Source: Chloroflexota bacterium (GTDB taxonomy: Bacteria > Chloroflexota > Dehalococcoidia > Lucifugimonadales > Lucifugimonadaceae). From it: a DNA stretch of 64,000 nucleotides. Below are positions 1-64,000 of this stretch, piece by piece; the stretch's first letter is position 1, and each line of letters begins with the position of its first letter. The stretch lies in the NCBI GenBank assembly GCA_027618835.1, contig JAQCHZ010000005.1, positions 62,001 through 126,000 on the forward strand. Reading direction: 5' to 3'. A program made the translations under genes and the position numbers. The notes under the pieces were generated by a model. It was not told the DNA's origin. It was given only the letters and a program-made list of their open reading frames with translations, and searched no databases.

Positions 1-326
1 AGGATAAAGAAATCACCGAGCCAACAGTGATTTTCGAAGGATCAGCGACTGATGCGGTTGGACTGTTCCCAGCGAACGTGAACGTCGCTGCAACCGTCAG
101 CATGGCGGGAATCGGACCTGACGCAACGAAAGTTCGTGTAGTCGCCGATCCTGACTCGCCGGGCAACGTCCACGAGATCAACGCCGTGAGCAAGGCAGGT
201 AAGTTCTCGTTCCGCTTCGAAAATATGCCGCATGAGACGAATCCAAAAACCAGCTTCTTGGCGGTTCTGGCAGCCATCGAAACGTTACGTTCGATCTGCG
301 AACCAGGATTGCGCATCGGAACTTAG
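1..326 (+). CDS. nadX: L-aspartate dehydrogenase, C-terminal part
   Basis: The gene enters from the left edge and ends at TAG 324-326, so only about 108 C-terminal residues are visible. The segment FPANVNVAATVSMAGIG, then VRVVADP, GNVHEI and NPKTSFLA, matches the C-terminal (former DUF108) domain of aspartate dehydrogenases. These oxidise L-aspartate to iminoaspartate for NAD synthesis or amino-acid breakdown. The reading frame stays open from base 3 upstream of the first internal ATG, so that ATG is not the real start. The NAD-binding half lies outside the window, so the assignment rests on this conserved tail alone. Confidence 0.75.
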   Translation, partial: DKEITEPTVIFEGSATDAVGLFPANVNVAATVSMAGIGPDATKVRVVADPDSPGNVHEINAVSKAGKFSFRFENMPHETNPKTSFLAVLAAIETLRSICEPGLRIGT

Positions 327-676
327 GGTTCCCCTCAACGCGCTCATCTTCATCCCGAAAGCGCTCACCGTCAGTCCGAACTCCCCCGCCGTCATCCTGA
401 ACTTGATTCAGTACCTCGTGCAACGTGGATCAACGTTTAAAAAAGGCAGCCCATTATTGCCACCAAACGTGATGACCACGGCGTCGGACACCTCGCAATG
501 ACAGGCATGGCTTCTGTCGCTCTGGAGGGACTGCGGGCAACATCGCAGACGTGTGCGACAAAGTATGAAGTTAGCTGGGAGTTACCGGTCCTCCCCTGGA
601 CAGGGGGAGTTAGAGGGGGAGATTGCGACGCGCGACCAAGTCGTCCGACGACGCCCGAAGCACAAAGAAGTAAAAA
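327..676. other. intergenic region with repeat sequence
   Basis: No convincing gene lies here. The stretch holds a short 'gtcatcctgaacttgattcag' type of repeat near 383-405, commonly seen in bacterial intergenic DNA. It also holds a copy of the GC-rich palindromic family A repeat (587-657). The reading frames in it are interrupted or match nothing I recognise. Confidence 0.6.
587..657. repeat. dispersed repeat family A, copy 1
   Basis: A short palindrome (CTCCCCTG-GA-CAGGGGGAG) is followed by TTAGAGGGGGAG and then a block at 632-657. That 26-base block recurs without mismatch at 12737-12762. The same palindrome-plus-tail design recurs at 12690-12957, 21894-21942 and 42764-42805. It is probably a REP-like, non-coding element. 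Confidence 0.65.
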
Positions 677-767
677 TGGCGGAGGGTGCGGGATTCGAAC
701 CCGCGAGAAGGTTTACCCCTCAACCCGCTTAGCAGGCGGGCGCACTAGGCCACTATGCGAACCCTCC
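677..767 (-). tRNA. tRNA-Ser(GCT)
   Basis: Read on the minus strand, the acceptor stem GGAGGGT pairs with ACCCTCC. The anticodon stem CCCGC/GCGGG encloses loop CTGCTAA, giving anticodon GCT (serine, AGC/AGU codons). A long variable arm (about GTTGAGGGGTAAACCTTC) follows, as expected for tRNA-Ser, then a T arm with GGTTCGAATCC. The discriminator is G and the 3' CCA is encoded at 677-679. Confidence 0.95.
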
Positions 768-891
768 GCGGAAGATGTGCCAGTGCGAACCAATTCAATA
801 TATATTCACACTCCTTGATCGGCAAAGGAGTTCTGCATGAATCTTTTGATATATCGAACCAAATTCACAAGCGTTTCGACGAGCCGATCTC

Positions 892-1678
892 TTATTTGAT
901 CAGCCGACGCCTTAAAAGGTAGATCGCAACCGGCCAAATAACCGCCGTAAGGGCAATCATGTACAGCGCTGCCCAAAGGTGGGTGATGTTGAGATCTGCG
1001 AGTGCGAACCCACCTGCAATGTGCACTGCGGAGGTAAGCGGCATGAACCATGCGATCGGCTCCACCCAATCGGGAAGTATCGATATTGGGAAGAACGAGC
1101 CTGAGAAGAAGAACATTGGCGATGCGACCAACGTGAACACGAGAGTTAGGAACGTTGTGTGTGGTGCCACCGCAGAGAACAAGAATCCGAGCGCGCCGAA
1201 CGTTATTCCAACCATTATCGCCGGAATAATTATTCCAATCGCTTCCCAATGATTCAGCCAACCGAACAACGCCGCGACTGTTGCTGTGCCTACCACGGTC
1301 ATGATCGATCTGGTGACCGCCCACAAAATATCTCCCATGGTGATTTCGGTGATAGTTATTGATGTTGTCAGAGCTGTTTCATATACGTCGTTGTCGATTC
1401 GGTAGTACGCGTTCCAAGACGTCTCAAACAGCGCATGAAACATAGCGTTTCCCATAATTAACCCAGGAGTTACGAACTCAGCGTAAGAAGGAGCACCATC
1501 GACTTCGTCGATAAGCTTTGCCCACGCCGAACCCGACGGCCACGAGAATGATGACCGGTTCGATTAGAACCCATGTGATCACGAACTTCCAATATCTAAC
1601 AAACGATACGGCGTGGCGAAGCCAAAGTCCGGTGACGCTCCTACGGCGAATGCCAAGGGTTGGAATTGCGAGGCTCAC
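892..1678 (-). pseudogene. ABC-2 type (NodJ-like) exporter permease, frameshifted
   Basis: The gene reads in two frames. From GTG 1678 an N-terminal part with one membrane segment (ITWVLIEPVIILVAVGFGVG) runs out of frame at about 1517-1519. From there the frame shifted by one base continues KLIDEVDGAPSYAEFVTPGL into the ABC-2 membrane core to 892, with about five more hydrophobic segments. Removing one base from the AAA run (minus strand) restores a permease of about 260 residues, the usual NodJ/DrrB size. With its ATPase partner (also damaged) it would have exported a small hydrophobic compound. Either the locus is dead or a one-base error sits here; the damaged partner favours decay. Confidence 0.75.
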
Positions 1679-2550
1679 TATCCGTCTCTCAGTTCTCGTC
1701 CTGTTATCGCAATGAACACATCTTCTAAATTGCCGGCACGATACGAAGTTCGTACGCCTTCAAGGTCATTGAGACCCGAAAGATCGGGACGATCGCCGTT
1801 TACGGCCGTCACGCTGATCAAGGCTCCAACTTCTCTGAACATAATATTCTGTTCCGTCAGATATCCCCGAACCGTGCGTATAGAAACTGGGGATACTCGT
1901 AACTGCGCAACTTCTTTCGGTGCATGGCGTTCGATCATTTGGTCAGGCGTGCCCTCATCGAGGATTTTTCCGTTGTCCATGATCGAAAGCCGATCGCACA
2001 GAATGGTCGCCTCTTCCATGTAGTGAGTCGACAAAAGCACAGTCACACCGACGTCCTTTAAAACGGCCAGCTCTTCCCAAACCCGGTTTCGGCTCTGTGG
2101 ATCGAGTCCGGTCGATGGCTCGTCCATTACGATCACGCTCGGACTCGTCATCATCGACCATGCAATCGCCAAACGACGTTTCATACCGCCAGAAAGTTTG
2201 TAGACGTTTGCTTTCGACTTATCTCGTAGTCCGAAAAACTCAAGCACTGCATGTGCTCGATTCTTTGAATCTTTTCTGGAAAGACCAGCTAGGAACCCGT
2301 GAAGAAAAAGGTTTTGAAATACGGTTAGACCACCATCGAGTCCATCGTGCTGAGTCACAACGCCCATAACCTCACGAACCGCTCGATTGTCTTTCACCAC
2401 ATCGATGCCTGACACGGTGATCGCTCCCGAGTTCGCAGGAGACAGTCCGGCAAGCATGCGCATGGTGGTTGTTTTACCTGGTTCTACCGCGAATGAAATG
2501 CCATCGACTGCCGGAACATCGCCATAGAGCTTACGGATCTCATCAGCCTT
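1678..2550 (-). pseudogene. ABC transporter ATPase lacking its P-loop and start
   Basis: Signature LSGGMKRRL, Walker B VIVMDEPSTGLDPQ and the H-loop LLSTHYMEEA identify the ATPase of a NodI/DrrA-type exporter. Upstream of the first ATG (2463) the same frame stays open and reads RKLYGDVPAVDGISF, then AVEPGKTTTMRML. Family members read EPGEIFGLLGPNGAGKTTTM here, so about 12 residues (36 bases) carrying most of Walker A are missing. No ATG, GTG or TTG is available in frame before the stop at 2584-2586. The protein could not bind ATP normally. It overlaps the frameshifted permease by one base. Confidence 0.75.
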
Positions 2551-2674
2551 ATCACCGACCCATCGGGATTTAGCGTGGCTTCTCTATTCAGTTGCGCTTC
2601 GTTGGTCAAATTGCCTCTTCAAGCACGAGTCAGCGTAATGCAATCAAATTCGTACGATTCATCAATAGAGTGGG

Positions 2675-3400
2675 CTAGTCGCCCGACTCCGCAGGCTTTC
2701 CAGCGCCCGGTGTCTCACCAATCCACACTTCTCCGCCTTCAAAGAGTTCTTTCTTCCATATTGGAACGATCTCTTTTAGACGATCGACGAAGTACAGAGC
2801 CGATTCGAAAGCTGGTCGCCGATGAGCCGATCCAACGGCAACGACCATGCTCGTTTCGCCAATATCGACCCTGCCCGTGCGGTGGGCGATAGCGATTTTC
2901 CCCAGTTCCCACTTTGCACGCATTTCGACAATGATCTCGGCGATCTTATTTTCGGCCATCGGTTGGTACGCCTCGTAGTCGAGATACTCGACGTTTCTAC
3001 CTTCGTTATGGTCGCGAGTGACTCCTAAGAAAGTAACAACAGCACCGTCGATGCCGGTCGTAACGAACTTCGTTAGTGGTTTTTCTTCAAGCTTTTCTGG
3101 AGTAATGAATACCCAGTCGATATCTGTCTTGATATCGCCTGAGCCACCACTTACAGGCGGAATAAGTGCGATCTCGTCTCCGGCGTTCACGAGTTGATCG
3201 CCTTTTACGTACTCACTATTGAGCGCCAGCATCACACTAGTTCCCGGTTGAGGATCTTTCGGTGCCGCTTGTCGGGCCGCAATCACAGCGTCGTCGACGG
3301 TCATGCCCTTTGTCAGCGGGATACTGACGCTCCGGGTTCCGGCTCGCTCGCGCAGTACGGCAAAGAACAGAACTGATATTTGTTGGTCGGAATTAGTCAA
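2675..3400 (-). CDS. moaX: fused molybdopterin synthase (MoaD-MoaE)
   Basis: Residues 1-86 are a ubiquitin-like MoaD domain ending in PPVSGG. Residues 92-235 are MoaE, with HRTG (173-176), HRR (193-195) and PIWKKE (213-218) carrying the active-site lysines. Together they make molybdopterin synthase, which adds two sulfurs to cyclic pyranopterin monophosphate. In separate MoaD the C-terminal Gly-Gly must be free to become a thiocarboxylate. Here it (Gly85-Gly86) is internal, as in mycobacterial MoaX, which is known to be cleaved after this pair. The start is TTG at 3400; no upstream alternative is better. No other moa gene is in the window. Confidence 0.88.
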   Translation of the reverse strand: MTNSDQQISVLFFAVLRERAGTRSVSIPLTKGMTVDDAVIAARQAAPKDPQPGTSVMLALNSEYVKGDQLVNAGDEIALIPPVSGGSGDIKTDIDWVFITPEKLEEKPLTKFVTTGIDGAVVTFLGVTRDHNEGRNVEYLDYEAYQPMAENKIAEIIVEMRAKWELGKIAIAHRTGRVDIGETSMVVAVGSAHRRPAFESALYFVDRLKEIVPIWKKELFEGGEVWIGETPGAGKPAESGD

Positions 3401-3589
3401 AGAAGTTCGTCAGAGAGTAGTGGCCAATTGATCGGCGGTAGATGCACCTCAGGTTACTGCCGAACCTGTCCTACTGGGTATAAGACGCGTCATCAGAAGT
3501 AGTTAGGTTTCGCCGCAGCACAAATATGTGGCGTAGCATTTTGAGTATCTGATTCGAATCGGTATGAAGGACTAATACAAGGAAACAAC

Positions 3590-4212
3590 ATGAGCGAGTC
3601 TGTTGATCCATTGGTCAAAATCACACGTATTCCCGAGCGCGGTTCTTACGACTCAGAATCGATTGACTCGACCTTCGACGATGGCTACTTGTGCAACGTT
3701 GCGTACGAATCAGATAACGGACCCGTCGTTCTTACGACGCTTTACGGTCGACACGAAAATTTCATATATTTCCACGGTTCCCCAGCGGCAGGGATGTTTC
3801 GCCGGGCAAATTCCGACGTGAACATCAGCCTTGCCGTAACTCATGTCCATGGGTTCGTTCTCGCTCGCTCACTATTCCATCACTCAATGAACTACCGATC
3901 TGTTGTGGCGATCGGTAAAGCAGAAAAGGTCACAGATCCCGAAGAAGTGATGCACGGCCTAGAAGTAATCACCGAGAAATGTTTCCCGGGTCGTTTGTCG
4001 AAGCTCGCAAGCCTAACGACGTCGAGCTTCGACAAACGACAGTATTTCGATTTGAACTCACTGCGGCTTCAGTGAAGGTCAGAACTGGTGCTCCATGAGA
4101 CGATGAAGAAGGCATCGATCTCGATATATGGACAGGCGTATTTCCTGTAATCAGCGGGCTAAGCAACCAGGTTCCAGCGCCTGTTTTCACGGCTGGCACC
4201 GACCTACCATAG
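3590..4212 (+). pseudogene. pyridoxamine 5'-phosphate oxidase family flavin-binding protein, broken
   Basis: From ATG 3590 (AAGGA at 3579-3583) the product reads as a NimA/PPOx-like split-barrel protein: ITRIPERGSYD, then YFHGSPA, FVLARSLFHHSMNYRSVV. The ORF leaves the family frame at about 4000 and stops at 4073-4075. The next frame carries the expected continuation (EARKPNDVELRQTTV, KVRTGAP) to TAG 4210-4212. It is interrupted by TGA 4096-4098 where relatives have Trp before DDEE. Two independent lesions make this a likely pseudogene of a roughly 207-residue protein. Confidence 0.75.
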
Positions 4213-4459
4213 GCTCTCAGAACGTTCCGTCAGATACCCGAAGATGGGTGAAAGTTTCGCCGATAAACGACAATTATTTGTAAGCTAATTGCAGTCGAAC
4301 GCTAAAACGAGTTCAAATTCCGCTTTGAACCCCTTTGACCTTCAACGTAATGGGCAATACAATTTTAGGTCGATTATGTTTGAACTCTAGCAATGGGCTG
4401 GAGTCTGACAAATATCTTTTCCGCCGTCTCCTTAATTACGGCACGGAGTGATTTCACGA

Positions 4460-4753
4460 ATGGTTCGAATCCGTCTTAAACGCGTTGGTGGCAAGAAGCA
4501 CCCTTTCTACCGAGTAGTTGTCGCTGACCAGCGTGCAGCTCGCGATGGTGCATTCATCGAACAGATCGGCACGTACGATCCGTTCCCAAACCCACCCGAG
4601 ATCAAACTCAACGAAGAGAAGGTCAATGAGTGGATTGGTAAGGGTGCACAGCCATCTGAATCAGTTGTCTATCTTCTACGTTCCGCAGGAATACTTCCTA
4701 CCTTAGAAACTCCTAAGGTAGAAACTCCTAAGGTAGAAACTCCTAGTGGCTGA
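4460..4753 (+). CDS. rpsP: 30S ribosomal protein S16
   Basis: [20 protein letters not shown] and the following [15 protein letters not shown] are diagnostic of S16, an assembly protein of the small subunit body. I prefer ATG 4460, which gives the family's universal N-terminus and sits about 11 bases after GGAG (4445-4448); a GTG at 4448 would add four residues. The normal S16 core ends near residue 80. The last 17 residues are a tail of three ETPKV-like repeats made by a 15-bp tandem repeat. The gene starts a translation operon and overlaps the next gene. Confidence 0.97.
4705..4744 (+). repeat. 15-bp tandem repeat in the rpsP tail
   Basis: The unit actcctaaggtagaa occurs about two and a half times in a row (first copy with a variant 5' edge), encoding repeated Glu-Thr-Pro-Lys-Val. 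The unit length is a multiple of three, so gain or loss of copies keeps rpsP in frame. The array ends just before the khpA GTG start at 4746. Confidence 0.85.
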
Positions 4754-5042
4754 GCGTGACGACGACGTCCAAGCTGAAGAGTCCGAAGGCGACGACATGT
4801 CGCCTATCGACTCGATGCGAGAGATGATCGAGTACATCGCACGTGCGCTTACCTCGAACCCGGATGCAGTATCTGTAACCAAAGAGGATGATGGCGAACG
4901 CACCTTCCTTCACCTTTCAGTAGACGATCAGGACAAGGGCAAAGTAATCGGCCGTGACGGTCGAGTTGCCCAGTCGATGCGCTCGCTCTTGCGAGTTGCA
5001 GCAGTAAAGGCCGACATCCGTGTCAGTCTCGAAATCGACTAG
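4746..5042 (+). CDS. khpA: KH-domain RNA-binding protein KhpA
   Basis: A single KH domain (residues about 22-98) with the nucleic-acid-binding loop [16 protein letters not shown]. KhpA partners KhpB and binds many RNAs; in most bacteria it lies between rpsP and rimM, as here. The frame opens with GTG 4746, overlapping the end of rpsP by 8 bases and giving an acidic N-terminal extension. ATG 4797 would give 81 residues, closer to the usual 75-80. I cannot decide between them from sequence; the overlap suggests translational coupling. Confidence 0.9.
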
Positions 5043-5067
5043 CGCGTCTACACCCCCTGAACCTTCG

Positions 5068-5622
5068 ATGACCGATTCAAACAGTCGACCCTACACCCCG
5101 GGCGAAGAACTGAACGAATTGGTTGTAGTTGGTCGCGTCCGACGCCCAACCGGCATCAAGGGCACACTTCTCGTTGAGATCTACTCAGGGATTCCCAATC
5201 GATTCATTGTTGGCGACAGCGTTATCGCTGACGGCAAAGAATACGAGATAGTCGAAACCGGTAAATCTGGCGATTCAGCTAAGCTCCGTTTCGACGGTAT
5301 CAACTCAATCGAAAAGGCAGATCGCTTTCGAGATGTCGAACTTTCGGTTCCAGCCGAAGAACTTCCAGAGAATCCTCCCGGCGTCTACTACCATTACGAA
5401 ATTCTCGGTTCCGATGTAACGACTGTTGATGGTCAACATCTAGGAACGCTAACCGAGATCCTCGAAACAGGCAGTAATGACGTCTTGATCATCACCGGCA
5501 AACCTGCTCCCGAGAAAAAGAAGGGCGACGAATTTCTCGTGCCCGTTCTTGATGGCGTAATCGTCGATGTCGACAGAAAAGCTGGCACGATGAAGATAGA
5601 TCCGCCCGACGGCATTCTTTAA
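5068..5622 (+). CDS. rimM: ribosome maturation factor RimM
   Basis: The N-terminal domain ELVVVGRVRRPTGIKGTLLV and a C-terminal PRC-barrel with FLVPVLDGVIVDVD identify RimM, which binds S19 and helps mature the 30S head. ATG 5068 gives 184 residues, in family range. An in-frame GTG at 5020 inside khpA would add 16 residues without homology. In most genomes trmD and rplS follow; here the operon is followed by yebC, so trmD and rplS must lie elsewhere. Confidence 0.95.
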   Translation: MTDSNSRPYTPGEELNELVVVGRVRRPTGIKGTLLVEIYSGIPNRFIVGDSVIADGKEYEIVETGKSGDSAKLRFDGINSIEKADRFRDVELSVPAEELPENPPGVYYHYEILGSDVTTVDGQHLGTLTEILETGSNDVLIITGKPAPEKKKGDEFLVPVLDGVIVDVDRKAGTMKIDPPDGIL

Positions 5623-5715
5623 GCCTGAGATTTTCGGTAAACTGTGTGCTCAGTTCGTTTGGTTCGATCGGAACCAGTAGCAATCGTCACGTAGAGGCCA
5701 ATAGGAAATATCTGA

Positions 5716-6477
5716 ATGTCAGGTCACTCTAAATGGAGCACGATCAAGCACAAAAAAGGTGCGGCCGACGCTAAGCGCGGTCAGCTCTTCACAAAGCTTG
5801 CTCGAGAAATCATGGTCGCAGCTCGCGCAGGCGACCCAAACCCTGAGATGAACTTCCGTCTACGACTTGCGGTGGATAACGCCAAGTCGTTGAATATGCC
5901 GAAAGACAATATCGACCGAGCGATTGCCCGCGGATCCGGTGTCGGTGATGACTCGGTCATTCTCGAAGAAATCAGCTACGAAGCCTACGGACCCGGTGGC
6001 GCTGGCATCATCGTCCAAACGCTAACCGACAACAAGAACCGTACAGCTGCCGAAGTTCGAGCCAAAATCACTCGAGCCGGTGGAAATCTTGCGGGAGCTG
6101 GCGCTGTTTCTTGGAATTTCGAAAACAAGGGTCTGATCACTATCGAAGTAACCGACGGTGACCCTGACGAGATAGCCCTGGAAATTGTTGATGCTGGAGC
6201 CGAAGATGTTGAAGTCGATGGCAACGTGGTTCAGATCACTGCGCCATACGAAGATTTCGCACAGGTGAAGACGAGTGTTGAAGCGCTCGCGGGCATCAGA
6301 GTCGAAAGCGGTGATGTTGCCCTCGTTCCAACCTCATTGGTCCCACTCGACGACAAGGGCGCAATGCAGACGCTAAGACTTTTGGATTCGCTTGAAGAAC
6401 TCGATGATGTAGCGAAGGTCTACTCAAACGGCGATTTCTCCGACGAAGTTCTAGAGAAGTACGCGGAAGCCGAGTAA
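5716..6477 (+). CDS. yebC: YebC/TACO1 family protein
   Basis: MSGHSKWSTIKHKKGAADAK is the family hallmark, followed by TKLAREIMVAAR and MPKDNIDRAI. Its 253 residues are full length with the usual three domains. The family was long annotated as a transcriptional regulator; TACO1 and more recent bacterial data point to a translation factor that helps ribosomes through difficult stretches such as polyproline. The position directly after rpsP-khpA-rimM fits translation. A terminator follows at 6541-6579. Confidence 0.95.
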   Translation: MSGHSKWSTIKHKKGAADAKRGQLFTKLAREIMVAARAGDPNPEMNFRLRLAVDNAKSLNMPKDNIDRAIARGSGVGDDSVILEEISYEAYGPGGAGIIVQTLTDNKNRTAAEVRAKITRAGGNLAGAGAVSWNFENKGLITIEVTDGDPDEIALEIVDAGAEDVEVDGNVVQITAPYEDFAQVKTSVEALAGIRVESGDVALVPTSLVPLDDKGAMQTLRLLDSLEELDDVAKVYSNGDFSDEVLEKYAEAE

Positions 6478-6540
6478 CGAGGACGCGAACGGATAGATTC
6501 GTCTCTTTCGTCCCAGCAATTTAGTTTCGCATGAAATCAT

Positions 6541-6579
6541 GCGGCAGTACAATCTCATAGTTATATTGCCGCTTTTTTT
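6541..6579 (+). terminator. Rho-independent terminator after yebC
   Basis: GCGGCAGTA pairs with TATTGCCGC (one G-U pair) around a loop of about 15 bases, followed directly by a run of seven T. It is oriented to stop transcription of the rpsP-to-yebC set. Confidence 0.8.
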
Positions 6580-6606
6580 ACGGGACAGATCGGACGCTGG
6601 AACTAG

Positions 6607-6816
6607 ATGTGTAGAATGACCGCCGGCCCGTTATTTGCGATGATGGGCGTGGCTGGAACTGCAGCAGGGGTCGGATTGGCCGTTGTTCGCGAACGACTCG
6701 ATCGAAGGTCAGACGCCCGCGCCGCCAGAGAAGCAGCAGACGAGCAAGACGACAACGACTCTGAATCAACTCGCTCGACCGATTCAACTGACTCTGCTGG
6801 CTCAGATAAGTCCTAG
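6607..6816 (+). CDS. small predicted membrane protein
   Basis: This 69-residue ORF starts [21 protein letters not shown]. It has one hydrophobic segment (about residues 7-26), a basic stretch ([15 protein letters not shown]), then a Ser/Asp/Thr-rich acidic tail. I recognise no family. It starts after the yebC terminator and overlaps the 3' end of the minus-strand thioredoxin gene by 15 bases. The coherent architecture (anchor, basic linker, acidic tail) supports a real gene, but it is short and unconfirmed. Confidence 0.4.
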
Positions 6817-8868
6817 CTGTTCGAGCATCTCAGCCGTACTCGTAACGGGTAGTTTGCAAGCATAGTTTTCGCAAACATAAGCCGTTGCCTTGCCGTTCAC
6901 CTGACTCCGGCCCTCTAGCAATGGAGATCCGCCAGGTTCGCTAGAACCTTCAACAGCACCTGCCAATACCCGGTTCGGCTCGAACGAACTTCGTAGTTCA
7001 TGTTTCATTTCTGAAATAACGGAATCCGATTCGTCCCCAATCAGCACCACCTCTTGCGAATTCGATCGCAAGAAGTCGACAGCCGCTAGCCAGGATGTAA
7101 CCGCGGACGGTGCCTGCTCCATGTGTGGAATCAACGCCTTCATCGACGTTTCGGATTTCTCTGCGTACTCGGCAATCCCAGTGAATACGCTCAAACGTTG
7201 CAAGGCCATCGCAGCAATCGCTCCACCCGACGGCACGGCGTTATCAAGTACGTCACGTGGGCGAACCAATAACTTCGAGTGTTCGAGTGATGTGTCGTAG
7301 AACACACCCCAGTCTATGTCCCAGAAACGTTCGATCATCTGATCGGCAATAGCCTGCGCCTCGCGAACATACGAGAAGTCGAACGTCGCTTCGTACAGCG
7401 TCAGAAGAGCGTCGATCAAGTAAGCGTGGTCGTCCAGGTACCCAAGTATTCGTGCATCGCCCTCCGACTCGCTGGTCGCCTTCCACGTATGAAGCAATAA
7501 TCCATTCTCGTCACGCACTTGATCTAATAGCAATCGAGCGTTCTTTTCCGCTGTGGCAATCCACTCATCGTTTTCAAATACAGCCCCGGCTTCGGCAAAT
7601 GCCTTGAGCATTAACGCATTCCACGAAACGAGAATCTTGTCGTCGATTCCCGGTGCTATTCGTTTCGACCGCTCCTGATAGAGAATCCCACGAACTCTCT
7701 CGATGTCGGCGATAAGGTCTGCGGGCTGCTGCGCAGTTCGGGACAGAAACTCTGGCAGTGACATTGGCATGTTCAGGATGTTCGATCCTTCGAAATTCCC
7801 TTCCTCCGATATCCCCCAATAAGCCTTGGCTAGCTCAGAGTCAGATGAATCCAGTGCGGAATCTATCTCGTCAGATGTCCAGACAAAGAATTTCCCTTCG
7901 ACTCCCTCGGAATCGGCGTCAGAAGCTGAATAGAAACCTCCAGCGGCGTGAGTCATCTCTTTGGTCACATATTCGAGCGTTTCTTCAATGACCCGCTTGA
8001 ACAACGGTTTTTTCGTGGCCTGATATGCATGGATATACAGCGATACGAGTTGGGCGTTGTCGTACAGCATCTTCTCGAAATGAGGTACCAGCCAGCGATC
8101 ATCTACTGAGTAACGAGCAAACCCGCCACCGATCTGATCGTAGATACCACCATGAGCCATTTTTTCGAGCGTAAGAGTCACTATGTCGAGCACTTGCGTG
8201 CTACCGGTTCGCTTCCAGTACCGAAGCAATAGTTCGTAGATCATCGGTTGAGGAAATTTGGGGGCACCCTGTGATCCGCCATGCTCCAGATCAGCGTTAC
8301 TTACCAGTTGTGTAAAACTTCCGAATATCAGCGATTCATCAACTGATCCTTCGATTTTCTTTGGAGTCGCTTGTTCGCGGATAGTATCGACAACCTGTTT
8401 TGAATTGTCGAGAATTTCCTGGCGATTGTTGGCGTAGGCATCCGATATCGCTGCAAGCACTCGTGGGAATCCCGCCATGTTGGGTCGATCTTCAGGCGGG
8501 AAGTATGTTCCACCAAAAAACGGTTGACCGTCCGGAGCAATAAATACGGTCAGAGGCCAACCGCCTGAACCGGTCATTGCTTGAACTGCGGTCATGTAGA
8601 TCGAATCGACGTCGGGGAGCTCCTCTCGATCGACTTTAATGTTGATGAATCCAGTGTTCATGACTGCTGCAATCGATTCATTTTCGAACGACTCGTGCGC
8701 CATTACGTGGCACCAATGACACGACGAGTATCCGATAGATAACAAAATCGGTCTGTCGAACAATCTGGCCGCCGCAAATGCGTCTTCGCCCCACGGATAC
8801 CAATCGACTGGATTGTCCTTATGTTGGAGCAAGTACGGGCTTGTTTCGTTGGCCAGTCGGTTGGGCAT
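6802..8868 (-). CDS. YyaL/SSP411-type thioredoxin-domain protein
   Basis: This 688-residue protein has an N-terminal thioredoxin-like DUF255 domain with [10 protein letters not shown] (Cys50, Cys53), then a long alpha/alpha-barrel region resembling N-acylglucosamine 2-epimerase/cellobiose epimerase folds. That is the full YyaL (human SPATA20-like) architecture. The molecular role is unsettled; a redox or sugar-binding function is usually proposed. It is the last of three minus-strand genes after the PHP gene and the NHL-thioredoxin gene, so two thioredoxin-fold proteins sit side by side. No signal peptide is visible, so it is probably cytoplasmic. Confidence 0.92.
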
Positions 8869-8972
8869 GTTCTTCTGATTCTCTATGTGCTCGTGGCAGG
8901 TTAAATTATGTGAGTTCGATGCGCTTTGATTTGTTGGCGATACACCAAGCAGAAGGGCGACTTGGTGGGAGG

Positions 8973-10481
8973 CTAAAGACCGGTCAATTCCAACATGTAA
9001 ACCTCTTTGGTGTCTAACTCCATAACCTTGATTTTGTGATTGTTGGTATCAGCGATGTAAACACGATTTCCAGCGACCGCCACGCCAGCAGGTTCACTGA
9101 ATTGGGCGATGGTATTGAACCCATCCATATCACCAGCTTTTCCTGAGCCAGCAACGGTGTTTACCTGCAATGACCCAATAGCTACCGACTTGATTTTGTT
9201 GTTATACGAATCGGCAACGTAGATGACATCTTTGCTGACAGCGAGTCCCTGCGGATGCTGGAACAGAGCATCTTTCCCAACCGCATCGAGGTCGCCAAAA
9301 TCAAACAGCCCTTTGCCCACCAGTGTCACCACCCTACCCTCGTCTGCGATCGCTGAAACCCTGAGCGCGCTGGTTTCACTATCGATGAAAAATACTGCGT
9401 TGTTCGATACTTCGATTCCATACGGCTGTGCGAGTCGCGCATTCGATTTGAGATCATCATGTATATCCTCACCGCCATCTCCCGCGAACGGACTCACTGT
9501 GCTTTCGGCGATGTTCATCGACCAAAGCTGATGAAAGCCCGCCATTGCCACATATAGAACTCCATGGTGAAGAGAGAGGTCATATGGCGAGTTGAGCGGC
9601 GTGGTTAGAGCATCCCCACCCTGATGCCGATACAAGGACTGCTCGCCAGTTCCGGCGATTGTCTCGGCAGTTCCAGCAACGAGACCAACTTTCACGATGG
9701 TATGCGTTCCAGCGTCGGCTACATACAAGGTCTCGCCATCAATAACCACACCCTGTGGATTGTCGAACAATGGCTGATCGAAAGCTCGCTCGGAAAAGAC
9801 ACCGGGATGTTCAATATCTGCAAGCGTAGATTGGCCGTTGCCAATGACGGTCTCAACTTTTCCATCGAGATCGCTGATGATAAGCCGACGGTGATTCGAG
9901 TCGGAAATCACCAAAATCTCCCGTTCGGCGTCGGCAGTAATTTTGCCGGGGAACGACAGCTGTGTTTCGGGTTTAGTCTCAGGAAGAAGATCCAACTTCC
10001 CATGCACAAAATTGCCCATCGGTTCGTGTTCTTCGATCATTCCAGCGAGCACCTGATCGAGAGCATCGAAGGGGAGCTCGCCTTCGTGTCGACCAATCAC
10101 TTTGCCTGTTGGATCAAGGAACATCAGGGTCGGCCATGCTCGTGCTGCGTACGACTTCCAAATCTCGAAGTCGGCATCGTTCACGACTGGGTGACCAATT
10201 CCGTAGCGACGTACTGCCTCACGAACGTTCTCTGAGGACTTTTCCGCATTGAATTTTGCCGAATGGACACCGACGACGGTCAGAATGTCGGCGTACTTTT
10301 CTTCCAGCTTCCGCAACTGCGGAAGTACATGCATGCAGTTAATTCAGCAGTAGGTCCAAAAATGAAGAACGACAAGTCGACCTCGCAGGTCTTCCAGCGT
10401 TAGCGGGGCTTTGGTGTTGCACCATTCAAGCCCTTCCGGAAACTCCGGAGCGTGGATCGTGCCTTCGTACCTTGTCGCCAA
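8973..10481 (-). CDS. NHLRC2-like thioredoxin/NHL-repeat protein, candidate selenoprotein
   Basis: The full gene reads through TGA 10346-10344. From TTG 10481 (only G-rich sequence upstream) the first part gives [17 protein letters not shown] and then [23 protein letters not shown]2 relatives read [14 protein letters not shown], so the TGA replaces the first Cys of the CxxC redox motif (codon 46; Cys49 is the partner). That gives UxxC, the classic bacterial selenoprotein pattern. A 7-bp stem with AGUU loop follows (10308-10325). After the thioredoxin domain (about 1-165) come NHL repeats ([30 protein letters not shown]) forming a beta-propeller. Without readthrough only a 453-residue fragment from ATG 10334 without an active site would be made. 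Alternatives are a nonsense mutation or a sequence error. The domain call is firm; selenocysteine is inference. Confidence 0.8.
10308..10325 (-). promoter_or_regulatory. candidate bacterial SECIS hairpin
   Basis: On the minus strand CTTCCGC pairs perfectly with GCGGAAG around loop AGTT. The loop begins 26 bases after the TGA at 10346-10344. Bacterial SECIS elements need a stem whose apical loop carries an early G (often GU) roughly 16-37 bases after UGA; this fits. The stem lies in coding sequence for LPQLRK, so a chance hairpin remains possible. Confidence 0.55.
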
Positions 10482-10592
10482 CCGTGGCCCCCAACTAGCA
10501 TCGTCCGAAAAATCCTGAGTGAACGATTATTTCACGTCGCTTCGACCGTAACTCGTAGCCCAGTGCAGATTTAGATCCGCATATTGAACGAA

Positions 10593-11525
10593 TTACTCGG
10601 CAATAAACACCGGTTGCGACCATGCCCGCGTGCCACGCGACGAATAAACAGTCGCTCGCACGTAACCGTCGAGCCGAGTTGGCGAGTACGAAGGCGACAG
10701 ACTCGTCGATTCGTACAACAATCGACCGTTCATACCGGTGAATAGAGTCGTGTATTTGGCCTGAATGCCATCGTTTGGAGCCGTTTCGGGATCGATATCG
10801 AGTTTGATCTGCCGCTCGTTCGCGACCATGTCCCCAATAGTCACACCGGTCGATGCGTAAAACTCGCCATCCCACATCGCTTCGTAAATATCTTGCTGTG
10901 CCAGTTTGGCTGCCTTGACCTGCACCCATCCCCTACCTGGATTCGAGCGGTTGGCGCTGAACTCTCCGGTGTAGTGATGCGAGTCATCGACTGCGATTCC
11001 CCATACTCGTCGACCATTGCTCAGAAGTCGATCCCAAATGCCATCGGTGCTTGCCTTGCCTCCACCGCCTGCGTTGTGGGTCTCAGGATGGCCATTGAAG
11101 ACTTCCATGAACTTATAGCCTTCAACCTGCATCATTGCGCCGTCATCGAACGCCCAGCGAAAGTTAGGGTGATTTATCGACGCCATCCCGCCAGCCGCGA
11201 TAATCCGTTCGACGTTCTCTCGCATTGCGGTGACGATATCGGTTGAGTCGGAAGACTCGACAACCTCGGTGACTCCATAGCCGTTTACGTGAACGGGACC
11301 CTCGGAATTTCGAGAGGTCACTTCTTCGCCAGCTACTAACAACGGCCACTTGGCTTTCTCGGCTTCACTGCCTTCGAGGATCGTCAGGTGGTTGTGATCT
11401 GAGAGGCACAGCCAGTCGTAGCCCTGCTCGTGATACCACTCGGCAACGTGTTCCGGCGATTCGTCGCCGTCGCTGTTGGTCGTGTGGGTGTGGAGATTGC
11501 CTTTGAGCCAGCTTTTTGTAGTCAT
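10593..11525 (-). CDS. PHP-domain metal-dependent hydrolase
   Basis: NLHTHTTNSDGD (His12, His14, Asp19) and LSDHNH (Asp43-His46) are metal-ligand motifs of the PHP fold, with a further INHPNF near residue 118. Length (310) and a C-terminal beta-rich region fit CehA/McbA-type phosphoesterases rather than histidinol phosphatase. The substrate cannot be told. It is the first of three minus-strand genes and no signal peptide is visible. Confidence 0.85.
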   Translation of the reverse strand: MTTKSWLKGNLHTHTTNSDGDESPEHVAEWYHEQGYDWLCLSDHNHLTILEGSEAEKAKWPLLVAGEEVTSRNSEGPVHVNGYGVTEVVESSDSTDIVTAMRENVERIIAAGGMASINHPNFRWAFDDGAMMQVEGYKFMEVFNGHPETHNAGGGGKASTDGIWDRLLSNGRRVWGIAVDDSHHYTGEFSANRSNPGRGWVQVKAAKLAQQDIYEAMWDGEFYASTGVTIGDMVANERQIKLDIDPETAPNDGIQAKYTTLFTGMNGRLLYESTSLSPSYSPTRLDGYVRATVYSSRGTRAWSQPVFIAE

Positions 11526-11707
11526 ACCCGCATTTTACAGATCATTTGAAGTGACGGAGCGGTCGAATGTCGTTGACACTGACCAAACATGACGAGAGAC
11601 TCCGCAAATGTCTTGGTTTGTTTGCTCGAATCGACCGCAGCGGCGAACTTTATTTATCGATTTACAACTGAAACCCGACAGCAATTCATTTCTAGGAATT
11701 TTTCAAT

Positions 11708-12622
11708 ATGGCAAAACAAAAAGTGCTGATGACAGGTGCGAGTGGATACATCGCTTCGTTGATGTTGCCGACTATGCGAGATCATTTCGATCTGGTTCTT
11801 GCCGACGTTTCGGACACCGACCGCGACGGCAACAAGATTGAGGGAGTGAATATTGCCGATTTCATTGATCCGGATCGATCAAAATACGTCCACCTGTTCG
11901 AAGGTGTCGACGCTGTAATTCACTTGGCATGCAAGCCACATACCGCTCGTGGATCCGAGCTCGAAAAGGCGCCAATCGATAGATTCGACAACGAACACGA
12001 AAACGTCCAGATGGCGAACAATATCTATCGCTCTGCCTACGATGCCGGAGTGCGACGTATTGCTGTGGCAAGTTCTAATCACGCTGCCGACTGGTACGAG
12101 CATTCGCTAATACATGATCGCAAGATGGACATGGTTCGTCCGACAGATTTTCCGATTTCCGATAATTTTTACGGCTGGGCGAAGGCTGCATACGAGCTGC
12201 TCTCTTATCCGTATGCATGCGGCATTTTTGGCCGAAAGCTCGAGACGGTAATGCTGAGAATCGGATTCACTCGCCCTATTCAAGCTGCTCAATATCTATC
12301 CGCAGATTCGATGTCGGAACAAACTCGGGGCGGCCTAGAGGAGTTCAAACGGAATCTTGGCGCCTACATCAGCCCACGGGACATAACGCAATTATTCACC
12401 AAAGCAGTCGAAGCACCGAACATCGAAAACGAACACGGCGTGCCGTTTGTTGTTGCGTACGGCTGTAGCGACAATGCCCGACGCTTTTGGTCGTTAGAGA
12501 CAGCTCGAAAGTATCTCGACTACCAACCAGAGGACGACACCGAAGTGATCTACTCGCAGGAGATAGTCCAGCTAATCACCGGCGACGGCACAAACGTCCG
12601 AGGCGGCAAAGTAGGGATTTAA
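11708..12622 (+). CDS. NAD-dependent epimerase/dehydratase (SDR) family protein
   Basis: VLMTGASGYIA (residues 6-16) is the Rossmann NAD-binding motif of extended short-chain dehydrogenases, and Tyr155-x3-Lys159 (FYGWAK) with Ser122/123 is the catalytic set. The overall pattern resembles uronate dehydrogenase-like proteins, which oxidise hexuronic acids to aldaric lactones; that would fit the sugar-acid genes elsewhere in the window. The specific substrate is inference. It stands alone on the plus strand. Confidence 0.85.
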   Translation: MAKQKVLMTGASGYIASLMLPTMRDHFDLVLADVSDTDRDGNKIEGVNIADFIDPDRSKYVHLFEGVDAVIHLACKPHTARGSELEKAPIDRFDNEHENVQMANNIYRSAYDAGVRRIAVASSNHAADWYEHSLIHDRKMDMVRPTDFPISDNFYGWAKAAYELLSYPYACGIFGRKLETVMLRIGFTRPIQAAQYLSADSMSEQTRGGLEEFKRNLGAYISPRDITQLFTKAVEAPNIENEHGVPFVVAYGCSDNARRFWSLETARKYLDYQPEDDTEVIYSQEIVQLITGDGTNVRGGKVGI

Positions 12623-12976
12623 CGGTCGCACCCAACTCACGTTTCCAGAGCGCAGTCACGAACTAACAACAGCGACCAACGGCTGATCGATCCCCCTTTC
12701 TTCGGGAAGGGGTTAGGGGATGGGTAGATTGCAGCTGCGACCAAGTCGTCCGACGACGCCCGGAGCTAACGAGACTGCGACGCGCCGACGACGCCCGTGA
12801 CTAACGCTCTGTCCCCTTCCGGATGGAAGGGTTAGGGTAGGAGAATTGCCGCTCAGAGCCGAGTTACGCAGTAACGCGCGCGCCTAACACTGTCCTCCCC
12901 CGGATAGGGGGAGCTAGAGGGGGAGACTGGGACGCGGAGCCGAGTCGTCAGGCAAAGACCGCGACTAACGCAACAC
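12623..12976. other. intergenic region filled with family A repeats
   Basis: No gene is seen. Most of this stretch consists of three imperfect copies or fragments of the GC-rich palindromic repeat, separating a plus-strand gene from a minus-strand one; they may serve as convergent transcription stops. Confidence 0.6.
12690..12957. repeat. dispersed repeat family A, tandem cluster
   Basis: Three copies or part copies follow one another: CCCCTTTCTTCGGGAAGGGG with GTTAGGGGATGGG (12691-12730), TCCCCTTCCGGATGGAAGGG with TTAGGGTAGG (12811-12842), and CTCCCCCGGATAGGGGGAG with CTAGAGGGGGAG (12893-12927). The 26-base block at 12737-12762 is identical to 632-657. Confidence 0.7.
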
Positions 12977-14953
12977 CTAGTAAAACGAGAACTTCTTACG
13001 AATCATCTTGGCTTCACCGATCTTGGCGACGATCTGCTCGTGCAGTTCAAAGTCCCACTCACCGATAAAGCTGACCGCTGTTCCCCGTTTACCCATTCGA
13101 GCCGTTCGACCGATTCGGTGAACGTATTCCTCGATGTTCTCAGGCATGTCGTAGTTAATGACGTGAGATATCGTAGGGATGTCGAGTCCACGTGCTGCGA
13201 GGTTGGTGGCAACCAACATCCGCAGACTTCCATCTCGGAAGGCATTCATCACTCGGTTACGCTCTGATTGGGACATTCCACCGTGGATGCCCTTGATTCC
13301 GAAACCTTCTCCGGCGAGTCCCTTAGAAAGTCGGTCAACACCAACTTGCATTTTCCTGAAGATTAGAACTTGCGAACCTTCTGCTATGTCATCGAGAATT
13401 TCCAGGATTCCGTCGGCTTTGTCTTGCGACGCAACGTCGTAGAAAATCTGGTCGACTTCATCGACTGTTTCGATTCCCTTTGAATCGTTCACCAGTTGAA
13501 TCCAGCGAGGATCGTCGAGATATCGGCGGATCAATCCACGGATGAATCCGGGGATAGTTGCTGAGAACAGCGCAGTCTGTCGCGTGCTCGGCGTCCTTTT
13601 GAGGATGAACTCCATGTCGTCGGCGAATCCGATGTCGAGCATTTCGTCGGCTTCGTCAAGCACTGCGTATCGCACATAACCCAAATCGAGAATACGTCGA
13701 TTGATAAGGTCTTTGATTCGACCCGGCGTACCAACTATGATCGTGGCGCTCGTCTCCAGCGCTCGAATCTGCTTGGCGATCGGCTCACCACCGTACACGG
13801 CGACAACGCTGATTCCACGGTCACGACCGATAAGCGCCAATTCTCGTTGCACTTGCTGTGCGAGTTCCCGAGTAGGAACAAGCACGAGACCATGTACGTC
13901 CCGTGAGTCGGGGTCGACCTGGTTACACATCGGAATTCCGAATGCAGCGGTTTTGCCCGATCCAGTGACCGCCTGTGCGACCACATCGCGACCCTCAAGT
14001 TGCCAAGGAATGGAAGCTTCTTGAATATCTGAAGGAGACTCGTATCCCATGTTGGAAATCGAGTTGACGATGGTTTTTTCGAGTTTGAGTCCACCCCACT
14101 CTTGTGTGCCGACCAGGTCGGTACGAACTTGAGTCAGGATTTCCTTGCCTGGTTGACGTTCTTGATCCCGACGTCGCACAGGCTTGCCACGAACCGGTGT
14201 GCGATCTGATCGCGGTGTGGCTGGGGCTTTAGCCTCTTCACGGGTTTCGCTGTACTCAGGTTTTGCGTATCGATCTTCGTCCCTAGATCGTCGAGGTGTA
14301 CGTTCTGCTGCAGATGAATTTGGTGACTCGCTTCTCGGCCGTAGCGCTGGTCGGTCGTCACGTCTGTCACGGAAATCTTCCCGCGGAGACCTGTCGTCCT
14401 GACTTCGATCGCCACCACGATTGTCTCGGCGGCTATCACTGTTAGAGCGCGTTGATCGGGAATCAGTAGTACGATTTTGTCTCCCGTTTATGACAGGACG
14501 TGAATCTACATTTTGTCCACGACGTCGAGCATCTGAACTCTGTTCATCGCGTTGCTCGGATGAATGTGATTCGGGTTCAACATTACGTAGAGCACGATTG
14601 CTTGGGCGTCTTCCGCCACGGCTGTTGTCTCGATCGTCACGATCACGTCGATCGTTGTTACGGGAGTCGGTACGTCGAGGATCTCGGTCGTCGTTGCGTG
14701 TTTCACTTCGACGTGTATCCCCTCGCCGGTCCGAGCTTTCGCCAGAGCTTCCATTCGATTTACGAGAGGGTTCTGGTTCCCGGTGTGATCCCGATTGGGA
14801 GTCGGCAGAGCGGGAGATGGTAGATTCTGCGGAATTTGGAGTACGGTTAGCGGCTGTACGATTGCTAGTTCGTGAGTTCGATTCAGCTGATGCCGAATCG
14901 TCGTTCTTGTTGCCGCCACCGATGAGACTTTTCAGTCGGCCTAAAGTGCCCAG
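12977..14953 (-). CDS. DEAD-box RNA helicase with long disordered N-terminal region
   Basis: The core from GTG 14179 has all helicase marks: Q motif (GYESPSDIQ), VTGSGKT, PTRELAQQ, VLDEADEMLD, SAT, LVATNLAARGLD and HRIGRTARMG. The frame is open for another 258 codons upstream with strongly biased composition (Arg, Asp, Ser, Asn; many RD, RR and RGG-like groups), typical of disordered RNA-binding tails. No ATG, GTG or TTG occurs in that stretch. I place the start at CTG 14953, giving LGTLGRLKSLIGGGNK at the N-terminus. AGAAGGG lies upstream with about 10 bases between AAGGG and the CTG. This yields 658 residues. If initiation is at GTG 14179 the protein is 400 residues and the upstream region is untranslated. 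Likely roles are ribosome assembly or cold-linked RNA unwinding. Confidence 0.85.
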   Translation of the reverse strand: MGTLGRLKSLIGGGNKNDDSASAESNSRTSNRTAANRTPNSAESTISRSADSQSGSHREPEPSRKSNGSSGESSDRRGDTRRSETRNDDRDPRRTDSRNNDRRDRDDRDNSRGGRRPSNRALRNVEPESHSSEQRDEQSSDARRRGQNVDSRPVINGRQNRTTDSRSTRSNSDSRRDNRGGDRSQDDRSPREDFRDRRDDRPALRPRSESPNSSAAERTPRRSRDEDRYAKPEYSETREEAKAPATPRSDRTPVRGKPVRRRDQERQPGKEILTQVRTDLVGTQEWGGLKLEKTIVNSISNMGYESPSDIQEASIPWQLEGRDVVAQAVTGSGKTAAFGIPMCNQVDPDSRDVHGLVLVPTRELAQQVQRELALIGRDRGISVVAVYGGEPIAKQIRALETSATIIVGTPGRIKDLINRRILDLGYVRYAVLDEADEMLDIGFADDMEFILKRTPSTRQTALFSATIPGFIRGLIRRYLDDPRWIQLVNDSKGIETVDEVDQIFYDVASQDKADGILEILDDIAEGSQVLIFRKMQVGVDRLSKGLAGEGFGIKGIHGGMSQSERNRVMNAFRDGSLRMLVATNLAARGLDIPTISHVINYDMPENIEEYVHRIGRTARMGKRGTAVSFIGEWDFELHEQIVAKIGEAKMIRKKFSFY

Positions 14954-15134
14954 TGTTCTGGTGCCCTTCTGATGGTAGGAGTGGTTTCAGTAAGTATTTT
15001 TGAATTGCTTACATCTAGTGTACTTCTTGATTGAGTGTTTCTGACAATCAACTTCGATTCAGCTTTCGATTCGATCAAACTCCGTTCAACTGCAAACAGG
15101 TTGTTAAGTCAGGTTTTTCGGTAATGTGGGTCTC

Positions 15135-16328
15135 ATGAGCACAGTCAACACCAGCACACCGATCAACGATTCAACTTCGCCGCAGCGATCATCGTTTAAG
15201 CAATGGATCGACGTTTATGGTGACAATTGGATCAAGTATTCAGGGGCATCAGTTCTAGCATTGTTGGTCGTAATTGCCATTGGTTTACTTACCGGAAGTG
15301 CTCTTGGGTTAATCGCTGTTGGTGCAACTTTATCCGCCGGTGTTATCGGCATTCACGTGTATTTTTCTAATCGGCTTCGATTGGTCAGTAACGAACTCGA
15401 TGAAGCCGAAGACCGACTGGCAAACGAGGCTAGTTCAAGCAGAATCCTTAATGGCATTCGTACCTTTCGGGCAAACAACTCACTTAGTCAGGATGCCCGC
15501 CTTGCGACCGCGGCTCGCATGGCAACGGAGTATCCAGCTGCGATCGTGTTCAATTTACGAGACGCACATGGAGTGCTTGCCCCTTCCAACTGGAGCTACG
15601 ATGGCCAGCTATCACACATACGGGATCAGTTCGAACCGGTCGATGGTGATGATCCAGGGGCGATAGCGGCTCGACAGGGATCGGCAATCGTAATTTCGAA
15701 TACCGACACGCGCGCTGAAACGCTGCCAGCTTGGGCAGAGCATGCCGGTTTCTCTCAAGGAATCGTGGCACCGATCAGCCGTGGGCTCGACACCATCGGC
15801 GTGATCTATGTGTTGAACAAGTCGGGCAAACTCCCCACGTTGAACGAAATTGAGCAGCTTGAGCTGATCGTCAGTTTCAGTTCACATGGTGCTCTAGCAT
15901 CCGGTCGTGAGACCACACCCGGTCAAACTCAGCCGTTCCGAGTTGTAGAGAAACCTACCACGTCGAGCCCGGGTGATTCACCTGCTGCCACTCATCCGAT
16001 TCGCATGGAAGGCTTCGCACTGAATCCTGAGTCGGAAAGAATGGAGATGGACGGAATGTTGATTTCCTTATCTCCAACCGAGTTCCTGTTGATGCACGCA
16101 CTGGCTTCGTCACCCGATAAGCCGGTTTCGCCCGAAGTGCTTATGAGCAACTGCTGGTCGAAGAATTCTCGACCCGCCGACAACGCTGTCGATGTCGCTA
16201 TATTCCGCTTACGCAAGAAGTTGAACAAGACGACTTCTGGCAAAGGACTTATCAAGACAGTTCGAGGCAGCGGCTACATGTTCATCCCGCCGGCTTCGAC
16301 CACTGCATCGCCCGTAGTCGCCGACTAA
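15135..16328 (+). CDS. membrane-anchored GAF-like winged-helix regulator
   Basis: Two hydrophobic segments (about 38-54 and 58-77) form a hairpin anchor, then a short coiled coil (80-100). A GAF-like sensory domain follows (about 115-245, with IVAPISRGLDTIGVIYVL), then a linker and a C-terminal OmpR/PhoB winged helix (about 290-385, SPTEFLLMHAL, VAIFRLRKKL, IKTVRGSGYMF). There is no receiver or kinase domain, so it looks like a one-component sensor-regulator that binds DNA from the membrane. ATG 15135 is chosen over GTG 15126. The next gene is convergent, and the intervening hairpins may end both transcripts. Confidence 0.85.
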   Translation: MSTVNTSTPINDSTSPQRSSFKQWIDVYGDNWIKYSGASVLALLVVIAIGLLTGSALGLIAVGATLSAGVIGIHVYFSNRLRLVSNELDEAEDRLANEASSSRILNGIRTFRANNSLSQDARLATAARMATEYPAAIVFNLRDAHGVLAPSNWSYDGQLSHIRDQFEPVDGDDPGAIAARQGSAIVISNTDTRAETLPAWAEHAGFSQGIVAPISRGLDTIGVIYVLNKSGKLPTLNEIEQLELIVSFSSHGALASGRETTPGQTQPFRVVEKPTTSSPGDSPAATHPIRMEGFALNPESERMEMDGMLISLSPTEFLLMHALASSPDKPVSPEVLMSNCWSKNSRPADNAVDVAIFRLRKKLNKTTSGKGLIKTVRGSGYMFIPPASTTASPVVAD

Positions 16329-16368
16329 ATATTCAGGTCCCAACCCAAACTCGCATCGCTTAAAAGTG

Positions 16369-16400
16369 AACGCCGCACCGAAGGCGTTTGGTGCGGCGTT
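16369..16400. terminator. strong hairpin between convergent genes
   Basis: AACGCCGCACC pairs perfectly with GGTGCGGCGTT (11 bp) around a 10-base loop. A second hairpin CCGGTC-TTAC-GACCGG follows at 16408-16423. There is no clear T run on the plus side. On the minus side CACTTTTAAG follows. It probably acts as a bidirectional stop between the regulator and the FtsZ-like gene. Confidence 0.55.
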
Positions 16401-16467
16401 ACGCCAACCGGTCTTACGACCGGGTCCGCTATATGTAGCCGTTGTGTGTGGCAACGACCCTCACAAA

Positions 16468-17529
16468 TTAACCGGTAGGTAGAAGAACCGGGCCTCGTGT
16501 GCGACGAGGTACTGGTGTATCGAAAACCGACATCACCTGAGCGTTCGCCATATCTCGTTGCATCGGGATGAACGGAGTGAACTTCTTTTCACTACTTGGC
16601 TCACCGCCGATTCCAGCTAGAACTATCGTCACATTGATCTCTTGACCCATCCCGATCAAACGTTCACTCGACACGTGAATAATCGCGCTCATTCCGATTT
16701 CCTCACGCACTTTGTCGACAGCATCCGCAACCTGCCCATGCGACAGTCCAATGCCGCCCAGGACGTGTACAACAGCTGATCGGACACCTACGAATTCGCT
16801 CGAAGTGTAAGTGAAGGCTTCAACGACCGCCTTGCTACCGGCATGAAGCCCCGTAGAGGCACCTGAGATAACGGCTAACTCGCCAGCATTGGTTAGCGAA
16901 TCCTGCACTGAGAGAGCCCGCTCAGGTGAAGATTCGAGTGCGAGCGTAACTGCATTTACCGCGGCTGCGATATTCATGTCGGCGTTCACAAAGGCATCGT
17001 TCAACGATCCACCCATCACACCGCCAGCCAATAAATCATCGTTGTACATCGTCATCACGGCATCGGCAGAGGATTCCAGGAGTTCATGTGCACGGGCGGC
17101 AGATTGGTTTCGGAAACGCCCTTCAAACTCGAACGGCATGTTCACAGCCGCAATGGTCAGCGCGCCCGACTTTCGTGTGATTCGGGCAATCTCTGGTGCA
17201 AGCCCTGAGCCTGTGCCCCGGCCTAGACCAGCAAGCAGGATCACCACGTCGGCGCCATCAATGAAGTCGACAACCCTTGATTCATATTCGCTAAACAAAT
17301 CAACTGCGGTCTCAGGGTTGCCACCACTACCAAAGCCGTTTCCGATGGACAAAGCTTCCACGCCATCGTTTAGATGTGCTGCCGCAGATCCAGTGTCGAT
17401 ACCGAGCATGCGTACGTTATTCGAAACGGTATCGGTCAATCGATTCAATGAGGAACATCCAGCTCCGCCGATACCGATAATTTTGACTTTAACATCGGCT
17501 GCCCTGGGCAACTCTTTTAGTTTCATCAT
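16468..17529 (-). CDS. divergent FtsZ/tubulin-family GTPase homologue
   Basis: The N-terminal VKIIGIGGAGCSSLNRL and AGLGRGTGSGLAPEIA (100-115, the tubulin signature) with PFEFEGRFR match FtsZ. The signature has Arg where FtsZ has Gly (GMGGGTGTG). The T7 loop (about 203-215, ALSVQDSLTNAG) lacks the NxDFAD pattern that carries the hydrolysis-completing Asp. GTP binding seems possible but hydrolysis in filaments should be weak. The C-terminus ends in a basic PRRTRG stretch and lacks the conserved FtsZ tail peptide. It is probably an FtsZ paralogue with a non-canonical role; a normal ftsZ is expected elsewhere. Confidence 0.85.
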   Translation of the reverse strand: MMKLKELPRAADVKVKIIGIGGAGCSSLNRLTDTVSNNVRMLGIDTGSAAAHLNDGVEALSIGNGFGSGGNPETAVDLFSEYESRVVDFIDGADVVILLAGLGRGTGSGLAPEIARITRKSGALTIAAVNMPFEFEGRFRNQSAARAHELLESSADAVMTMYNDDLLAGGVMGGSLNDAFVNADMNIAAAVNAVTLALESSPERALSVQDSLTNAGELAVISGASTGLHAGSKAVVEAFTYTSSEFVGVRSAVVHVLGGIGLSHGQVADAVDKVREEIGMSAIIHVSSERLIGMGQEINVTIVLAGIGGEPSSEKKFTPFIPMQRDMANAQVMSVFDTPVPRRTRGPVLLPTG

Positions 17530-17687
17530 CCGAACCCTGCCTTATCTGCATTTGGCAGAGATCAATTCGTTGCTCTCATCCCTGCCATCAACATAAATTA
17601 GCACACCAGTTCTATTAATTGAAAGCTTTTAGAACACCCATTCTGAACACCCGTGTTAATTCACCTGTTTGCAGGTAAGAAAGCTGT

Positions 17688-18380
17688 TTGCACGACTTCA
17701 CGAATTTCAAAAACGGGAATGAGACCGAGCTCACCTACTCACTTAAGTGGGCGGCATGGAAGTGGTTGTGGGAAGTCGCCGAGTGTCGAGTGATCGGATA
17801 TGAAGTTCGATTAGAAGGCCCGTTCGACAGAATTGCCGACGTGGTAGGACTCGGGACTGAGAACCGGGTTTATCTGATCGAGGTGAAATCGAGCCGTGCC
17901 GACCTCAGTCGTGACGACAATAACGAGCGAACCCAGAAGAAATTGCGGCAAAAAGAAAAATCGCTTCAGGCAGCGGCAGAACTAACGAACAGTGTTTTAG
18001 CAGCTGCAAAAATCGCAGCCAGCGCCAATCTAACTAGCGACTTGGAGCGTGCGGTCGCAATTACTGAATCGGATGCGACGAAAATCACGACCAAGTCCGC
18101 ATCAACTAAAAAGAGAATCGAAACTCTCTCGACTAAGTTACATGATCCGGCATACCTGAGATGCGCCGACTTTCACTACATCATGGCACCTGATCGAATG
18201 ATCCGATCAACAGAGGTTCCCGATCAATGGGGATTGCTCAACGAACGCGCTGAGGTGGTCATTGAAGCTCCGCAAAAGCAGGTGAAGCGAGTAACTCAAC
18301 ATGTGCTGCGAGCAATCGCTCGTGCGAACACACGTGACTTAATGAAGGCGTGCGAAGTCAACGTTCAGCGAACTACGTAG
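17688..18380 (+). CDS. predicted PD-(D/E)XK nuclease-like protein
   Basis: Residues about 10-75 carry FDRIADVVGL (Asp51) and VYLIEVKSSRADLSRD (Glu65, Lys67), the D-ExK spacing of restriction-endonuclease-fold proteins such as MmcB. An insert of about 80 mainly helical residues (82-160) follows, then CADFHYIMAPDRM, a late strand-helix unit also seen in that fold. The start is TTG 17688, the first start after the in-frame TAA at 17676-17678. It may act in DNA repair; the target is unknown. No partner methylase or toxin-like gene is adjacent. Confidence 0.6.
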   Translation: MHDFTNFKNGNETELTYSLKWAAWKWLWEVAECRVIGYEVRLEGPFDRIADVVGLGTENRVYLIEVKSSRADLSRDDNNERTQKKLRQKEKSLQAAAELTNSVLAAAKIAASANLTSDLERAVAITESDATKITTKSASTKKRIETLSTKLHDPAYLRCADFHYIMAPDRMIRSTEVPDQWGLLNERAEVVIEAPQKQVKRVTQHVLRAIARANTRDLMKACEVNVQRTT

Positions 18381-18518
18381 CTGGATCTTGTATCTGAGCG
18401 TCACCCGCAATCACCAGCCGCACACATCAGAGTTCTCGACCAAAGTGGAGAGACCTTCGGCGGGGATGAGGGGGCCTCTCTTCGTAGACATCTCACACGC
18501 GCACCCGCTCAGCCCAGC

Positions 18519-18571
18519 CACCGAAGATCCCTCCAATCCGCTTTGCTGCGGTCGAGATGACAATGTCGGAC
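18519..18571. repeat. dispersed repeat family B, copy 1
   Basis: The pattern CCACCGAAGATCCCTCCA, a CCGCT block and CGGTCGAGATGACA is shared with 21828-21882 and 22057-22100. This 'gatccctc...gggatgaca' type is a widespread intergenic repeat style in bacteria. It sits in the 200-base gap between two converging genes. Confidence 0.55.
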
Positions 18572-18582
18572 GGGAACGAAAG

Positions 18583-19746
18583 CTAGAGAATCTTGCGGAG
18601 TCGCTCGATAGCCTCTTTGAGGTTCTCTCGCGAGTTGGCAAACGACACACGAATGTAGCCATCGCCGAACACACCGAATGCAGTTCCCGAAAGTAGCGCC
18701 ACGCCACCCTCGTACATTGCCTTCTCGGCAAACTCTTTCGAGCTCAAACCTGTTCCCTTGATATTCGGGAACGCATAGAAAGCACCCTTAGGTGTAGGGC
18801 AGGTTACCCCAGGAAGTGAATTCAGTCCCTCGACGATAATGTCTCGTCGAACGGTGAACTCTTTCATCATTTCCTTCACCGATTCCTGAGAACCTTCAAG
18901 CGCAGCAATACCGGCCATTTGGGTGTGAACTGATGTGCAGGAAACACTGTTGGTCATGAGTCGGGTCACAGGCTCAACAAGGAATTCAGGGAAGATACCG
19001 TAGCCCAAGCGCCACCCGGTCATAGCGTAGCTCTTCGAGAATCCATCAAGGATCACGGTGCGCTCGCGCATGCCGGGGAACTTCGTAATAGAAACGTGCT
19101 CTACGTCGTCGCCGTAGTACATGTCTTTGTAAATTTCATCGGCCATGACCGTGATGTCATTTTCGACTGCCATCTGAGCGATCTTCTCGAGATCTGCTTC
19201 AGGAATTACGCTACCGCACGGGTTGTTCGGTGAGTTGACGATCATCAACTTGGTACGGGGCGTGATCAGCGATCGAAGCTTGTCGATATCAGCGTTGTAG
19301 CCGGTCTCTTCGTTCAGTTGCATTGGAACGGCTGTGCCGCCCATGTACTCGATCATCGATTCGTAAATTGGGAAGCCGGGATTCGGGTAGATAACCTCGT
19401 CACCCTCTTCGATCAACGCCATGATCGTGAAGAACATAACCGGCTTGCCGCCGGGAGTAACGATCACGCTGTCTGGCGATACGTCGTAGCCCTGTCGTTC
19501 GGTCTGGTGCTTGGCGATAGCCTGACGGGTTTCGAGCTGGCCTGCGGATGCACCGTAGTGGGTGAACCCATCGTCGAGTGCTTTCTTGGCGGCGTCTCGA
19601 ATGTGCACAGGGGTATCGAAATCAGGTTCACCGATTTCGAGGTGAATGATCGATTTCCCCTGGCGTTCAAGTTCTTTGGCCTTGGCGAGGGTTTCGAACG
19701 CTGTTTCGGTACCCAGATTTAACTGTCGAGATGCGAGCTGTGTCAC
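18583..19746 (-). CDS. PLP-dependent class I aminotransferase
   Basis: The 387-residue fold-type I enzyme has NSPNNPCG (171-178), ADEIY (202-206) and the PLP lysine Lys238 in GFSKSYAMTGWRLGYG, with a late Arg in RVSFANS for the substrate carboxylate. It transfers amino groups between amino acids and 2-oxoglutarate or similar; it resembles the AspC/PatA-like group, and the exact donor cannot be read. The start is GTG 19746. It stands alone on the minus strand. Confidence 0.92.
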   Translation of the reverse strand: MTQLASRQLNLGTETAFETLAKAKELERQGKSIIHLEIGEPDFDTPVHIRDAAKKALDDGFTHYGASAGQLETRQAIAKHQTERQGYDVSPDSVIVTPGGKPVMFFTIMALIEEGDEVIYPNPGFPIYESMIEYMGGTAVPMQLNEETGYNADIDKLRSLITPRTKLMIVNSPNNPCGSVIPEADLEKIAQMAVENDITVMADEIYKDMYYGDDVEHVSITKFPGMRERTVILDGFSKSYAMTGWRLGYGIFPEFLVEPVTRLMTNSVSCTSVHTQMAGIAALEGSQESVKEMMKEFTVRRDIIVEGLNSLPGVTCPTPKGAFYAFPNIKGTGLSSKEFAEKAMYEGGVALLSGTAFGVFGDGYIRVSFANSRENLKEAIERLRKIL

Positions 19747-20032
19747 TGTGGCGAGGCCTATTCAACTATTAAAGATGTGAGAGCCAAAACGAATTCGCTT
19801 ACGATAGTCGCTCAAACGAGTCAACTTCGGACGTTACGGAATTCGCAGCAAGTTCAAAATTTTCTTCCCGCACAGTTGGCATGTCAACATCTGATGAGAC
19901 AATGGCACTACCAGTAAGTTAGGTAATTCGAAATCTTCACAACGATTTGGCAAATTATCGTCGTAAGATCACCAGTTCCCGGATCACCCCCCGGGCACGT
20001 AAACCGCAGTTATCACAGAGACAGAAAACTCC

Positions 20033-20818
20033 ATGCCACATTCAGATATCAAACGAAATAGACAGAATCAAATGAAAAATCTCATAAAGTCTGGAAAACC
20101 GGCTTATGGGGTATCGGTCCAATTCCCTTCCGCTGAAATCGTCGAAATGATCGGCGAACTCGATTTCGACTGGGTGATGCTCGATGCCGAACACGGGTCG
20201 ATTACACCCGACAACATCGGTCCGATGATTATGGCCGCTGAGATACGCGGCATAACGCCAATCGTTCGACCCGAGAAAAACGATCCGGCAATCATCAATA
20301 AGTACCTCGACCGCGGCGCTATGGGTGTTCAGGTACCTCACGTAAATACCGCCGACGAAGCCCGCGCCGTTGTTGACGCGTGCCTGTACCACCCGAACGG
20401 GATGAGGGGACTCGGCGGCGGCCGTATGGCAGATTTCGGTTGGGGATCGCCAACTTCTGAATACGTCAAAGACGCCAACAAAGAAATGCTTGTGTGCATT
20501 CAGATCGAAGATATTGCTGCGGTCGAAAATCTAGACGAGATACTTGCCGTCCCCGACATCGATGTGTTCTTCATCGGCCCAACCGATCTGGCGCAGTCGA
20601 TGGGTCATCCCGGCGACAACGGACATCCCGACGTTCAAAAGGTCGTCAAGGAGACCTTCGACAGAATTCATGCAGCGGGGCACGCTTCAGGGACCCCGAG
20701 CGCAGCCGAGCAGGCGTTGAAGAACACCGAGGCCGGTATTCAATATCACTACACCCACATCCCAACCTTCATGAGCAGCTACGGCCAACACTTCATGGAA
20801 ACCGTAGGACGGGCTTAG
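20033..20818 (+). CDS. HpcH/HpaI family aldolase
   Basis: MLDAEHG (49-55), the RP of PIVRPEKND, CIQIED and FFIGPTDLAQSMG are the catalytic and metal-binding segments of class II pyruvate aldolases. Such enzymes cleave 2-keto-3-deoxy sugar acids or 4-hydroxy-2-oxo acids to pyruvate plus an aldehyde. With the dehydratases in this window it could finish sugar-acid breakdown, but its true substrate is unknown. A methyltransferase gene follows 39 bases downstream. Confidence 0.9.
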   Translation: MPHSDIKRNRQNQMKNLIKSGKPAYGVSVQFPSAEIVEMIGELDFDWVMLDAEHGSITPDNIGPMIMAAEIRGITPIVRPEKNDPAIINKYLDRGAMGVQVPHVNTADEARAVVDACLYHPNGMRGLGGGRMADFGWGSPTSEYVKDANKEMLVCIQIEDIAAVENLDEILAVPDIDVFFIGPTDLAQSMGHPGDNGHPDVQKVVKETFDRIHAAGHASGTPSAAEQALKNTEAGIQYHYTHIPTFMSSYGQHFMETVGRA

Positions 20819-20857
20819 AGGCTTTTCAGCCGGATACGGATTCAATCTAAAGTGACG

Positions 20858-21631
20858 ATGGACTATGTGGCGTGGGCGGAGTGGTACGACATTTTCTATG
20901 CGGCTGCTGATCCTGGGGATGTCGATTTCTATCACGGACTTTGCCAAGCTTCTGGCGGGCCAGTTTTGGAGATCGGGGTCGGTACTGGGCGCATCGCATT
21001 GCCGCTGGCTCAGCAAGGGATGGAGATCGTTGGGATCGATCTATTCGAGCCAATGCTCAAGGTCGCCCAACAGAACGCTCTCGACGTGGCTCCGCTCGAC
21101 GGTAGCCTTCGCCTGATTCAGGCCGACATGCGCGATTTCGACTTGAAGCGACAGTTTCCAGTTGTGACTATTCCGGCGCGAACGCTTTTGCTCGCAACGA
21201 CCGAGGCTGAACAGATCGACACGCTTTGTTGTGCCGCAAAGCATCTGGCGCCAGACGGAACAATGGCGTTCAACCTGTTTTACCCAGACCCCGAAATGCT
21301 CGCCGATGATCCTGACGAAGAGTTCCTTCTAGAGGTTGTCGATAAGCCCGACGGCGGGCGATATGTGCTTACGGCGAAGAATCGTTTCGATCTAGAGACG
21401 CAACTTAACCACGGTGTTCAGATTGCCGAAGAGCTTGATCCGAAAGGCGAGATTATTCGACGCCAAGAACTCGAAGTCGTCGTCCGCTTTTTATACCCAG
21501 AGCAGATCATCGCTCTCTGCGATCGAGTCGGATTAGAGGTGATCGAAATGTGGGGTGATTTCGAGGGCGGAGAGCTAGACGAGGAAAGCGACGAGATCGT
21601 CGTGCTGGCAAGGCACAAAGCTTCGATTTAA
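20858..21631 (+). CDS. class I SAM-dependent methyltransferase
   Basis: VLEIGVGTGRIALPLA (36-51) is methyltransferase motif I and GIDLFEPML motif II. WAEWYDIFYA at the N-terminus is typical of small-molecule or unknown-substrate methyltransferases. ATG 20858 gives 257 residues; a GTG at 20852 is also possible. It follows the aldolase closely and may be cotranscribed. The substrate is not inferable. Confidence 0.85.
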   Translation: MDYVAWAEWYDIFYAAADPGDVDFYHGLCQASGGPVLEIGVGTGRIALPLAQQGMEIVGIDLFEPMLKVAQQNALDVAPLDGSLRLIQADMRDFDLKRQFPVVTIPARTLLLATTEAEQIDTLCCAAKHLAPDGTMAFNLFYPDPEMLADDPDEEFLLEVVDKPDGGRYVLTAKNRFDLETQLNHGVQIAEELDPKGEIIRRQELEVVVRFLYPEQIIALCDRVGLEVIEMWGDFEGGELDEESDEIVVLARHKASI

Positions 21632-21827
21632 CAGAGCTTTGCGAGCTCGACCGCGACTCGCGATCTATCCGTGTGATCTTTTCAGAACAATGTCATTCTG
21701 AATTCACTTTCAGGATCAAACGTAAGACAAGCTATTTCGACTCCGAAGCCGACGTTTGCTTGCCGAATTCTCGAGTGCATCCGAGGGATTTGGCAGGATC
21801 ACAGCCCGGAGCGCACTCGATACCCTT

Positions 21828-21882
21828 CCACCATCGAAGATCCCTCCACTCAGATGACGCTGCGGTCGGGATGATGGGTGAC
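21828..21882. repeat. dispersed repeat family B, copy 2
   Basis: It reads CCACCATCGAAGATCCCTCCACT, then ACGCTGCGGTCGGGATGATGGG. It shares the same core with the copies at 18519 and 22057. Confidence 0.55.
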
Positions 21883-21893
21883 AGCTAGCGTCT

Positions 21894-21942
21894 AGTTCCT
21901 TCTCCCCCCGGGGAGAAGGTTAGGTTGAGGGGGAACGCTCGA
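21894..21942. repeat. dispersed repeat family A, copy
   Basis: The palindrome CTTCTCCCC-CC-GGGGAGAAG is followed by GTTAGGTTGAGGGGGAACG. The tail GTTAGGTTGAGGGGGAACG is identical to the copy at 42764-42805. Confidence 0.7.
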
Positions 21943-22056
21943 CCTGGCCGATAACGCACAAGAACCGACACTCGATTTCCCGAGCGCAGCCGAGGGATCT
22001 GGGGCTGGGGTCGCGAAGGTCGTTCATTAGAATTCAATCGCCGAGTACGCCCACAC

Positions 22057-22100
22057 CACCGAAGATCACTCCACTCCGCTATCGCAGAGTTCACCCCGAT
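22057..22100. repeat. dispersed repeat family B, copy 3
   Basis: CCACCGAAGATCACTCCACT and a following CCGCTATCGCAGAG match the family B core in diverged form. Confidence 0.45.
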
Positions 22101-22135
22101 GAAAATCGAAGCCGATATGTCGGAATCGAACGAAC

Positions 22136-23101
22136 CTAGAATCCTGCCGTCTTGTTGCAGATATTCTCAAGCTCTTCGCCCGCAGCAAACCGACGTAGAT
22201 TCGACTTGAACGCCTGTCGCCGCATTTCATATAACTCAGGCGTAAGTGCCGAAGAATGTGGCGTAAGAATTACGTTTGGTAGCGTCCACAATCGTGAATC
22301 GTCAGCCAACGGCTCGACAGCAGTTGCATCGAGTGCTGCACCAGCAAGATGTCCCGATTCGAGCGCATCGCACATTGCATCTTCATCAACAATTTCGCCA
22401 CGTGATATCACGATGATGTAGCTGCCTTTGGGCATTTTTGCGATTCGGCGAGCGTCGATGGAGTTTCGAGTGGTATCTAGCACCGGCGCTGCAATGACCA
22501 GGAAGTCAGACACTTTCGCCAGATCGTCGAGACGATCTAAATCCCAGCACTCTTTGATCGTTGCCGGAACGTTCGATGGCGCAGGGTCGATTGCATATGT
22601 CGTTGTTCCGAACGCCGAAACCCGTTCGGCAACCGCCCTACCTATCGCGCCCAGACCGAAAATACCAACAGTCGTGCCGGTTATTTCTGTAATGCGTGAA
22701 GCATACTTCTCGGTATCCCACGTCTTATTCTGGCGATCTTCAAAAGCTTCCTGAAAACGGTGAGTCAGGCCTACCATCGCACCGATAACGTGGTCGCCCA
22801 TCGAGGTCACGTGCGTGCCGGGAGCGTTGGTGATCGGTACATCAGAATCGACGATTTTCTGGTAGGCGACGATCTTGTCGATTCCCATGCCGGGGCAAGC
22901 GATCCATTTCAGCTGATCCGCTGCGGCGAACGCTTTGTCATTTGGCCAGCCAAAAAAGACGTCGGCACCTTTGACTGCTTCGATATGATCGGCAGGGTCG
23001 TAGGCAACGACGAAATCGATATCGGGAAAGGAATCGATCAGTTCATCGGCGTAGTGAGTGCCCACGTGGTCGGTCCCAATTACAACTTTTAGGTTCGTCA
23101 T
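22136..23101 (-). CDS. D-isomer 2-hydroxyacid dehydrogenase
   Basis: GIFGLGAIGRAVA (147-157) is the NAD-binding motif. VISRGEIVDE carries the substrate-binding Arg, and TPHSSALT holds the catalytic His near residue 283. Length 321 fits glyoxylate/hydroxypyruvate-type members of the family that reduce 2-keto acids. It is convergent with the upstream methyltransferase and divergent from the DUF402 gene 53 bases away, so that short gap must hold both promoters. Confidence 0.9.
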   Translation of the reverse strand: MTNLKVVIGTDHVGTHYADELIDSFPDIDFVVAYDPADHIEAVKGADVFFGWPNDKAFAAADQLKWIACPGMGIDKIVAYQKIVDSDVPITNAPGTHVTSMGDHVIGAMVGLTHRFQEAFEDRQNKTWDTEKYASRITEITGTTVGIFGLGAIGRAVAERVSAFGTTTYAIDPAPSNVPATIKECWDLDRLDDLAKVSDFLVIAAPVLDTTRNSIDARRIAKMPKGSYIIVISRGEIVDEDAMCDALESGHLAGAALDATAVEPLADDSRLWTLPNVILTPHSSALTPELYEMRRQAFKSNLRRFAAGEELENICNKTAGF

Positions 23102-23154
23102 CTATAAACTCCGCTCAGTAATTTGCAGATGAGCATGTTGTCACAACAGGCATA

Positions 23155-23763
23155 ATGCGCCAATGGTCTCTCGGATGGCGCAAAGATAGATATATTCAAG
23201 AACTCATGATTCCCACGACCCGATTGGAGCCTCGCGAGCACATTGTGATTCGCAATGTGTTCAGAGGTCGCGTGCAGACCGTATTCCCATCGATTGTTGT
23301 GGTCGATTCTCCAGAACTGGTGGTCACATGGTTGCCACTCGAAACGCCTGTACTTAACGGAGTGACCGACCCGTCCGCCGAGCACGACGGTAAACAGGGG
23401 CATCTGAGCGCCGAAATCATGTCCGTCAAACAATGGATCATGGCAGAACGAAATTGTCACACCTCGGGAACGCTCCGCATCAAGAACCCACGACTGATGT
23501 GGTCGCTGTGGGTGTTCTGGGAACCTGAGATGACCGAAGTGCGAAGCTGGTACATCAACATCGATGCGCCGTACAAGCGAACGAGCATCGGATTCGACAC
23601 GTGGGATATGTTCCTCGGCGTCGTGGTCCAGCCCGATCGCAAGACGTGGCGATACAAAAATGAAGATGAATTCGCTGAGGCGATCGAAGCGGGAATTTTC
23701 ACAGCGTTCGAGGCTCAGGAGGTTAGCGACACCGCCGCTAGTGCCCTGCAAACGATCGCGTAA
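23155..23763 (+). CDS. DUF402 (FomD/nucleoside-phosphatase-like) protein
   Basis: RSWYINIDAPYKRTSIGFDT, then WDMFLGVVVQPDRKTWRYKN and an acidic DEDEFAEAIEAG helix, are the DUF402 pattern with its metal-binding acidic residues. Characterised relatives are metal-dependent phosphatases acting on nucleoside di/triphosphates or on a fosfomycin intermediate. The start may be ATG 23155 or the later ATG 23209. It lies upstream of uvrB with 185 bases between. Confidence 0.8.
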   Translation: MRQWSLGWRKDRYIQELMIPTTRLEPREHIVIRNVFRGRVQTVFPSIVVVDSPELVVTWLPLETPVLNGVTDPSAEHDGKQGHLSAEIMSVKQWIMAERNCHTSGTLRIKNPRLMWSLWVFWEPEMTEVRSWYINIDAPYKRTSIGFDTWDMFLGVVVQPDRKTWRYKNEDEFAEAIEAGIFTAFEAQEVSDTAASALQTIA

Positions 23764-23948
23764 AACCGCAAGCGGTTCAACAACATTTGGGGCGATTGGC
23801 GGCCCGACATTCTCTGGGAGATTCCACAGATCCCAAAGAATTGGGATGAGATTTAATCTCGTTCAACCTTGTGAATCCGTTGACCAATGGCACGCAGCGA
23901 ATTACATTCACGATTCAACCTCGACAGTTCACGAGGTAGAATTCGGGA

Positions 23949-26039
23949 ATGTCTAACCCGAAAATCGCAGGTCGATTCGAGATCGAAGCCGACTTCGAGC
24001 CGACTGGTGATCAACCGACAGCGATCAGCGAGCTAACAGCCGGTCTAAACGACGATCTGAAACACCAGACTCTGCTCGGCGTTACTGGCTCCGGCAAGAC
24101 CTTCACGATGGCAAAGATCGTCGAAGAAGTTCAGCGCCCTACCCTCGTTATTGCGCACAACAAAACACTTGCCGCTCAACTATCGTCCGAGTTCCAAGAT
24201 TTCTTCCCGAACAACTCGGTTCAGTACTTCGTTAGCTACTACGACTACTACCAGCCCGAGGCATATATTCCGCAGTCGGATACCTACATCGAAAAGGAAT
24301 CCGACGTTAACGAAGAGATCGACCGTCTGAGGCACGCAGCAACAAGAGCGTTGCTCACTCGACGCGACACGCTAATCGTCGCCAGTGTTTCGTGCATATA
24401 CGGTCTCGGATCTCCTGAAGAATATCGCTCAGTCGTTCTAAGCCTGCGCAAAGGCGAAGAGCCCGGACTTCGCAAAGTCGTGCGCAAGCTCATCGACATG
24501 TACTACGAACGAAACGACATGGAAATGGTGCGAGGTCGGTTCCGTCTTCGCGGCGACACGCTCGAAATCATGCCGGCTTATGAAGAGCTAGCAATTCGGG
24601 TTCAGTTCTTCGGCGATGAGATCGAACGCATCATCGAGCTCGACCCGCTCACTGGCGAAATTCTTGCTGAACTTGATCACATCGAAATCTTCCCCGGCAA
24701 ACACTTTGTAACTCCTGAAGACGAGCTGAAAGAAGCTCTAAAGGACATCGAAAACGAGCTTGGCGGACGACTTGACGCACTGCGCTCGAACGGGAAACTC
24801 GTCGAAGCACAACGTCTCGAACAGCGCACTAACTTCGATCTAGAAATGCTCAAGGAAACCGGTTCATGCCCCGGAATCGAGAACTACTCGCGCCCTCTTG
24901 GTCGACGTTCCCCAGGTTCGGCACCGTGGACGTTGTTGGACTACTTCCCCGACGATTTTCTGATATTTATCGATGAATCACACATCACACTCCCGCAGAT
25001 CAACGGCATGTACAAGGGAGACCTCGCCCGCAAGACGAGTCTGGTCGACTACGGGTTCCGACTGCCTTCTGCGATGGATAATCGCCCTCTCGCCTTCGAG
25101 GAATTTGAAGATCGAGTGAAGCAGATCATTTATGTTTCCGCCACGCCGGGTCCTTACGAAGCGGCACACGAACAGCGTCGCGTTGAACAGGTGATTCGAC
25201 CAACTGGACTAATCGATCCAGAGATCGTCTTGGAGCCGACCGAAGGCCAGATCGACAATCTCCTCGAACGAATTCAAGCCACAACGGCTAAGCACGAACG
25301 AGTGCTTGTAACAACGCTTACAAAACGCATGGCGGAAGAGCTTACCGACTATCTGCGCGAACTTGGAGTTCGGGTGCAGTACCTCCATTCTGATATTCAG
25401 ACGATGGAGCGCACGGAGATTCTTCGAGACTTGCGGTTGGGCGTTTACGACGTAGTAGTCGGAATCAACCTGCTTCGTGAGGGTCTCGACCTGCCGGAGG
25501 TGTCGTTAGTGGCGATTCTCGATGCCGATAAGGAGGGCTACCTGCGCTCCAGCACTTCGCTGGTTCAGACCATCGGTCGAGCAGCACGCCACGTCGAAGG
25601 CAAGGTCGTGATGTACGCCGACAAAATCACGAAGTCGATGAAGTTCGCTATGGACGAGACTGATCGACGTCGCGCTATTCAGAGGGCGCACAACGATGCC
25701 AATTCGATCACCCCTACTTCTATTGTTAAAGCAGTCAAAGACATTACGACCTCGATCAGACAGGTCGCCGAGACCAAGACTCCGTATGTCACGCCATCTG
25801 CATTGCCGAAAAACGATCTGCTCAGGCTCTTGAAAGATCTTGAAAAGCAGATGAAAAAAGCTGCACGAGACCTCGAATTCGAGAAGGCTGCATTACTTCG
25901 TGATCAAGTAGTCGACATACGCAAAGTGCTCGTCGATCTAGGCGACTCTAAATCGGTCGACCCCGAGCCAGAGAAAATCGTAGAACTCGCCCCCACAACA
26001 GCCGACGGCATCCCAGAAGAACTAATCGGAGCCGACTAA
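23949..26039 (+). CDS. uvrB: excinuclease ABC subunit B
   Basis: A full-length 696-residue Uvr[13 protein letters not shown] (Walker A), the beta-hairpin region [15 protein letters not shown], the DESH box ([10 protein letters not shown]), [20 protein letters not shown] and QTIGRAARH. The C-terminal UVR motif ([31 protein letters not shown]) binds UvrC. It loads on damaged DNA with UvrA for nucleotide excision repair. A single gene with no SOS-box consensus that I can identify upstream. Confidence 0.98.
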
Positions 26040-26124
26040 CGGCCAGCCCCGGCGCGCCGGCTGCCGATGATTGCCAATTCACGATACTTTTTATCATGGC
26101 AAAAGCTAAAGAACTTCCAAGAAC

Positions 26125-26511
26125 ATGAGTAACTCAACCAACCAAACAGTCGCCAGCATGCGGGTTGTACCGGTCGCGGGTCAGGACTCTATGCTCATGA
26201 ACCTTTCCGGCGCCCACGGTCCTTATTTCACCAGAAATATCGTGATCCTTGAAGACAGTAACGGGCGAACTGTAATTGGTGAAGTACCGGGTGGAGAACC
26301 TATTCGAACTACGTTAGACGCTGCATCAGAATTGGTGATCGAATCGAAAGTGGCTAACTATCGAACCACTCTGAACCTAATCGGCAAAAAAATTCTCTCA
26401 CTTGGACTCTGGCAGAATCTGCGCAAGACCTCTTCAAACGAAAAGTTTCGTGGGGCGTTCAGGCTGGCGAAGGCACTTACCTCTTCACCCATGTCACCGC
26501 ACCAGCAATGA
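26125..26511 (+). pseudogene. gudD: glucarate dehydratase remnant (N-terminal quarter)
   Basis: Residues 12-85 (RVVPVAGQDSMLMNLSGAHG, FTRNIVILEDSNG, IGEVPGGEPIRTTL) match the start of D-glucarate dehydratases, which are about 440 residues. Family similarity stops near a run of seven A (26385-26391), and the frame then runs through sequence that makes more sense in another frame. The catalytic barrel is absent. So this is a truncated relic, apparently joined by deletion to the small gene that follows; the ORF end overlaps that gene's ATG. Confidence 0.75.
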
Positions 26512-26765
26512 CTCGACTCCGCATTTCCGAACGCGCAGTTTTCGATACCCTTGTTGATTCCGGCGTCTCTACATCACGTTCAGAAGCACTTTCCTGGTGC
26601 TTGAAGTTAGTGCGTGACAATGAGTCGGAGTGGCTCGATAGTCTCAGGAAAGCGTTCAAGTCGGTCGAGAAGGTTCGGAACGAAGGTCCAGCAAGTAAAA
26701 AATCTCGTTCCCGCACACCAACAATTCCTTACCTCTCTGGTAGACTAATATTTGTTCGATTTTGA
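26508..26765 (+). CDS. small helical protein of unknown function, possibly missing its start
   Basis: The 85 residues include TRLRISERAVFDTLVDSG, SRSEALSWCLKLV and EWLDSLRKAFKSVEKVR, a regular helical pattern that looks like a real protein. The same frame is open upstream to the TAA near 26365 and reads KVSWGVQAGEGTYLFTHVTA, a plausible beta-rich N-terminus. No ATG, GTG or TTG occurs there. The gene may have lost its start when it was joined to the gudD remnant. I do not recognise the family. Confidence 0.45.
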   Translation: MTRLRISERAVFDTLVDSGVSTSRSEALSWCLKLVRDNESEWLDSLRKAFKSVEKVRNEGPASKKSRSRTPTIPYLSGRLIFVRF

Positions 26766-26819
26766 TTATGATTTAGTTGTCGTGGCGAACTTGATTTCGC
26801 ATGGCTCACGGAGAGACTA

Positions 26820-27134
26820 ATGGCCGAAGTTGAAGTACTAAAGAAGGAAACCGTTCTCGAGGCACTGCGCGACGTTTACGACCCGGAAATCCCGGTCAAT
26901 GTCGTCGATCTCGGGCTTATTTACACTGTCGAAGTTTGTGATGGCGATGTTCACGTCGAGATGACGCTGACAGCCCCCGGTTGCGGTATGGGTCCTTACA
27001 TCGCTCAGCAGGCCGAATGGCGAATTGCTGAGATCGACGATGTCGAAGATGTGCAGGTTGACGTTGTATTCGACCCGCCTTGGACTCCCGACATGATTAC
27101 CGAAGACGGCAAACGTCTTTTGGGCATCGACTAA
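26820..27134 (+). CDS. DUF59/MIP18 family iron-sulfur assembly protein
   Basis: DVYDPEIPVNVVDLGLIY, then MTLTAPGCGMGPYIAQQ with the conserved Cys, and VFDPPWTPDMIT define the SufT/PaaD-like DUF59 family. It helps deliver or assemble Fe-S clusters. The next gene, 69 bases on, is an Mrp-type ATPase; in many bacteria these two are fused, which supports a joint role. Confidence 0.93.
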   Translation: MAEVEVLKKETVLEALRDVYDPEIPVNVVDLGLIYTVEVCDGDVHVEMTLTAPGCGMGPYIAQQAEWRIAEIDDVEDVQVDVVFDPPWTPDMITEDGKRLLGID

Positions 27135-27203
27135 ACTAGTTCGCTCAATACGTATCTACTAATCTGCGGTTCGCCGCGACCAAAAGTATCCTGACCTAAC
27201 AAT

Positions 27204-28019
27204 ATGTCGTCACCTCGAAAACTAACCCCACAAGAAGAAGCCCGACTTGCACAGGTGCGTGCAAATTTTCAGGAGCGACGAAAAGTTTCTGAATCGCTGG
27301 AGGGCATCGGCGTTCGAGTTGGGGTCTATTCGGGTAAAGGTGGAGTCGGCAAAACGACCGTTGCCACGAACCTAGCGGTGACGCTTGCTGCGCAGGATAA
27401 CGATGTTGCGCTGTTCGATTGCGATATTGATTGCCCGAACGTGACTCGTGTCCTGAGGATTTCTGAAGGTCCAGTTCAGAACGGTGAAAAGCTCGTTCCA
27501 CCTTCCCGCTTTGGTGTGAAGGTCATGTCAATGGCGTTCTTCCAGGCCAACGAAGACGAAGCTATCGTCTGGCGCGGCCCGATGATTCACAACGCCATCA
27601 ACCAGTTCCTCCACTCGACCGAGTGGGGTGATCCTGACTACATGGTCGTTGATCTTCCTCCCGGAACGTCTGACGCTCCGCTCACGGTCATGCAGACTCT
27701 AAACCTCGACGGATTTGTGATCGTCACTACTCCACACGAGCTTGCCGTTCTCGATGCTAAACGCTCGATCAACATGATCAAGAAGATGAATCTAAAAGTA
27801 TTCGGAGTGGTCGAAAACCTCTCAGGTGGCGTATTCGGCACAGGCGGCGGCAAGGCTCTTGCTGAAGAAATGGAACTGCCGTTCTTGGGCGCCCTCACGA
27901 TGAGTGCCGAATACACGAATTCACGGGGGCCAGCTTCACTAGAATCTGACGAAGTTGCCGCAGAGTTCAAAGTTATTACCGATAACCTGAAGGTTCAGAT
28001 CGAAGCTAGCAAGAAGTAG
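27204..28019 (+). CDS. mrp: Mrp/NBP35 family ATPase
   Basis: YSGKGGVGKTTVATNLAV is the deviant Walker A of the MinD/Mrp class, followed by LFDCDIDCPNV and VVDLPPGTSDAPLT. These proteins carry Fe-S clusters to target proteins. The C-terminal segment reads VVENLSGGVFGTGGGKALAEE. ApbC/Mrp normally has a CPHC pair right after VVENMS; it is absent here, so cluster binding must differ or occur through the upstream DUF59 partner. Length 271 lacks the fused DUF59 domain. Confidence 0.93.
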   Translation: MSSPRKLTPQEEARLAQVRANFQERRKVSESLEGIGVRVGVYSGKGGVGKTTVATNLAVTLAAQDNDVALFDCDIDCPNVTRVLRISEGPVQNGEKLVPPSRFGVKVMSMAFFQANEDEAIVWRGPMIHNAINQFLHSTEWGDPDYMVVDLPPGTSDAPLTVMQTLNLDGFVIVTTPHELAVLDAKRSINMIKKMNLKVFGVVENLSGGVFGTGGGKALAEEMELPFLGALTMSAEYTNSRGPASLESDEVAAEFKVITDNLKVQIEASKK

Positions 28020-28086
28020 CGTTTGGTTTGGGCAGCACTGCTTTTCGCTTTCACTAGCTGAATCATTTAGACAAAAACTGGCCCAC

Positions 28087-28803
28087 TTACCCGGGTATTT
28101 CGACCCGGAATCGAGCGTCACACGACTCGCATTCGTAAGTGCCATCCTCTGTCAGATCGATTCCAGCATCGCCACAGTTCAGACAAATCGACGGCTGACG
28201 ATCGAGAAACACGTGTGTGTACTCTCGCTCTGCAATCGATTCAGCATCGCTGATCTCCGAGCGGTTTAGCCTGTGAAGCACAGGTATCGAAACAGTTGCC
28301 GCAGCCAGCAGTATCGAAATAATTCCCACCAGGCGAAGCATAAAGTCGCCTCTGGGTTCAGCCCAGAGAGCACCAACGATGAGTACCGACAGCACCGCTG
28401 CTAATCCGAAAGCAGAGTTGACGATGTTGCGATATTTTGGCTGCACCATAGCCAACGCTATAAGCGACGCATAGCCAGCCGCCATAGCAAAGGTCAGCAC
28501 ACTCGCTACAAGTCGCCCAAAGTCGCCTGCCTTGAACTCTGTCCATACAAGGACGACCAACATTCCGAACCCAAGCACTGATAGTCCGATACCAACCGTC
28601 GGAACCGGCCCGAGTAACTCTCGTTCCTTTGCAGGGAACATAGCTAGTGACAAAACGCTTGCAGCCGAAACGCTGAGTGATGTCATCAAAACTTTGCCTT
28701 GGAGATCGCCAAATTCACCGGCGAACAACGAAAAGATTCCGAGTGCAGCATTGATTACAACCGACGCGAAAAAAACGGTGAGGGCAAGTTTTCGGGATGA
28801 CAT
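28087..28803 (-). CDS. multi-pass membrane protein with C-terminal zinc ribbon
   Basis: Six hydrophobic segments are visible (e.g. LALTVFFASVVINAALGIF, VGIGLSVLGFGMLVVLVW, LVGIISILLAAATVSI). A cytosolic tail holds ICLNCGDAG and YECESCDARF, two CxxC pairs of a zinc ribbon. I know of no named family with this exact build. ATG 28803 is preferred over TTG 28812. It follows the dehydrogenase gene by about ten bases and is likely cotranscribed. Confidence 0.75.
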   Translation of the reverse strand: MSSRKLALTVFFASVVINAALGIFSLFAGEFGDLQGKVLMTSLSVSAASVLSLAMFPAKERELLGPVPTVGIGLSVLGFGMLVVLVWTEFKAGDFGRLVASVLTFAMAAGYASLIALAMVQPKYRNIVNSAFGLAAVLSVLIVGALWAEPRGDFMLRLVGIISILLAAATVSIPVLHRLNRSEISDAESIAEREYTHVFLDRQPSICLNCGDAGIDLTEDGTYECESCDARFRVEIPG

Positions 28804-28812
28804 ATTTCCCAA

Positions 28813-29688
28813 CTAATCAGCTCTCTTCAACATCCCTGCGATCGAATCTTCTAGCGAACGTGTTTTGTCGACTGAATCGACCCGTTCATGGCCAATCGAT
28901 GAATCAGCGATTGTCTGGAACGTTTCCGAAGCCCCTTCGTGGATTTTGGACGTAGTACCTGCATCTCCGAAAGTAGCAGCTATCTCGTCCATCTCGCCGA
29001 TCCACCTGAATGCCTTAGTAGAAACCGTGTTCAAACTATTCATCCCAGCAAGCGTATCTGGCTGACTCTGCTCCAACTCGCTAATCAGATCTTCGTACAG
29101 ATCTAACGACTTCGCTGTCATCAGCGTCGATGCGTAAAGAGCAGCGGTGCCCTTGGTAAGCGCAGCGTAGACCATTTTGAGTCCCGAAGCATTACCGATT
29201 GGTCCGTCCATTATTGGCACGGAAATTCCCTTGCCGTCTAACTCACCAAGAATCCTAGCGTGCTCACCAGAGGCGTAAAAACGTGGCACTGCTCCAGTAC
29301 GCGGCGATCCGCCAATAATCCCGGCATCTATAAATTTACCGCCGGCAGCAGTTATTACTTCGCCTATCTTCATGCCGGTCGCCGGCGAAACAGCGTTGCA
29401 GTCGGCAACTGCGACTTTAACGTCGGTGCGAACAATTGCTTCGGAAATATTTTGAGCGAACGACAGTGCTTCTGATGGCACGAGTATCGACAGTACGAGA
29501 TCGGATTGGATTACCAGTTCATCAAGCGAGCCAACATCCTCGAATCCCTGTTCAGATGCCCGCCGCTTCGAGTCATCACTTCGACCGTTGAGGGCAGTAA
29601 TAACCCTAAGGCCGTTCTTTTTCAGGACTCCACCGACGCCACTCCCCATGTCTCCGGGGCTCATCACTCCAACGGTTTCTACTGCCAC
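28813..29688 (-). CDS. 6-phosphogluconate/3-hydroxyisobutyrate dehydrogenase-like protein (DUF1932)
   Basis: The N-terminal Rossmann domain begins VETVGVMSPGDMGSGVGGVL and continues LVLSILVPSEAL and DCNAVSPATG. The C-terminal domain (about 185-260) fits DUF1932, seen in dehydrogenases acting on hydroxy acids. The catalytic Lys of the family lies in NASGLKMVYAALTKG. The substrate is unknown. It lies upstream of the membrane protein gene on the minus strand. Confidence 0.82.
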   Translation of the reverse strand: MAVETVGVMSPGDMGSGVGGVLKKNGLRVITALNGRSDDSKRRASEQGFEDVGSLDELVIQSDLVLSILVPSEALSFAQNISEAIVRTDVKVAVADCNAVSPATGMKIGEVITAAGGKFIDAGIIGGSPRTGAVPRFYASGEHARILGELDGKGISVPIMDGPIGNASGLKMVYAALTKGTAALYASTLMTAKSLDLYEDLISELEQSQPDTLAGMNSLNTVSTKAFRWIGEMDEIAATFGDAGTTSKIHEGASETFQTIADSSIGHERVDSVDKTRSLEDSIAGMLKRAD

Positions 29689-29760
29689 TGACTAATCTCC
29701 TATTACTGATGCATACAACGACAGTCTGCCAACTGCCGTCGCAATTGTCATCCTGATAAA

Positions 29761-29800
29761 CGAATAATTCGCCCAGTCGAACCGACTGAGCGAATTATTC
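29761..29800. terminator. long inverted repeat downstream of the SelA-like gene
   Basis: CGAATAATTCGCCCAGTC pairs with GACTGAGCGAATTATTCG with one non-canonical pair across a four-base loop. It lies 21 bases past the stop of the minus-strand SelA-like gene and is followed on that strand by TTTATC, so it is probably its terminator. Confidence 0.6.
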
Positions 29801-29820
29801 GAAATTGATCGAAACTATCG

Positions 29821-30972
29821 CTAGCCCTTCACGGCGGCGGCGATTGCGTTGCCGACCAGTTCAGGCTGGCCATCGCTCAGGCCGAACACATGAATTTCAA
29901 TCTGCGGTGCGTCCAGTGAAACACGGGTCCAAATCGAAGGATCGCCATCTTGAAGCTTCTTGACCAGATCGTCATTGGTGAACCCAACAATGGAAGAATC
30001 GAGGCTCAGAATCACACCGAATGGTTGGTGTCCCATGATGTTGGTGTTGAGCTTTGCACTGACTCCAGGAATGCCCTGAAGCGGCTTCAATATTGCTTGA
30101 GACTGACTCTCGGCAAATGCCAATCGATCTTCGTGATTTATGGTGAGCCAACGATCTACGGCGGCGACAACACCCATGATTTCCTGTCGGTCGATCTTCT
30201 GCGGACGACCGATTCCACGTACCCGCCTGCCTTCGTAGCCCACGAACGAATGTCGACTAATCGCGTCGATAACTTCCTTGGTACCGAGAGCAAATCCCGT
30301 CGAGTGCGGTGCGCCCATGTACTTAGCTGCAATGCACTGGAAATCGGCTCCCATCCTCACGTACTTACCGAAATTCTCTAGAGGAAAGATCTGACCTGCT
30401 GCATCGACTGAAACAGGTTTTCCAGCTGCGTGGGTAATTTCCAGAACCTGTTCCAGAGTTAGAACATTCGGGTCGGTCGGCTTCTGTTCGTAGACAACAT
30501 AGTGAACGGCCGCAGTTCGTTCGTTGATGGCATTTTTGAGGTCTTCCTCAGTCGTACCATTCTCATCGCCAATCTCCACCAGCTTCGCTCCAGCGAGTTC
30601 GAGACACCGGTCGTACCAGTAACGTTGACGTTTCTGAATCAGAATTTCGTTCGGCATCCCAGTCGTGTCGGGTAGTTGTTCGATTTTTGCATCGTCAGTA
30701 CCCGCCATAAATGCCGCAGTAGCAAGTGTTAGTGCCGATCCTGCACCCGACGTAATGTACGCCGCTGGAACATCCAGCATTTCGGCAATCCGGTCGCCTG
30801 CAACCTGTTCTAGTTCCATCAATGGAATGAACGCAGAATCTGCAGCATCCATAGCGGCTTTAACTTCTGGAACAGGAGTAGAACCGCCGAGCAATGTAAC
30901 GCTGCCAGTAGCATTTATTACTGGCTTCGCGCCCATTTCTTTGTAGATCGATCCCCAATCGTTTGTAGTCAT
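29821..30972 (-). CDS. SelA-like PLP enzyme (DgaE/aminotransferase class V type)
   Basis: The 383 residues fold as a SelA-related type I PLP enzyme: GAKPVINATGSVTLLGGS, ITSGAGSALTLAT, SVDAAGQIFP (Asp190) and the PLP lysine Lys217 in CIAAKYMGAPHSTG. Such proteins include D-glucosaminate-6-phosphate ammonia-lyase and related sugar-amine lyases. True SelA is larger and has an N-terminal tRNA-binding domain that is absent here, so it should not be read as selenocysteine synthase. It probably removes ammonia from an amino sugar acid or amino acid. Confidence 0.85.
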   Translation of the reverse strand: MTTNDWGSIYKEMGAKPVINATGSVTLLGGSTPVPEVKAAMDAADSAFIPLMELEQVAGDRIAEMLDVPAAYITSGAGSALTLATAAFMAGTDDAKIEQLPDTTGMPNEILIQKRQRYWYDRCLELAGAKLVEIGDENGTTEEDLKNAINERTAAVHYVVYEQKPTDPNVLTLEQVLEITHAAGKPVSVDAAGQIFPLENFGKYVRMGADFQCIAAKYMGAPHSTGFALGTKEVIDAISRHSFVGYEGRRVRGIGRPQKIDRQEIMGVVAAVDRWLTINHEDRLAFAESQSQAILKPLQGIPGVSAKLNTNIMGHQPFGVILSLDSSIVGFTNDDLVKKLQDGDPSIWTRVSLDAPQIEIHVFGLSDGQPELVGNAIAAAVKG

Positions 30973-31194
30973 GTTTAGTTACGTCCTTCTCAAGCTTGAA
31001 ATCTAGAGTCTCGTAAATTCACAAACGGAGCACATTACGATTCCCTTTTAGGTTGCCGAGCCAATATACCCTTAGTGATCGACACTCGTATCCAGTTCTC
31101 AGCGGATTGATCTCTTTTAGCTAGTTCATATGCCCGCCAGCGAGATATTATTCGCTCCCAATAACTTAACGAGCGCGTACTGGACAAGCGGAAA

Positions 31195-31794
31195 ATGGCA
31201 GACTTCGAAGAAGTTTCAGTGAAATTGCAATCGGGATCGGATATCAAAATCCGTGCTTGGCAAGGACATGAGGATGCTCAGCCTTTGGTGATAGTCGCAC
31301 CGAATAGCTCGGCAGCCGACTGGGAAGATTTCGTTTCGTTCCTCCCCTCTTCACACGCCCCGATTCTGGCAGACGTTTCGTCAAGCCTTGAATTGTTGAT
31401 GCTGATTTGGGAGATAGGCGAGCCGGTTTTGGTTATGGCTCAAGGACAATCAGCTGTAGATACCGCCAGCGGCCTCGTTGCTACAGCCCCCGCGGCTGCA
31501 TCCGGAATCATCGTATGTGACGGTGAAATCAGTCCCGACCAAGCAGACGGCATGCACGATATTTCGACTTTGGTGTTACGAGGTCGACAGGGCAAAACTC
31601 TTTCGCACCCAGCGGCCGTGAAGATGCATGAGTTGTTGGAAAATTCGACGCTGATCGAGCCGGAGAACTGTAGCGACTTCCCTGCGAAGGACAATCCAGA
31701 CGCCGCTGCGTCAGCGATCAAAATGTTCCTAGCCGGTGCCAGCGGCAGTTTCGATGAAGAATCGGAAGCTGACCCGATCGATCCTAAGGCGTAA
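31195..31794 (+). CDS. alpha/beta-hydrolase-like protein, nucleophile lost
   Basis: The 199-residue protein has the early strand pattern LVIVAPNSSAADWEDF and the nucleophile-elbow position VLVMAQGQSAVDTASG. Normal hydrolases read G-x-S-x-G there; this has A-Q-G-Q-S. Later TLVLRGRQGK resembles the strand before the acid residue. It is therefore a degenerate or non-enzymatic member. The C-terminus is acidic (DEESEADPID). It is convergent with the next gene. Confidence 0.5.
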   Translation: MADFEEVSVKLQSGSDIKIRAWQGHEDAQPLVIVAPNSSAADWEDFVSFLPSSHAPILADVSSSLELLMLIWEIGEPVLVMAQGQSAVDTASGLVATAPAAASGIIVCDGEISPDQADGMHDISTLVLRGRQGKTLSHPAAVKMHELLENSTLIEPENCSDFPAKDNPDAAASAIKMFLAGASGSFDEESEADPIDPKA

Positions 31795-31813
31795 TCGTCG
31801 AGTAGTCGGCGAC

Positions 31814-32701
31814 TTACTTCGAAGGCAGTAGTGCAAGTCCGTCAACGCCGACATGATGGCGCTCTACCGTTCCAGCGTCTTTGACTGTGACGTAGATATC
31901 GCCACTTCCCTTTGGACCGAATGCCACGTTAGTAGGTTGATCCCCACCAACATTGATTCTCTCGACAACGTTTCCGTCCGTGTCGATCACGGTCACATCA
32001 CCCTGCCCGACCACGGCGCAGTAGAAGAAACCGTTCTCGCCAACTGCTAGCCCATCGCCGCCTTTGAATCCTGGCGATTGCGAGTGGTCAACAAGATCTG
32101 CAAAATCCTCTCTTGGTCCCAAAGTTCCGTCGTCGTTCCATTCGTATCGGTAGACCAGACCAGTAACGGTAGCCGTTACATAAAGCGCTCTATCTGCGCC
32201 AAACGCTAGACCGTTGGCGAACTGGAGGCCATCATCCAGCAAGGTAGCCGTGCTATCTTCGAGCTCGATTCGAAATAGTTTACCGTCGATTGGAAAGTCG
32301 GTACGACCTTGCTCGCGAGCTTTCACGAACTGCTCGCAGTGAACGCCGGAATCAGTCATGTACAGTGCGCCGTCGGGTCCGAACGCCAGATCGTTCGGAA
32401 ACATGAATTCGATCCCATCACCCGCAGTCATCACGACCTCGCAACTACCGTCCAGTTCGGCCTTCAGTAGTGAAGGTGGGTTCATCGATTCAGCAACCCA
32501 CAGCGAGCCCGACCGATCCTGAACCATGCCATTCGGACGTCCGGTTTTCACGACGATTCGTTTCGATGATCCGTCAGAAGAAATCAGCGACACACAGCCT
32601 GTTTCGGGCGTCATTTCAACAACGCCCCACTCACCCGATGGAAGTAACACCGGACCTTCGGGCTCACCAAGCCCACGATGAAATATCGAATCACAGATCA
32701 C
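31814..32701 (-). CDS. SMP-30/gluconolactonase-family beta-propeller
   Basis: GLGEPEGPVLLPSG carries the metal Glu; GRPNGMV, FPNDLAFGPDG and ANGLAFG are the repeated propeller motifs with Asn/Asp ligands. These enzymes open sugar lactones to aldonic acids. I place the start at GTG 32701, preceded by AAAGGG and giving the usual N-terminus VICDSIFHRGLGEPEG (295 residues). An ATG at 32758 would add 19 residues without family support. Confidence 0.88.
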   Translation of the reverse strand: MICDSIFHRGLGEPEGPVLLPSGEWGVVEMTPETGCVSLISSDGSSKRIVVKTGRPNGMVQDRSGSLWVAESMNPPSLLKAELDGSCEVVMTAGDGIEFMFPNDLAFGPDGALYMTDSGVHCEQFVKAREQGRTDFPIDGKLFRIELEDSTATLLDDGLQFANGLAFGADRALYVTATVTGLVYRYEWNDDGTLGPREDFADLVDHSQSPGFKGGDGLAVGENGFFYCAVVGQGDVTVIDTDGNVVERINVGGDQPTNVAFGPKGSGDIYVTVKDAGTVERHHVGVDGLALLPSK

Positions 32702-33026
32702 GGTTATAGCCCTTTCAAAAAACCTCGAACGCAGCGCAGCGTTCAGGAATGCAAACAATATAGATCAGTTAACAGCAGCACCAGCATCAATAGATCATGG
32801 CTAAAAACCGGAATAGGCAGCTAGCCCAGACCACTTCGATGTTGTACTTTTAATAGGTTGGCTCACGAACAGCCGAGCACCAGCTCAAATTTATTTGTTC
32901 GAATAACCAACATCTAGCACAGTGAGTGTGACGGCAGTCGCGTATCGTAATACGAGACTGGGTCGGCATGCCGATCCGCTGTTTTTCAGCGCAAAACCTA
33001 CCGTTGGACTACAAGGTGATGAATAA

Positions 33027-33692
33027 GTGAAAGTTCTATTTCTACAGGATGTACGTCCTACCGCACGAGCCGGTGACGTAAAAGAAGTCAAACTTGGCTT
33101 CGCACGAAACTTCCTGATCCCAAAAGGCCTAGTCGTTCAAGCTTCCGAGCACGAACTCCGACGAGCTTCAGCTCTTCGAGGACAGGCTGAAGACCGACGA
33201 CTCGTTGAAGCCAAAGAATGGCAAGACGTTGCGGATGCACTCAAGGATCAGAAGGTCCGTATTGACGTGCGAACGGGACCAACTGGCCGTCTTTACGGTT
33301 CTGTTACCAACACGATGATCGCCGCCAAGGTTTCTGAAATGACCGAGCGAGAGATCGATCGAAGGGGAATTCAGATTCCTGCTCCGATCCGCACGGTTGG
33401 TGAATACAAGATTCCAGCTCGATTCGTCGAGGGCGTTACAGCTACTCTAGTTATTGAAGTTGTTGCCGACGATGCCTCCATCGAACTCAACCGCCAGATG
33501 GAAGAAGCTCAGGCCCAGATGACTGAAGAGGACACTAACGTTCTCGACCCGTCATTCGAGGATGTTCTCGCAGCTGCTGAAGCCGAGATCCAGTCTGGCG
33601 CTTCGAACAGTTCAGAGAAATCTGATGACGCTGAAGACGAAGCAGATAAAGACGACGCTGCAGACGACTCGGAAGAGAAGTCCGCAGAGTAA
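33027..33692 (+). CDS. rplI: 50S ribosomal protein L9 with acidic C-terminal extension
   Basis: MKVLFLQDVRPTARAGDVKE and GFARNFLIPKGLV are the L9 N-terminal domain, followed by the long helix and the C-terminal domain to about residue 150. A further 70 residues are strongly acidic (AEAEIQSGASNSSEKSDDA and similar), beyond the normal length of about 148. GTG 33027 is preceded by AAGGTGAT. A clear terminator lies at 33718-33755, so it ends its own transcript before dnaB. Confidence 0.97.
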   Translation: MKVLFLQDVRPTARAGDVKEVKLGFARNFLIPKGLVVQASEHELRRASALRGQAEDRRLVEAKEWQDVADALKDQKVRIDVRTGPTGRLYGSVTNTMIAAKVSEMTEREIDRRGIQIPAPIRTVGEYKIPARFVEGVTATLVIEVVADDASIELNRQMEEAQAQMTEEDTNVLDPSFEDVLAAAEAEIQSGASNSSEKSDDAEDEADKDDAADDSEEKSAE

Positions 33693-33717
33693 TCCTGCCG
33701 TTACCTACTGATTGCAA

Positions 33718-33755
33718 AATCGCCTGGAGCATTGCGCTCCGGGCGATTGTTTTTT
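33718..33755 (+). terminator. Rho-independent terminator after rplI
   Basis: AATCGCCTGGAGC pairs with GCTCCGGGCGATT (one G-U pair) around loop ATTGC, followed by GTTTTTT. The stem is 13 bp. Confidence 0.9.
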
Positions 33756-33796
33756 AACAACCGGATTGACATTCAAATTCTGAGGCTGAACTAGGT

Positions 33797-33816
33797 TGTG
33801 GATAAGATGTGGATAT
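33797..33816 (+). promoter_or_regulatory. two adjacent DnaA boxes upstream of dnaB
   Basis: TGTGGATAA (33797-33805) is the exact complement of the DnaA box TTATCCACA, and TGTGGATAT (33808-33816) differs by one base. They lie in the same orientation about 140 bases before the dnaB start. They could let DnaA control the loader operon. Confidence 0.5.
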
Positions 33817-33953
33817 CTTTGAGGCGATATAGGACGATTTGACAAGTGTTTGGGCTTCTTTTCCCAGTCCTATTGACTGTATATTCCACTCTCACTTTGT
33901 CAGTTTCCCGGAGATTTATAGGCAGCCACTACGGCAGCTACAACCGTTACTAA

Positions 33954-35366
33954 ATGCAAGCAGACCGTCTTCCACCACATGATTTACACGCCGAGGAATC
34001 CGTCCTAGGATCGATCCTTATCGACGGCATGACGATCACCCAGATCGCTGGCTATCTTTCGGCCGACGATTTCTATCGAGAGATCAACAGCCAAACGTTC
34101 GAGGTCTGCTACGACCTCTTCCAACGCGACGAAGCGATCAACCAAGTAACTGTCACCCACGAACTCGATAATAAAGAGCTTCTGGAATCGGTCGGCGGTG
34201 CCTCCTATCTCTCGCACCTAGTCGAAGTAACGCCAACATCGGTTCACATCGAGCATTACGCCAATCTGGTGCATCGCACCGCCACGATGCGCCGACTCAT
34301 CGCAGCTGCCGCTGAAATCGCCGTCATTGGCTATAACGATGATCCAGACGTTAACGTCGCTCTTTCGGCCGCCGAAGACGCTCTATTTAGCATCAGACAA
34401 GGCTCCCAGAGCCGTGATTTCGTTCCGCTAGCCGATTCACTCACCCCTTATCTCGAAGAATCTTCCCCGTTAGACCAAGTCGACGGCGAACAAAACACAT
34501 CGCCAATCGTCACCGGTTACAAGCGCCTCGACGAACTCCTAGTTGGTGGACTCCAACGATCCGACATGGTGGTGCTTGCGGCTCGACCTTCTGTTGGGAA
34601 ATCGATGATGGGTCTCAACTTCACTTTGAGTGCCGCAAAGGCGGGGTTTAAAGTAGGCATCTTCTCTCTCGAAATGGGTCGTGACCAGATCGCAATGCGA
34701 TTATTGGCTGCCCAGTCGCGGGTAAACATGCAGCAGATTCGAAACAGGATTCAGTCGCCGAGCGAAGAAGACCAGGTCATCAACTCGATCGGTCTGCTTT
34801 CTGACCTGACGATCTACGTTGACGACACCCCGTTCCAGACCGTCGCCGAAATGCGCGGTAAGGCACGACGTCTACAAATGACTCACGGTCTCGACCTTTT
34901 GATCGTCGACTATATGCAGCTCATCAACGGCGGATCCACGGGCGGGCGCGAAGGCAACCGTGCACAAGAGGTCTCCGAGATTTCGAGGCAGATGAAAGGA
35001 ATGGCGCGCGATCTGCACATTCCGGTCGTCGCCATCTCACAGCTAAGTCGAGCTGTTGAACACCGCACCTCTCACCGACCAATGCTTTCCGACCTTCGAG
35101 AATCGGGTTCGATTGAACAAGACGCCGACGTCGTAATGTTTATCCACAGGGAAGACAAGTTCATCACTGAAGAAGAATGGAATAAGGCTAATCCGACCCA
35201 GCCGTTTCCCCGCGACCGCGCTTTATTAATTATCGCTAAACACCGAAACGGTCCAACTGACGAAGTCGAAATGCGAGTCAAAGATTCAGTCGGTGTGTTC
35301 GAAGAACTGTCGTTCGCCCCACAAAGCTCTCAGACTTACGCACCTAGGTCAGGAGCAGTTCGGTGA
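33954..35366 (+). CDS. dnaB: replicative DNA helicase DnaB
   Basis: The N-terminal DnaB domain (PPHDLHAEESVLGSIL) and RecA-like core with ARPSVGKS (210-217), VGIFSLEM, LLIVDYMQL and AISQLSRAVE are complete at 470 residues. It unwinds DNA at the replication fork as a hexamer. It heads a run of overlapping genes for helicase loading; its TGA overlaps the GTG of the DnaD-like gene. Confidence 0.97.
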   Translation: MQADRLPPHDLHAEESVLGSILIDGMTITQIAGYLSADDFYREINSQTFEVCYDLFQRDEAINQVTVTHELDNKELLESVGGASYLSHLVEVTPTSVHIEHYANLVHRTATMRRLIAAAAEIAVIGYNDDPDVNVALSAAEDALFSIRQGSQSRDFVPLADSLTPYLEESSPLDQVDGEQNTSPIVTGYKRLDELLVGGLQRSDMVVLAARPSVGKSMMGLNFTLSAAKAGFKVGIFSLEMGRDQIAMRLLAAQSRVNMQQIRNRIQSPSEEDQVINSIGLLSDLTIYVDDTPFQTVAEMRGKARRLQMTHGLDLLIVDYMQLINGGSTGGREGNRAQEVSEISRQMKGMARDLHIPVVAISQLSRAVEHRTSHRPMLSDLRESGSIEQDADVVMFIHREDKFITEEEWNKANPTQPFPRDRALLIIAKHRNGPTDEVEMRVKDSVGVFEELSFAPQSSQTYAPRSGAVR

Positions 35367-36094
35367 AGAACGGATTCCCGCGCGGGGTTCAGTTCACACC
35401 AGTACCCGATCCACTCTTAGCGTCGCTTTTAGAAGAAATCGATTCGCTGGACGAACTGAAGGTGGTACTGCGAGCAATTCATGGATTGCACAAGCTTCGC
35501 AAAGTACCAGCGTCGATAGGCTTTGACGATTTGTTGTCTGACAGGACAGTAGCATCGATGCTCAAATCCTCAGGAACGCAGCTTGAAGAGATTGTTGAAC
35601 AAACGGTAAATTCAGCAGTCGAACGAGGAATATTACTAGTTGTCAATGAAGGAAACGGGCAAAGACGAATACTGTTAAACACGGAACCGGTACGAAGAGC
35701 GCTTATTCGTCAGGGCGTCGACCCAACGATCGAAGCACGCAAACCTGCTGAAACATGGGCGGACACTGAATCTGCAAAGCCGAAGCAAGATGCGGTAACG
35801 TTCTACGAACAGAACATAGCTTCCGTAACGCCAATAGTTGCTGAAAACATTCACGCAGCGCTAGAGCAGCACCCCGAAGATGAGGTGGTTCTGGCAATTC
35901 GATACGCAGCTGAAGCAAATGCCCGCAGTTGGAACTATATAGCCGCTATTCTTCGCCGGTGGGCGATAGAAGGAAGACCCGAGGAGCTTGACGATGGATC
36001 GGATGGAACCACTGAACGAGATCTTCAAGAGGATCGGTCAGACCAGTTCTACGAGGAATACCTCAAGCGACAACGAGCTCGAGGAGCCAACTAG
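35363..36094 (+). CDS. DnaD-domain replication protein
   Basis: Residues about 145-205 form a DnaD/DnaB-like C-terminal domain: FYEQNIASVTPIVAENI, ANARSWNYIAAILRRW. The N-terminal part (about 5-120) is a winged-helix-like region. In Bacillus, DnaD remodels the origin and helps bring DnaI-DnaB; position between dnaB and a DnaC-like gene strongly suggests the same job. GTG 35363 overlaps the dnaB stop by four bases. Its 3' end overlaps the next gene by 101 bases. Confidence 0.9.
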   Translation: MKNGFPRGVQFTPVPDPLLASLLEEIDSLDELKVVLRAIHGLHKLRKVPASIGFDDLLSDRTVASMLKSSGTQLEEIVEQTVNSAVERGILLVVNEGNGQRRILLNTEPVRRALIRQGVDPTIEARKPAETWADTESAKPKQDAVTFYEQNIASVTPIVAENIHAALEQHPEDEVVLAIRYAAEANARSWNYIAAILRRWAIEGRPEELDDGSDGTTERDLQEDRSDQFYEEYLKRQRARGAN

Positions 36095-37436
36095 CGCCGA
36101 GATCCACTGTGACATCTGTGACGACAGACGGTGGTTTATCTCTGCTCCGAGTGAAAATGCTCCAGCTTCAGCCCGGACGGTTATCGCTTGCCAATGTCAG
36201 GAACGCGTGTGGGGCGTTAAATCGTCAGATCGCATCAGGCAATACTCCGACTTAGGCCCGCTAGCGCGTCTCACCTTTAACACGGTCGAGTTAGGTACCC
36301 GAGACACTTTCTCTGAGCCATCGAGCTTCCGTGAGGCGTACCACGCCGCCCAACGGTTCGTCACCGATATGCAGGGTTGGCTGGTTCTCTGCGGACCTTC
36401 TGGCACCGGAAAAACTCATCTAGCTGCTGCAGTCGGCAACGCGCTCGTAGAAGCCGACCAACCGGTTCGATTTGTTTCAGTGCCCGACCTTTTGGATCAC
36501 TTGCGATCGGCATTCGATCCTGCCGCCGGCGCGCAATACGATGAAATATTCTTACAAGCAATCGAAGCGCCGATTTTAATCCTCGACGATCTAGGCGCAC
36601 AGTCGCCCACGGCCTGGGCCGACGAAAAGCTCGATCAGATTCTCACTCACCGCTTCAACCGTCGACTTCCAACGTTGGTAACTACTGGAACCAGGTTCGA
36701 TGAATTGGGTGACCGCCTGCGAACGCGCCTTGGCGATCCTTATTTCTCGAAAGTGGTGAACATCAAAGCCGGTAGCGGGATTCCAGACATTCGCGATTCG
36801 GGTCTCGAAACTCGGCTGTCTGAAACCATGACCTTCGACGCCTACACATCCAAAGGCGCAGCAGGCGCTACGGTAGCCCAGAAACGCTCGCTGGCAGAGG
36901 CGCACGCCGCAGCCAAGGTCTTTGCCGAGCATCCGTCGGGATGGCTCTATCTCGCAGGGCCTACAGGCGTTGGTAAGACTCACCTTGCAGCGGCCATCGT
37001 CAGCGAGAATATTGCGCAAGGTCGCGAAGTGCTGTTTCGGTTCGTACCAGATTTGCTCGATGATCTTCGACGATCGTACGGCTCAGGTGGCGGCAACTCC
37101 TTCGACAATGCGTTCCGACAAGTGCGGGATGTTGATATTTTGATCCTCGATGATTTCGGTGCTGAAGCTTCAACTGCATGGGCAGAGGAGAAGCTTTACC
37201 AGCTTATTGTTCACCGACACGATTCGATGATGCCAACAGTATTCACAAGTCGAACCGCAATCGAAACCATGAGCGGAACTGACTCACGGTCGGCTTCTCG
37301 GTATTCGGATGCGATCATCTCTCGACTAAGCGATGCGAATGTGGTCGCCGAGCGATATTTAACTGCGCCTGACTTCCGCCATCGTGGAGCTGCGCCCCGA
37401 CCTCGATCGACAGGCAGAACATCGCCTCGCAAGTGA
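35994..37436 (+). CDS. DnaC/DnaI-type helicase loader with two tandem AAA+ modules
   Basis: The 480-residue protein has an N-terminal Cys cluster (Cys39, Cys42, Cys66, Cys68, possible zinc site) and two complete DnaC-like ATPase modules. Module 1: GPSGTGKT 134-141 and ILILDDLG 194-201. Module 2: GPTGVGKT 322-329 and ILILDDFG 382-389. Both are followed by an AWA-EK-x-LxQ helix, showing an internal duplication. Ordinary loaders are 240-310 residues with one module. ATG 35994 follows GAGGAG (35981-35986) and overlaps the DnaD gene by 101 bases out of frame. It should load DnaB with ATP. Confidence 0.88.
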   Translation: MDRMEPLNEIFKRIGQTSSTRNTSSDNELEEPTSAEIHCDICDDRRWFISAPSENAPASARTVIACQCQERVWGVKSSDRIRQYSDLGPLARLTFNTVELGTRDTFSEPSSFREAYHAAQRFVTDMQGWLVLCGPSGTGKTHLAAAVGNALVEADQPVRFVSVPDLLDHLRSAFDPAAGAQYDEIFLQAIEAPILILDDLGAQSPTAWADEKLDQILTHRFNRRLPTLVTTGTRFDELGDRLRTRLGDPYFSKVVNIKAGSGIPDIRDSGLETRLSETMTFDAYTSKGAAGATVAQKRSLAEAHAAAKVFAEHPSGWLYLAGPTGVGKTHLAAAIVSENIAQGREVLFRFVPDLLDDLRRSYGSGGGNSFDNAFRQVRDVDILILDDFGAEASTAWAEEKLYQLIVHRHDSMMPTVFTSRTAIETMSGTDSRSASRYSDAIISRLSDANVVAERYLTAPDFRHRGAAPRPRSTGRTSPRK

Positions 37437-38110
37437 GTTTCGAACTTTCAGCAACCGGAATCGACGGCTGCACGTTTTGCTCTATTATCGAGGGCAGCAC
37501 AGAGGCGAAATGGGAGTCACGCCCGACTGGCGACTCACGTGTCAGTTGCTTCCACAATCGGCTTATGTGGGCACGAGTCATGCTATTGATCGTCCCAACT
37601 CAACACCTCACGCAACATGAGTTGTGGTCGTCTGACGTTTTGATCGATGCCGCCCGCCTTGCGCTCGAAATGGGCGACAAACACTGTGGAGCCGAAGGTT
37701 ACCGCGCTATATCAAACTTCGGACTTCAAGCCCATCAGAGCCAACCACATGCTCACATTCACATAGTGTCGGGAACATCGACGCAGCTTCAGACGGCAGT
37801 GCAGAAATCATCGTTAGATGGCAGTGAATTTACTTCGGTGGCTGAATACGACGTTGACGAAAGCCCGTTTGCTGCCAGTATTGCCCCGCAAACCGCTATG
37901 TCGCAACGCGAACTATGGAGTTCAGAACAGATACTCGAAACGTCGAGGCAAGCCCTCAAAACGGCTGAATGCCAGTCGCCGAATGGGTTTCGGCTGATGT
38001 CGAACTTCGAGCCATCAGCGACAAGCGGTCCAGGTCAAGATCAAACTCCAGGCGAGAACCCGGCAAGCCTGTTTTTACTCGGCGGCGGACAACTCGGACT
38101 CTACGTTTAG
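37433..38110 (+). CDS. HIT-domain protein with degenerate second half
   Basis: CTFCSIIEG (13-21) and HAHIHIV (His106, His108, His110) mark a HIT-family nucleotide hydrolase/transferase. After residue 150 a second stretch, QRELWSSEQILETSRQAL and FRLMSNFEPSA, mirrors QHELWSSDVLIDAARLAL and YRAISNFGLQA of the first half. It lacks the histidine triad, so it looks like a duplicated, decayed HIT unit. The GTG overlaps the loader gene stop by four bases, putting it in the same operon. The substrate may be a dinucleotide made at replication, but this is speculation. Confidence 0.75.
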   Translation: MSFELSATGIDGCTFCSIIEGSTEAKWESRPTGDSRVSCFHNRLMWARVMLLIVPTQHLTQHELWSSDVLIDAARLALEMGDKHCGAEGYRAISNFGLQAHQSQPHAHIHIVSGTSTQLQTAVQKSSLDGSEFTSVAEYDVDESPFAASIAPQTAMSQRELWSSEQILETSRQALKTAECQSPNGFRLMSNFEPSATSGPGQDQTPGENPASLFLLGGGQLGLYV

Positions 38111-38152
38111 CTTAGTCTGCCTGTGACAGTCCCTCACCGAGCCGCACGTAGG

Positions 38153-38638
38153 CTAGGCGTACCGGGCAGTTGCCATCGTGCTCACTGCGATCACAACGAG
38201 AATGGCGTTGAGATATCCAAGCAGTGCCAGCTTGGATCGGTAAATAGCGAGTTCATCTTCATCAGCATCGCCCGACTCTAACCCACGACGCAATTTAGCG
38301 GTGAAGGCGCCCGCTGCACCGGAGACAAAAAATGCTGTCATCGACGTCATAATCCCGATCAATATCATCGATCCCCAGCCGCCGGAGCCAATGTCCGACA
38401 TGCTGCGCCCCGGGGTGGTCGAAACAAGTGCGAATCCGCTCAGCATCGTAACTACCGCTGCACTCGTAATCCAAAGACTATTCAGCTTGCTCGTTTTGTT
38501 CAGAAGTTGTTTTTCGAGATCGCCCGACGTGGCACGAATTCGAGGTTCGAGAAGCACCGCGAGATATATCGCAGCGCCCATCCAAAACGAACCCGCGATG
38601 ATGTGGATGATCCGCGTTAATACTAAACCGCCGTCCAA
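38153..38638 (-). CDS. four-helix membrane protein (CopD/DUF2269-like)
   Basis: Four hydrophobic segments include LTRIIHIIAGSFWMGAAIYL with a His that could bind heme or metal, and LNAILVVIAVSTMATARYA. The family resembles CopD/DUF2269 inner-membrane proteins of unknown exact role. It is a paralogue of the next, frameshifted gene. Confidence 0.7.
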   Translation of the reverse strand: MDGGLVLTRIIHIIAGSFWMGAAIYLAVLLEPRIRATSGDLEKQLLNKTSKLNSLWITSAAVVTMLSGFALVSTTPGRSMSDIGSGGWGSMILIGIMTSMTAFFVSGAAGAFTAKLRRGLESGDADEDELAIYRSKLALLGYLNAILVVIAVSTMATARYA

Positions 38639-38673
38639 TTCGATCTTTCTATGTTGCTAACTGATTACTTTTA

Positions 38674-39176
38674 TTAAACGTGCTGCGCAAGAGCCATGCA
38701 TCCGACCGCGATCACTACTCCAATTGAAGCAATTCTGGCGAGCAAGACTCCTCGATCTCGCAACTTGGTCATTTCAGCTACCTGCTCAGGAGTTGGTGGC
38801 CCGGTCAGACTCTTGCCGATTTCAGACATCTTCTTTCTGCTCATTCCGGCAACGTTTCCGATTCCGTAGGCGACTATGGAAAAAGCGAAGCCGAGCCAGA
38901 TCATCGTGCCCCAGTTGGTTGACCACAGGAAATCAAACAACGGGTCTCGTACACGGAATGCCATGATCACACCGAACACGATCGTCAAAATTACTGATCC
39001 GTGCAGAACAATCATCAATGGCTTGAGCATGTTCGCCATTAGAGCTGGAACATGAGGTGGCCCCGTTTTTTTTGCGAGTGCCGGCTGCACTACCCAAGCC
39101 AAAAATACTGCGCTTCCTACCCAAACTGCCCGCGCAATATGTGCAACAACCTGAGAATAGCGATCTCTGCGTCCAT
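38674..39176 (-). pseudogene. CopD/DUF2269-like membrane protein, frameshifted
   Basis: From ATG 39176 the frame reads MDAEIAILRLLHILRGQF and stops soon after. Adding one base in the AAA run at 39123-39125 (TTT on the minus strand) gives QFWVGSAVFLAWVVQPAL, which joins the long open frame to 38674. That restored protein mirrors its neighbour's MDGGLVLTRIIHIIAG-SFWMGAAIYL start. It has four membrane segments. So the gene is broken once, or a base was missed in a short homopolymer. Confidence 0.7.
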
Positions 39177-39232
39177 GGTCAACCTCTCATTTCAATACGA
39201 AATCGCTGAAGAACTAATTTTCAGTGCGAAGC

Positions 39233-40468
39233 CTACCATCTTGGCTTGGCGTAGTTGGGGAAGTTATAGCCCGTCCACGATCCATCTCGTGGAACAGCGC
39301 TTGGGTCGATATCGAGAATCATCTCTTTTCGATTGCTCGGTGCGCCTCGCTTCAGCGCCTCGTGCCGTTCGGCAAGCAGGTCCTCATCAATCTCAACGCC
39401 CAGTCCAGGCTTGTCTGGAACTTCCATATAGCCGTCTGTGAATTGCAGTTTTCCGCCCTTGATGATGTCGCCATCTGTATCGGTCCACGGATAGTGAGTA
39501 TCAGGCTGGTACGCCAGTTCTGGCGTGGCAGCACAAGCATGAAGCATCGCCGCTTGTGAAACGCCGAGAGAGTTGTTCGAGTGCCCAGACAATCCCCATT
39601 CCAATACTCGACACAGAACACCGGTTTCCTTGTAAGCAAGAATTCCGCCCCAATGGTGATGATCGCCTAATATCACATCGATCCCTTCCAATTGTGCGTT
39701 GGGCTTCACGTGCGAAAAGGCCGATACGCACATGTTCGAAGCGGTCGGGATATCCGTGTGCTTTTTCAGTTCGGCGTGATCGGCAATAGAGTCGGTGGGA
39801 TCCTCAAGATACTGCGGTTCATATTCTTCGATCGCTTTAGCTACGCGAATCGAAGTTTCGATGGTCCATACGGCGTTCGGGTCGATCCGAATCTCATAGC
39901 CGTCTTGTTTAGGGAATCGCTTGCGCAATAGCCGGAACGTTTCGATGTCGACATCTGGCTCGAAAAATCCGCCTTTGATCTTTAGCGCCTTGAATCCGTA
40001 TCGCTCAACGAACTCCTCCGCCTGCTTCACGAAACTTTCAGGATCGAGAGCCGCACCGTTGGCGATTTCGCCCTGCCCATTCTCGTCAGCAAATTTGTAG
40101 AACAGGTACGCCGCCCATTCGACCCGGTCCCTAGCTCGACCTCCGATGTAGTCGCACACAGGCATACCGGCTTCTTTGGCAGCGGCATCCAACATCGCTG
40201 TTTCCACGGCCGACCAGCCTTGTGGCGTGCCTTTCCACATCAACCGAGCCTGTGTCATCTGGCGTGGGTCGTGCCCGATGATCCAATCACGATTCGCCTC
40301 GGCTTCAGAGGCTTTCCCACCGTGTGTCTCACCGACTCCGCTGTAGCCATCGGACGTTTCGATTTGAACTATAGTTCGCTCACGATATGACTCGTGAACG
40401 CCCGTGCTGTTCAGCAACGGCTGATCGTGAGTTGCGACAGGTGTGACGATTAACTTGGATATTTTCAT
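39233..40468 (-). CDS. enolase-superfamily sugar-acid dehydratase (glucarate dehydratase-like)
   Basis: 411 residues with the mandelate racemase subgroup layout: capping domain start KISKLIVTPVATHDQPLLNS, Lys-x-Lys in LKIKGG, metal ligands in RIDPNAVW, YLEDPT and a further ASNMC segment, and His in HHHWGG. It most resembles glucarate dehydratase-type enzymes that remove water from aldaric or aldonic acids. It faces a second dehydratase across a 176-base gap, so both may respond to one control region. Confidence 0.88.
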   Translation of the reverse strand: MKISKLIVTPVATHDQPLLNSTGVHESYRERTIVQIETSDGYSGVGETHGGKASEAEANRDWIIGHDPRQMTQARLMWKGTPQGWSAVETAMLDAAAKEAGMPVCDYIGGRARDRVEWAAYLFYKFADENGQGEIANGAALDPESFVKQAEEFVERYGFKALKIKGGFFEPDVDIETFRLLRKRFPKQDGYEIRIDPNAVWTIETSIRVAKAIEEYEPQYLEDPTDSIADHAELKKHTDIPTASNMCVSAFSHVKPNAQLEGIDVILGDHHHWGGILAYKETGVLCRVLEWGLSGHSNNSLGVSQAAMLHACAATPELAYQPDTHYPWTDTDGDIIKGGKLQFTDGYMEVPDKPGLGVEIDEDLLAERHEALKRGAPSNRKEMILDIDPSAVPRDGSWTGYNFPNYAKPRW

Positions 40469-40644
40469 ACTTTGATGACTCTAATTGGACTAAACTTGGC
40501 GATGCCAAATTCTGACACCAGATTGGCATATGTCAATCTGGCGACGGTCGAACTAGCCGTCGAATTCATTGGCACCGATTTGTACCGGGCGCACCACCGC
40601 CAATCCATCCAACGCTGTTAATCAACGTAGTAAATTCAAAATCT

Positions 40645-41796
40645 ATGAACATCACGAACATAACCGTATTCCCACTCGTTAGTCAGCGACCAGAACTCCG
40701 TGTCGGCAAGCCAATCCACCCAAGCTGGTGGGGCTACGACCAAACGCTTATTCGGATAGACACCGAAGAGGGGATATCGGGCTGGGGATGTGCAGGCGTT
40801 CGATGGGAAATGGTTGAAGCGACGATGAAGGTGCTTTGGCCGCACTTGATCGGACAGGATGCACTTCAGCCAGAATCGGTTACAGAGCGACTGCACCAGT
40901 GGACGTTCTGGTACGGCAGAGGCGGAGCCGTCACGAGCTACATCGGTGCCGTGAACCATGCCCTGTGGGACATTCTTGGTAAGCACACCGGCCTATCTAT
41001 TTCTCGGCTGTTCGGCGGTCGGTACGTCGAAAAGGTGAAGCCTTACGCTTCGATGCTATTTTCATGGCCAGTGGACGAGATGGTCGAGAGTCTCGAATCA
41101 GGACTCGAAAAGAACTTCCGCGCCTTCAAGCTCGGCTGGGGTACGTTCGGTCGAGAGCGTGATTTACGACACGACGAAGAACTCGTGCGAAAAGCACGTG
41201 AAACCATCGGAGACGACTGTGAATTGATGGTCGACCCCGGCGGATCGGACGTCTTTTGGCACGGTGATCTCAAGTGGGCAATCGAAGCTGCCAAGATGCT
41301 AAAGGACTACAACGTATCGTGGTTCGAGGAGCCGTTGCGCGCCGATGACATCGATGGCTACAAGCGGCTGACGGAAGTTTCGCCAGTACGAATCGCAACT
41401 GGTGAAGTAATACGAGGACGGCTGAACTTCGATCCGTTCATCGACGAAAAGGCGTGCGACATACTTCAGCCTGACCAAACGATTTGTGGCGGACTATCGG
41501 AGTCACGCAAAATCTGGCAACGAGCCTATGACAACAATGTTCAGGTCGTAATGCACGGCTGGAACACTGCGGTCGGAGCCGCCGCCGATCTACAACTGTC
41601 TGCCTCAATGCCAAACGGTCGGTACCTCGAATACTGGCATCCCGCACCTTACGTAAGTGGAATCCTCGCCAAGCCAATGCTGCTTGATTCGGACGGCATG
41701 CTGCCGATTCCCGACGGTCCCGGTCTCGGAATCGAGATCGATGAAGACGCTGTCATCGCCCACGGCAAAGGCTCAGACGACTTCGGCGCACTCTAA
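40645..41796 (+). CDS. enolase-superfamily mandelate racemase/dehydratase
   Basis: 383 residues: FKLGWGTFG in the KxK position (only the first Lys kept), MVDPGG, SWFEEPL, ATGEV metal and acid segments, and VMHGWNT with the catalytic His. The C-terminus PDGPGLGIEIDED is typical of the family. Removal of water from a sugar acid is likely. It is followed after 47 bases by a creatininase-family gene on the same strand. Confidence 0.9.
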   Translation: MNITNITVFPLVSQRPELRVGKPIHPSWWGYDQTLIRIDTEEGISGWGCAGVRWEMVEATMKVLWPHLIGQDALQPESVTERLHQWTFWYGRGGAVTSYIGAVNHALWDILGKHTGLSISRLFGGRYVEKVKPYASMLFSWPVDEMVESLESGLEKNFRAFKLGWGTFGRERDLRHDEELVRKARETIGDDCELMVDPGGSDVFWHGDLKWAIEAAKMLKDYNVSWFEEPLRADDIDGYKRLTEVSPVRIATGEVIRGRLNFDPFIDEKACDILQPDQTICGGLSESRKIWQRAYDNNVQVVMHGWNTAVGAAADLQLSASMPNGRYLEYWHPAPYVSGILAKPMLLDSDGMLPIPDGPGLGIEIDEDAVIAHGKGSDDFGAL

Positions 41797-41843
41797 CTAA
41801 TTCATTCACGTAATTACCCGCGAACATCTACTCGGAGAATCTC

Positions 41844-42695
41844 ATGGCAATCAACGGCAAGTGGCGATACGAAGACCTCACATGGCCTGAAATGAATCAG
41901 GCGGTCGCGGCAGGGCTAATTCCAGTATTGCCAGTTGGCACGATGGAGCAGCACGGTCCTCACCTGCCGGTAAAAATGGATCGATGGACCGCTACTGAGG
42001 TGGCTAAAACCGCAGCAGAGCAACATCAAGATCGATTGCTCTTCATGCCTCCGGTCGCATATGGGTACACGACTCATGTGATGGATTTTCCCGGATCGGT
42101 AACCATTCACCACGAGACGTTCATTCGATACATCGTCGATATCTTGAAGTCACTTGCCTATCACGGGTTTAGTCGAATCATCGTCATCAACGGCCACGGC
42201 TCGAACATGCCACCGCTTGATCTTGCGTGCCGGCGAGCCAATATTGAAACCGACGCAAACGTGGCGCTTACTTCGTGGTGGAACCTAACCGCCGCTGATC
42301 CTGAGTTCATGAAGACATGGCGCGAATCGGGATTCCCGGGCGGCTGCGCTCACTCAGGCGAGGCAGAAACTTCTATGGCTTTGCACATGGCCCCCGAACT
42401 AATTCAAATGGATAAAGCGGTAAACGAAGAGATCAAGTTCCACGAACACAAATCGCCGTTCCAGTGGGTCGATCTATGGGGCGCTGGGCCGGTTTCGGTA
42501 ACTTCATGGACGAGCGAGTACACCGACTCAGGAGTTTGCGGAGACGCTCTTCTCGCCACGCCCGAAAAGGGGAAGATGCTGTTTGATGAAGCAGTGAAGA
42601 ATCTCATCGGCTGGTCGAACGAGTTCTACTCTAGGGAAGTCATGACCCGCAAAGATCACCACACAAGCCCACCGCTTTCTGATCTGCCTGGCTAA
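41844..42695 (+). CDS. creatininase-family amidohydrolase
   Basis: LPVGTMEQHGPHLPV (Glu and His metal ligands), VINGHGSN and CAHSGEAETSMAL are signature segments of the creatininase family. Members hydrolyse creatinine, formamides in flavin/pterin biosynthesis, or related cyclic amides. A true creatininase role is unlikely given the sugar-acid neighbourhood; lactam or lactone opening is possible. 283 residues, complete. Confidence 0.88.
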   Translation: MAINGKWRYEDLTWPEMNQAVAAGLIPVLPVGTMEQHGPHLPVKMDRWTATEVAKTAAEQHQDRLLFMPPVAYGYTTHVMDFPGSVTIHHETFIRYIVDILKSLAYHGFSRIIVINGHGSNMPPLDLACRRANIETDANVALTSWWNLTAADPEFMKTWRESGFPGGCAHSGEAETSMALHMAPELIQMDKAVNEEIKFHEHKSPFQWVDLWGAGPVSVTSWTSEYTDSGVCGDALLATPEKGKMLFDEAVKNLIGWSNEFYSREVMTRKDHHTSPPLSDLPG

Positions 42696-42763
42696 TAGCT
42701 CGCGGCTAACGGGAAGGTTCTGGATCAGGCGTCCGGAGAAACCTTGCCGGATCGGCTTCTGAT

Positions 42764-42805
42764 TCCGTCTCCCTGAGGGAGCAGGTTAGGTTGAGGGGGA
42801 ACGCC
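42764..42805. repeat. dispersed repeat family A, copy
   Basis: The short palindrome CTCCCTGAGGGAG is followed by CAGGTTAGGTTGAGGGGGAACG, the same tail as the copy at 21894-21942. It lies between converging genes. Confidence 0.65.
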
Positions 42806-42861
42806 GACCGTACGCCTAATTTTGTCGATCTACCGGAGATTCAAACGACAGCGCACCGCCT

Positions 42862-43857
42862 CTAGTCGAACGTAATACCGATTTTCACAGCGCCATCGAC
42901 ACGTTCGTTGGCGATAGCGAATGCTCGGTCGATTTCACCGATATTCACCTGGTGTGAAATGATCGGCTGAACATTGATTTCGCCTGAACTAATCTGACGT
43001 GCCGCTTCGGAGTAACTGGTGAGACCCGGTTCATCCTGCGAACCGAGAACAGTGAATACGTCAGCTCGACTTTTGAACATCTGTGAATAATCGAACGGAA
43101 CTGGTTCCTCTGACTCAGGAAGACCAAATAGAACGACACGCCCTTCGTTGCGAACAAGATGGAACGCTTGTGAAAGAGTTGGCGTTGAACCGACTGCTTC
43201 GATAACAAGATCGGCACCTACACCGCCTGTTAAATCCCGTACGGCTTCAACTGCTGCGTCACCGGTCACATCGATTGTTTCGTCGACGCCATACGCCAAT
43301 CCGAGTTCACGACGCCACGCCAGCGGCTCGATAGAAATAATCTTCTCGGCACCTAATTTCTTGAGTGTGAAATCCCAGAACAGCCCTGCGCTGCCCTGAC
43401 CGACGACCAAGCAGGTTTGCCCTTCGAGCGATGCTGGTAGCCGCTTCGCTGCATAGACAACCGTCCCCAGTTGCTGTGCAAGAGTCACGGTGTCAAGATC
43501 AACGTCAGGTTCCAGTTTCAGCACATGAGCGTCGTCAACGACTTGATAGTCAGCGAAGCACCGAGAATTCCAGATATGCGGTGTGGTGAGCACAACATCG
43601 CCTGCCGCAAATTTATCCGATAGCGATTCGACGACCTCTCCAACCGCTTCATGCCCCGGGTGACCAGCCATTGCGGGAAACGCGTGCATCGCCCAACCAG
43701 TGTTGACCATGTGAAGGTCGCTTCCACATATCGATGCTACACGGGTACGCACCAGAACTTCGCCCATAGCATGACGCGGTATCTCGACCTCATCGCAACG
43801 AACCACGCCTTTTTCGACAGCGACCGCGGCTCGCATCAATCCCGTTGGATCAGCCAT
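42862..43857 (-). CDS. medium-chain alcohol dehydrogenase
   Basis: ICGSDLHM with catalytic zinc Cys, GHPGHEAVGEV with the second ligand, and VVGQGSAGLFWDF as NAD(P) motif show an MDR dehydrogenase of 331 residues. The four-cysteine structural zinc loop is missing, as in several sugar-alcohol dehydrogenases. It abuts the GH4 gene (stop and start share bases), so the two are cotranscribed and a sugar or polyol substrate is likely. Confidence 0.9.
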   Translation of the reverse strand: MADPTGLMRAAVAVEKGVVRCDEVEIPRHAMGEVLVRTRVASICGSDLHMVNTGWAMHAFPAMAGHPGHEAVGEVVESLSDKFAAGDVVLTTPHIWNSRCFADYQVVDDAHVLKLEPDVDLDTVTLAQQLGTVVYAAKRLPASLEGQTCLVVGQGSAGLFWDFTLKKLGAEKIISIEPLAWRRELGLAYGVDETIDVTGDAAVEAVRDLTGGVGADLVIEAVGSTPTLSQAFHLVRNEGRVVLFGLPESEEPVPFDYSQMFKSRADVFTVLGSQDEPGLTSYSEAARQISSGEINVQPIISHQVNIGEIDRAFAIANERVDGAVKIGITFD

Positions 43858-45143
43858 TACGAGTACGCAGCCAGTTCATTACCGTGGGCAGTCCACATCT
43901 CATCAAACATCGACCGAATTTCTCCAAGCGATAAAACGGCTGACGTAAGCGGGTCAAGTGCGATCGCGTGGAACGCCGCCTCTCTGTCGCCATCGAGAAT
44001 TGCCTGAGTAGCCATCTGTTGCACCGCCTGGTTTGAACGACTCAGTGCAGCCAGCTGCCCCGGCAATTCCCCCACAGCCATGGGATGGAACCCGAGTTTG
44101 TCGATAAGAATCGGAACTTCGACGCTGCTCAGTTCGAGCAAATTGTCGATCAAACCTTGGTTTGGAACATTTCCGTTAATCACTGTGGGACGGTCCGACT
44201 CCATCGCCTCGATGATCCGGCAGGCATACTCTTCCGATCGATCAGCAGTAAGAATGCGATCGGAGTTGGCATCTTCCACAAGCTGCGTGTAGTGATCGTC
44301 TACCCGAGTGGTTCGATGCTGCAGATCCTGTCGAATCTGGTTCAGTTTAAATTCTTCGATGGTCTGTTCGTTCGTACGGAAGTACGGCGTGTACTCCGAC
44401 ATGTGGCGGGTCGATTCAGTGACGAAGTAGCCGAACTGCTTCATAACCTCGAATCGAACGGTATCTCGAGAAAATATTTCCGGGTTTTCCATCGCCTCGA
44501 AAAGTTGCGGGTAGGCATCCTGCCCATCAACTTCGAATCGTAAGAACCATGCGAGGTGATTGATTCCAGCGACCCAGCCTTTTACTCGATCCTTCGAGAC
44601 ACCGATATAGTCGGCAAGATCGGCAGTTGTGTGCTGCACGCTGTGACACAGGCCTATCGTTGGCACATCGGTTGCTTCAGCGATAGCCCAGCAAGCAATC
44701 GCCATTGGGTTCGTGTAGTTCAGCAGAGTAGCGTTCGGGGCAACATCTTCGATGTCTTCGCAGATATCCATGAGAACAGGAGCCGTACGAAGTGCCTTGA
44801 AAACGCCACCGGGTCCGACGGTGTCACCTACCGACTGATCGACCCCGTACTTCAACGGAATTGCGATGTCGCGTTCGTAGCTGTCGCCAACCCTTATTGT
44901 CGTGAGCACATAGTCCGAATCATCGAGAGCTTCACGTCGATTTGGTGTTGTTTCGACTTTGATATTCGTGCCAGTATCGCGAGCAAGCTTGTTCGCAAAC
45001 TTGCTCATGAGAGCCAGCCGTTCAGGGTCAGTGTCCATCAGAGAGACCGTCGCATCGGAGAGCTCAGGCACGCAGACGATGTCCTGTAGCAACCGACGAG
45101 CGAACACTACGCTGCCCGCACCAATCAGTGAAATCTTTGCCAA
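43857..45143 (-). CDS. family 4 glycoside hydrolase
   Basis: ISLIGAGSVVFARRLL is the N-terminal NAD motif; LLNYTNPMA, LCHSVQHT (metal Cys) and INHLAWF (metal His) are GH4 hallmarks. GH4 enzymes use NAD and Mn to cleave alpha- or beta-glycosides, glucuronides or galacturonides by a redox elimination. The DTVGPGGVF and NHLAWF details suggest the alpha-galactosidase/galacturonase side of the family. Uronide cleavage would suit the dehydratases around it, but that is inference. Confidence 0.92.
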   Translation of the reverse strand: MAKISLIGAGSVVFARRLLQDIVCVPELSDATVSLMDTDPERLALMSKFANKLARDTGTNIKVETTPNRREALDDSDYVLTTIRVGDSYERDIAIPLKYGVDQSVGDTVGPGGVFKALRTAPVLMDICEDIEDVAPNATLLNYTNPMAIACWAIAEATDVPTIGLCHSVQHTTADLADYIGVSKDRVKGWVAGINHLAWFLRFEVDGQDAYPQLFEAMENPEIFSRDTVRFEVMKQFGYFVTESTRHMSEYTPYFRTNEQTIEEFKLNQIRQDLQHRTTRVDDHYTQLVEDANSDRILTADRSEEYACRIIEAMESDRPTVINGNVPNQGLIDNLLELSSVEVPILIDKLGFHPMAVGELPGQLAALSRSNQAVQQMATQAILDGDREAAFHAIALDPLTSAVLSLGEIRSMFDEMWTAHGNELAAYS

Positions 45144-45236
45144 GTTAATCCGTCTCCTATGCGCTTACATACCCAAAGTAATCAAAGGTGATACGGCAAG
45201 CTAGCACACGATCAATAACTCGACCAGAGCCAGCAG

Positions 45237-46307
45237 CTAACTGGCACCCATCTCTTTCAAGGCGGCTGTGCCTCGTTTGATAGCACGAGCATCGAAGGTT
45301 GCTTTGTCATCGAACATGCCACCCGAAAGGTTGGCGGCAACAAACGTGTTCGAGTGTGGCAAGTCGCGTCGGAATCGACGGGCGAACTTGTTAGGTTGCG
45401 GCTTTTCGGTCGAGATGAAGTAGGCGTCACCTATCTGCATAACTTGAATGCCGGCTTCTTCATCGGTGCGAATTTCAACTTTAACGTTTCGACGTTGAGT
45501 CGTTTCAGCAGCACCGTTCGCAGCCTGAGTTGCGAGAAGCAATCCCATCGCATGAACGTCTTGAGCCACTCTATCTGGGTGTGAAGGTTCAGGGTTGTCG
45601 TCCCACCAATCGTAGGGTCGAATGTCGTGTGATGGAGCCTGTGAAAATAGCGTAAGCCCGCCACCGTTTTGTTCGATGGCCCAAGCGGCGTAACCGGGGT
45701 AATCGGCAGTCCACTGCGTCGATTTTCCTAGAATGGTCGCCGGGCAAGCAAAATTGATTAGACGAGCAATCCCGCTTCCATCAGCGCGGTTAACTGCCAT
45801 CACAAACAAGGCAGCATTTCCAGGTCGCCCCGGACCTTCGGTGAATGTAGAAACATCCGGCAGCAGTGTTCCGATCGACCCCATTGAGGCTGGTTCGAGA
45901 GAACTCACGGCGATTCGTACAGCGCCTGCAATCTGTTCAGGAAGATAGGCGGAATAGGCAGCGTATTGATGGTCGTTTCGCCATAGAGGCGGACTCGAAG
46001 CGTTACCTGTAGCGGTTACCCAAACTGAATCAGCTTCGACACTGGCGGCGGCGCTGGCAGCCAACTTGATCGAACTGAGAACCGACGCAGAAAGCCCCCA
46101 CACGTCGAGGCTGACAAGAACAACTCGCGTCCCTTTAGATTCAAGCACTATGACTCTTGCGAGAAGATCGTCCAAAATGCCGGTCGACACCCGAGAGCCA
46201 TGTTCTGGCCCATCAATAACAAATCCTACAGGTGGTGTGATTACTGCCCTACCGACGCCTGCCTTGAATAAACCAGGATCGGTCTTGCCAGCCATTTCCA
46301 GAACCAT
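45237..46307 (-). CDS. neutral ceramidase-like domain protein
   Basis: KAGVGRAVITPPVGF is the typical N-terminus of the neutral/alkaline ceramidase superfamily, with VVLVSLDVWGL and FSQAPSHDIRP as later conserved parts. At 356 residues it is much shorter than true ceramidases (over 600) and has no secretion signal, so another amide or ester substrate is likely. Many bacteria keep such genes near sugar-catabolism genes. ATG 46307 or ATG 46295 could start it. Confidence 0.75.
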   Translation of the reverse strand: MVLEMAGKTDPGLFKAGVGRAVITPPVGFVIDGPEHGSRVSTGILDDLLARVIVLESKGTRVVLVSLDVWGLSASVLSSIKLAASAAASVEADSVWVTATGNASSPPLWRNDHQYAAYSAYLPEQIAGAVRIAVSSLEPASMGSIGTLLPDVSTFTEGPGRPGNAALFVMAVNRADGSGIARLINFACPATILGKSTQWTADYPGYAAWAIEQNGGGLTLFSQAPSHDIRPYDWWDDNPEPSHPDRVAQDVHAMGLLLATQAANGAAETTQRRNVKVEIRTDEEAGIQVMQIGDAYFISTEKPQPNKFARRFRRDLPHSNTFVAANLSGGMFDDKATFDARAIKRGTAALKEMGAS

Positions 46308-46513
46308 TCAAATTCCCATCTAGGTCACACGAAGTTTCGACATTAAAAAAATTGCGCCTAACGATATTAGCGTCTGATCGGCTTTATACACGTACCAATC
46401 CCACGAACGAGTGATACGCTCCGCATCGTTCTCGCCCTTCGGCCGATTTAGATGCATCAGCGAGGCTGGAGGATATAACAAGCGGGATTGCCTGATGCGA
46501 AAGGGATTTGACG

Positions 46514-47422
46514 ATGGAGCAGTTCGAGATTTTCGATGATGAGTTTCAAAGGATTCTCGGTTCAAGTCCCGAATTGATTCAACGTGCCAACGGACTCGCC
46601 TTCGCCGAGGGCGTCTGCTGGGTTCCCCGATTGAACAAAGTTATCGCAAGCGATATTCCGAACAATCGAATTGTGAGTTGGGGCGAGTCGGAGGGTTTTG
46701 GTATTTACCGAGAGCCTTCTGATTGTTCAAACGGAAACACGGTCGACCGTGAAGGAAGGATTATTTCGTGCCTGACACGCGGACGAGCGGTCGTACGTGA
46801 AGAGCTGGACGGCACGATGACCACGATCGCTGATTCATTTAATGGTGGAAAACTGACTTCGCCCAACGATGTGGCAGTGAAATCGGACGGTTCGATCTGG
46901 TTTACCGATCCTGACTACGGATTTCTTAACCCTGAACTCGGGCATGGTGAAATCCCAGAACAAGACCGTAACCGCGTCTTCCGCGTCGATGCCGACACGC
47001 TCGATATTTCGATGGTGAGTGAAGATTTCGACAAGCCAAACGGCATCACGTTTTCGCCCGACGAATCAGTCCTTTATGCCGGCGATACGGGTCGAACACA
47101 CGGCGAGTTTCGACCCCATAATCTTATGGCGTTCGATGTGTCTGGCGATAAGCTCGAAAACCCACGACTCTTCGCCGATGTCGACCCGCATGTCCCCGAC
47201 GGCTTTCGTGCCGACGTAAACAGCAATATCTGGGTTGCAGCCGGAGACGGAGTCCAAGTATTCAACCCGGCAGGCAAAATGCTCGGTAAAATCCATACCC
47301 CAGAAATATCAGCAAACCTGTCGTTCGGTATGGCAGATGGGCAGACTCTGTTTATCGGCGCAACAAGCTCAATATGGAGCATCGAACTAAATATCGCTGG
47401 CGCTACCCGCCCTACCAACTAA
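46514..47422 (+). CDS. SMP-30/gluconolactonase-family lactonase
   Basis: FAEGVCWVPRLNKVIASDIP (metal Glu), SDCSNGNTVD, TSPNDVAVKSDGSIWFTDPDYG and KPNGITFSPDE are the sequential propeller motifs with Glu/Asn/Asp ligands. ATG 46514 is preceded by AAAGGG. It is a paralogue of the following gene, 74 bases on. Both probably open aldonolactones formed by dehydrogenases nearby. Confidence 0.9.
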   Translation: MEQFEIFDDEFQRILGSSPELIQRANGLAFAEGVCWVPRLNKVIASDIPNNRIVSWGESEGFGIYREPSDCSNGNTVDREGRIISCLTRGRAVVREELDGTMTTIADSFNGGKLTSPNDVAVKSDGSIWFTDPDYGFLNPELGHGEIPEQDRNRVFRVDADTLDISMVSEDFDKPNGITFSPDESVLYAGDTGRTHGEFRPHNLMAFDVSGDKLENPRLFADVDPHVPDGFRADVNSNIWVAAGDGVQVFNPAGKMLGKIHTPEISANLSFGMADGQTLFIGATSSIWSIELNIAGATRPTN

Positions 47423-47496
47423 CCACACACGATTCGACGCTCCGTAATCAACGAATCTCAATCCACCTTCAACAACGAGAAAGAACACAATTTCCA

Positions 47497-48453
47497 ATGA
47501 CAGCTGAAAACAAGACCTTCCCAGATCATCGATCACAAATTCCTGCAGAAGAGCTACTCAAAGGCATCGCAGTGATCGACGATCGTTTTCTAGATCTCAT
47601 CGAGGCAAATGCTGAGATATCAAAGCACTTCACCGGCTGCGAATGGGCTGAGGGTCCGGTTTACTTCCCCGAGGGCGACTATGTTTTGTGGTCGGACATT
47701 CCAAACAATCGGATCCTAAAGTTCGAAGCTGGATCTGGTGACACGACCGTCTTCCGCGAGCCGTGCAACAACACCAACGGACACTACCGAGACCAACAGG
47801 GTCGACTCGTTTCGTGTGAACACGCCGCCAACCGAATTTCTCGTACGGAAGCTGACGGAACCGTGAACACACTTGTCGACAATTGGCAAGGCGATCGCTT
47901 TAATTCACCGAACGATCTCGTCGTGAAGAAGGATGGCACAATCTGGTTCACCGACCCTCCTTACGGCATCCTCTCTGACCGCGAGGGCAACAAGCGGGAT
48001 TCCGAACTTGACGGCAACTTCACATACCGATTTGATCCAGAAACCAATGAAACTTCAATCGTCGATAGAGTTGGCGATCGACCAAACGGTCTCGCGTTCT
48101 CACCGGACGAAAAACTGTTCTACCTTGCCGACACCGGCGCACCTCGTGACATCACGGTCTTCGATGTAGCCGACGATGGCAAGACGCTTTCAAATCGTCG
48201 ACTCTTCGCCGAAGTACGACCTGGCGCTTCAGATGGCTTCCGTGTTGATGAACAAGGCAACATATGGACCAGCGCACGCGATGGCGTGCAGTGCTACTCG
48301 TCCGATGGGACACTTCTAGGAAAGATATTGATTCCAGAGCAGGCAACAGCCAATCTCGTATTTGGCGATAAAGATGGCAAGCGCATCTACATTTGCGGCG
48401 ACACTTCGCTCTACTCGGTTCGAGTCAAAGTGGCCGGATCACACCGTTTCTAG
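47497..48453 (+). CDS. SMP-30/gluconolactonase-family lactonase
   Basis: EWAEGPVYFPEGDYVLWSDI, CNNTNGHYRDQQGR, NSPNDLVVKKDGTIWFTDPP and RPNGLAFSPDE repeat the same ligand pattern as its neighbour. I set the start at ATG 47497 (318 residues); the frame stays open into the upstream gene's last codons, but those residues have no family match. Tandem lactonases may cover different sugar lactones. Confidence 0.9.
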   Translation: MTAENKTFPDHRSQIPAEELLKGIAVIDDRFLDLIEANAEISKHFTGCEWAEGPVYFPEGDYVLWSDIPNNRILKFEAGSGDTTVFREPCNNTNGHYRDQQGRLVSCEHAANRISRTEADGTVNTLVDNWQGDRFNSPNDLVVKKDGTIWFTDPPYGILSDREGNKRDSELDGNFTYRFDPETNETSIVDRVGDRPNGLAFSPDEKLFYLADTGAPRDITVFDVADDGKTLSNRRLFAEVRPGASDGFRVDEQGNIWTSARDGVQCYSSDGTLLGKILIPEQATANLVFGDKDGKRIYICGDTSLYSVRVKVAGSHRF

Positions 48454-48590
48454 AGAGTGGCTGTGAACCAACAGCACAGAAATTTAGGCAGATATTCTCG
48501 GCGGTTCGGTGGCATTCACACAGAATTGCACCGAGAATGTCTTCCATAAATTACTTAGCAACGACAAACCCTTGAACAGGCTGGCTTGAA

Positions 48591-49055
48591 ATGAAAGTAG
48601 CAATTGGCGCCGACCACGGCGGCTACAAACTGAAATCCGACATGACCAAGGTTCTCGAATCTCTGGGTCATGAAGTTCTGGATAAAGGTGCACACGACTA
48701 CGACGCTGAAGACGACTTCCCTGATTTCGCAGCTCCAGTAGCGGCTTCAGTTCAGTCGGGTGAAGCCGAACGTGGAATCGTTATCTGCGGAAGCGGAGTT
48801 GGAGCGGCTATCGCTGCCAATAAATATCCAGGCGTTCGAGCTGGTCTTTGCCACGACACCTACTCGGCAGGCCAAGGTGTTCGACACGACGACATGAACG
48901 TTTTGTGTATGGGTGCACGAGTAGTTGGCATTGCGCTTGCGGAAGATCTCGTAAAGTCGTTCATGGCTGCGAATCTTGAAGCAGATGAACCACGATTTCA
49001 GCGTCGGCTCGACAAAGTCACCGCCATCGAAAAAGATCAAATCTCGAAAAGCTAG
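48591..49055 (+). CDS. rpiB: ribose 5-phosphate isomerase B
   Basis: GADHGGY, the catalytic Cys in VICGSGVGAAIAANK, and CHDTYSAGQG are diagnostic of RpiB, which interconverts ribose 5-phosphate and ribulose 5-phosphate. 154 residues is normal. It opens a plus-strand run rpiB-tal-pgi-aldolase-HAD-gnd with gaps of 18-60 bases or short overlaps, a complete pentose-phosphate shuttle apart from glucose-6-phosphate dehydrogenase and transketolase. Confidence 0.95.
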   Translation: MKVAIGADHGGYKLKSDMTKVLESLGHEVLDKGAHDYDAEDDFPDFAAPVAASVQSGEAERGIVICGSGVGAAIAANKYPGVRAGLCHDTYSAGQGVRHDDMNVLCMGARVVGIALAEDLVKSFMAANLEADEPRFQRRLDKVTAIEKDQISKS

Positions 49056-49115
49056 TTCTACGTATTACTGCTCGCTAACACGGCAACCTGACCACTTCGC
49101 ATTCACAGGAAACTT

Positions 49116-50219
49116 ATGAACAACATCCAGAAGGCACTCGAAAACGGTCAGTCGATCTGGCTCGATTCGATCAGCCGCGACATGCTGCGATCAGGCGAAC
49201 TTCAGAAGTTCATCGATTCGGGGATAACAGGTGTCACATCGAATCCGTCGATCTTCGACAAAGCCATCGCAGAAAGTGACATCTACGACGAGTCGTTGAT
49301 CGAATACGCGAAGGACGGTGCAAACAGCCAAACTGTATTCGAGCGATTGGCAGTGGACGATATTCGAGATGCAGCGGACGTTCTGAGACCTGTTTATGAC
49401 GCAGAAAGCATGCGTGATGGATACGTCAGCATTGAGGTATCTCCGACTCTTGCCGCCGACACCGATGGCACTGTTACTGAAGCACGACGACTGTGGGCTG
49501 CAATCGACCGCCCTAACGTGATGATCAAAGTTCCTGGTACTCCCGAGGGAGTTCCAGCAATCAAGACGCTCATTTCAGAAGGCATCAACGTAAACGTCAC
49601 ACTACTGTTCTCTCTCGACGCTTACACAGCAGCCGCAAACGCATACATCGAAGGTCTCTCCGACTTTGCCAAGGCAGCTCGCGGTATGCCAGCTGCGGTC
49701 GCCTCTGTCGCGTCGTTCTTCGTCAGCCGGGTCGACAGTGCGGTCGACAACGCCCTTCCCGATGGTCATGAGCTCCGCGGTAAGATCGGAATAGCGAACG
49801 CCAAGGTTGCGTACGCCAAGTTCGCTGAGTTATTTGATCGCAAGCTAGGCGGCGGCGGTTCGTTCTTCCCGCTTCACACCACTGGAGCGCAGGTACAACG
49901 TCCTTTGTGGGCTTCCACAGGCGTCAAGAACCCCGATTACTCCGACACGATGTATGTTGATGGCCTGATGGGTCCCGACACGGTCGACACGATTCCTGAA
50001 GCAACGTTGGCGGCATACTCCGATCACGGAAACCCCGGATCTGATCTGACCTCCGGCTTGGGCGAAGCTCAGGCACAGATGAAAGCTCTGGCTGAAGCTG
50101 GTGTTTCGATCGATTCGATCACGGATGATCTTCTCACTGCCGGTGTAGCGACGTTCGCCGAGTCTTACGCATCGCTGCTAGGTCGAATCGAAGAAAAACT
50201 TGAGGCGCTTGGCAACTGA
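49116..50219 (+). CDS. tal: transaldolase
   Basis: IWLDSISRDMLRSGELQKF, GVTSNPSIFDKA and the Schiff-base lysine in VMIKVPGTPEG identify a TalB-unlike, 367-residue class (the type often fused to phosphoglucose isomerase). It transfers dihydroxyacetone units between sugar phosphates. Eighteen bases separate it from pgi; fusion proteins of exactly these two are known in other bacteria. Confidence 0.95.
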   Translation: MNNIQKALENGQSIWLDSISRDMLRSGELQKFIDSGITGVTSNPSIFDKAIAESDIYDESLIEYAKDGANSQTVFERLAVDDIRDAADVLRPVYDAESMRDGYVSIEVSPTLAADTDGTVTEARRLWAAIDRPNVMIKVPGTPEGVPAIKTLISEGINVNVTLLFSLDAYTAAANAYIEGLSDFAKAARGMPAAVASVASFFVSRVDSAVDNALPDGHELRGKIGIANAKVAYAKFAELFDRKLGGGGSFFPLHTTGAQVQRPLWASTGVKNPDYSDTMYVDGLMGPDTVDTIPEATLAAYSDHGNPGSDLTSGLGEAQAQMKALAEAGVSIDSITDDLLTAGVATFAESYASLLGRIEEKLEALGN

Positions 50220-50237
50220 TTTAGGACTAACAACGAA

Positions 50238-51932
50238 ATGAAAGACGACCAGAACGTTTCAGCTGAACAAACTCTGCAGCGACTGGTGGACGAATCATTC
50301 GCTTCGAGGCTGTGGAACCGTGACGCCACTTTGTGGCCGGAACCATCTCCCGATGGTGACCCAGCCAGCAAAACCCTTGGCTGGCTCGATCTGCCAATGC
50401 GGCTGTCGATGTTGGCTGAGCAGTTCGCCGATCTTAACTCACAGCTTCTACGAGATGGCTTAACCGATGTTGTAGTGCTCGGAATGGGCGGGAGCAGCAT
50501 GACGCCGCTGACGCTGAGCAGCATTTTAGGGACATCTGATTCACCTCCGACCGACCGACCGGCAATTAGACTCCACGCTCTCGACACGGTAAATCCGACG
50601 ACGGTTTCGCAAATTACCACCGAGCTTGATCTCAGTAAAACTCTGTTTTTCGTATCGAGCAAGTCCGGGACTACCGTCGAGACGTTGACGCTGGAAGCGC
50701 ACTTCCGTGCGGCAATGGCTGACACGGTCGAGTCTTCTATGAATCGCAAAAACTTCGTCGCTTTGACCGATCCGGGTACATCACTTGCTGAACGAGCTAG
50801 AGCAGGTGAATTTGGCACGTGGGTATCAACGCCAGATTATGTTGGAGGCAGGTTCTCAGCGCTCAGTGCGTTCGGAATGATGCCTGCTGCCGCGACCGGT
50901 ATGAATCTTCGAGCATTCGCCGAATCTGCCGCCCGTATGGCACAACAATGCCAAGTTGACTCGAAAGAAAATCCCGGTTTAACTTTCGGTGCATTCTTGG
51001 CGTCGAACGCGCTCGCAGGACGAAATAAGGTCACCCTCATCACCAGCGATGAGTATTCGATATTCGGAATGTGGGTCGACCAGCTTCTAGCCGAATCAAC
51101 TGGAAAAAACGGCAAAGGCCTGATTCCAATTACTGGCGAACCGGATTTGACTCTCGATGATTTCGCGCCAGATCGTCAGTTCGTCGTGTATAAATCTGAG
51201 GGCGACGAAAAGCGAATTGACCACGCCATTTCTGCACTTCGAGAGTCGGATCATCCAGTGTTCGTCATCGAACCACCAACACCCGAAAAACACGAAATTG
51301 CCGGGGAATTTTTCCGGTGGCAATTTGCTACAGTCGCTGCTTCGTCATTGATGGACATTTACCCATTTGATCAGCCAGATGTGGAATCAGCCAAAGTGAA
51401 ATCGCTAGAATTTCTTTCGAATCCGAAAACCTCGATCAAAGACATCCCGCTCAGTATTGCGCTCGAACAGATTGCTGGTGAATCTGCTCCTCGTTACGTT
51501 GCGGTAACGGCGTTTCTCCCAGAATCGGATGAGCTAACGGCTGCTTTCTCAATGCTCCGCAAAGCGATCTCTGAAAAAACCGGCATGGCGACAACATTCG
51601 GGTACGGCCCTCGTTATCTCCATTCAACAGGGCAGTTGTACAAAGGCGGACCACAGAACGCGATCGTACTAGGTTTCGTATCAGCGAAATACGATCATCT
51701 TGCCGTGCCGGGGGAGTCATACACTTTCGGTCAACTGACCGAGGCTCAGGCTGGCGGCGATTTCGCGGTTATGGCTGAAGGCGGTCAAACGGTTCTACCG
51801 ATCAAGATCGAAGGCGACTTGGTCGAGGAACTGAAGACGGCAGTGCGAGCGCTAAATAAGAACTATACAAGACAGCCATATTTGAACGAACAGAACGGGA
51901 ACCCAACGATTCGGAGACCTTCAAATGACTAG
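50238..51932 (+). CDS. pgi: glucose-6-phosphate isomerase
   Basis: VVLGMGGSSMTPLTL, FVSSKSGTTVETL and GGRFSALSAFG are the sugar-phosphate SIS motifs of PGI. The later FGYGPRYLHSTGQLYKGG matches the C-terminal region of the isomerase part in transaldolase/PGI fusions. 564 residues is close to the fused domain's size. It feeds fructose 6-phosphate and glucose 6-phosphate between glycolysis and the pentose pathway. Its last codons overlap the next gene by 8 bases. Confidence 0.9.
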   Translation: MKDDQNVSAEQTLQRLVDESFASRLWNRDATLWPEPSPDGDPASKTLGWLDLPMRLSMLAEQFADLNSQLLRDGLTDVVVLGMGGSSMTPLTLSSILGTSDSPPTDRPAIRLHALDTVNPTTVSQITTELDLSKTLFFVSSKSGTTVETLTLEAHFRAAMADTVESSMNRKNFVALTDPGTSLAERARAGEFGTWVSTPDYVGGRFSALSAFGMMPAAATGMNLRAFAESAARMAQQCQVDSKENPGLTFGAFLASNALAGRNKVTLITSDEYSIFGMWVDQLLAESTGKNGKGLIPITGEPDLTLDDFAPDRQFVVYKSEGDEKRIDHAISALRESDHPVFVIEPPTPEKHEIAGEFFRWQFATVAASSLMDIYPFDQPDVESAKVKSLEFLSNPKTSIKDIPLSIALEQIAGESAPRYVAVTAFLPESDELTAAFSMLRKAISEKTGMATTFGYGPRYLHSTGQLYKGGPQNAIVLGFVSAKYDHLAVPGESYTFGQLTEAQAGGDFAVMAEGGQTVLPIKIEGDLVEELKTAVRALNKNYTRQPYLNEQNGNPTIRRPSND

Positions 51933-52827
51933 CTCGACAATCAACTCAAACGCTAATTACTTCATCGCACTTGACGATCGAATTGACCTAATTTCTGAGG
52001 TACTCGCACATACCGGTCAGCCAACGGCTGCCGATCGCGAACAAGCGGCCAATCTCAAGCGCGTAGTTTTCGATGGCATCGCTACCGCAGTCGAAAACGG
52101 GTTGGCAAAATCGAGTATTGGTCTCTGGGCAGATAGCGATCTTGGAGAGTCGGTGCTGCTGCGAGCCAAAGCCATGGCGGTAACTACGGCATCTTCCCCA
52201 CAAAGTGGAACCCATTCGCTGAATCGACTCAATGTCGACTACACAGCGGTTCAACTCACGCTGAATCCAGATGGACCTGAAGAAGGTCGCAAGGAACTCC
52301 TTCAGAGGCTTAAGATCGTGTCGGACAAGGCGCGTGAAGAATCTAAGCCGTTAATGATTGAACTCGACTCCATACCAACGTCGACACAGATCGAAATGTA
52401 CGGTGGATTATCGGGCGCACGGGCGATGCTCGTCATCATGTCGATTCAACAACTGCAAGACGCTGGCGTTCACCCATCAATTTGGGCTTTTGAACCAACT
52501 GACGATGAGACGTTCACTGAGGCAATCACAGCTCAAGCGCATGTTGATGATCGTGACAACACGGTGCTGCTCGTTGTTGCCGGAGGGCTTTCAGCTGGGC
52601 AAATCGGAAACCAACTTTCACAATCCGAAAAGAACATAATTTCACTCGCAGCTCGGACCCAAGGGGTTTCGGGCGTATTGATCGGACCTGGTGCGTATTA
52701 CCGACACCTAGTCCAGTTGAATGAAGGCATAATCAAACGGGATGAAGCCGTGGACGTGATCGCCGCTCAATTTGGCGATATCGGAAAAATTTTCGAGAAA
52801 TCACGCACGACTTCCGAAGTTTTGTAA
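51925..52827 (+). CDS. DUF2090-like class I aldolase-fold protein
   Basis: FIALDDRIDLISEVL, SIWAFEPTDD and GVSGVLIGPGAYYRHL, then GIIKRDEAVDVIAAQF, resemble the DUF2090 domain (C-terminal half of IolC proteins), which has a TIM-barrel aldolase fold. The exact reaction is unknown; in this operon a ketose-phosphate aldolase is a fair guess. It overlaps pgi by 8 bases and precedes a HAD phosphatase by 20 bases. Confidence 0.65.
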   Translation: MTSSTINSNANYFIALDDRIDLISEVLAHTGQPTAADREQAANLKRVVFDGIATAVENGLAKSSIGLWADSDLGESVLLRAKAMAVTTASSPQSGTHSLNRLNVDYTAVQLTLNPDGPEEGRKELLQRLKIVSDKAREESKPLMIELDSIPTSTQIEMYGGLSGARAMLVIMSIQQLQDAGVHPSIWAFEPTDDETFTEAITAQAHVDDRDNTVLLVVAGGLSAGQIGNQLSQSEKNIISLAARTQGVSGVLIGPGAYYRHLVQLNEGIIKRDEAVDVIAAQFGDIGKIFEKSRTTSEVL

Positions 52828-52847
52828 CCAGCCTTCAGAAACAACTA

Positions 52848-53603
52848 ATGCCAGATCAGATCGAACAAGACAGTCGGATCAGCGCGTTCATTTTCGATCT
52901 CGATGGAACTCTCGTAGAAACCGAACGACTCAAAGCAAAATCTTACGCAACCGTTCTGGGCAGGCTCACCGGAGCTAGCGCCCCAGACCTCCGTGCCATC
53001 GAACTCTATGAACGGATCGTTGGCTCAACCGATGAAATGGTCAGTCGCCGGATGATCCACGAGTTTGGGCTCACTGATTCACTTGAACCTGTCGACGGCG
53101 AACTCTGGAAGCATCTGCACCAAATCCGAATGGATGAATACCGGGACACCGACGGTGCAACTGACCAACTGCTTGAAAACGTCTATCAGCACAACATCGA
53201 TCTTTTGCGTGACCAAAAGCGCATCGGACGCACCGTATCGGTCGCAACATCGTCATTCAGCGATGAGGCAAAACGAGTGCTCGATGCTCTCGGGGTACGG
53301 GTACTACTCGACGATATTGTTGGGCGTGAAATGGTCACCGATCCGAAACCCGATCCAGAAATTTATCTGCTAGCGATGGAGCGACTTGGCGTTGAACCAG
53401 AACAAGTCCTAATCATTGAAGATTCCCCTATCGGCACGAAAGCCGCTATGGCGGCTGGGGCGTCATGGATATGCGTCAGTACCCCTTTTTCGCGTGTGGC
53501 AATCGAATCAAGTTCATGGCTAGATCCGCAATGGGTTGTGCACGACCCAGCTAAACTCAATGAAACGGTAGCTCGCAGAATCAGCTCGACAAGCAAGGTC
53601 TGA
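52848..53603 (+). CDS. HAD-superfamily sugar phosphatase/phosphomutase
   Basis: FIFDLDGTLVETE (nucleophile Asp17, acid Asp19), VATSS (motif II), DPKPDPEIY (motif III Lys) and IIEDSPIGTKAA (motif IV) give a beta-phosphoglucomutase-like HAD with an alpha-helical cap. Substrate is likely a small sugar phosphate, in line with the operon. Confidence 0.9.
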   Translation: MPDQIEQDSRISAFIFDLDGTLVETERLKAKSYATVLGRLTGASAPDLRAIELYERIVGSTDEMVSRRMIHEFGLTDSLEPVDGELWKHLHQIRMDEYRDTDGATDQLLENVYQHNIDLLRDQKRIGRTVSVATSSFSDEAKRVLDALGVRVLLDDIVGREMVTDPKPDPEIYLLAMERLGVEPEQVLIIEDSPIGTKAAMAAGASWICVSTPFSRVAIESSSWLDPQWVVHDPAKLNETVARRISSTSKV

Positions 53604-53650
53604 CCATCTACTTCACAAGAAGTGCGGTTGAATTTTCACGGAGAAAACGA

Positions 53651-54559
53651 ATGAAACTCGGTATGGTTGGTCTCGGCCGCATGGGCGGAAATATGTCGGA
53701 ACGACTGCTCAATGACGGACACGAAGTTATCGTGTTCGATCCTGACTCTTCAGCGGTGAACACACTTGCCGAAAAAGGTGCCTCGGCAGCTAGTTCGCTC
53801 AACGACGTTGTGAGCCAGCTTGAAGCTCCACGGACCGTATGGGTGATGGTTCCGTCTGGTGATATCACAGAGAGCACTGTCAACGAACTTGTCGAGCTTC
53901 TTGATGAAGGCGACACGCTAATCGACGGCGGAAACTCGAACTACAAGGAATCGCAGCGACGGGGCGAGCATGCAGCCCAAAGCGGCATCGACTTCCTCGA
54001 CTCTGGAACCAGCGGTGGAGTCTGGGGACTCGCCAACGGCTACTGCCTAACTGTCGGGGGCAATCGCAACGCCTACGACCGAAACAGGCCGATTTTCAAA
54101 ACTCTTGCCCCGGATGATTCCGATGGCAATTTACACGTCGGACCCAGTGGTTCTGGTCACTACGTAAAGATGATTCATAACGGCATAGAGTACGGACTGA
54201 TGCAGGCATATGCAGAAGGTTTTGAACTCCTTGCCGCCAAAGAAGATTTCAATCTCGATCTCGGAGCCATCGCTGAAAACTGGACACGCGGTAGTGTGAT
54301 CCGATCATGGCTACTCGACCTCACGGTTGATGAGCTAGAAAAAGACCCTCATTTAGATGAACTCAGTTCGTATGTAGATGATTCGGGGGAAGGACGCTGG
54401 ACTGTCGAGGCATCAGTCGAACTAGCAGTCCCGGCTCCTGTCATTACAGCTGCACTTCAAATGCGATTCCGCTCACGCCAGTCCAATCCTCTGGGGGGCA
54501 AGATGCTCGCAGCAATGCGTAACGGCTTCGGTGGTCACGCCGTGAAGAAGGCAGATTAA
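53651..54559 (+). CDS. gnd: 6-phosphogluconate dehydrogenase (decarboxylating), short type
   Basis: LGMVGLGRMGGNM (NAD(P) motif), DGGNSNYKESQRR, TSGGVWG and HYVKMIHNGIEYG (catalytic Lys) define 6PGDH. At 302 residues it belongs to the short, YqeC/GndA-like dimer-tetramer group, often NAD-preferring. It makes ribulose 5-phosphate, the substrate of RpiB at the head of the operon. Confidence 0.95.
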   Translation: MKLGMVGLGRMGGNMSERLLNDGHEVIVFDPDSSAVNTLAEKGASAASSLNDVVSQLEAPRTVWVMVPSGDITESTVNELVELLDEGDTLIDGGNSNYKESQRRGEHAAQSGIDFLDSGTSGGVWGLANGYCLTVGGNRNAYDRNRPIFKTLAPDDSDGNLHVGPSGSGHYVKMIHNGIEYGLMQAYAEGFELLAAKEDFNLDLGAIAENWTRGSVIRSWLLDLTVDELEKDPHLDELSSYVDDSGEGRWTVEASVELAVPAPVITAALQMRFRSRQSNPLGGKMLAAMRNGFGGHAVKKAD

Positions 54560-54563
54560 GTCT

Positions 54564-54809
54564 ATGCCTGACGAGAACTTCCGTGCGCCACCACACTACC
54601 CATTGCTCAATACGCAAATGATGTCGGCGCGTGAACTTCGAGAAACCCTCGAAGACCTGTGGGAATGGGTTCACGAAGCTGAAATGGCACCAGAAGAGAT
54701 CGCACCTGCCGACGATCTAATTCAGGACGTTCGACACCAAATGGGAACGGTTATCGAAGAACGGGTTGATCGACATTCCGACGAACCAAGCGGTTCCCGA
54801 AGCGGCTAA
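54564..54809 (+). CDS. small acidic protein of unknown function
   Basis: 81 residues with a helical middle (SARELRETLEDLWEWVHEAE) and a flexible end. It starts four bases after gnd, so it is probably translated with the operon, and its end overlaps the convergent kinase gene by four bases. No family recognised. Confidence 0.55.
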   Translation: MPDENFRAPPHYPLLNTQMMSARELRETLEDLWEWVHEAEMAPEEIAPADDLIQDVRHQMGTVIEERVDRHSDEPSGSRSG

Positions 54810-56290
54810 CCGAGTAACCGACGATATAGTTCAGACTGTCGCTGTCTGCCTTCGGCGTATAACTCGGCATTAGCAAGGTTCGGTTCGTAAGTTTCAGCGA
54901 TGTGGGCGTGATGCGTGTCGAGACTGTCCCAAACGCCAAGTGCGTTCAATGCCAGCACTGCAGTTCCCCTGCTGGTGTCTTGCTGCTCTGCCGATACGCC
55001 TACTGGCACGCCCAGCACGTCGGACATCGTTTGTAGCCACCACGGAGAGTTCTGTATCGCTCCGCCGCTGGCGATCATTTGATAGCCCGACTTCACACCC
55101 GGCAACAGTAGGTCGGCGACCATAGCGAATCGATACGACACCGATTCGAGCATTGCCTGAAGAATTTCGATAGGAGTGGTAGATATTCTCACCCCTTCGA
55201 GAACCCCGGTCGCAGAGGTCGACCAGCCGGTCGCCCGTTCGCCAGCGATAAACGGCAGAACGTTAATTCCGTGCTGTGCTGGTTGCAGTTTCGTTAGCTC
55301 AGAATTGAGCTGTTCGATTGGTGGTAACTTGAGATTATCGAGCGCCCATTGCACGACGTTCCCGCCTTCAGAAAACGATCCCCCGAGCAACGTTCGATTG
55401 CTACCGAGTCGATACGCCCAAAGACCTGTCGGCACGTCGGGCGCAGGACCTTCACTGAGTACACGCATGGCCCCAGTCGTACCAATCGTAAGCGCCACTT
55501 TGGTCTCGTCCACACACCCAGTGCCGACGTTAACCGCCGCACCATCGCCGACTGCTAGCAGGAACGGTAGTTCGGCCAGTGCTGGCCATCGGGTTGCGAA
55601 CTCGTTCGCTAGCCCTCGTTCGGGATCGCTCCACGGAGCAAGTTCGGGAAGATTGCTTTCGTCGATTCCGAGTCGACCGAGTAGGCCATGATCCCACTCA
55701 AGATCGTGCCTGTTCAGAAGACCGCTCCATGACGACACGCAGTAGCTGGCCTTTACGTCGCGCCGACCAAACCATTTCGTAAAAATATAAGTCGATACGT
55801 CGACATAGCGGTCGACTTGGTCTGCAAGGTCAGGCTGCGTTCTACGCAGCCAGCGGATGCGACCCGGGAGATACGAAGTATGCTGCATCACCCCGGTGCG
55901 GTCGTAGATGATCGGAACGTTTAGCTCATCACGAAGTCGATCCACATCCGCGGCCGAACGGGTGTCGGCGTAGGTGTAAACGGGAGTGATAGCGTTCCCT
56001 TCTGAATCAACACCAAGCACCGTGCTTGCCATGCAGTCGAATCCAACACCGATGATCTCGGATGCCAGATTGCCAGCTTTCCTAAGCACCGAATCGATGG
56101 CTTGCTCTGTGGCGATTCGAATCTGGTCGGCGTCTTCTTCAGACGTGCCATCGGACGCGACGGTCTGGGCGTGAGGGATGCTCTCCTCAACGCCTTTTAC
56201 GCTTCGGGCGCGGGCATCGAATAATCCGGCCTTAACCGACGAGCTGCCGATATCGACTGCAAGCACGAACGGCGATTCGTAATCGCTCAA
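54806..56290 (-). CDS. FGGY-family carbohydrate kinase (gluconokinase-like)
   Basis: LAVDIGSSSVKAGLFD (phosphate 1), GVGFDCMASTVLG, LTIGTTGAMRVL (phosphate 2) and IASGGAIQNSPWW (adenosine) show a complete FGGY kinase of 494 residues. The profile is closest to gluconokinase/xylulokinase members. Its place next to gnd makes gluconate a good candidate substrate, yielding 6-phosphogluconate. It is convergent with the gnd operon and upstream-coupled to a dehydratase gene. Confidence 0.88.
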   Translation of the reverse strand: MSDYESPFVLAVDIGSSSVKAGLFDARARSVKGVEESIPHAQTVASDGTSEEDADQIRIATEQAIDSVLRKAGNLASEIIGVGFDCMASTVLGVDSEGNAITPVYTYADTRSAADVDRLRDELNVPIIYDRTGVMQHTSYLPGRIRWLRRTQPDLADQVDRYVDVSTYIFTKWFGRRDVKASYCVSSWSGLLNRHDLEWDHGLLGRLGIDESNLPELAPWSDPERGLANEFATRWPALAELPFLLAVGDGAAVNVGTGCVDETKVALTIGTTGAMRVLSEGPAPDVPTGLWAYRLGSNRTLLGGSFSEGGNVVQWALDNLKLPPIEQLNSELTKLQPAQHGINVLPFIAGERATGWSTSATGVLEGVRISTTPIEILQAMLESVSYRFAMVADLLLPGVKSGYQMIASGGAIQNSPWWLQTMSDVLGVPVGVSAEQQDTSRGTAVLALNALGVWDSLDTHHAHIAETYEPNLANAELYAEGRQRQSELYRRLLG

Positions 56291-56318
56291 CGCATCACCT
56301 CTTTTGGCTCGTATCAGG

Positions 56319-57479
56319 CTAAGTGACTAGGTATTTTTCGACGAGTGACTGATCGATTTCGATACCGAGACCCGGTTTGTCGCTCACTTCGAAGTACCCG
56401 TTACTCGGTCCGTACTCTTCCGAGGTGATCGCATTCTTATAGTCGTTGGCGTGATGACCGTGCTCCATAATCATGAAGTTCGAGCACGACGCCGAGTATT
56501 CAACCGTAGCTGCGACCGACAATATTCCGCCGCCACCGACATGAGGCGCCACAGGAATGTTGTAGGTATCGGCAATCGTTCCAATACGGTGACCTTCAGT
56601 GATACCGGTTCGAGCGATGTCGTGCATGACGATATCGTAGGCACGACGCTCGAACGCCTCTCGCATTTCGTATCGAGTGCGGCTCCACTCACCAATCGCC
56701 ACTGCCATATCAAGAGCTTCGGAAAGAGCCACCGCCCCAGGAATATCGTCTGGTACTAGCGGCGACTCGAGCCACGTGAAATCGAGCTTTTCTAAAGCGC
56801 GACCAAGCTTGATCGCGCTCTGCAACGACTGACGCATGTGAACGTCGCACATCAGCATGATGTCTGGGCCAACTCGCTTACGAACTGCACTGGCTATTTC
56901 TGCAACGCCTTCAACATCCAACAGAAGGTGCAACTTCAGAGCCTTGTAGCCTAATGCGACATGCTCTTCGGCGGCGTCAGCCACTTTCTCGGGATCAGTT
57001 CCACCTAGCCCAGCGTAAAGCTTGACCTTGTCACGATATCGACCGCCAGCAAGCTTATGAACTGGCTTACCGGTCGCCTTGCCAACGATGTCCCAGAGAG
57101 CGATATCGGTGCCGCCGATCGCATCGACGTAGAAACCGGTTGGATGGCCTCTTTCACGCATCGCACCATAGTTTCGAGTCCAGATCGCCTCGATGTCGAA
57201 CGGATCACGCCCGAGGATAAGAGGCCGCACCAGATCCTCCACAATCACCTGTGTCGTACGAGGTGCCACAGGTGATTGCGCTTCACCCCAACCGACAATT
57301 CCTGTGTCAGTTTCGATTTTTATTACCGTCGTTTCGTGGTGCTTCGAGTAGATCGAAGTAAACGCCGATTCATCGACGAAGTAGTCGCCAAAATCGATAA
57401 CACTGGGACGATCGTTGCCTTCTTCATCGTCTTCTCGAGAGATTCGGATTGGGAAGGCCGTTATTTCTTTTATCTTCAA
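56319..57479 (-). CDS. enolase-superfamily mandelate racemase/dehydratase
   Basis: 386 residues: capping domain ITAFPIRIS, GWGEAQSP, acid/base segment YKALKLHLLLD, metal ligands CDVHM, WLESPL and IGEWSRT, and His in VAPHVGGG. It resembles the galactonate/mannonate-type dehydratases of the superfamily. It is the third such gene in the window (the others are at 39233 and 40645) and differs enough to act on another sugar acid. It lies upstream of the kinase gene by 28 bases. Confidence 0.9.
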   Translation of the reverse strand: MKIKEITAFPIRISREDDEEGNDRPSVIDFGDYFVDESAFTSIYSKHHETTVIKIETDTGIVGWGEAQSPVAPRTTQVIVEDLVRPLILGRDPFDIEAIWTRNYGAMRERGHPTGFYVDAIGGTDIALWDIVGKATGKPVHKLAGGRYRDKVKLYAGLGGTDPEKVADAAEEHVALGYKALKLHLLLDVEGVAEIASAVRKRVGPDIMLMCDVHMRQSLQSAIKLGRALEKLDFTWLESPLVPDDIPGAVALSEALDMAVAIGEWSRTRYEMREAFERRAYDIVMHDIARTGITEGHRIGTIADTYNIPVAPHVGGGGILSVAATVEYSASCSNFMIMEHGHHANDYKNAITSEEYGPSNGYFEVSDKPGLGIEIDQSLVEKYLVT

Positions 57480-57563
57480 TTCGAGCGAAGAACTTTCTAA
57501 TGGTCGGTGCGGCTACACGTAGCCGCACCGAATCACGACCAAATCGGAACATACACTGAACGA

Positions 57564-57887
57564 TTAGTCTTTTTGCATCTTGGCAGGAGTCATCATTTCA
57601 AAGAACTCAATACGATTGCCGAGAATGTGCTCGCGCGCCTCAGCGCCAAATGCGGAAGCCGCAGGTACCGACGGCACACCCTCGCGATACGGTGAATCAA
57701 TGGTTGCATCGGTCCACTGCATGTACACACGGTTGGTGTCGCCAGGCAATGTTCCGCCATTGAAGGTAATAGTCACTTCGGAGCGCTGACCGGCTGCGGT
57801 GTAAGCATCACCCTGCTGCTGAAGTAGAGTCGCAACTTTGCGGGCGGTTCCGGGCTTCACGTCGTAGACACGTCTGATCACGTACAT
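57564..57887 (-). CDS. small dimeric alpha+beta barrel-like protein
   Basis: MYVIRRVYDVKPGTARKVATL begins a ferredoxin-like beta-alpha-beta unit typical of NIPSNAP or antibiotic-monooxygenase-type small proteins; RVYMQWTDATIDS is the middle strand region. 107 residues. No catalytic residue can be named. It lies upstream of the dehydratase gene on the same strand. Confidence 0.55.
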   Translation of the reverse strand: MYVIRRVYDVKPGTARKVATLLQQQGDAYTAAGQRSEVTITFNGGTLPGDTNRVYMQWTDATIDSPYREGVPSVPAASAFGAEAREHILGNRIEFFEMMTPAKMQKD

Positions 57888-58167
57888 AACTCGCTCCTTG
57901 GTTCTTATCCCTAATACGATTCGAGTGCCTGCACGGCGTGAATGCTGGGATATTTTGAATAATCTTGATCGATCATTGAATGATATTTTGACCGAGCACG
58001 ATCAAAGTACATCCCAAACCAACTGACAGTAAATGGGTACACACGGGTTTCATCATAATTTCACGCCGATTCGACGAATATCGGAGATATGATGAAATGG
58101 TTGTCGCCTAACAAATAGGCCAAACTAACCGGAATAAGCAATCACGCTTGTTCGACTGGAGCAATGG

Positions 58168-59286
58168 ATGAAGATCGGCGCCCCGAGGGAGTCAGATCCC
58201 AACGAGAATCGCGTGGCACTTGTGCCAGAGACGGTTGAACGCCTCGTCAAAGCTGGCCATGAGTTATTTATTGAAGTGGACGCAGGGACGGCCGCTGGCT
58301 TCCCTGACGCCGCGTATGCCGAAGCTGGTGCAAAGACTGCCTCTGCAACCGAGATAGCCGGATCGGTCGATATATTCGTCCATGTCCAACCTCCAACTGC
58401 CGAAGAAGTCGGGTCCCTGAAAAAGGGCTGCATCGTCATAAGCACGTTGAATGCACGAACGAACGCCACGGCCGTCGCTTCTCTCGCTTCAGCCGGAGCA
58501 ACCGCTCTTGCAATGGAGCTAGTTCCACGAATCGCCCGAGCACAGCGAATGGATGTTCTGTCGTCTCAGGCGTCTATCGCCGGGTACAAGGCAGCACTTC
58601 TCGCCGCTAATTCGCTCGGCAAATATCTTCCAATGATGATGACCGCTGCTGGGACTATCCCGCCAGCGAAAATTCTAGTGCTCGGAGCCGGTGTTGCCGG
58701 ACTTCAAGCAATCGCCACTGCACGCCGACTAGGTGCGGTCGTTGAAGCTTTCGACGTTCGAGCCGCTGCCGGTGAGCAGGTCGAAAGTCTTGGTGCGAAA
58801 TTCATTCAGCCACCAGCAGCCGAAGACGCTGAAGGTGCCGGTGGATACGCCCGAGCACAGACCGAAGACGAGCAGGTAGCCCAGCGAGAGTTCCTAAAAG
58901 GACACATCGCCGATGCCGACGCCGTAATTACGACGGCTGCGATTCCGGGTCGCCCTGCCCCACTACTGATGACTGAAGACATGGTCGACGTAATGAAGCC
59001 GGGTAGCGTTGTTATCGACCTCGCTGCTGAATCGGGCGGAAACGTTGCAGGCACGGTCGCTGGTGAAATCATCACCAAGAATGGTGTAATGATCAACGGA
59101 CCTATCAACGTTCCAAGCTCAATGCCGTTTCACGCAAGCCTGCTCTACTCTCGAAACGTAATGGCGCTACTTGATCTCATCATCGATCGAAAAGAGGGAA
59201 CTCTTACCCTCGATTTCGAAGATGAAGTGATCGACACCATGTGTGTCGCCCACGAAGGCGAAGCACGACACGGATTAGGTGAATAA
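58168..59286 (+). CDS. pntAA: proton-translocating NAD(P) transhydrogenase, subunit alpha part 1
   Basis: MKIGAPRESDPNENRVALVP and the NAD site VLGAGVAGLQAIATARRLGA, with the RQD-like substrate segment, define the soluble NAD(H)-binding domain I. 372 residues, ending in the usual short linker. In this split form the membrane part is a separate 98-residue gene, which follows at once. The complex uses the proton gradient to pass hydride from NADH to NADP. Confidence 0.96.
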   Translation: MKIGAPRESDPNENRVALVPETVERLVKAGHELFIEVDAGTAAGFPDAAYAEAGAKTASATEIAGSVDIFVHVQPPTAEEVGSLKKGCIVISTLNARTNATAVASLASAGATALAMELVPRIARAQRMDVLSSQASIAGYKAALLAANSLGKYLPMMMTAAGTIPPAKILVLGAGVAGLQAIATARRLGAVVEAFDVRAAAGEQVESLGAKFIQPPAAEDAEGAGGYARAQTEDEQVAQREFLKGHIADADAVITTAAIPGRPAPLLMTEDMVDVMKPGSVVIDLAAESGGNVAGTVAGEIITKNGVMINGPINVPSSMPFHASLLYSRNVMALLDLIIDRKEGTLTLDFEDEVIDTMCVAHEGEARHGLGE

Positions 59287-59583
59287 ATGTTTGACGCTGA
59301 AGCGCTAATCATCGCTCTAACAGTATTCGTACTGGCGATTTTCATTGGTTACGAAGTAATCACCAAAGTGCCGCCCACGCTGCACACTCCGCTTATGTCG
59401 GGATCGAACGCCATTTCTGGCATCGTGATCGTCGGCGCGTTATTGGTTGCAGGACAGGACGACGGAATCGCAGGTCAGATTCTGGGAGCCATTGCAGTCG
59501 GACTCGCCATGATCAACGTGGTTGGTGGATTTATGGTTACCGACAGAATGCTTAAGATGTTCAGAAGGTCGGGTCAGAAATAA
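59287..59583 (+). CDS. pntAB: NAD(P) transhydrogenase, membrane subunit alpha part 2
   Basis: 98 residues with three to four hydrophobic segments (LIIALTVFVLAIFIGYEVI, AISGIVIVGALLVAGQ, AIAVGLAMINVVGGFMV). It starts directly after the pntAA stop and overlaps pntB by one base. Confidence 0.95.
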   Translation: MFDAEALIIALTVFVLAIFIGYEVITKVPPTLHTPLMSGSNAISGIVIVGALLVAGQDDGIAGQILGAIAVGLAMINVVGGFMVTDRMLKMFRRSGQK

Positions 59584-60995
59584 TGGAAACTACCCATCTT
59601 TTTGGCGTGAACGGAATGAACATTACGAACGCGGCGTACATAGTTGCGGCGATTTTGTTCATTGTCGGACTCAAACAGCTCGGCTCACCAGCTACTGCTC
59701 GAAACGGTAACCGAATGTCGGCCCTGGCGATGTTGGTTGCAATCGTCGCCACCGTAGTTGGTAACGATATTGCGTCTTGGGAATTTATCCTCGCCGGTGC
59801 CATCGTTGGTTCGGCGATCGGAGCGTTCTCGGCTCGCAAGATCGCTATGACCTCTATGCCGCAGCTTGTCGCAATCTTCAACGGGTTCGGTGGAGCCGCT
59901 TCGGCGGTGATTGCTGCAGCCGAGCTCATTCGATTGATCGACAACGGAGCCGATATTGCTCAGGATGTTTCGATAACAATCATGGCTTCGGTAATCGTTG
60001 GTGGTGTGACGCTAACCGGTAGCTTCATCGCTTACGGCAAGCTTCAAGGCATTGTGCCGACTCGACCGATTCTGCTGCCGATTCGAAATGTAATCAACGT
60101 TGCGTTATTGATTGGAATGATCGCATCGACCGTTTGGTTGGTGATCGATCCTTCGATGACCGCATTCATGATCGCCGGTGCAATTGCTCTTGCGCTTGGA
60201 ATCCTTGTCGTGATCCCAATTGGGGGAGCCGACATGCCAGTGGTAATCGCTCTGTTGAACTCGTACTCGGGTATCGCTGGAGCGGCGACTGGTTTCGTGC
60301 TTGGAAACACCGTCCTCATCATCGCCGGTTCGCTGGTTGGTGCGTCGGGTCTGATTCTCACGAGGATCATGACCAAAGCGATGAACCGATCGCTAGCTAA
60401 CGTCATGCTCGGTGGCTTCGGTGTCGAAGATGGCGCAGCCAGCGCAGGTGGCGACGATGACCGCCCGGTCACTTCGATCCAGCATGAAGACGCTGCAATG
60501 ATGTTGGCATACGCACAGTCGGTGATCTTCGTTCCTGGTTACGGCCTAGCGGTTGCTCAGGCTCAGCACCAGGTTCGTGAACTTGCCGACTTGCTCAAGG
60601 CAAAAGGCATTAGCGTTCGCTACGCCATTCACCCTGTTGCAGGTCGAATGCCGGGTCACATGAACGTACTGCTCGCCGAGGCTAACGTGCCATATGACGA
60701 GCTGAAGGATTTGGACGAAATCAACGGTGAGTTCCAGCGAACCGACGTTGCAGTAGTGATCGGTGCGAACGACGTGACGAACCCGTCGGCACGAACCGAC
60801 AAGTCGAGTCCGATCTACGGAATGCCAATTCTGAACGTCGACCAGGCTCAGTCGGTCATCATGATGAAACGTGGAATGTCGTCTGGATTCGCCGGGGTGC
60901 AGAACGAACTGTTCTTCCTCGACAAAACTCAGATGCTATTCGGTGACGCCAAGGACTCTGTAGAGAAGATCACCGCGGAAGTGAAAGACCTCTAG
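59583..60995 (+). CDS. pntB: NAD(P) transhydrogenase, subunit beta
   Basis: 470 residues: about eight membrane helices up to residue 260, then the NADP-binding domain III with FVPGYGLAVAQAQHQVREL, YAIHPVAGRMPGHMNVLLAE and GANDVTNPSAR. All three pnt genes overlap or abut and end at a strong terminator (61019-61053). The set could make NADPH from the NADH produced by the sugar-acid enzymes. Confidence 0.97.
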   Translation: METTHLFGVNGMNITNAAYIVAAILFIVGLKQLGSPATARNGNRMSALAMLVAIVATVVGNDIASWEFILAGAIVGSAIGAFSARKIAMTSMPQLVAIFNGFGGAASAVIAAAELIRLIDNGADIAQDVSITIMASVIVGGVTLTGSFIAYGKLQGIVPTRPILLPIRNVINVALLIGMIASTVWLVIDPSMTAFMIAGAIALALGILVVIPIGGADMPVVIALLNSYSGIAGAATGFVLGNTVLIIAGSLVGASGLILTRIMTKAMNRSLANVMLGGFGVEDGAASAGGDDDRPVTSIQHEDAAMMLAYAQSVIFVPGYGLAVAQAQHQVRELADLLKAKGISVRYAIHPVAGRMPGHMNVLLAEANVPYDELKDLDEINGEFQRTDVAVVIGANDVTNPSARTDKSSPIYGMPILNVDQAQSVIMMKRGMSSGFAGVQNELFFLDKTQMLFGDAKDSVEKITAEVKDL

Positions 60996-61018
60996 GTCTC
61001 CTGACTTAAGTAACGTAA

Positions 61019-61053
61019 AAGCCCCCGGATGCAATCATCCGGGGGCTTTTTTA
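61019..61053 (+). terminator. Rho-independent terminator after pntB
   Basis: AAGCCCCCGGATG pairs with CATCCGGGGGCTT around loop CAAT, followed by TTTTTATT. The 12-13 bp stem with T run is textbook; because the bases before the stem are also A-rich it may stop the convergent epimerase transcript too. Confidence 0.95.
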
Positions 61054-61075
61054 TTCTGACTGGCGCACACGCTTC

Positions 61076-61861
61076 CTAGAAAGCTTCGGTCAGATTGCTC
61101 TCAGGATTTCGTGAATCCTTGTTCCAGAGACGTTCTACCTGATATCGAGGCTTCCATCCAAGCACTCGTCGTGTCTTTTCATTATCAAACTTGCGGTGTG
61201 GCAAATCGGGAAAGATGAAGAAGGATTCATTTTTAGAGGCGAGTCGTTCCTCAGGCACTTCAACCGCCGCCTGAACCGCAGTTCCACAATCCTGCCAAGC
61301 AGTCGAGAACGGCACCATGTCTTCGTGGTAAACCACAGGAGCCTCGGGGCCACCGAGATTCCAAGAATGCTTCATGTTGTAGTACAACAGCGTGATGACC
61401 TGGATTCCGTGTCGCTCGCTGAACACTCGGCAGATCTCCTGCCCCAATGCTTTTGTGTGTGCGTAGAGCCGAGTGCCGGGTGCTGACGGCATGTCAGGGT
61501 TGAGATCGAAATCCCATTCCTCATACTGCTGCCCGACCTTCTGGTAGTGCGGACCTGTCGTGATGACCCGCTTTATCCGGTGCTCACGGGCGGCCAGCAT
61601 CATGGCGTAGTTACCCATAGTATTCACGTCGAACGCAATTTTACGATGTGGTCGTAAAACCGAAAGGTTCACGATTATATCCATGCCTTCAGCAGCTTTT
61701 ACCACTCCATCAACATCGTCGACCGATAGCTTCTGAAACTCACCCTTGTATGCAGGGTAGGGATCGTTGATATCGGTCAGCAAAATGTCGTGGCGATCCT
61801 GCAAGGCTTTTACGGCCCATGGTCCCAGCATTCCGTTTCCACCAAGAATCAGAATCTTCAT
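61076..61861 (-). CDS. NAD-dependent epimerase/dehydratase family protein
   Basis: ILILGGNGMLGPWAVKAL is the Rossmann NAD motif (here GGNGMLG), and a late KTRRVLGWKPRYQVERL is the usual C-terminal helix of extended SDRs. The Tyr-x3-Lys pair is Y-AHT-K in RLYAHTKALGQE. 261 residues. The ATGA overlap with the upstream gene (61858-61861) indicates coupled translation and a joint pathway. Confidence 0.85.
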   Translation of the reverse strand: MKILILGGNGMLGPWAVKALQDRHDILLTDINDPYPAYKGEFQKLSVDDVDGVVKAAEGMDIIVNLSVLRPHRKIAFDVNTMGNYAMMLAAREHRIKRVITTGPHYQKVGQQYEEWDFDLNPDMPSAPGTRLYAHTKALGQEICRVFSERHGIQVITLLYYNMKHSWNLGGPEAPVVYHEDMVPFSTAWQDCGTAVQAAVEVPEERLASKNESFFIFPDLPHRKFDNEKTRRVLGWKPRYQVERLWNKDSRNPESNLTEAF

Positions 61862-62544
61862 GATGAGAGCCTTCCAGCTAGTTCGGGCAATAATCTCGCA
61901 GCCGTCTTCGTAATAAATCGCTGGTGATCAACAGGCGATTGAACGTGAATATCCTGCCACTGAATCAGCTCTTCAGCAACGAGAGCAGCCGTAATCGATT
62001 CGCCGATCATGCCGTGGGATATTGCGGCGGTATCGTCTGGTCCAGCTGACGAATCACCAATGAACGGCCAGCCTAATCGTAGGTTTACCACTTGGATTAG
62101 CCTGTCGCGTGCAAACTCTTTGCAGACGTATTCGGCCATGTGCGCCACTAACAGTTCGATGTCCTCAGCCGGAGGGTCGCTACGCCATTTTTCAGTCACT
62201 ACGAGATTTTCTTCGTGATCCTGAAACAACTTCAACGTGCTGATGTTGATGTACCGCTTAACACCCGCGTCCGAAGCTGCCTGAAGCAGGTTGTACATTC
62301 TGCGAGTGTGATAGTCCATCAAGTGTGTGTTCGACCCAGACTGACCTTGATATCCGATGTTCACAATCGCATCTATACCCGCTACAAGCTGGTCGGTTTC
62401 AGACTCGTGCCCAAGCTCGTTTGCGATGATGTCACCGCTGGCATTGCGGGGAAGATCTGTGAGCCGCAGTGTGTGATCACTGCCAAGTGCGCCAGTTATG
62501 ATTTGCGCCGTCGCAGAAGCAGCCGACGTTATCAGCACGTTCAA
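61858..62544 (-). CDS. short NAD(P)-binding SDR-like protein
   Basis: 228 residues starting VLITSAASATAQIITGALG, a diverged Rossmann turn lacking the full GxxGxxG. The position of the catalytic pair reads MAEYVCKEFARD (Tyr-x2-Cys-Lys, not the clean YxxxK). It may have lost dehydrogenase activity or serve as a partner of the overlapping gene at 61076. Confidence 0.7.
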   Translation of the reverse strand: MNVLITSAASATAQIITGALGSDHTLRLTDLPRNASGDIIANELGHESETDQLVAGIDAIVNIGYQGQSGSNTHLMDYHTRRMYNLLQAASDAGVKRYINISTLKLFQDHEENLVVTEKWRSDPPAEDIELLVAHMAEYVCKEFARDRLIQVVNLRLGWPFIGDSSAGPDDTAAISHGMIGESITAALVAEELIQWQDIHVQSPVDHQRFITKTAARLLPELAGRLSS

Positions 62545-62625
62545 TGTTCAACTCCGCTCGTTATTTATCGAGGTGTTTGATCGGATCAACCCGAAATACG
62601 GGTTGAGTTCGTAGATACTAACGCC

Positions 62626-63123
62626 ATGAAGTCGCCAGAGTTCAATTCATCTCGACTAAATATTCGGTTTCTCTTGTCACTAATCACGCTAGCGACGGTC
62701 ATTCTGGTGATGACCGCCTGTGCACATCGAGAAATCCCAGCGACTGTCGCGATTACCGTGTCGCCGGAAACACTCGATTGCGACGATTACGAATTGGTCG
62801 AGGTGATCGAGGTAATCGATGCGAATACAGTACTCACGTCCAATGGCGATATTCAGCTATACGGAGCGTTCTCACTGAAACAGCCTTCCGACTGCGCAAG
62901 TCAAGCCGAAGATCGTCTGCGCTCACTGGCGGACGACCAGATTCGCGTTCAACCGTTCCCAACTGACTCCGTACGTCGGGACGATGACCACTACTACTTG
63001 TTCACCGAGGATGGTCAGTCGATCGACCAAAAGCTCATCGAAGAGGGATTAGCACTTACTTGGGATCAAGATGGACAGCATTTCGGCTGGTTTCTGTTTA
63101 AAGATGCGAAGGCGAAAGAGTAA
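62626..63123 (+). CDS. lipoprotein with degenerate staphylococcal-nuclease-like domain
   Basis: A signal peptide with LLSLITLATVILVMTAC gives a lipobox Cys at 32, so the mature protein is lipid-anchored outside the membrane. The rest (about 55-160) shows EVIDANTVLTSNGDIQLYGAF, a Leu/Ala-rich helix and LIEEGLALTW, in the order of thermonuclease-fold proteins. The catalytic Arg of R-L-x-G-x-D-T-P-E is absent (IQLYGAFSLK), so nuclease activity is doubtful. First of three lipoprotein genes. Confidence 0.65.
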   Translation: MKSPEFNSSRLNIRFLLSLITLATVILVMTACAHREIPATVAITVSPETLDCDDYELVEVIEVIDANTVLTSNGDIQLYGAFSLKQPSDCASQAEDRLRSLADDQIRVQPFPTDSVRRDDDHYYLFTEDGQSIDQKLIEEGLALTWDQDGQHFGWFLFKDAKAKE

Positions 63124-63334
63124 GAATCCGGTTGCCTTTGGCACAACTATCAAGCATTACAGCGTGGCGAGCCAAATGAATTCCGTATTTCTGGTCTCAC
63201 TTATCGAGATTCCTAATCTGTTCGACCTTCATTGAAACCGGGATATTTCATTGGTTTTCTCAACTACAAATTGACCGTTCATGTAAAACCGGTATCATCC
63301 GCCGGTCGCTCAATTTCACTGAGGTACCTACAGC

Positions 63335-63913
63335 TTGATCTCCAAGAACCTGAATATTCTCTCGCCGCGCCGCTTAGCGCTATTGATCGCATTGCTAACC
63401 CTTTCGGCCATCTTTATCGCCGGTTGTGGATCAGGCTCCAGCGAAGACGAACTATTTCCGCAGATCAGCGATCCAAGTACGATTTTTACTTTGGATGATG
63501 TTTTGGCGACGCCATACAAGGAACTCAACAACTACTCCACAGACGAACTACCAGGCGCAACCGACGCTAGCTACGGCTTTATGAGGATTGGAAGCGGTGA
63601 TCCGTACGACTTCGAGATTAGGGTCTACGAATCTCATCAAGAAGCCGTGAATCAGGGAACGGCTATGGCACTTGAAGGCACCGGTGAAAATGCAATTCTC
63701 AGCGAAGATGACGCTACTTTTAAAGAAGGCATTAAAGATCGCCGAACCATCATTGGCGGTGGAGTTGGAGGCGGAGCTCGAAGTGGAATCGGACCAAAAT
63801 TTGCTAGCTACGCAATTTTCGGAAATATCGTAATGCTGTGCCAAGGCTCCGACTCAGAAACATCACTTGAACGATGCGGCCTGATGGCGAATGCGCTGGT
63901 GACAAGTGAATAA
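63335..63913 (+). CDS. putative lipoprotein
   Basis: LALLIALLTLSAIFIAGCGS has a lipobox (IAGC, Cys about 31) after a basic start. The 160-residue mature part has no family I recognise and a Gly-rich stretch (IIGGGVGGGARSGIG). The start is TTG 63335. It overlaps the next gene by eight bases. Confidence 0.65.
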   Translation: MISKNLNILSPRRLALLIALLTLSAIFIAGCGSGSSEDELFPQISDPSTIFTLDDVLATPYKELNNYSTDELPGATDASYGFMRIGSGDPYDFEIRVYESHQEAVNQGTAMALEGTGENAILSEDDATFKEGIKDRRTIIGGGVGGGARSGIGPKFASYAIFGNIVMLCQGSDSETSLERCGLMANALVTSE

Positions 63914-64000
63914 GTTCAACTCCCACAGGGTGCTAATACCGCTTCCGTTAGCGCTGCTGGTTCTGCTTATCACAGTGGTTGGCTGTGGCGGCAGCTCGTC
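63906..64000 (+). CDS. putative lipoprotein, N-terminal part only
   Basis: From GTG 63906, overlapping the previous stop, the frame reads VNKFNSHRVLIPLPLALLV and LLITVVGCGGSSS to the window edge: a basic start, a hydrophobic segment and a VVGC lipobox. It is the third lipoprotein in a row and is cut by the right edge. Confidence 0.6.
   Translation, partial: MNKFNSHRVLIPLPLALLVLLITVVGCGGSS

Follow-up and report, generated by a model that had tools for sequence, protein, structure and literature searches.

The window analysed here, a stretch of 64,000 nucleotides of Chloroflexota DNA, carries on its minus strand a predicted gene for a relative of human NHLRC2 and Arabidopsis SOQ1. The features of this locus, in window positions, are as follows:

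8973..10481, minus strand: predicted selenocysteine (Sec)-containing NHLRC2/SOQ1-like protein of 502 residues, thioredoxin domain plus NHL beta-propeller, with Sec at residue 46.
10479..10481, minus strand: TTG, probable start codon from alignment with relatives and from the sequence, with a G-rich stretch 5' of it.
10344..10346, minus strand: in-frame TGA, putative codon for selenocysteine 46 (Sec46), with which the redox motif U-I-N-C begins.
10335..10337, minus strand: codon of Cys49, the presumed resolving Cys of U-I-N-C (Cys in 108/108 Sec forms).
10332..10334, minus strand: ATG, the start expected of a standard gene caller (from the ORF list).
10308..10325, minus strand: predicted bacterial SECIS hairpin, CUUCCGC-AGUU-GCGGAAG, apical loop at 10318-10315.
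6802..8868, minus strand: DUF255 thioredoxin-fold gene (Thioredox_DsbH; Pfam PF03190, 254 bits) with the Cys motif CHWC, a possible partner.

Read-through translation shows that a single TGA, lying between FWTYC and INCMH, is all that interrupts the frame from TTG 10481 to TAG 8973 on the minus strand. The first-pass annotation had proposed a candidate selenocysteine at this TGA (10346-10344, minus), in place of the first Cys of a CxxC motif and with a clean frame on either side. Both observations were confirmed, and the position can be given more precisely as the second C of the family motif CC(I/V)NC, which reads CUINC in the window protein. In many of the aligned relatives shown, ATG, GTG or TTG stands opposite TTG 10481, which is likely to be the start of the gene; no signal peptide is apparent from the sequence of the product. 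Pfam domains found in the read-through product are Thioredoxin_8 (53.5 bits), AhpC-TSA and NHL. Residues 1 to approximately 145 match thioredoxin-like families, of which PF13905 scores best for this domain, and the remainder consists of NHL repeats. The closest solved structures are those of Arabidopsis SOQ1 (7djj, E=2e-100) and human NHLRC2 (6gc1, E=4.1e-98), with near end-to-end alignment. In the SOQ1 alignment the U is matched with the second C of YCCINC, and the Pro of the WPT motif, a candidate for the cis-Pro expected opposite the active site, is also aligned; a WPT-like motif is found at the expected place in all 108 of the Sec forms described below, as a match of sequence rather than of geometry.

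Were the TGA an ordinary stop, the functional product would start at ATG 10334 and would be a propeller with no redox site. As the earlier annotation anticipated of a standard caller, the ORF list does have the gene start at ATG 10334, giving 453 aa, and this codon is Met in 60/80 of the Sec forms from the first two genome sets. However, it is not Met in the other 20 of the 80, the coding frame and an aligned start 5' of the TGA are kept in relatives, and a product from ATG 10334 is without part of the thioredoxin fold, its Thioredoxin_8 score dropping from 53.5 to 27.8 bits. Termination at this codon is accordingly a very improbable reading, and annotation from ATG 10334 cuts off the active site of the gene.

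Homologues were collected from 120 related genomes, counting that of the window (60 with a homologue at E<=1e-40), and from 393 genomes drawn from the class (94 with a homologue at E<=1e-60). Four loci in which the site was not covered were dropped (L043, L064, L168, L239). With overlaps merged, the site codon could be read in 130 distinct genomes and was TGA in 80, TGC in 47, TGT in 3 and nothing else; that is, it was either the TGA or one of the Cys codons (50 in all) that the first-pass annotation had suggested looking for in relatives. A DNA pattern applied across the phylum matched 33 of 400 genomes, a fraction that gives no frequency of Sec versus Cys forms because the pattern requires TGA in U-x-N-C and a fixed motif; the reversed-pattern control had zero matches in the rows shown. 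All 33 genomes encode homologues at the site, and 28 of them were new, so that TGA forms are known from 108 genomes, spread over 24 family-level groups of Chloroflexota. This count leaves out the repeats L250-L253 and also the loci of a separate genome-contig set, which are likely to be copies of the same genomes. Among the 79 loci of that set, 72 had Cys and 7 had TGA; the scan took the best 80 of 442 matches and its query peptide had Cys at the site, so that it is biased against TGA forms, and its peptide patterns likewise favour Cys forms.

Within the 108 Sec forms, N at +2 and C at +3 from the U are invariant. The residue preceding the U is C in 89/108 and A in 19/108, and the first C of CCINC is therefore dispensable. 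Ala before Sec, in the motif WTYA-U-INC, is seen in the 19 loci L174-L192 of family f60. Among the Cys forms, those of families f73, f97 and f103 (L197, L199-L210, L212-L238) have the motif WTxGCINCQ and lie mostly in open frames of approximately 640-870 codons, and an extra domain may therefore be present in them.

The genome of the window, which occupies C6:62001-126000 in it, is a draft (2.4 Mb, 88.94% complete, 41 contigs), in which a sequencing error or a pseudogene might be suspected. However, the TGA is no reading error of a lone assembly: it is shared by many independent assemblies across the 108 genomes, among them the complete isolate genome CP046147.1 of the cultured SAR202 bacterium Ca. 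Lucifugimonas marina JH1073. Random stops elsewhere in the gene, which the earlier annotation had named as the sign of a false lead, did not appear in the homologues over the stretch read. In the 108 Sec forms, to the extent that their fragments allow, no second stop was found in the 38 codons 5' of the TGA or closer than 430 codons on its 3' side. The frame after the TGA extends for 430-500 codons in the 102 genes that end within their fragment, which argues against a pseudogene, and the other six run off the fragment. The probability of an error or a decayed gene is negligible.

Downstream of the UGA lies the predicted SECIS hairpin, a feature that the first-pass annotation did not mention. 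It begins 18 nt 3' of the UGA and has a 7-bp stem and a loop, AGUU, that starts 25 nt past the UGA; the energy of the hairpin alone is -10.4 kcal/mol. The rules for bacterial SECIS elements given in the available text of PMC13188914 call for a G among the first two bases of the loop, a loop of 3-9 nt located 16-37 nt downstream, a stem of 4-16 bp and an MFE of at most -7.5, and the window hairpin falls within all of these limits when its energy is taken for the hairpin alone. A hairpin test set at an energy of -7.5 or lower was passed by 75/80 TGA forms versus 2/50 Cys forms. In the genome-contig set it was passed by 7/7 TGA forms (largely repeats of the same genomes) and by 3/72 Cys forms, and 25 of the 28 further phylum genomes also passed. 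Imperfect hairpins are those of the phylum genomes L243, L244 and L280 and of 5/80 TGA forms, and the hairpin of L246-L249 is strong and lies in another register, with loop GTT.

Conservation within this element extends to individual positions. The loop is AGTT in 79/80 TGA forms and the three loop-adjacent pairs are kept in 80/80. Codons in the hairpin of TGA forms are Pro CCG (80/80), Leu TTG (80/80) and Arg CGG (79/80), whereas Cys forms are mixed there; as background, TTG makes up 244 of 2206 Leu codons further downstream. We conclude that synonymous sites within the hairpin are frozen in TGA genes. When covariation was scored over 108 sequences, 96.6% of cells were paired, compared with 32.5-71.2% when the partners were slid by 1-3 columns. 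Changes on both sides of a pair numbered 25, versus 1-15 in the slid controls, where the count of 15 came from a slide of -2 columns; the commonest example given is C-G to T-A at the hairpin base (18). When 51 distinct hairpins were subjected to 500 shuffles, none of the shuffles reached the observed pairing or the both-side count, but the number of pair types was attained in 16. Taken singly, the 47-nt segment of the window has a z of -1.17, with 29/200 shuffles as stable, so its hairpin is unremarkable in stability for its composition and it is conservation on which the case for a SECIS element rests.

The same test, run over the in-frame TGAs of the whole window, was passed at 4 places; among these, the TGA of the NHLRC2-like gene is followed by the longest frame and by the hairpin of lowest energy. 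At 40513 (plus strand), a TGA and a SECIS-like hairpin lie upstream of an enolase-superfamily gene; this candidate was rejected as a false positive, and it shows that the hairpin test by itself yields such matches. The remaining two places, 10054 (plus) and 41272 (minus), have short downstream frames of 45 and 47 codons.

Selenocysteine insertion would require dedicated machinery, and the earlier annotation had named selA, selB, selC (tRNA-Sec) and selD as the genes to look for in this genome. All four are present. The tRNA-Sec (C40:63316-63409) scores 66.4 bits and is called SeC with anticodon tca by ARAGORN, and the same assembly has matches to selB (318 bits), selA (513 bits) and selD (366 bits). 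The selD gene (L024, G000:C41:13971-14897, minus) contains a TGA of its own at codon 17, in the context MSEKTVRLTELATCAG-U-AGK (CAG-U-AGK), followed by a strong hairpin of eight pairs with loop GGUUU. The selA gene (G000:C6:42584-43924) lies approximately 25-30 kb from the NHLRC2-like gene on one contig, and the same spacing of approximately 25-30 kb is seen in G004, G005, G008, G011, G012 and G013, of the same genus. Within the window, a tRNA-Ser (gct) at 677-767 (minus) scores 48.4 bits, just above the Rfam tRNA-Sec cut-off, which means that the cut-off alone is not specific.

With presence across genomes scored at E<=1e-60, selA was detected in 73/80 Sec-form genomes of the first two sets and in 27/28 of the phylum set; the 8/108 Sec-form genomes in which it was not found are 61-91% complete. 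It was also detected in 37/50 Cys-form genomes. The codon thus does not simply track the machinery, and the difference from 73/80 (Fisher p=0.012, uncorrected for relatedness) is supportive only.

Decoding of UGA as another amino acid, by a change of code or a suppressor tRNA, would equally place a UGA inside the gene. However, TGA is also used as an ordinary stop: it ends 5/38 mechanical ORFs of at least 250 aa in the window and closes 42 of the 102 Sec-form genes that could be read to their end. Moreover, tRNA-Sec is present, and a code change leaves the conservation of the SECIS hairpin unexplained, which makes recoding of this kind extremely unlikely. The selenocysteine reading put forward at the outset is supported by the sel genes, by the TGA across assemblies, by the presence of only this stop in homologues and by the hairpin.

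The history of the site was examined in a FastTree tree of 222 rows, from which short or near-identical rows had been dropped and on which five Sec/Cys changes were needed. The Cys forms closest to the TGA forms are those of G102 (97% complete, TGC) and G113 (91%, TGT), in neither of which was a selA match or a hairpin found. The Cys form of G102 is nested within Sec forms with supports of 95-96 in both of the rootings tried, and is thus a clear reversion to Cys. That of G113 forms a sister pair with the Sec form of G076, a member of the same family, with support of 100; the place of this pair beside Cys forms of other phyla has a support of 21. On the evidence of this tree, Sec gave way to Cys on at least one occasion in Chloroflexota NHLRC2 forms. 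A phage origin was also considered and rejected: the TGA pattern was matched on 18 viral contigs, none homologous at the Sec position. A tblastn search of plasmids was uninformative: of 240 records matched, 2 spanned 80% or more of the query, and the best identity was 39.0%.

The gene context offers a candidate partner. In 23/30 loci, the window's included, the next gene downstream, in the same orientation, is a DUF255 gene (flank of up to 1.5 kb); this arrangement is not seen in the six g12 loci, and L037 stops at the contig edge. This neighbour is seen in three genera of the family (g1, g11 and g2). The arrangement suggests that the Sec-containing protein and the DUF255 protein may act in a shared pathway. 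For 7 distant genomes, the available text of PMC6107167 reports no conserved neighbours of the family, and the link with DUF255 may therefore be specific to this lineage.

Taken as a whole, these observations are very probably best explained by a selenoprotein form of the NHLRC2/SOQ1 family, made by SelB/SECIS insertion and likely to act as a selenol oxidoreductase. The insertion route is the known bacterial mechanism: when the ribosome arrives at the UGA, SelB carrying Sec-tRNA-Sec would bind the hairpin 18 nt downstream, so that Sec would be inserted. Judging from the alignment, Sec46 would supply the attacking selenolate in place of the first Cys of CxxC, and Cys49 would resolve. If the crystal structure of its homologue NHLRC2 is taken as a guide, U46 is expected to face the cleft that separates the thioredoxin domain from the NHL propeller. 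This interdomain cleft probably holds the substrate, and according to the available text of PMC6107167 it contains the majority of the family's conserved residues. The most likely role of the protein, as far as can be predicted from sequence, is that of a cytosolic selenol-dependent thiol-disulfide oxidoreductase acting on a conserved partner; the adjacent DUF255 thioredoxin-fold protein may perhaps act together with it.

Searches of the literature on NHLRC2/SOQ1, on NHL repeats and on SAR202 or Chloroflexota/Dehalococcoidia with selenoproteins, and of selenoprotein catalogues, returned no NHL selenoprotein. Words that begin with 'selen' are likewise absent from the main text of the paper on Ca. 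Lucifugimonas (PMC10444878), a genus described in the available text of that paper as aerobic, very slow-growing and light-inhibited. The statement in the first-pass annotation that no selenoprotein with this NHL fusion was known to have been described thus agrees with the literature searched, where two broad catalogue entries were compared by name and motif only. These entries are 'Thiol-disulfide isomerase-like protein' and 'Redoxin family protein', both UxxC, and the protein might be a real selenoprotein already catalogued under one of them. In the available text of two reviews, the first entry is assigned to PF13905 by one and to cd02966 by the other, PF13905 being the best-scoring family here too, and the Sargasso Sea study behind it had only 4 sequences. 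On the other hand, the main text of the selenoprotein literature searched has no 'NHL' wording, and no NCBIfam model (June 2026) reaches its cut-off. We judge that such an overlap is unlikely, though it deserves to be taken seriously. Apparently, then, a known insertion mechanism and a known protein family are met here in an undescribed combination.

We lean towards the view that these genes define a hitherto undescribed family of selenoproteins, the first to carry an NHL propeller, which is found in at least 24 family-level groups of Chloroflexota, is possibly ancient, and marks the CxxC as a redox catalyst through its Sec/Cys exchange. As Sec carries a high cost and is retained almost exclusively for redox catalysis, a conserved exchange between Sec and Cys is evolutionary evidence for a catalytic residue. 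Recurrence of the Sec form in other Chloroflexota points to the site being a real redox catalyst. If this is true, an exchange confined to a single residue would identify the CxxC of NHLRC2/SOQ1 as a redox catalyst. NHLRC2 is described in the available text of PMC6107167 as essential in mammals and of unknown function. SOQ1 regulates light protection in plants, and the redox activity of its thioredoxin-like domain was still called undetermined in 2023 (PMC10173003, available text). The Sec forms, together with the DUF255 neighbour, would then provide a tractable model for the reaction of human NHLRC2 and of the plant quenching regulator SOQ1, in which Sec would serve as a trapping handle and 75Se as a label for finding the substrate.

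Compared with known systems, the window protein resembles human NHLRC2 (6gc1) in its thioredoxin-like domain and NHL propeller, in the CCINC motif and in near full-length homology (profile 1.3e-166), whereas the human protein has Cys for Sec and an extra C-terminal domain (PMC6107167, available text). The lumenal domains of Arabidopsis SOQ1 (7djj) are aligned with it through the active-site motif and the WPT region; however, SOQ1 is a Cys form and, from the available text of PMC6107167, sits in the thylakoid membrane and carries a HAD domain in addition, in contrast to the window protein with no apparent signal peptide. Prokaryotic UxxC selenoproteins (thioredoxin, Prx-like thiol:disulfide oxidoreductase and thiol-disulfide isomerase-like proteins) share Sec at the first position of CxxC, the thioredoxin fold and a bacterial SECIS element, but the available text of the catalogues gives an NHL domain for none of them. 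Bacterial Cys-form NHLRC2 homologues have the same architecture, with YCCINC or xGCINC, and differ in having TGC or TGT at the site and in passing the SECIS test in only 2/50 and 3/72 cases.
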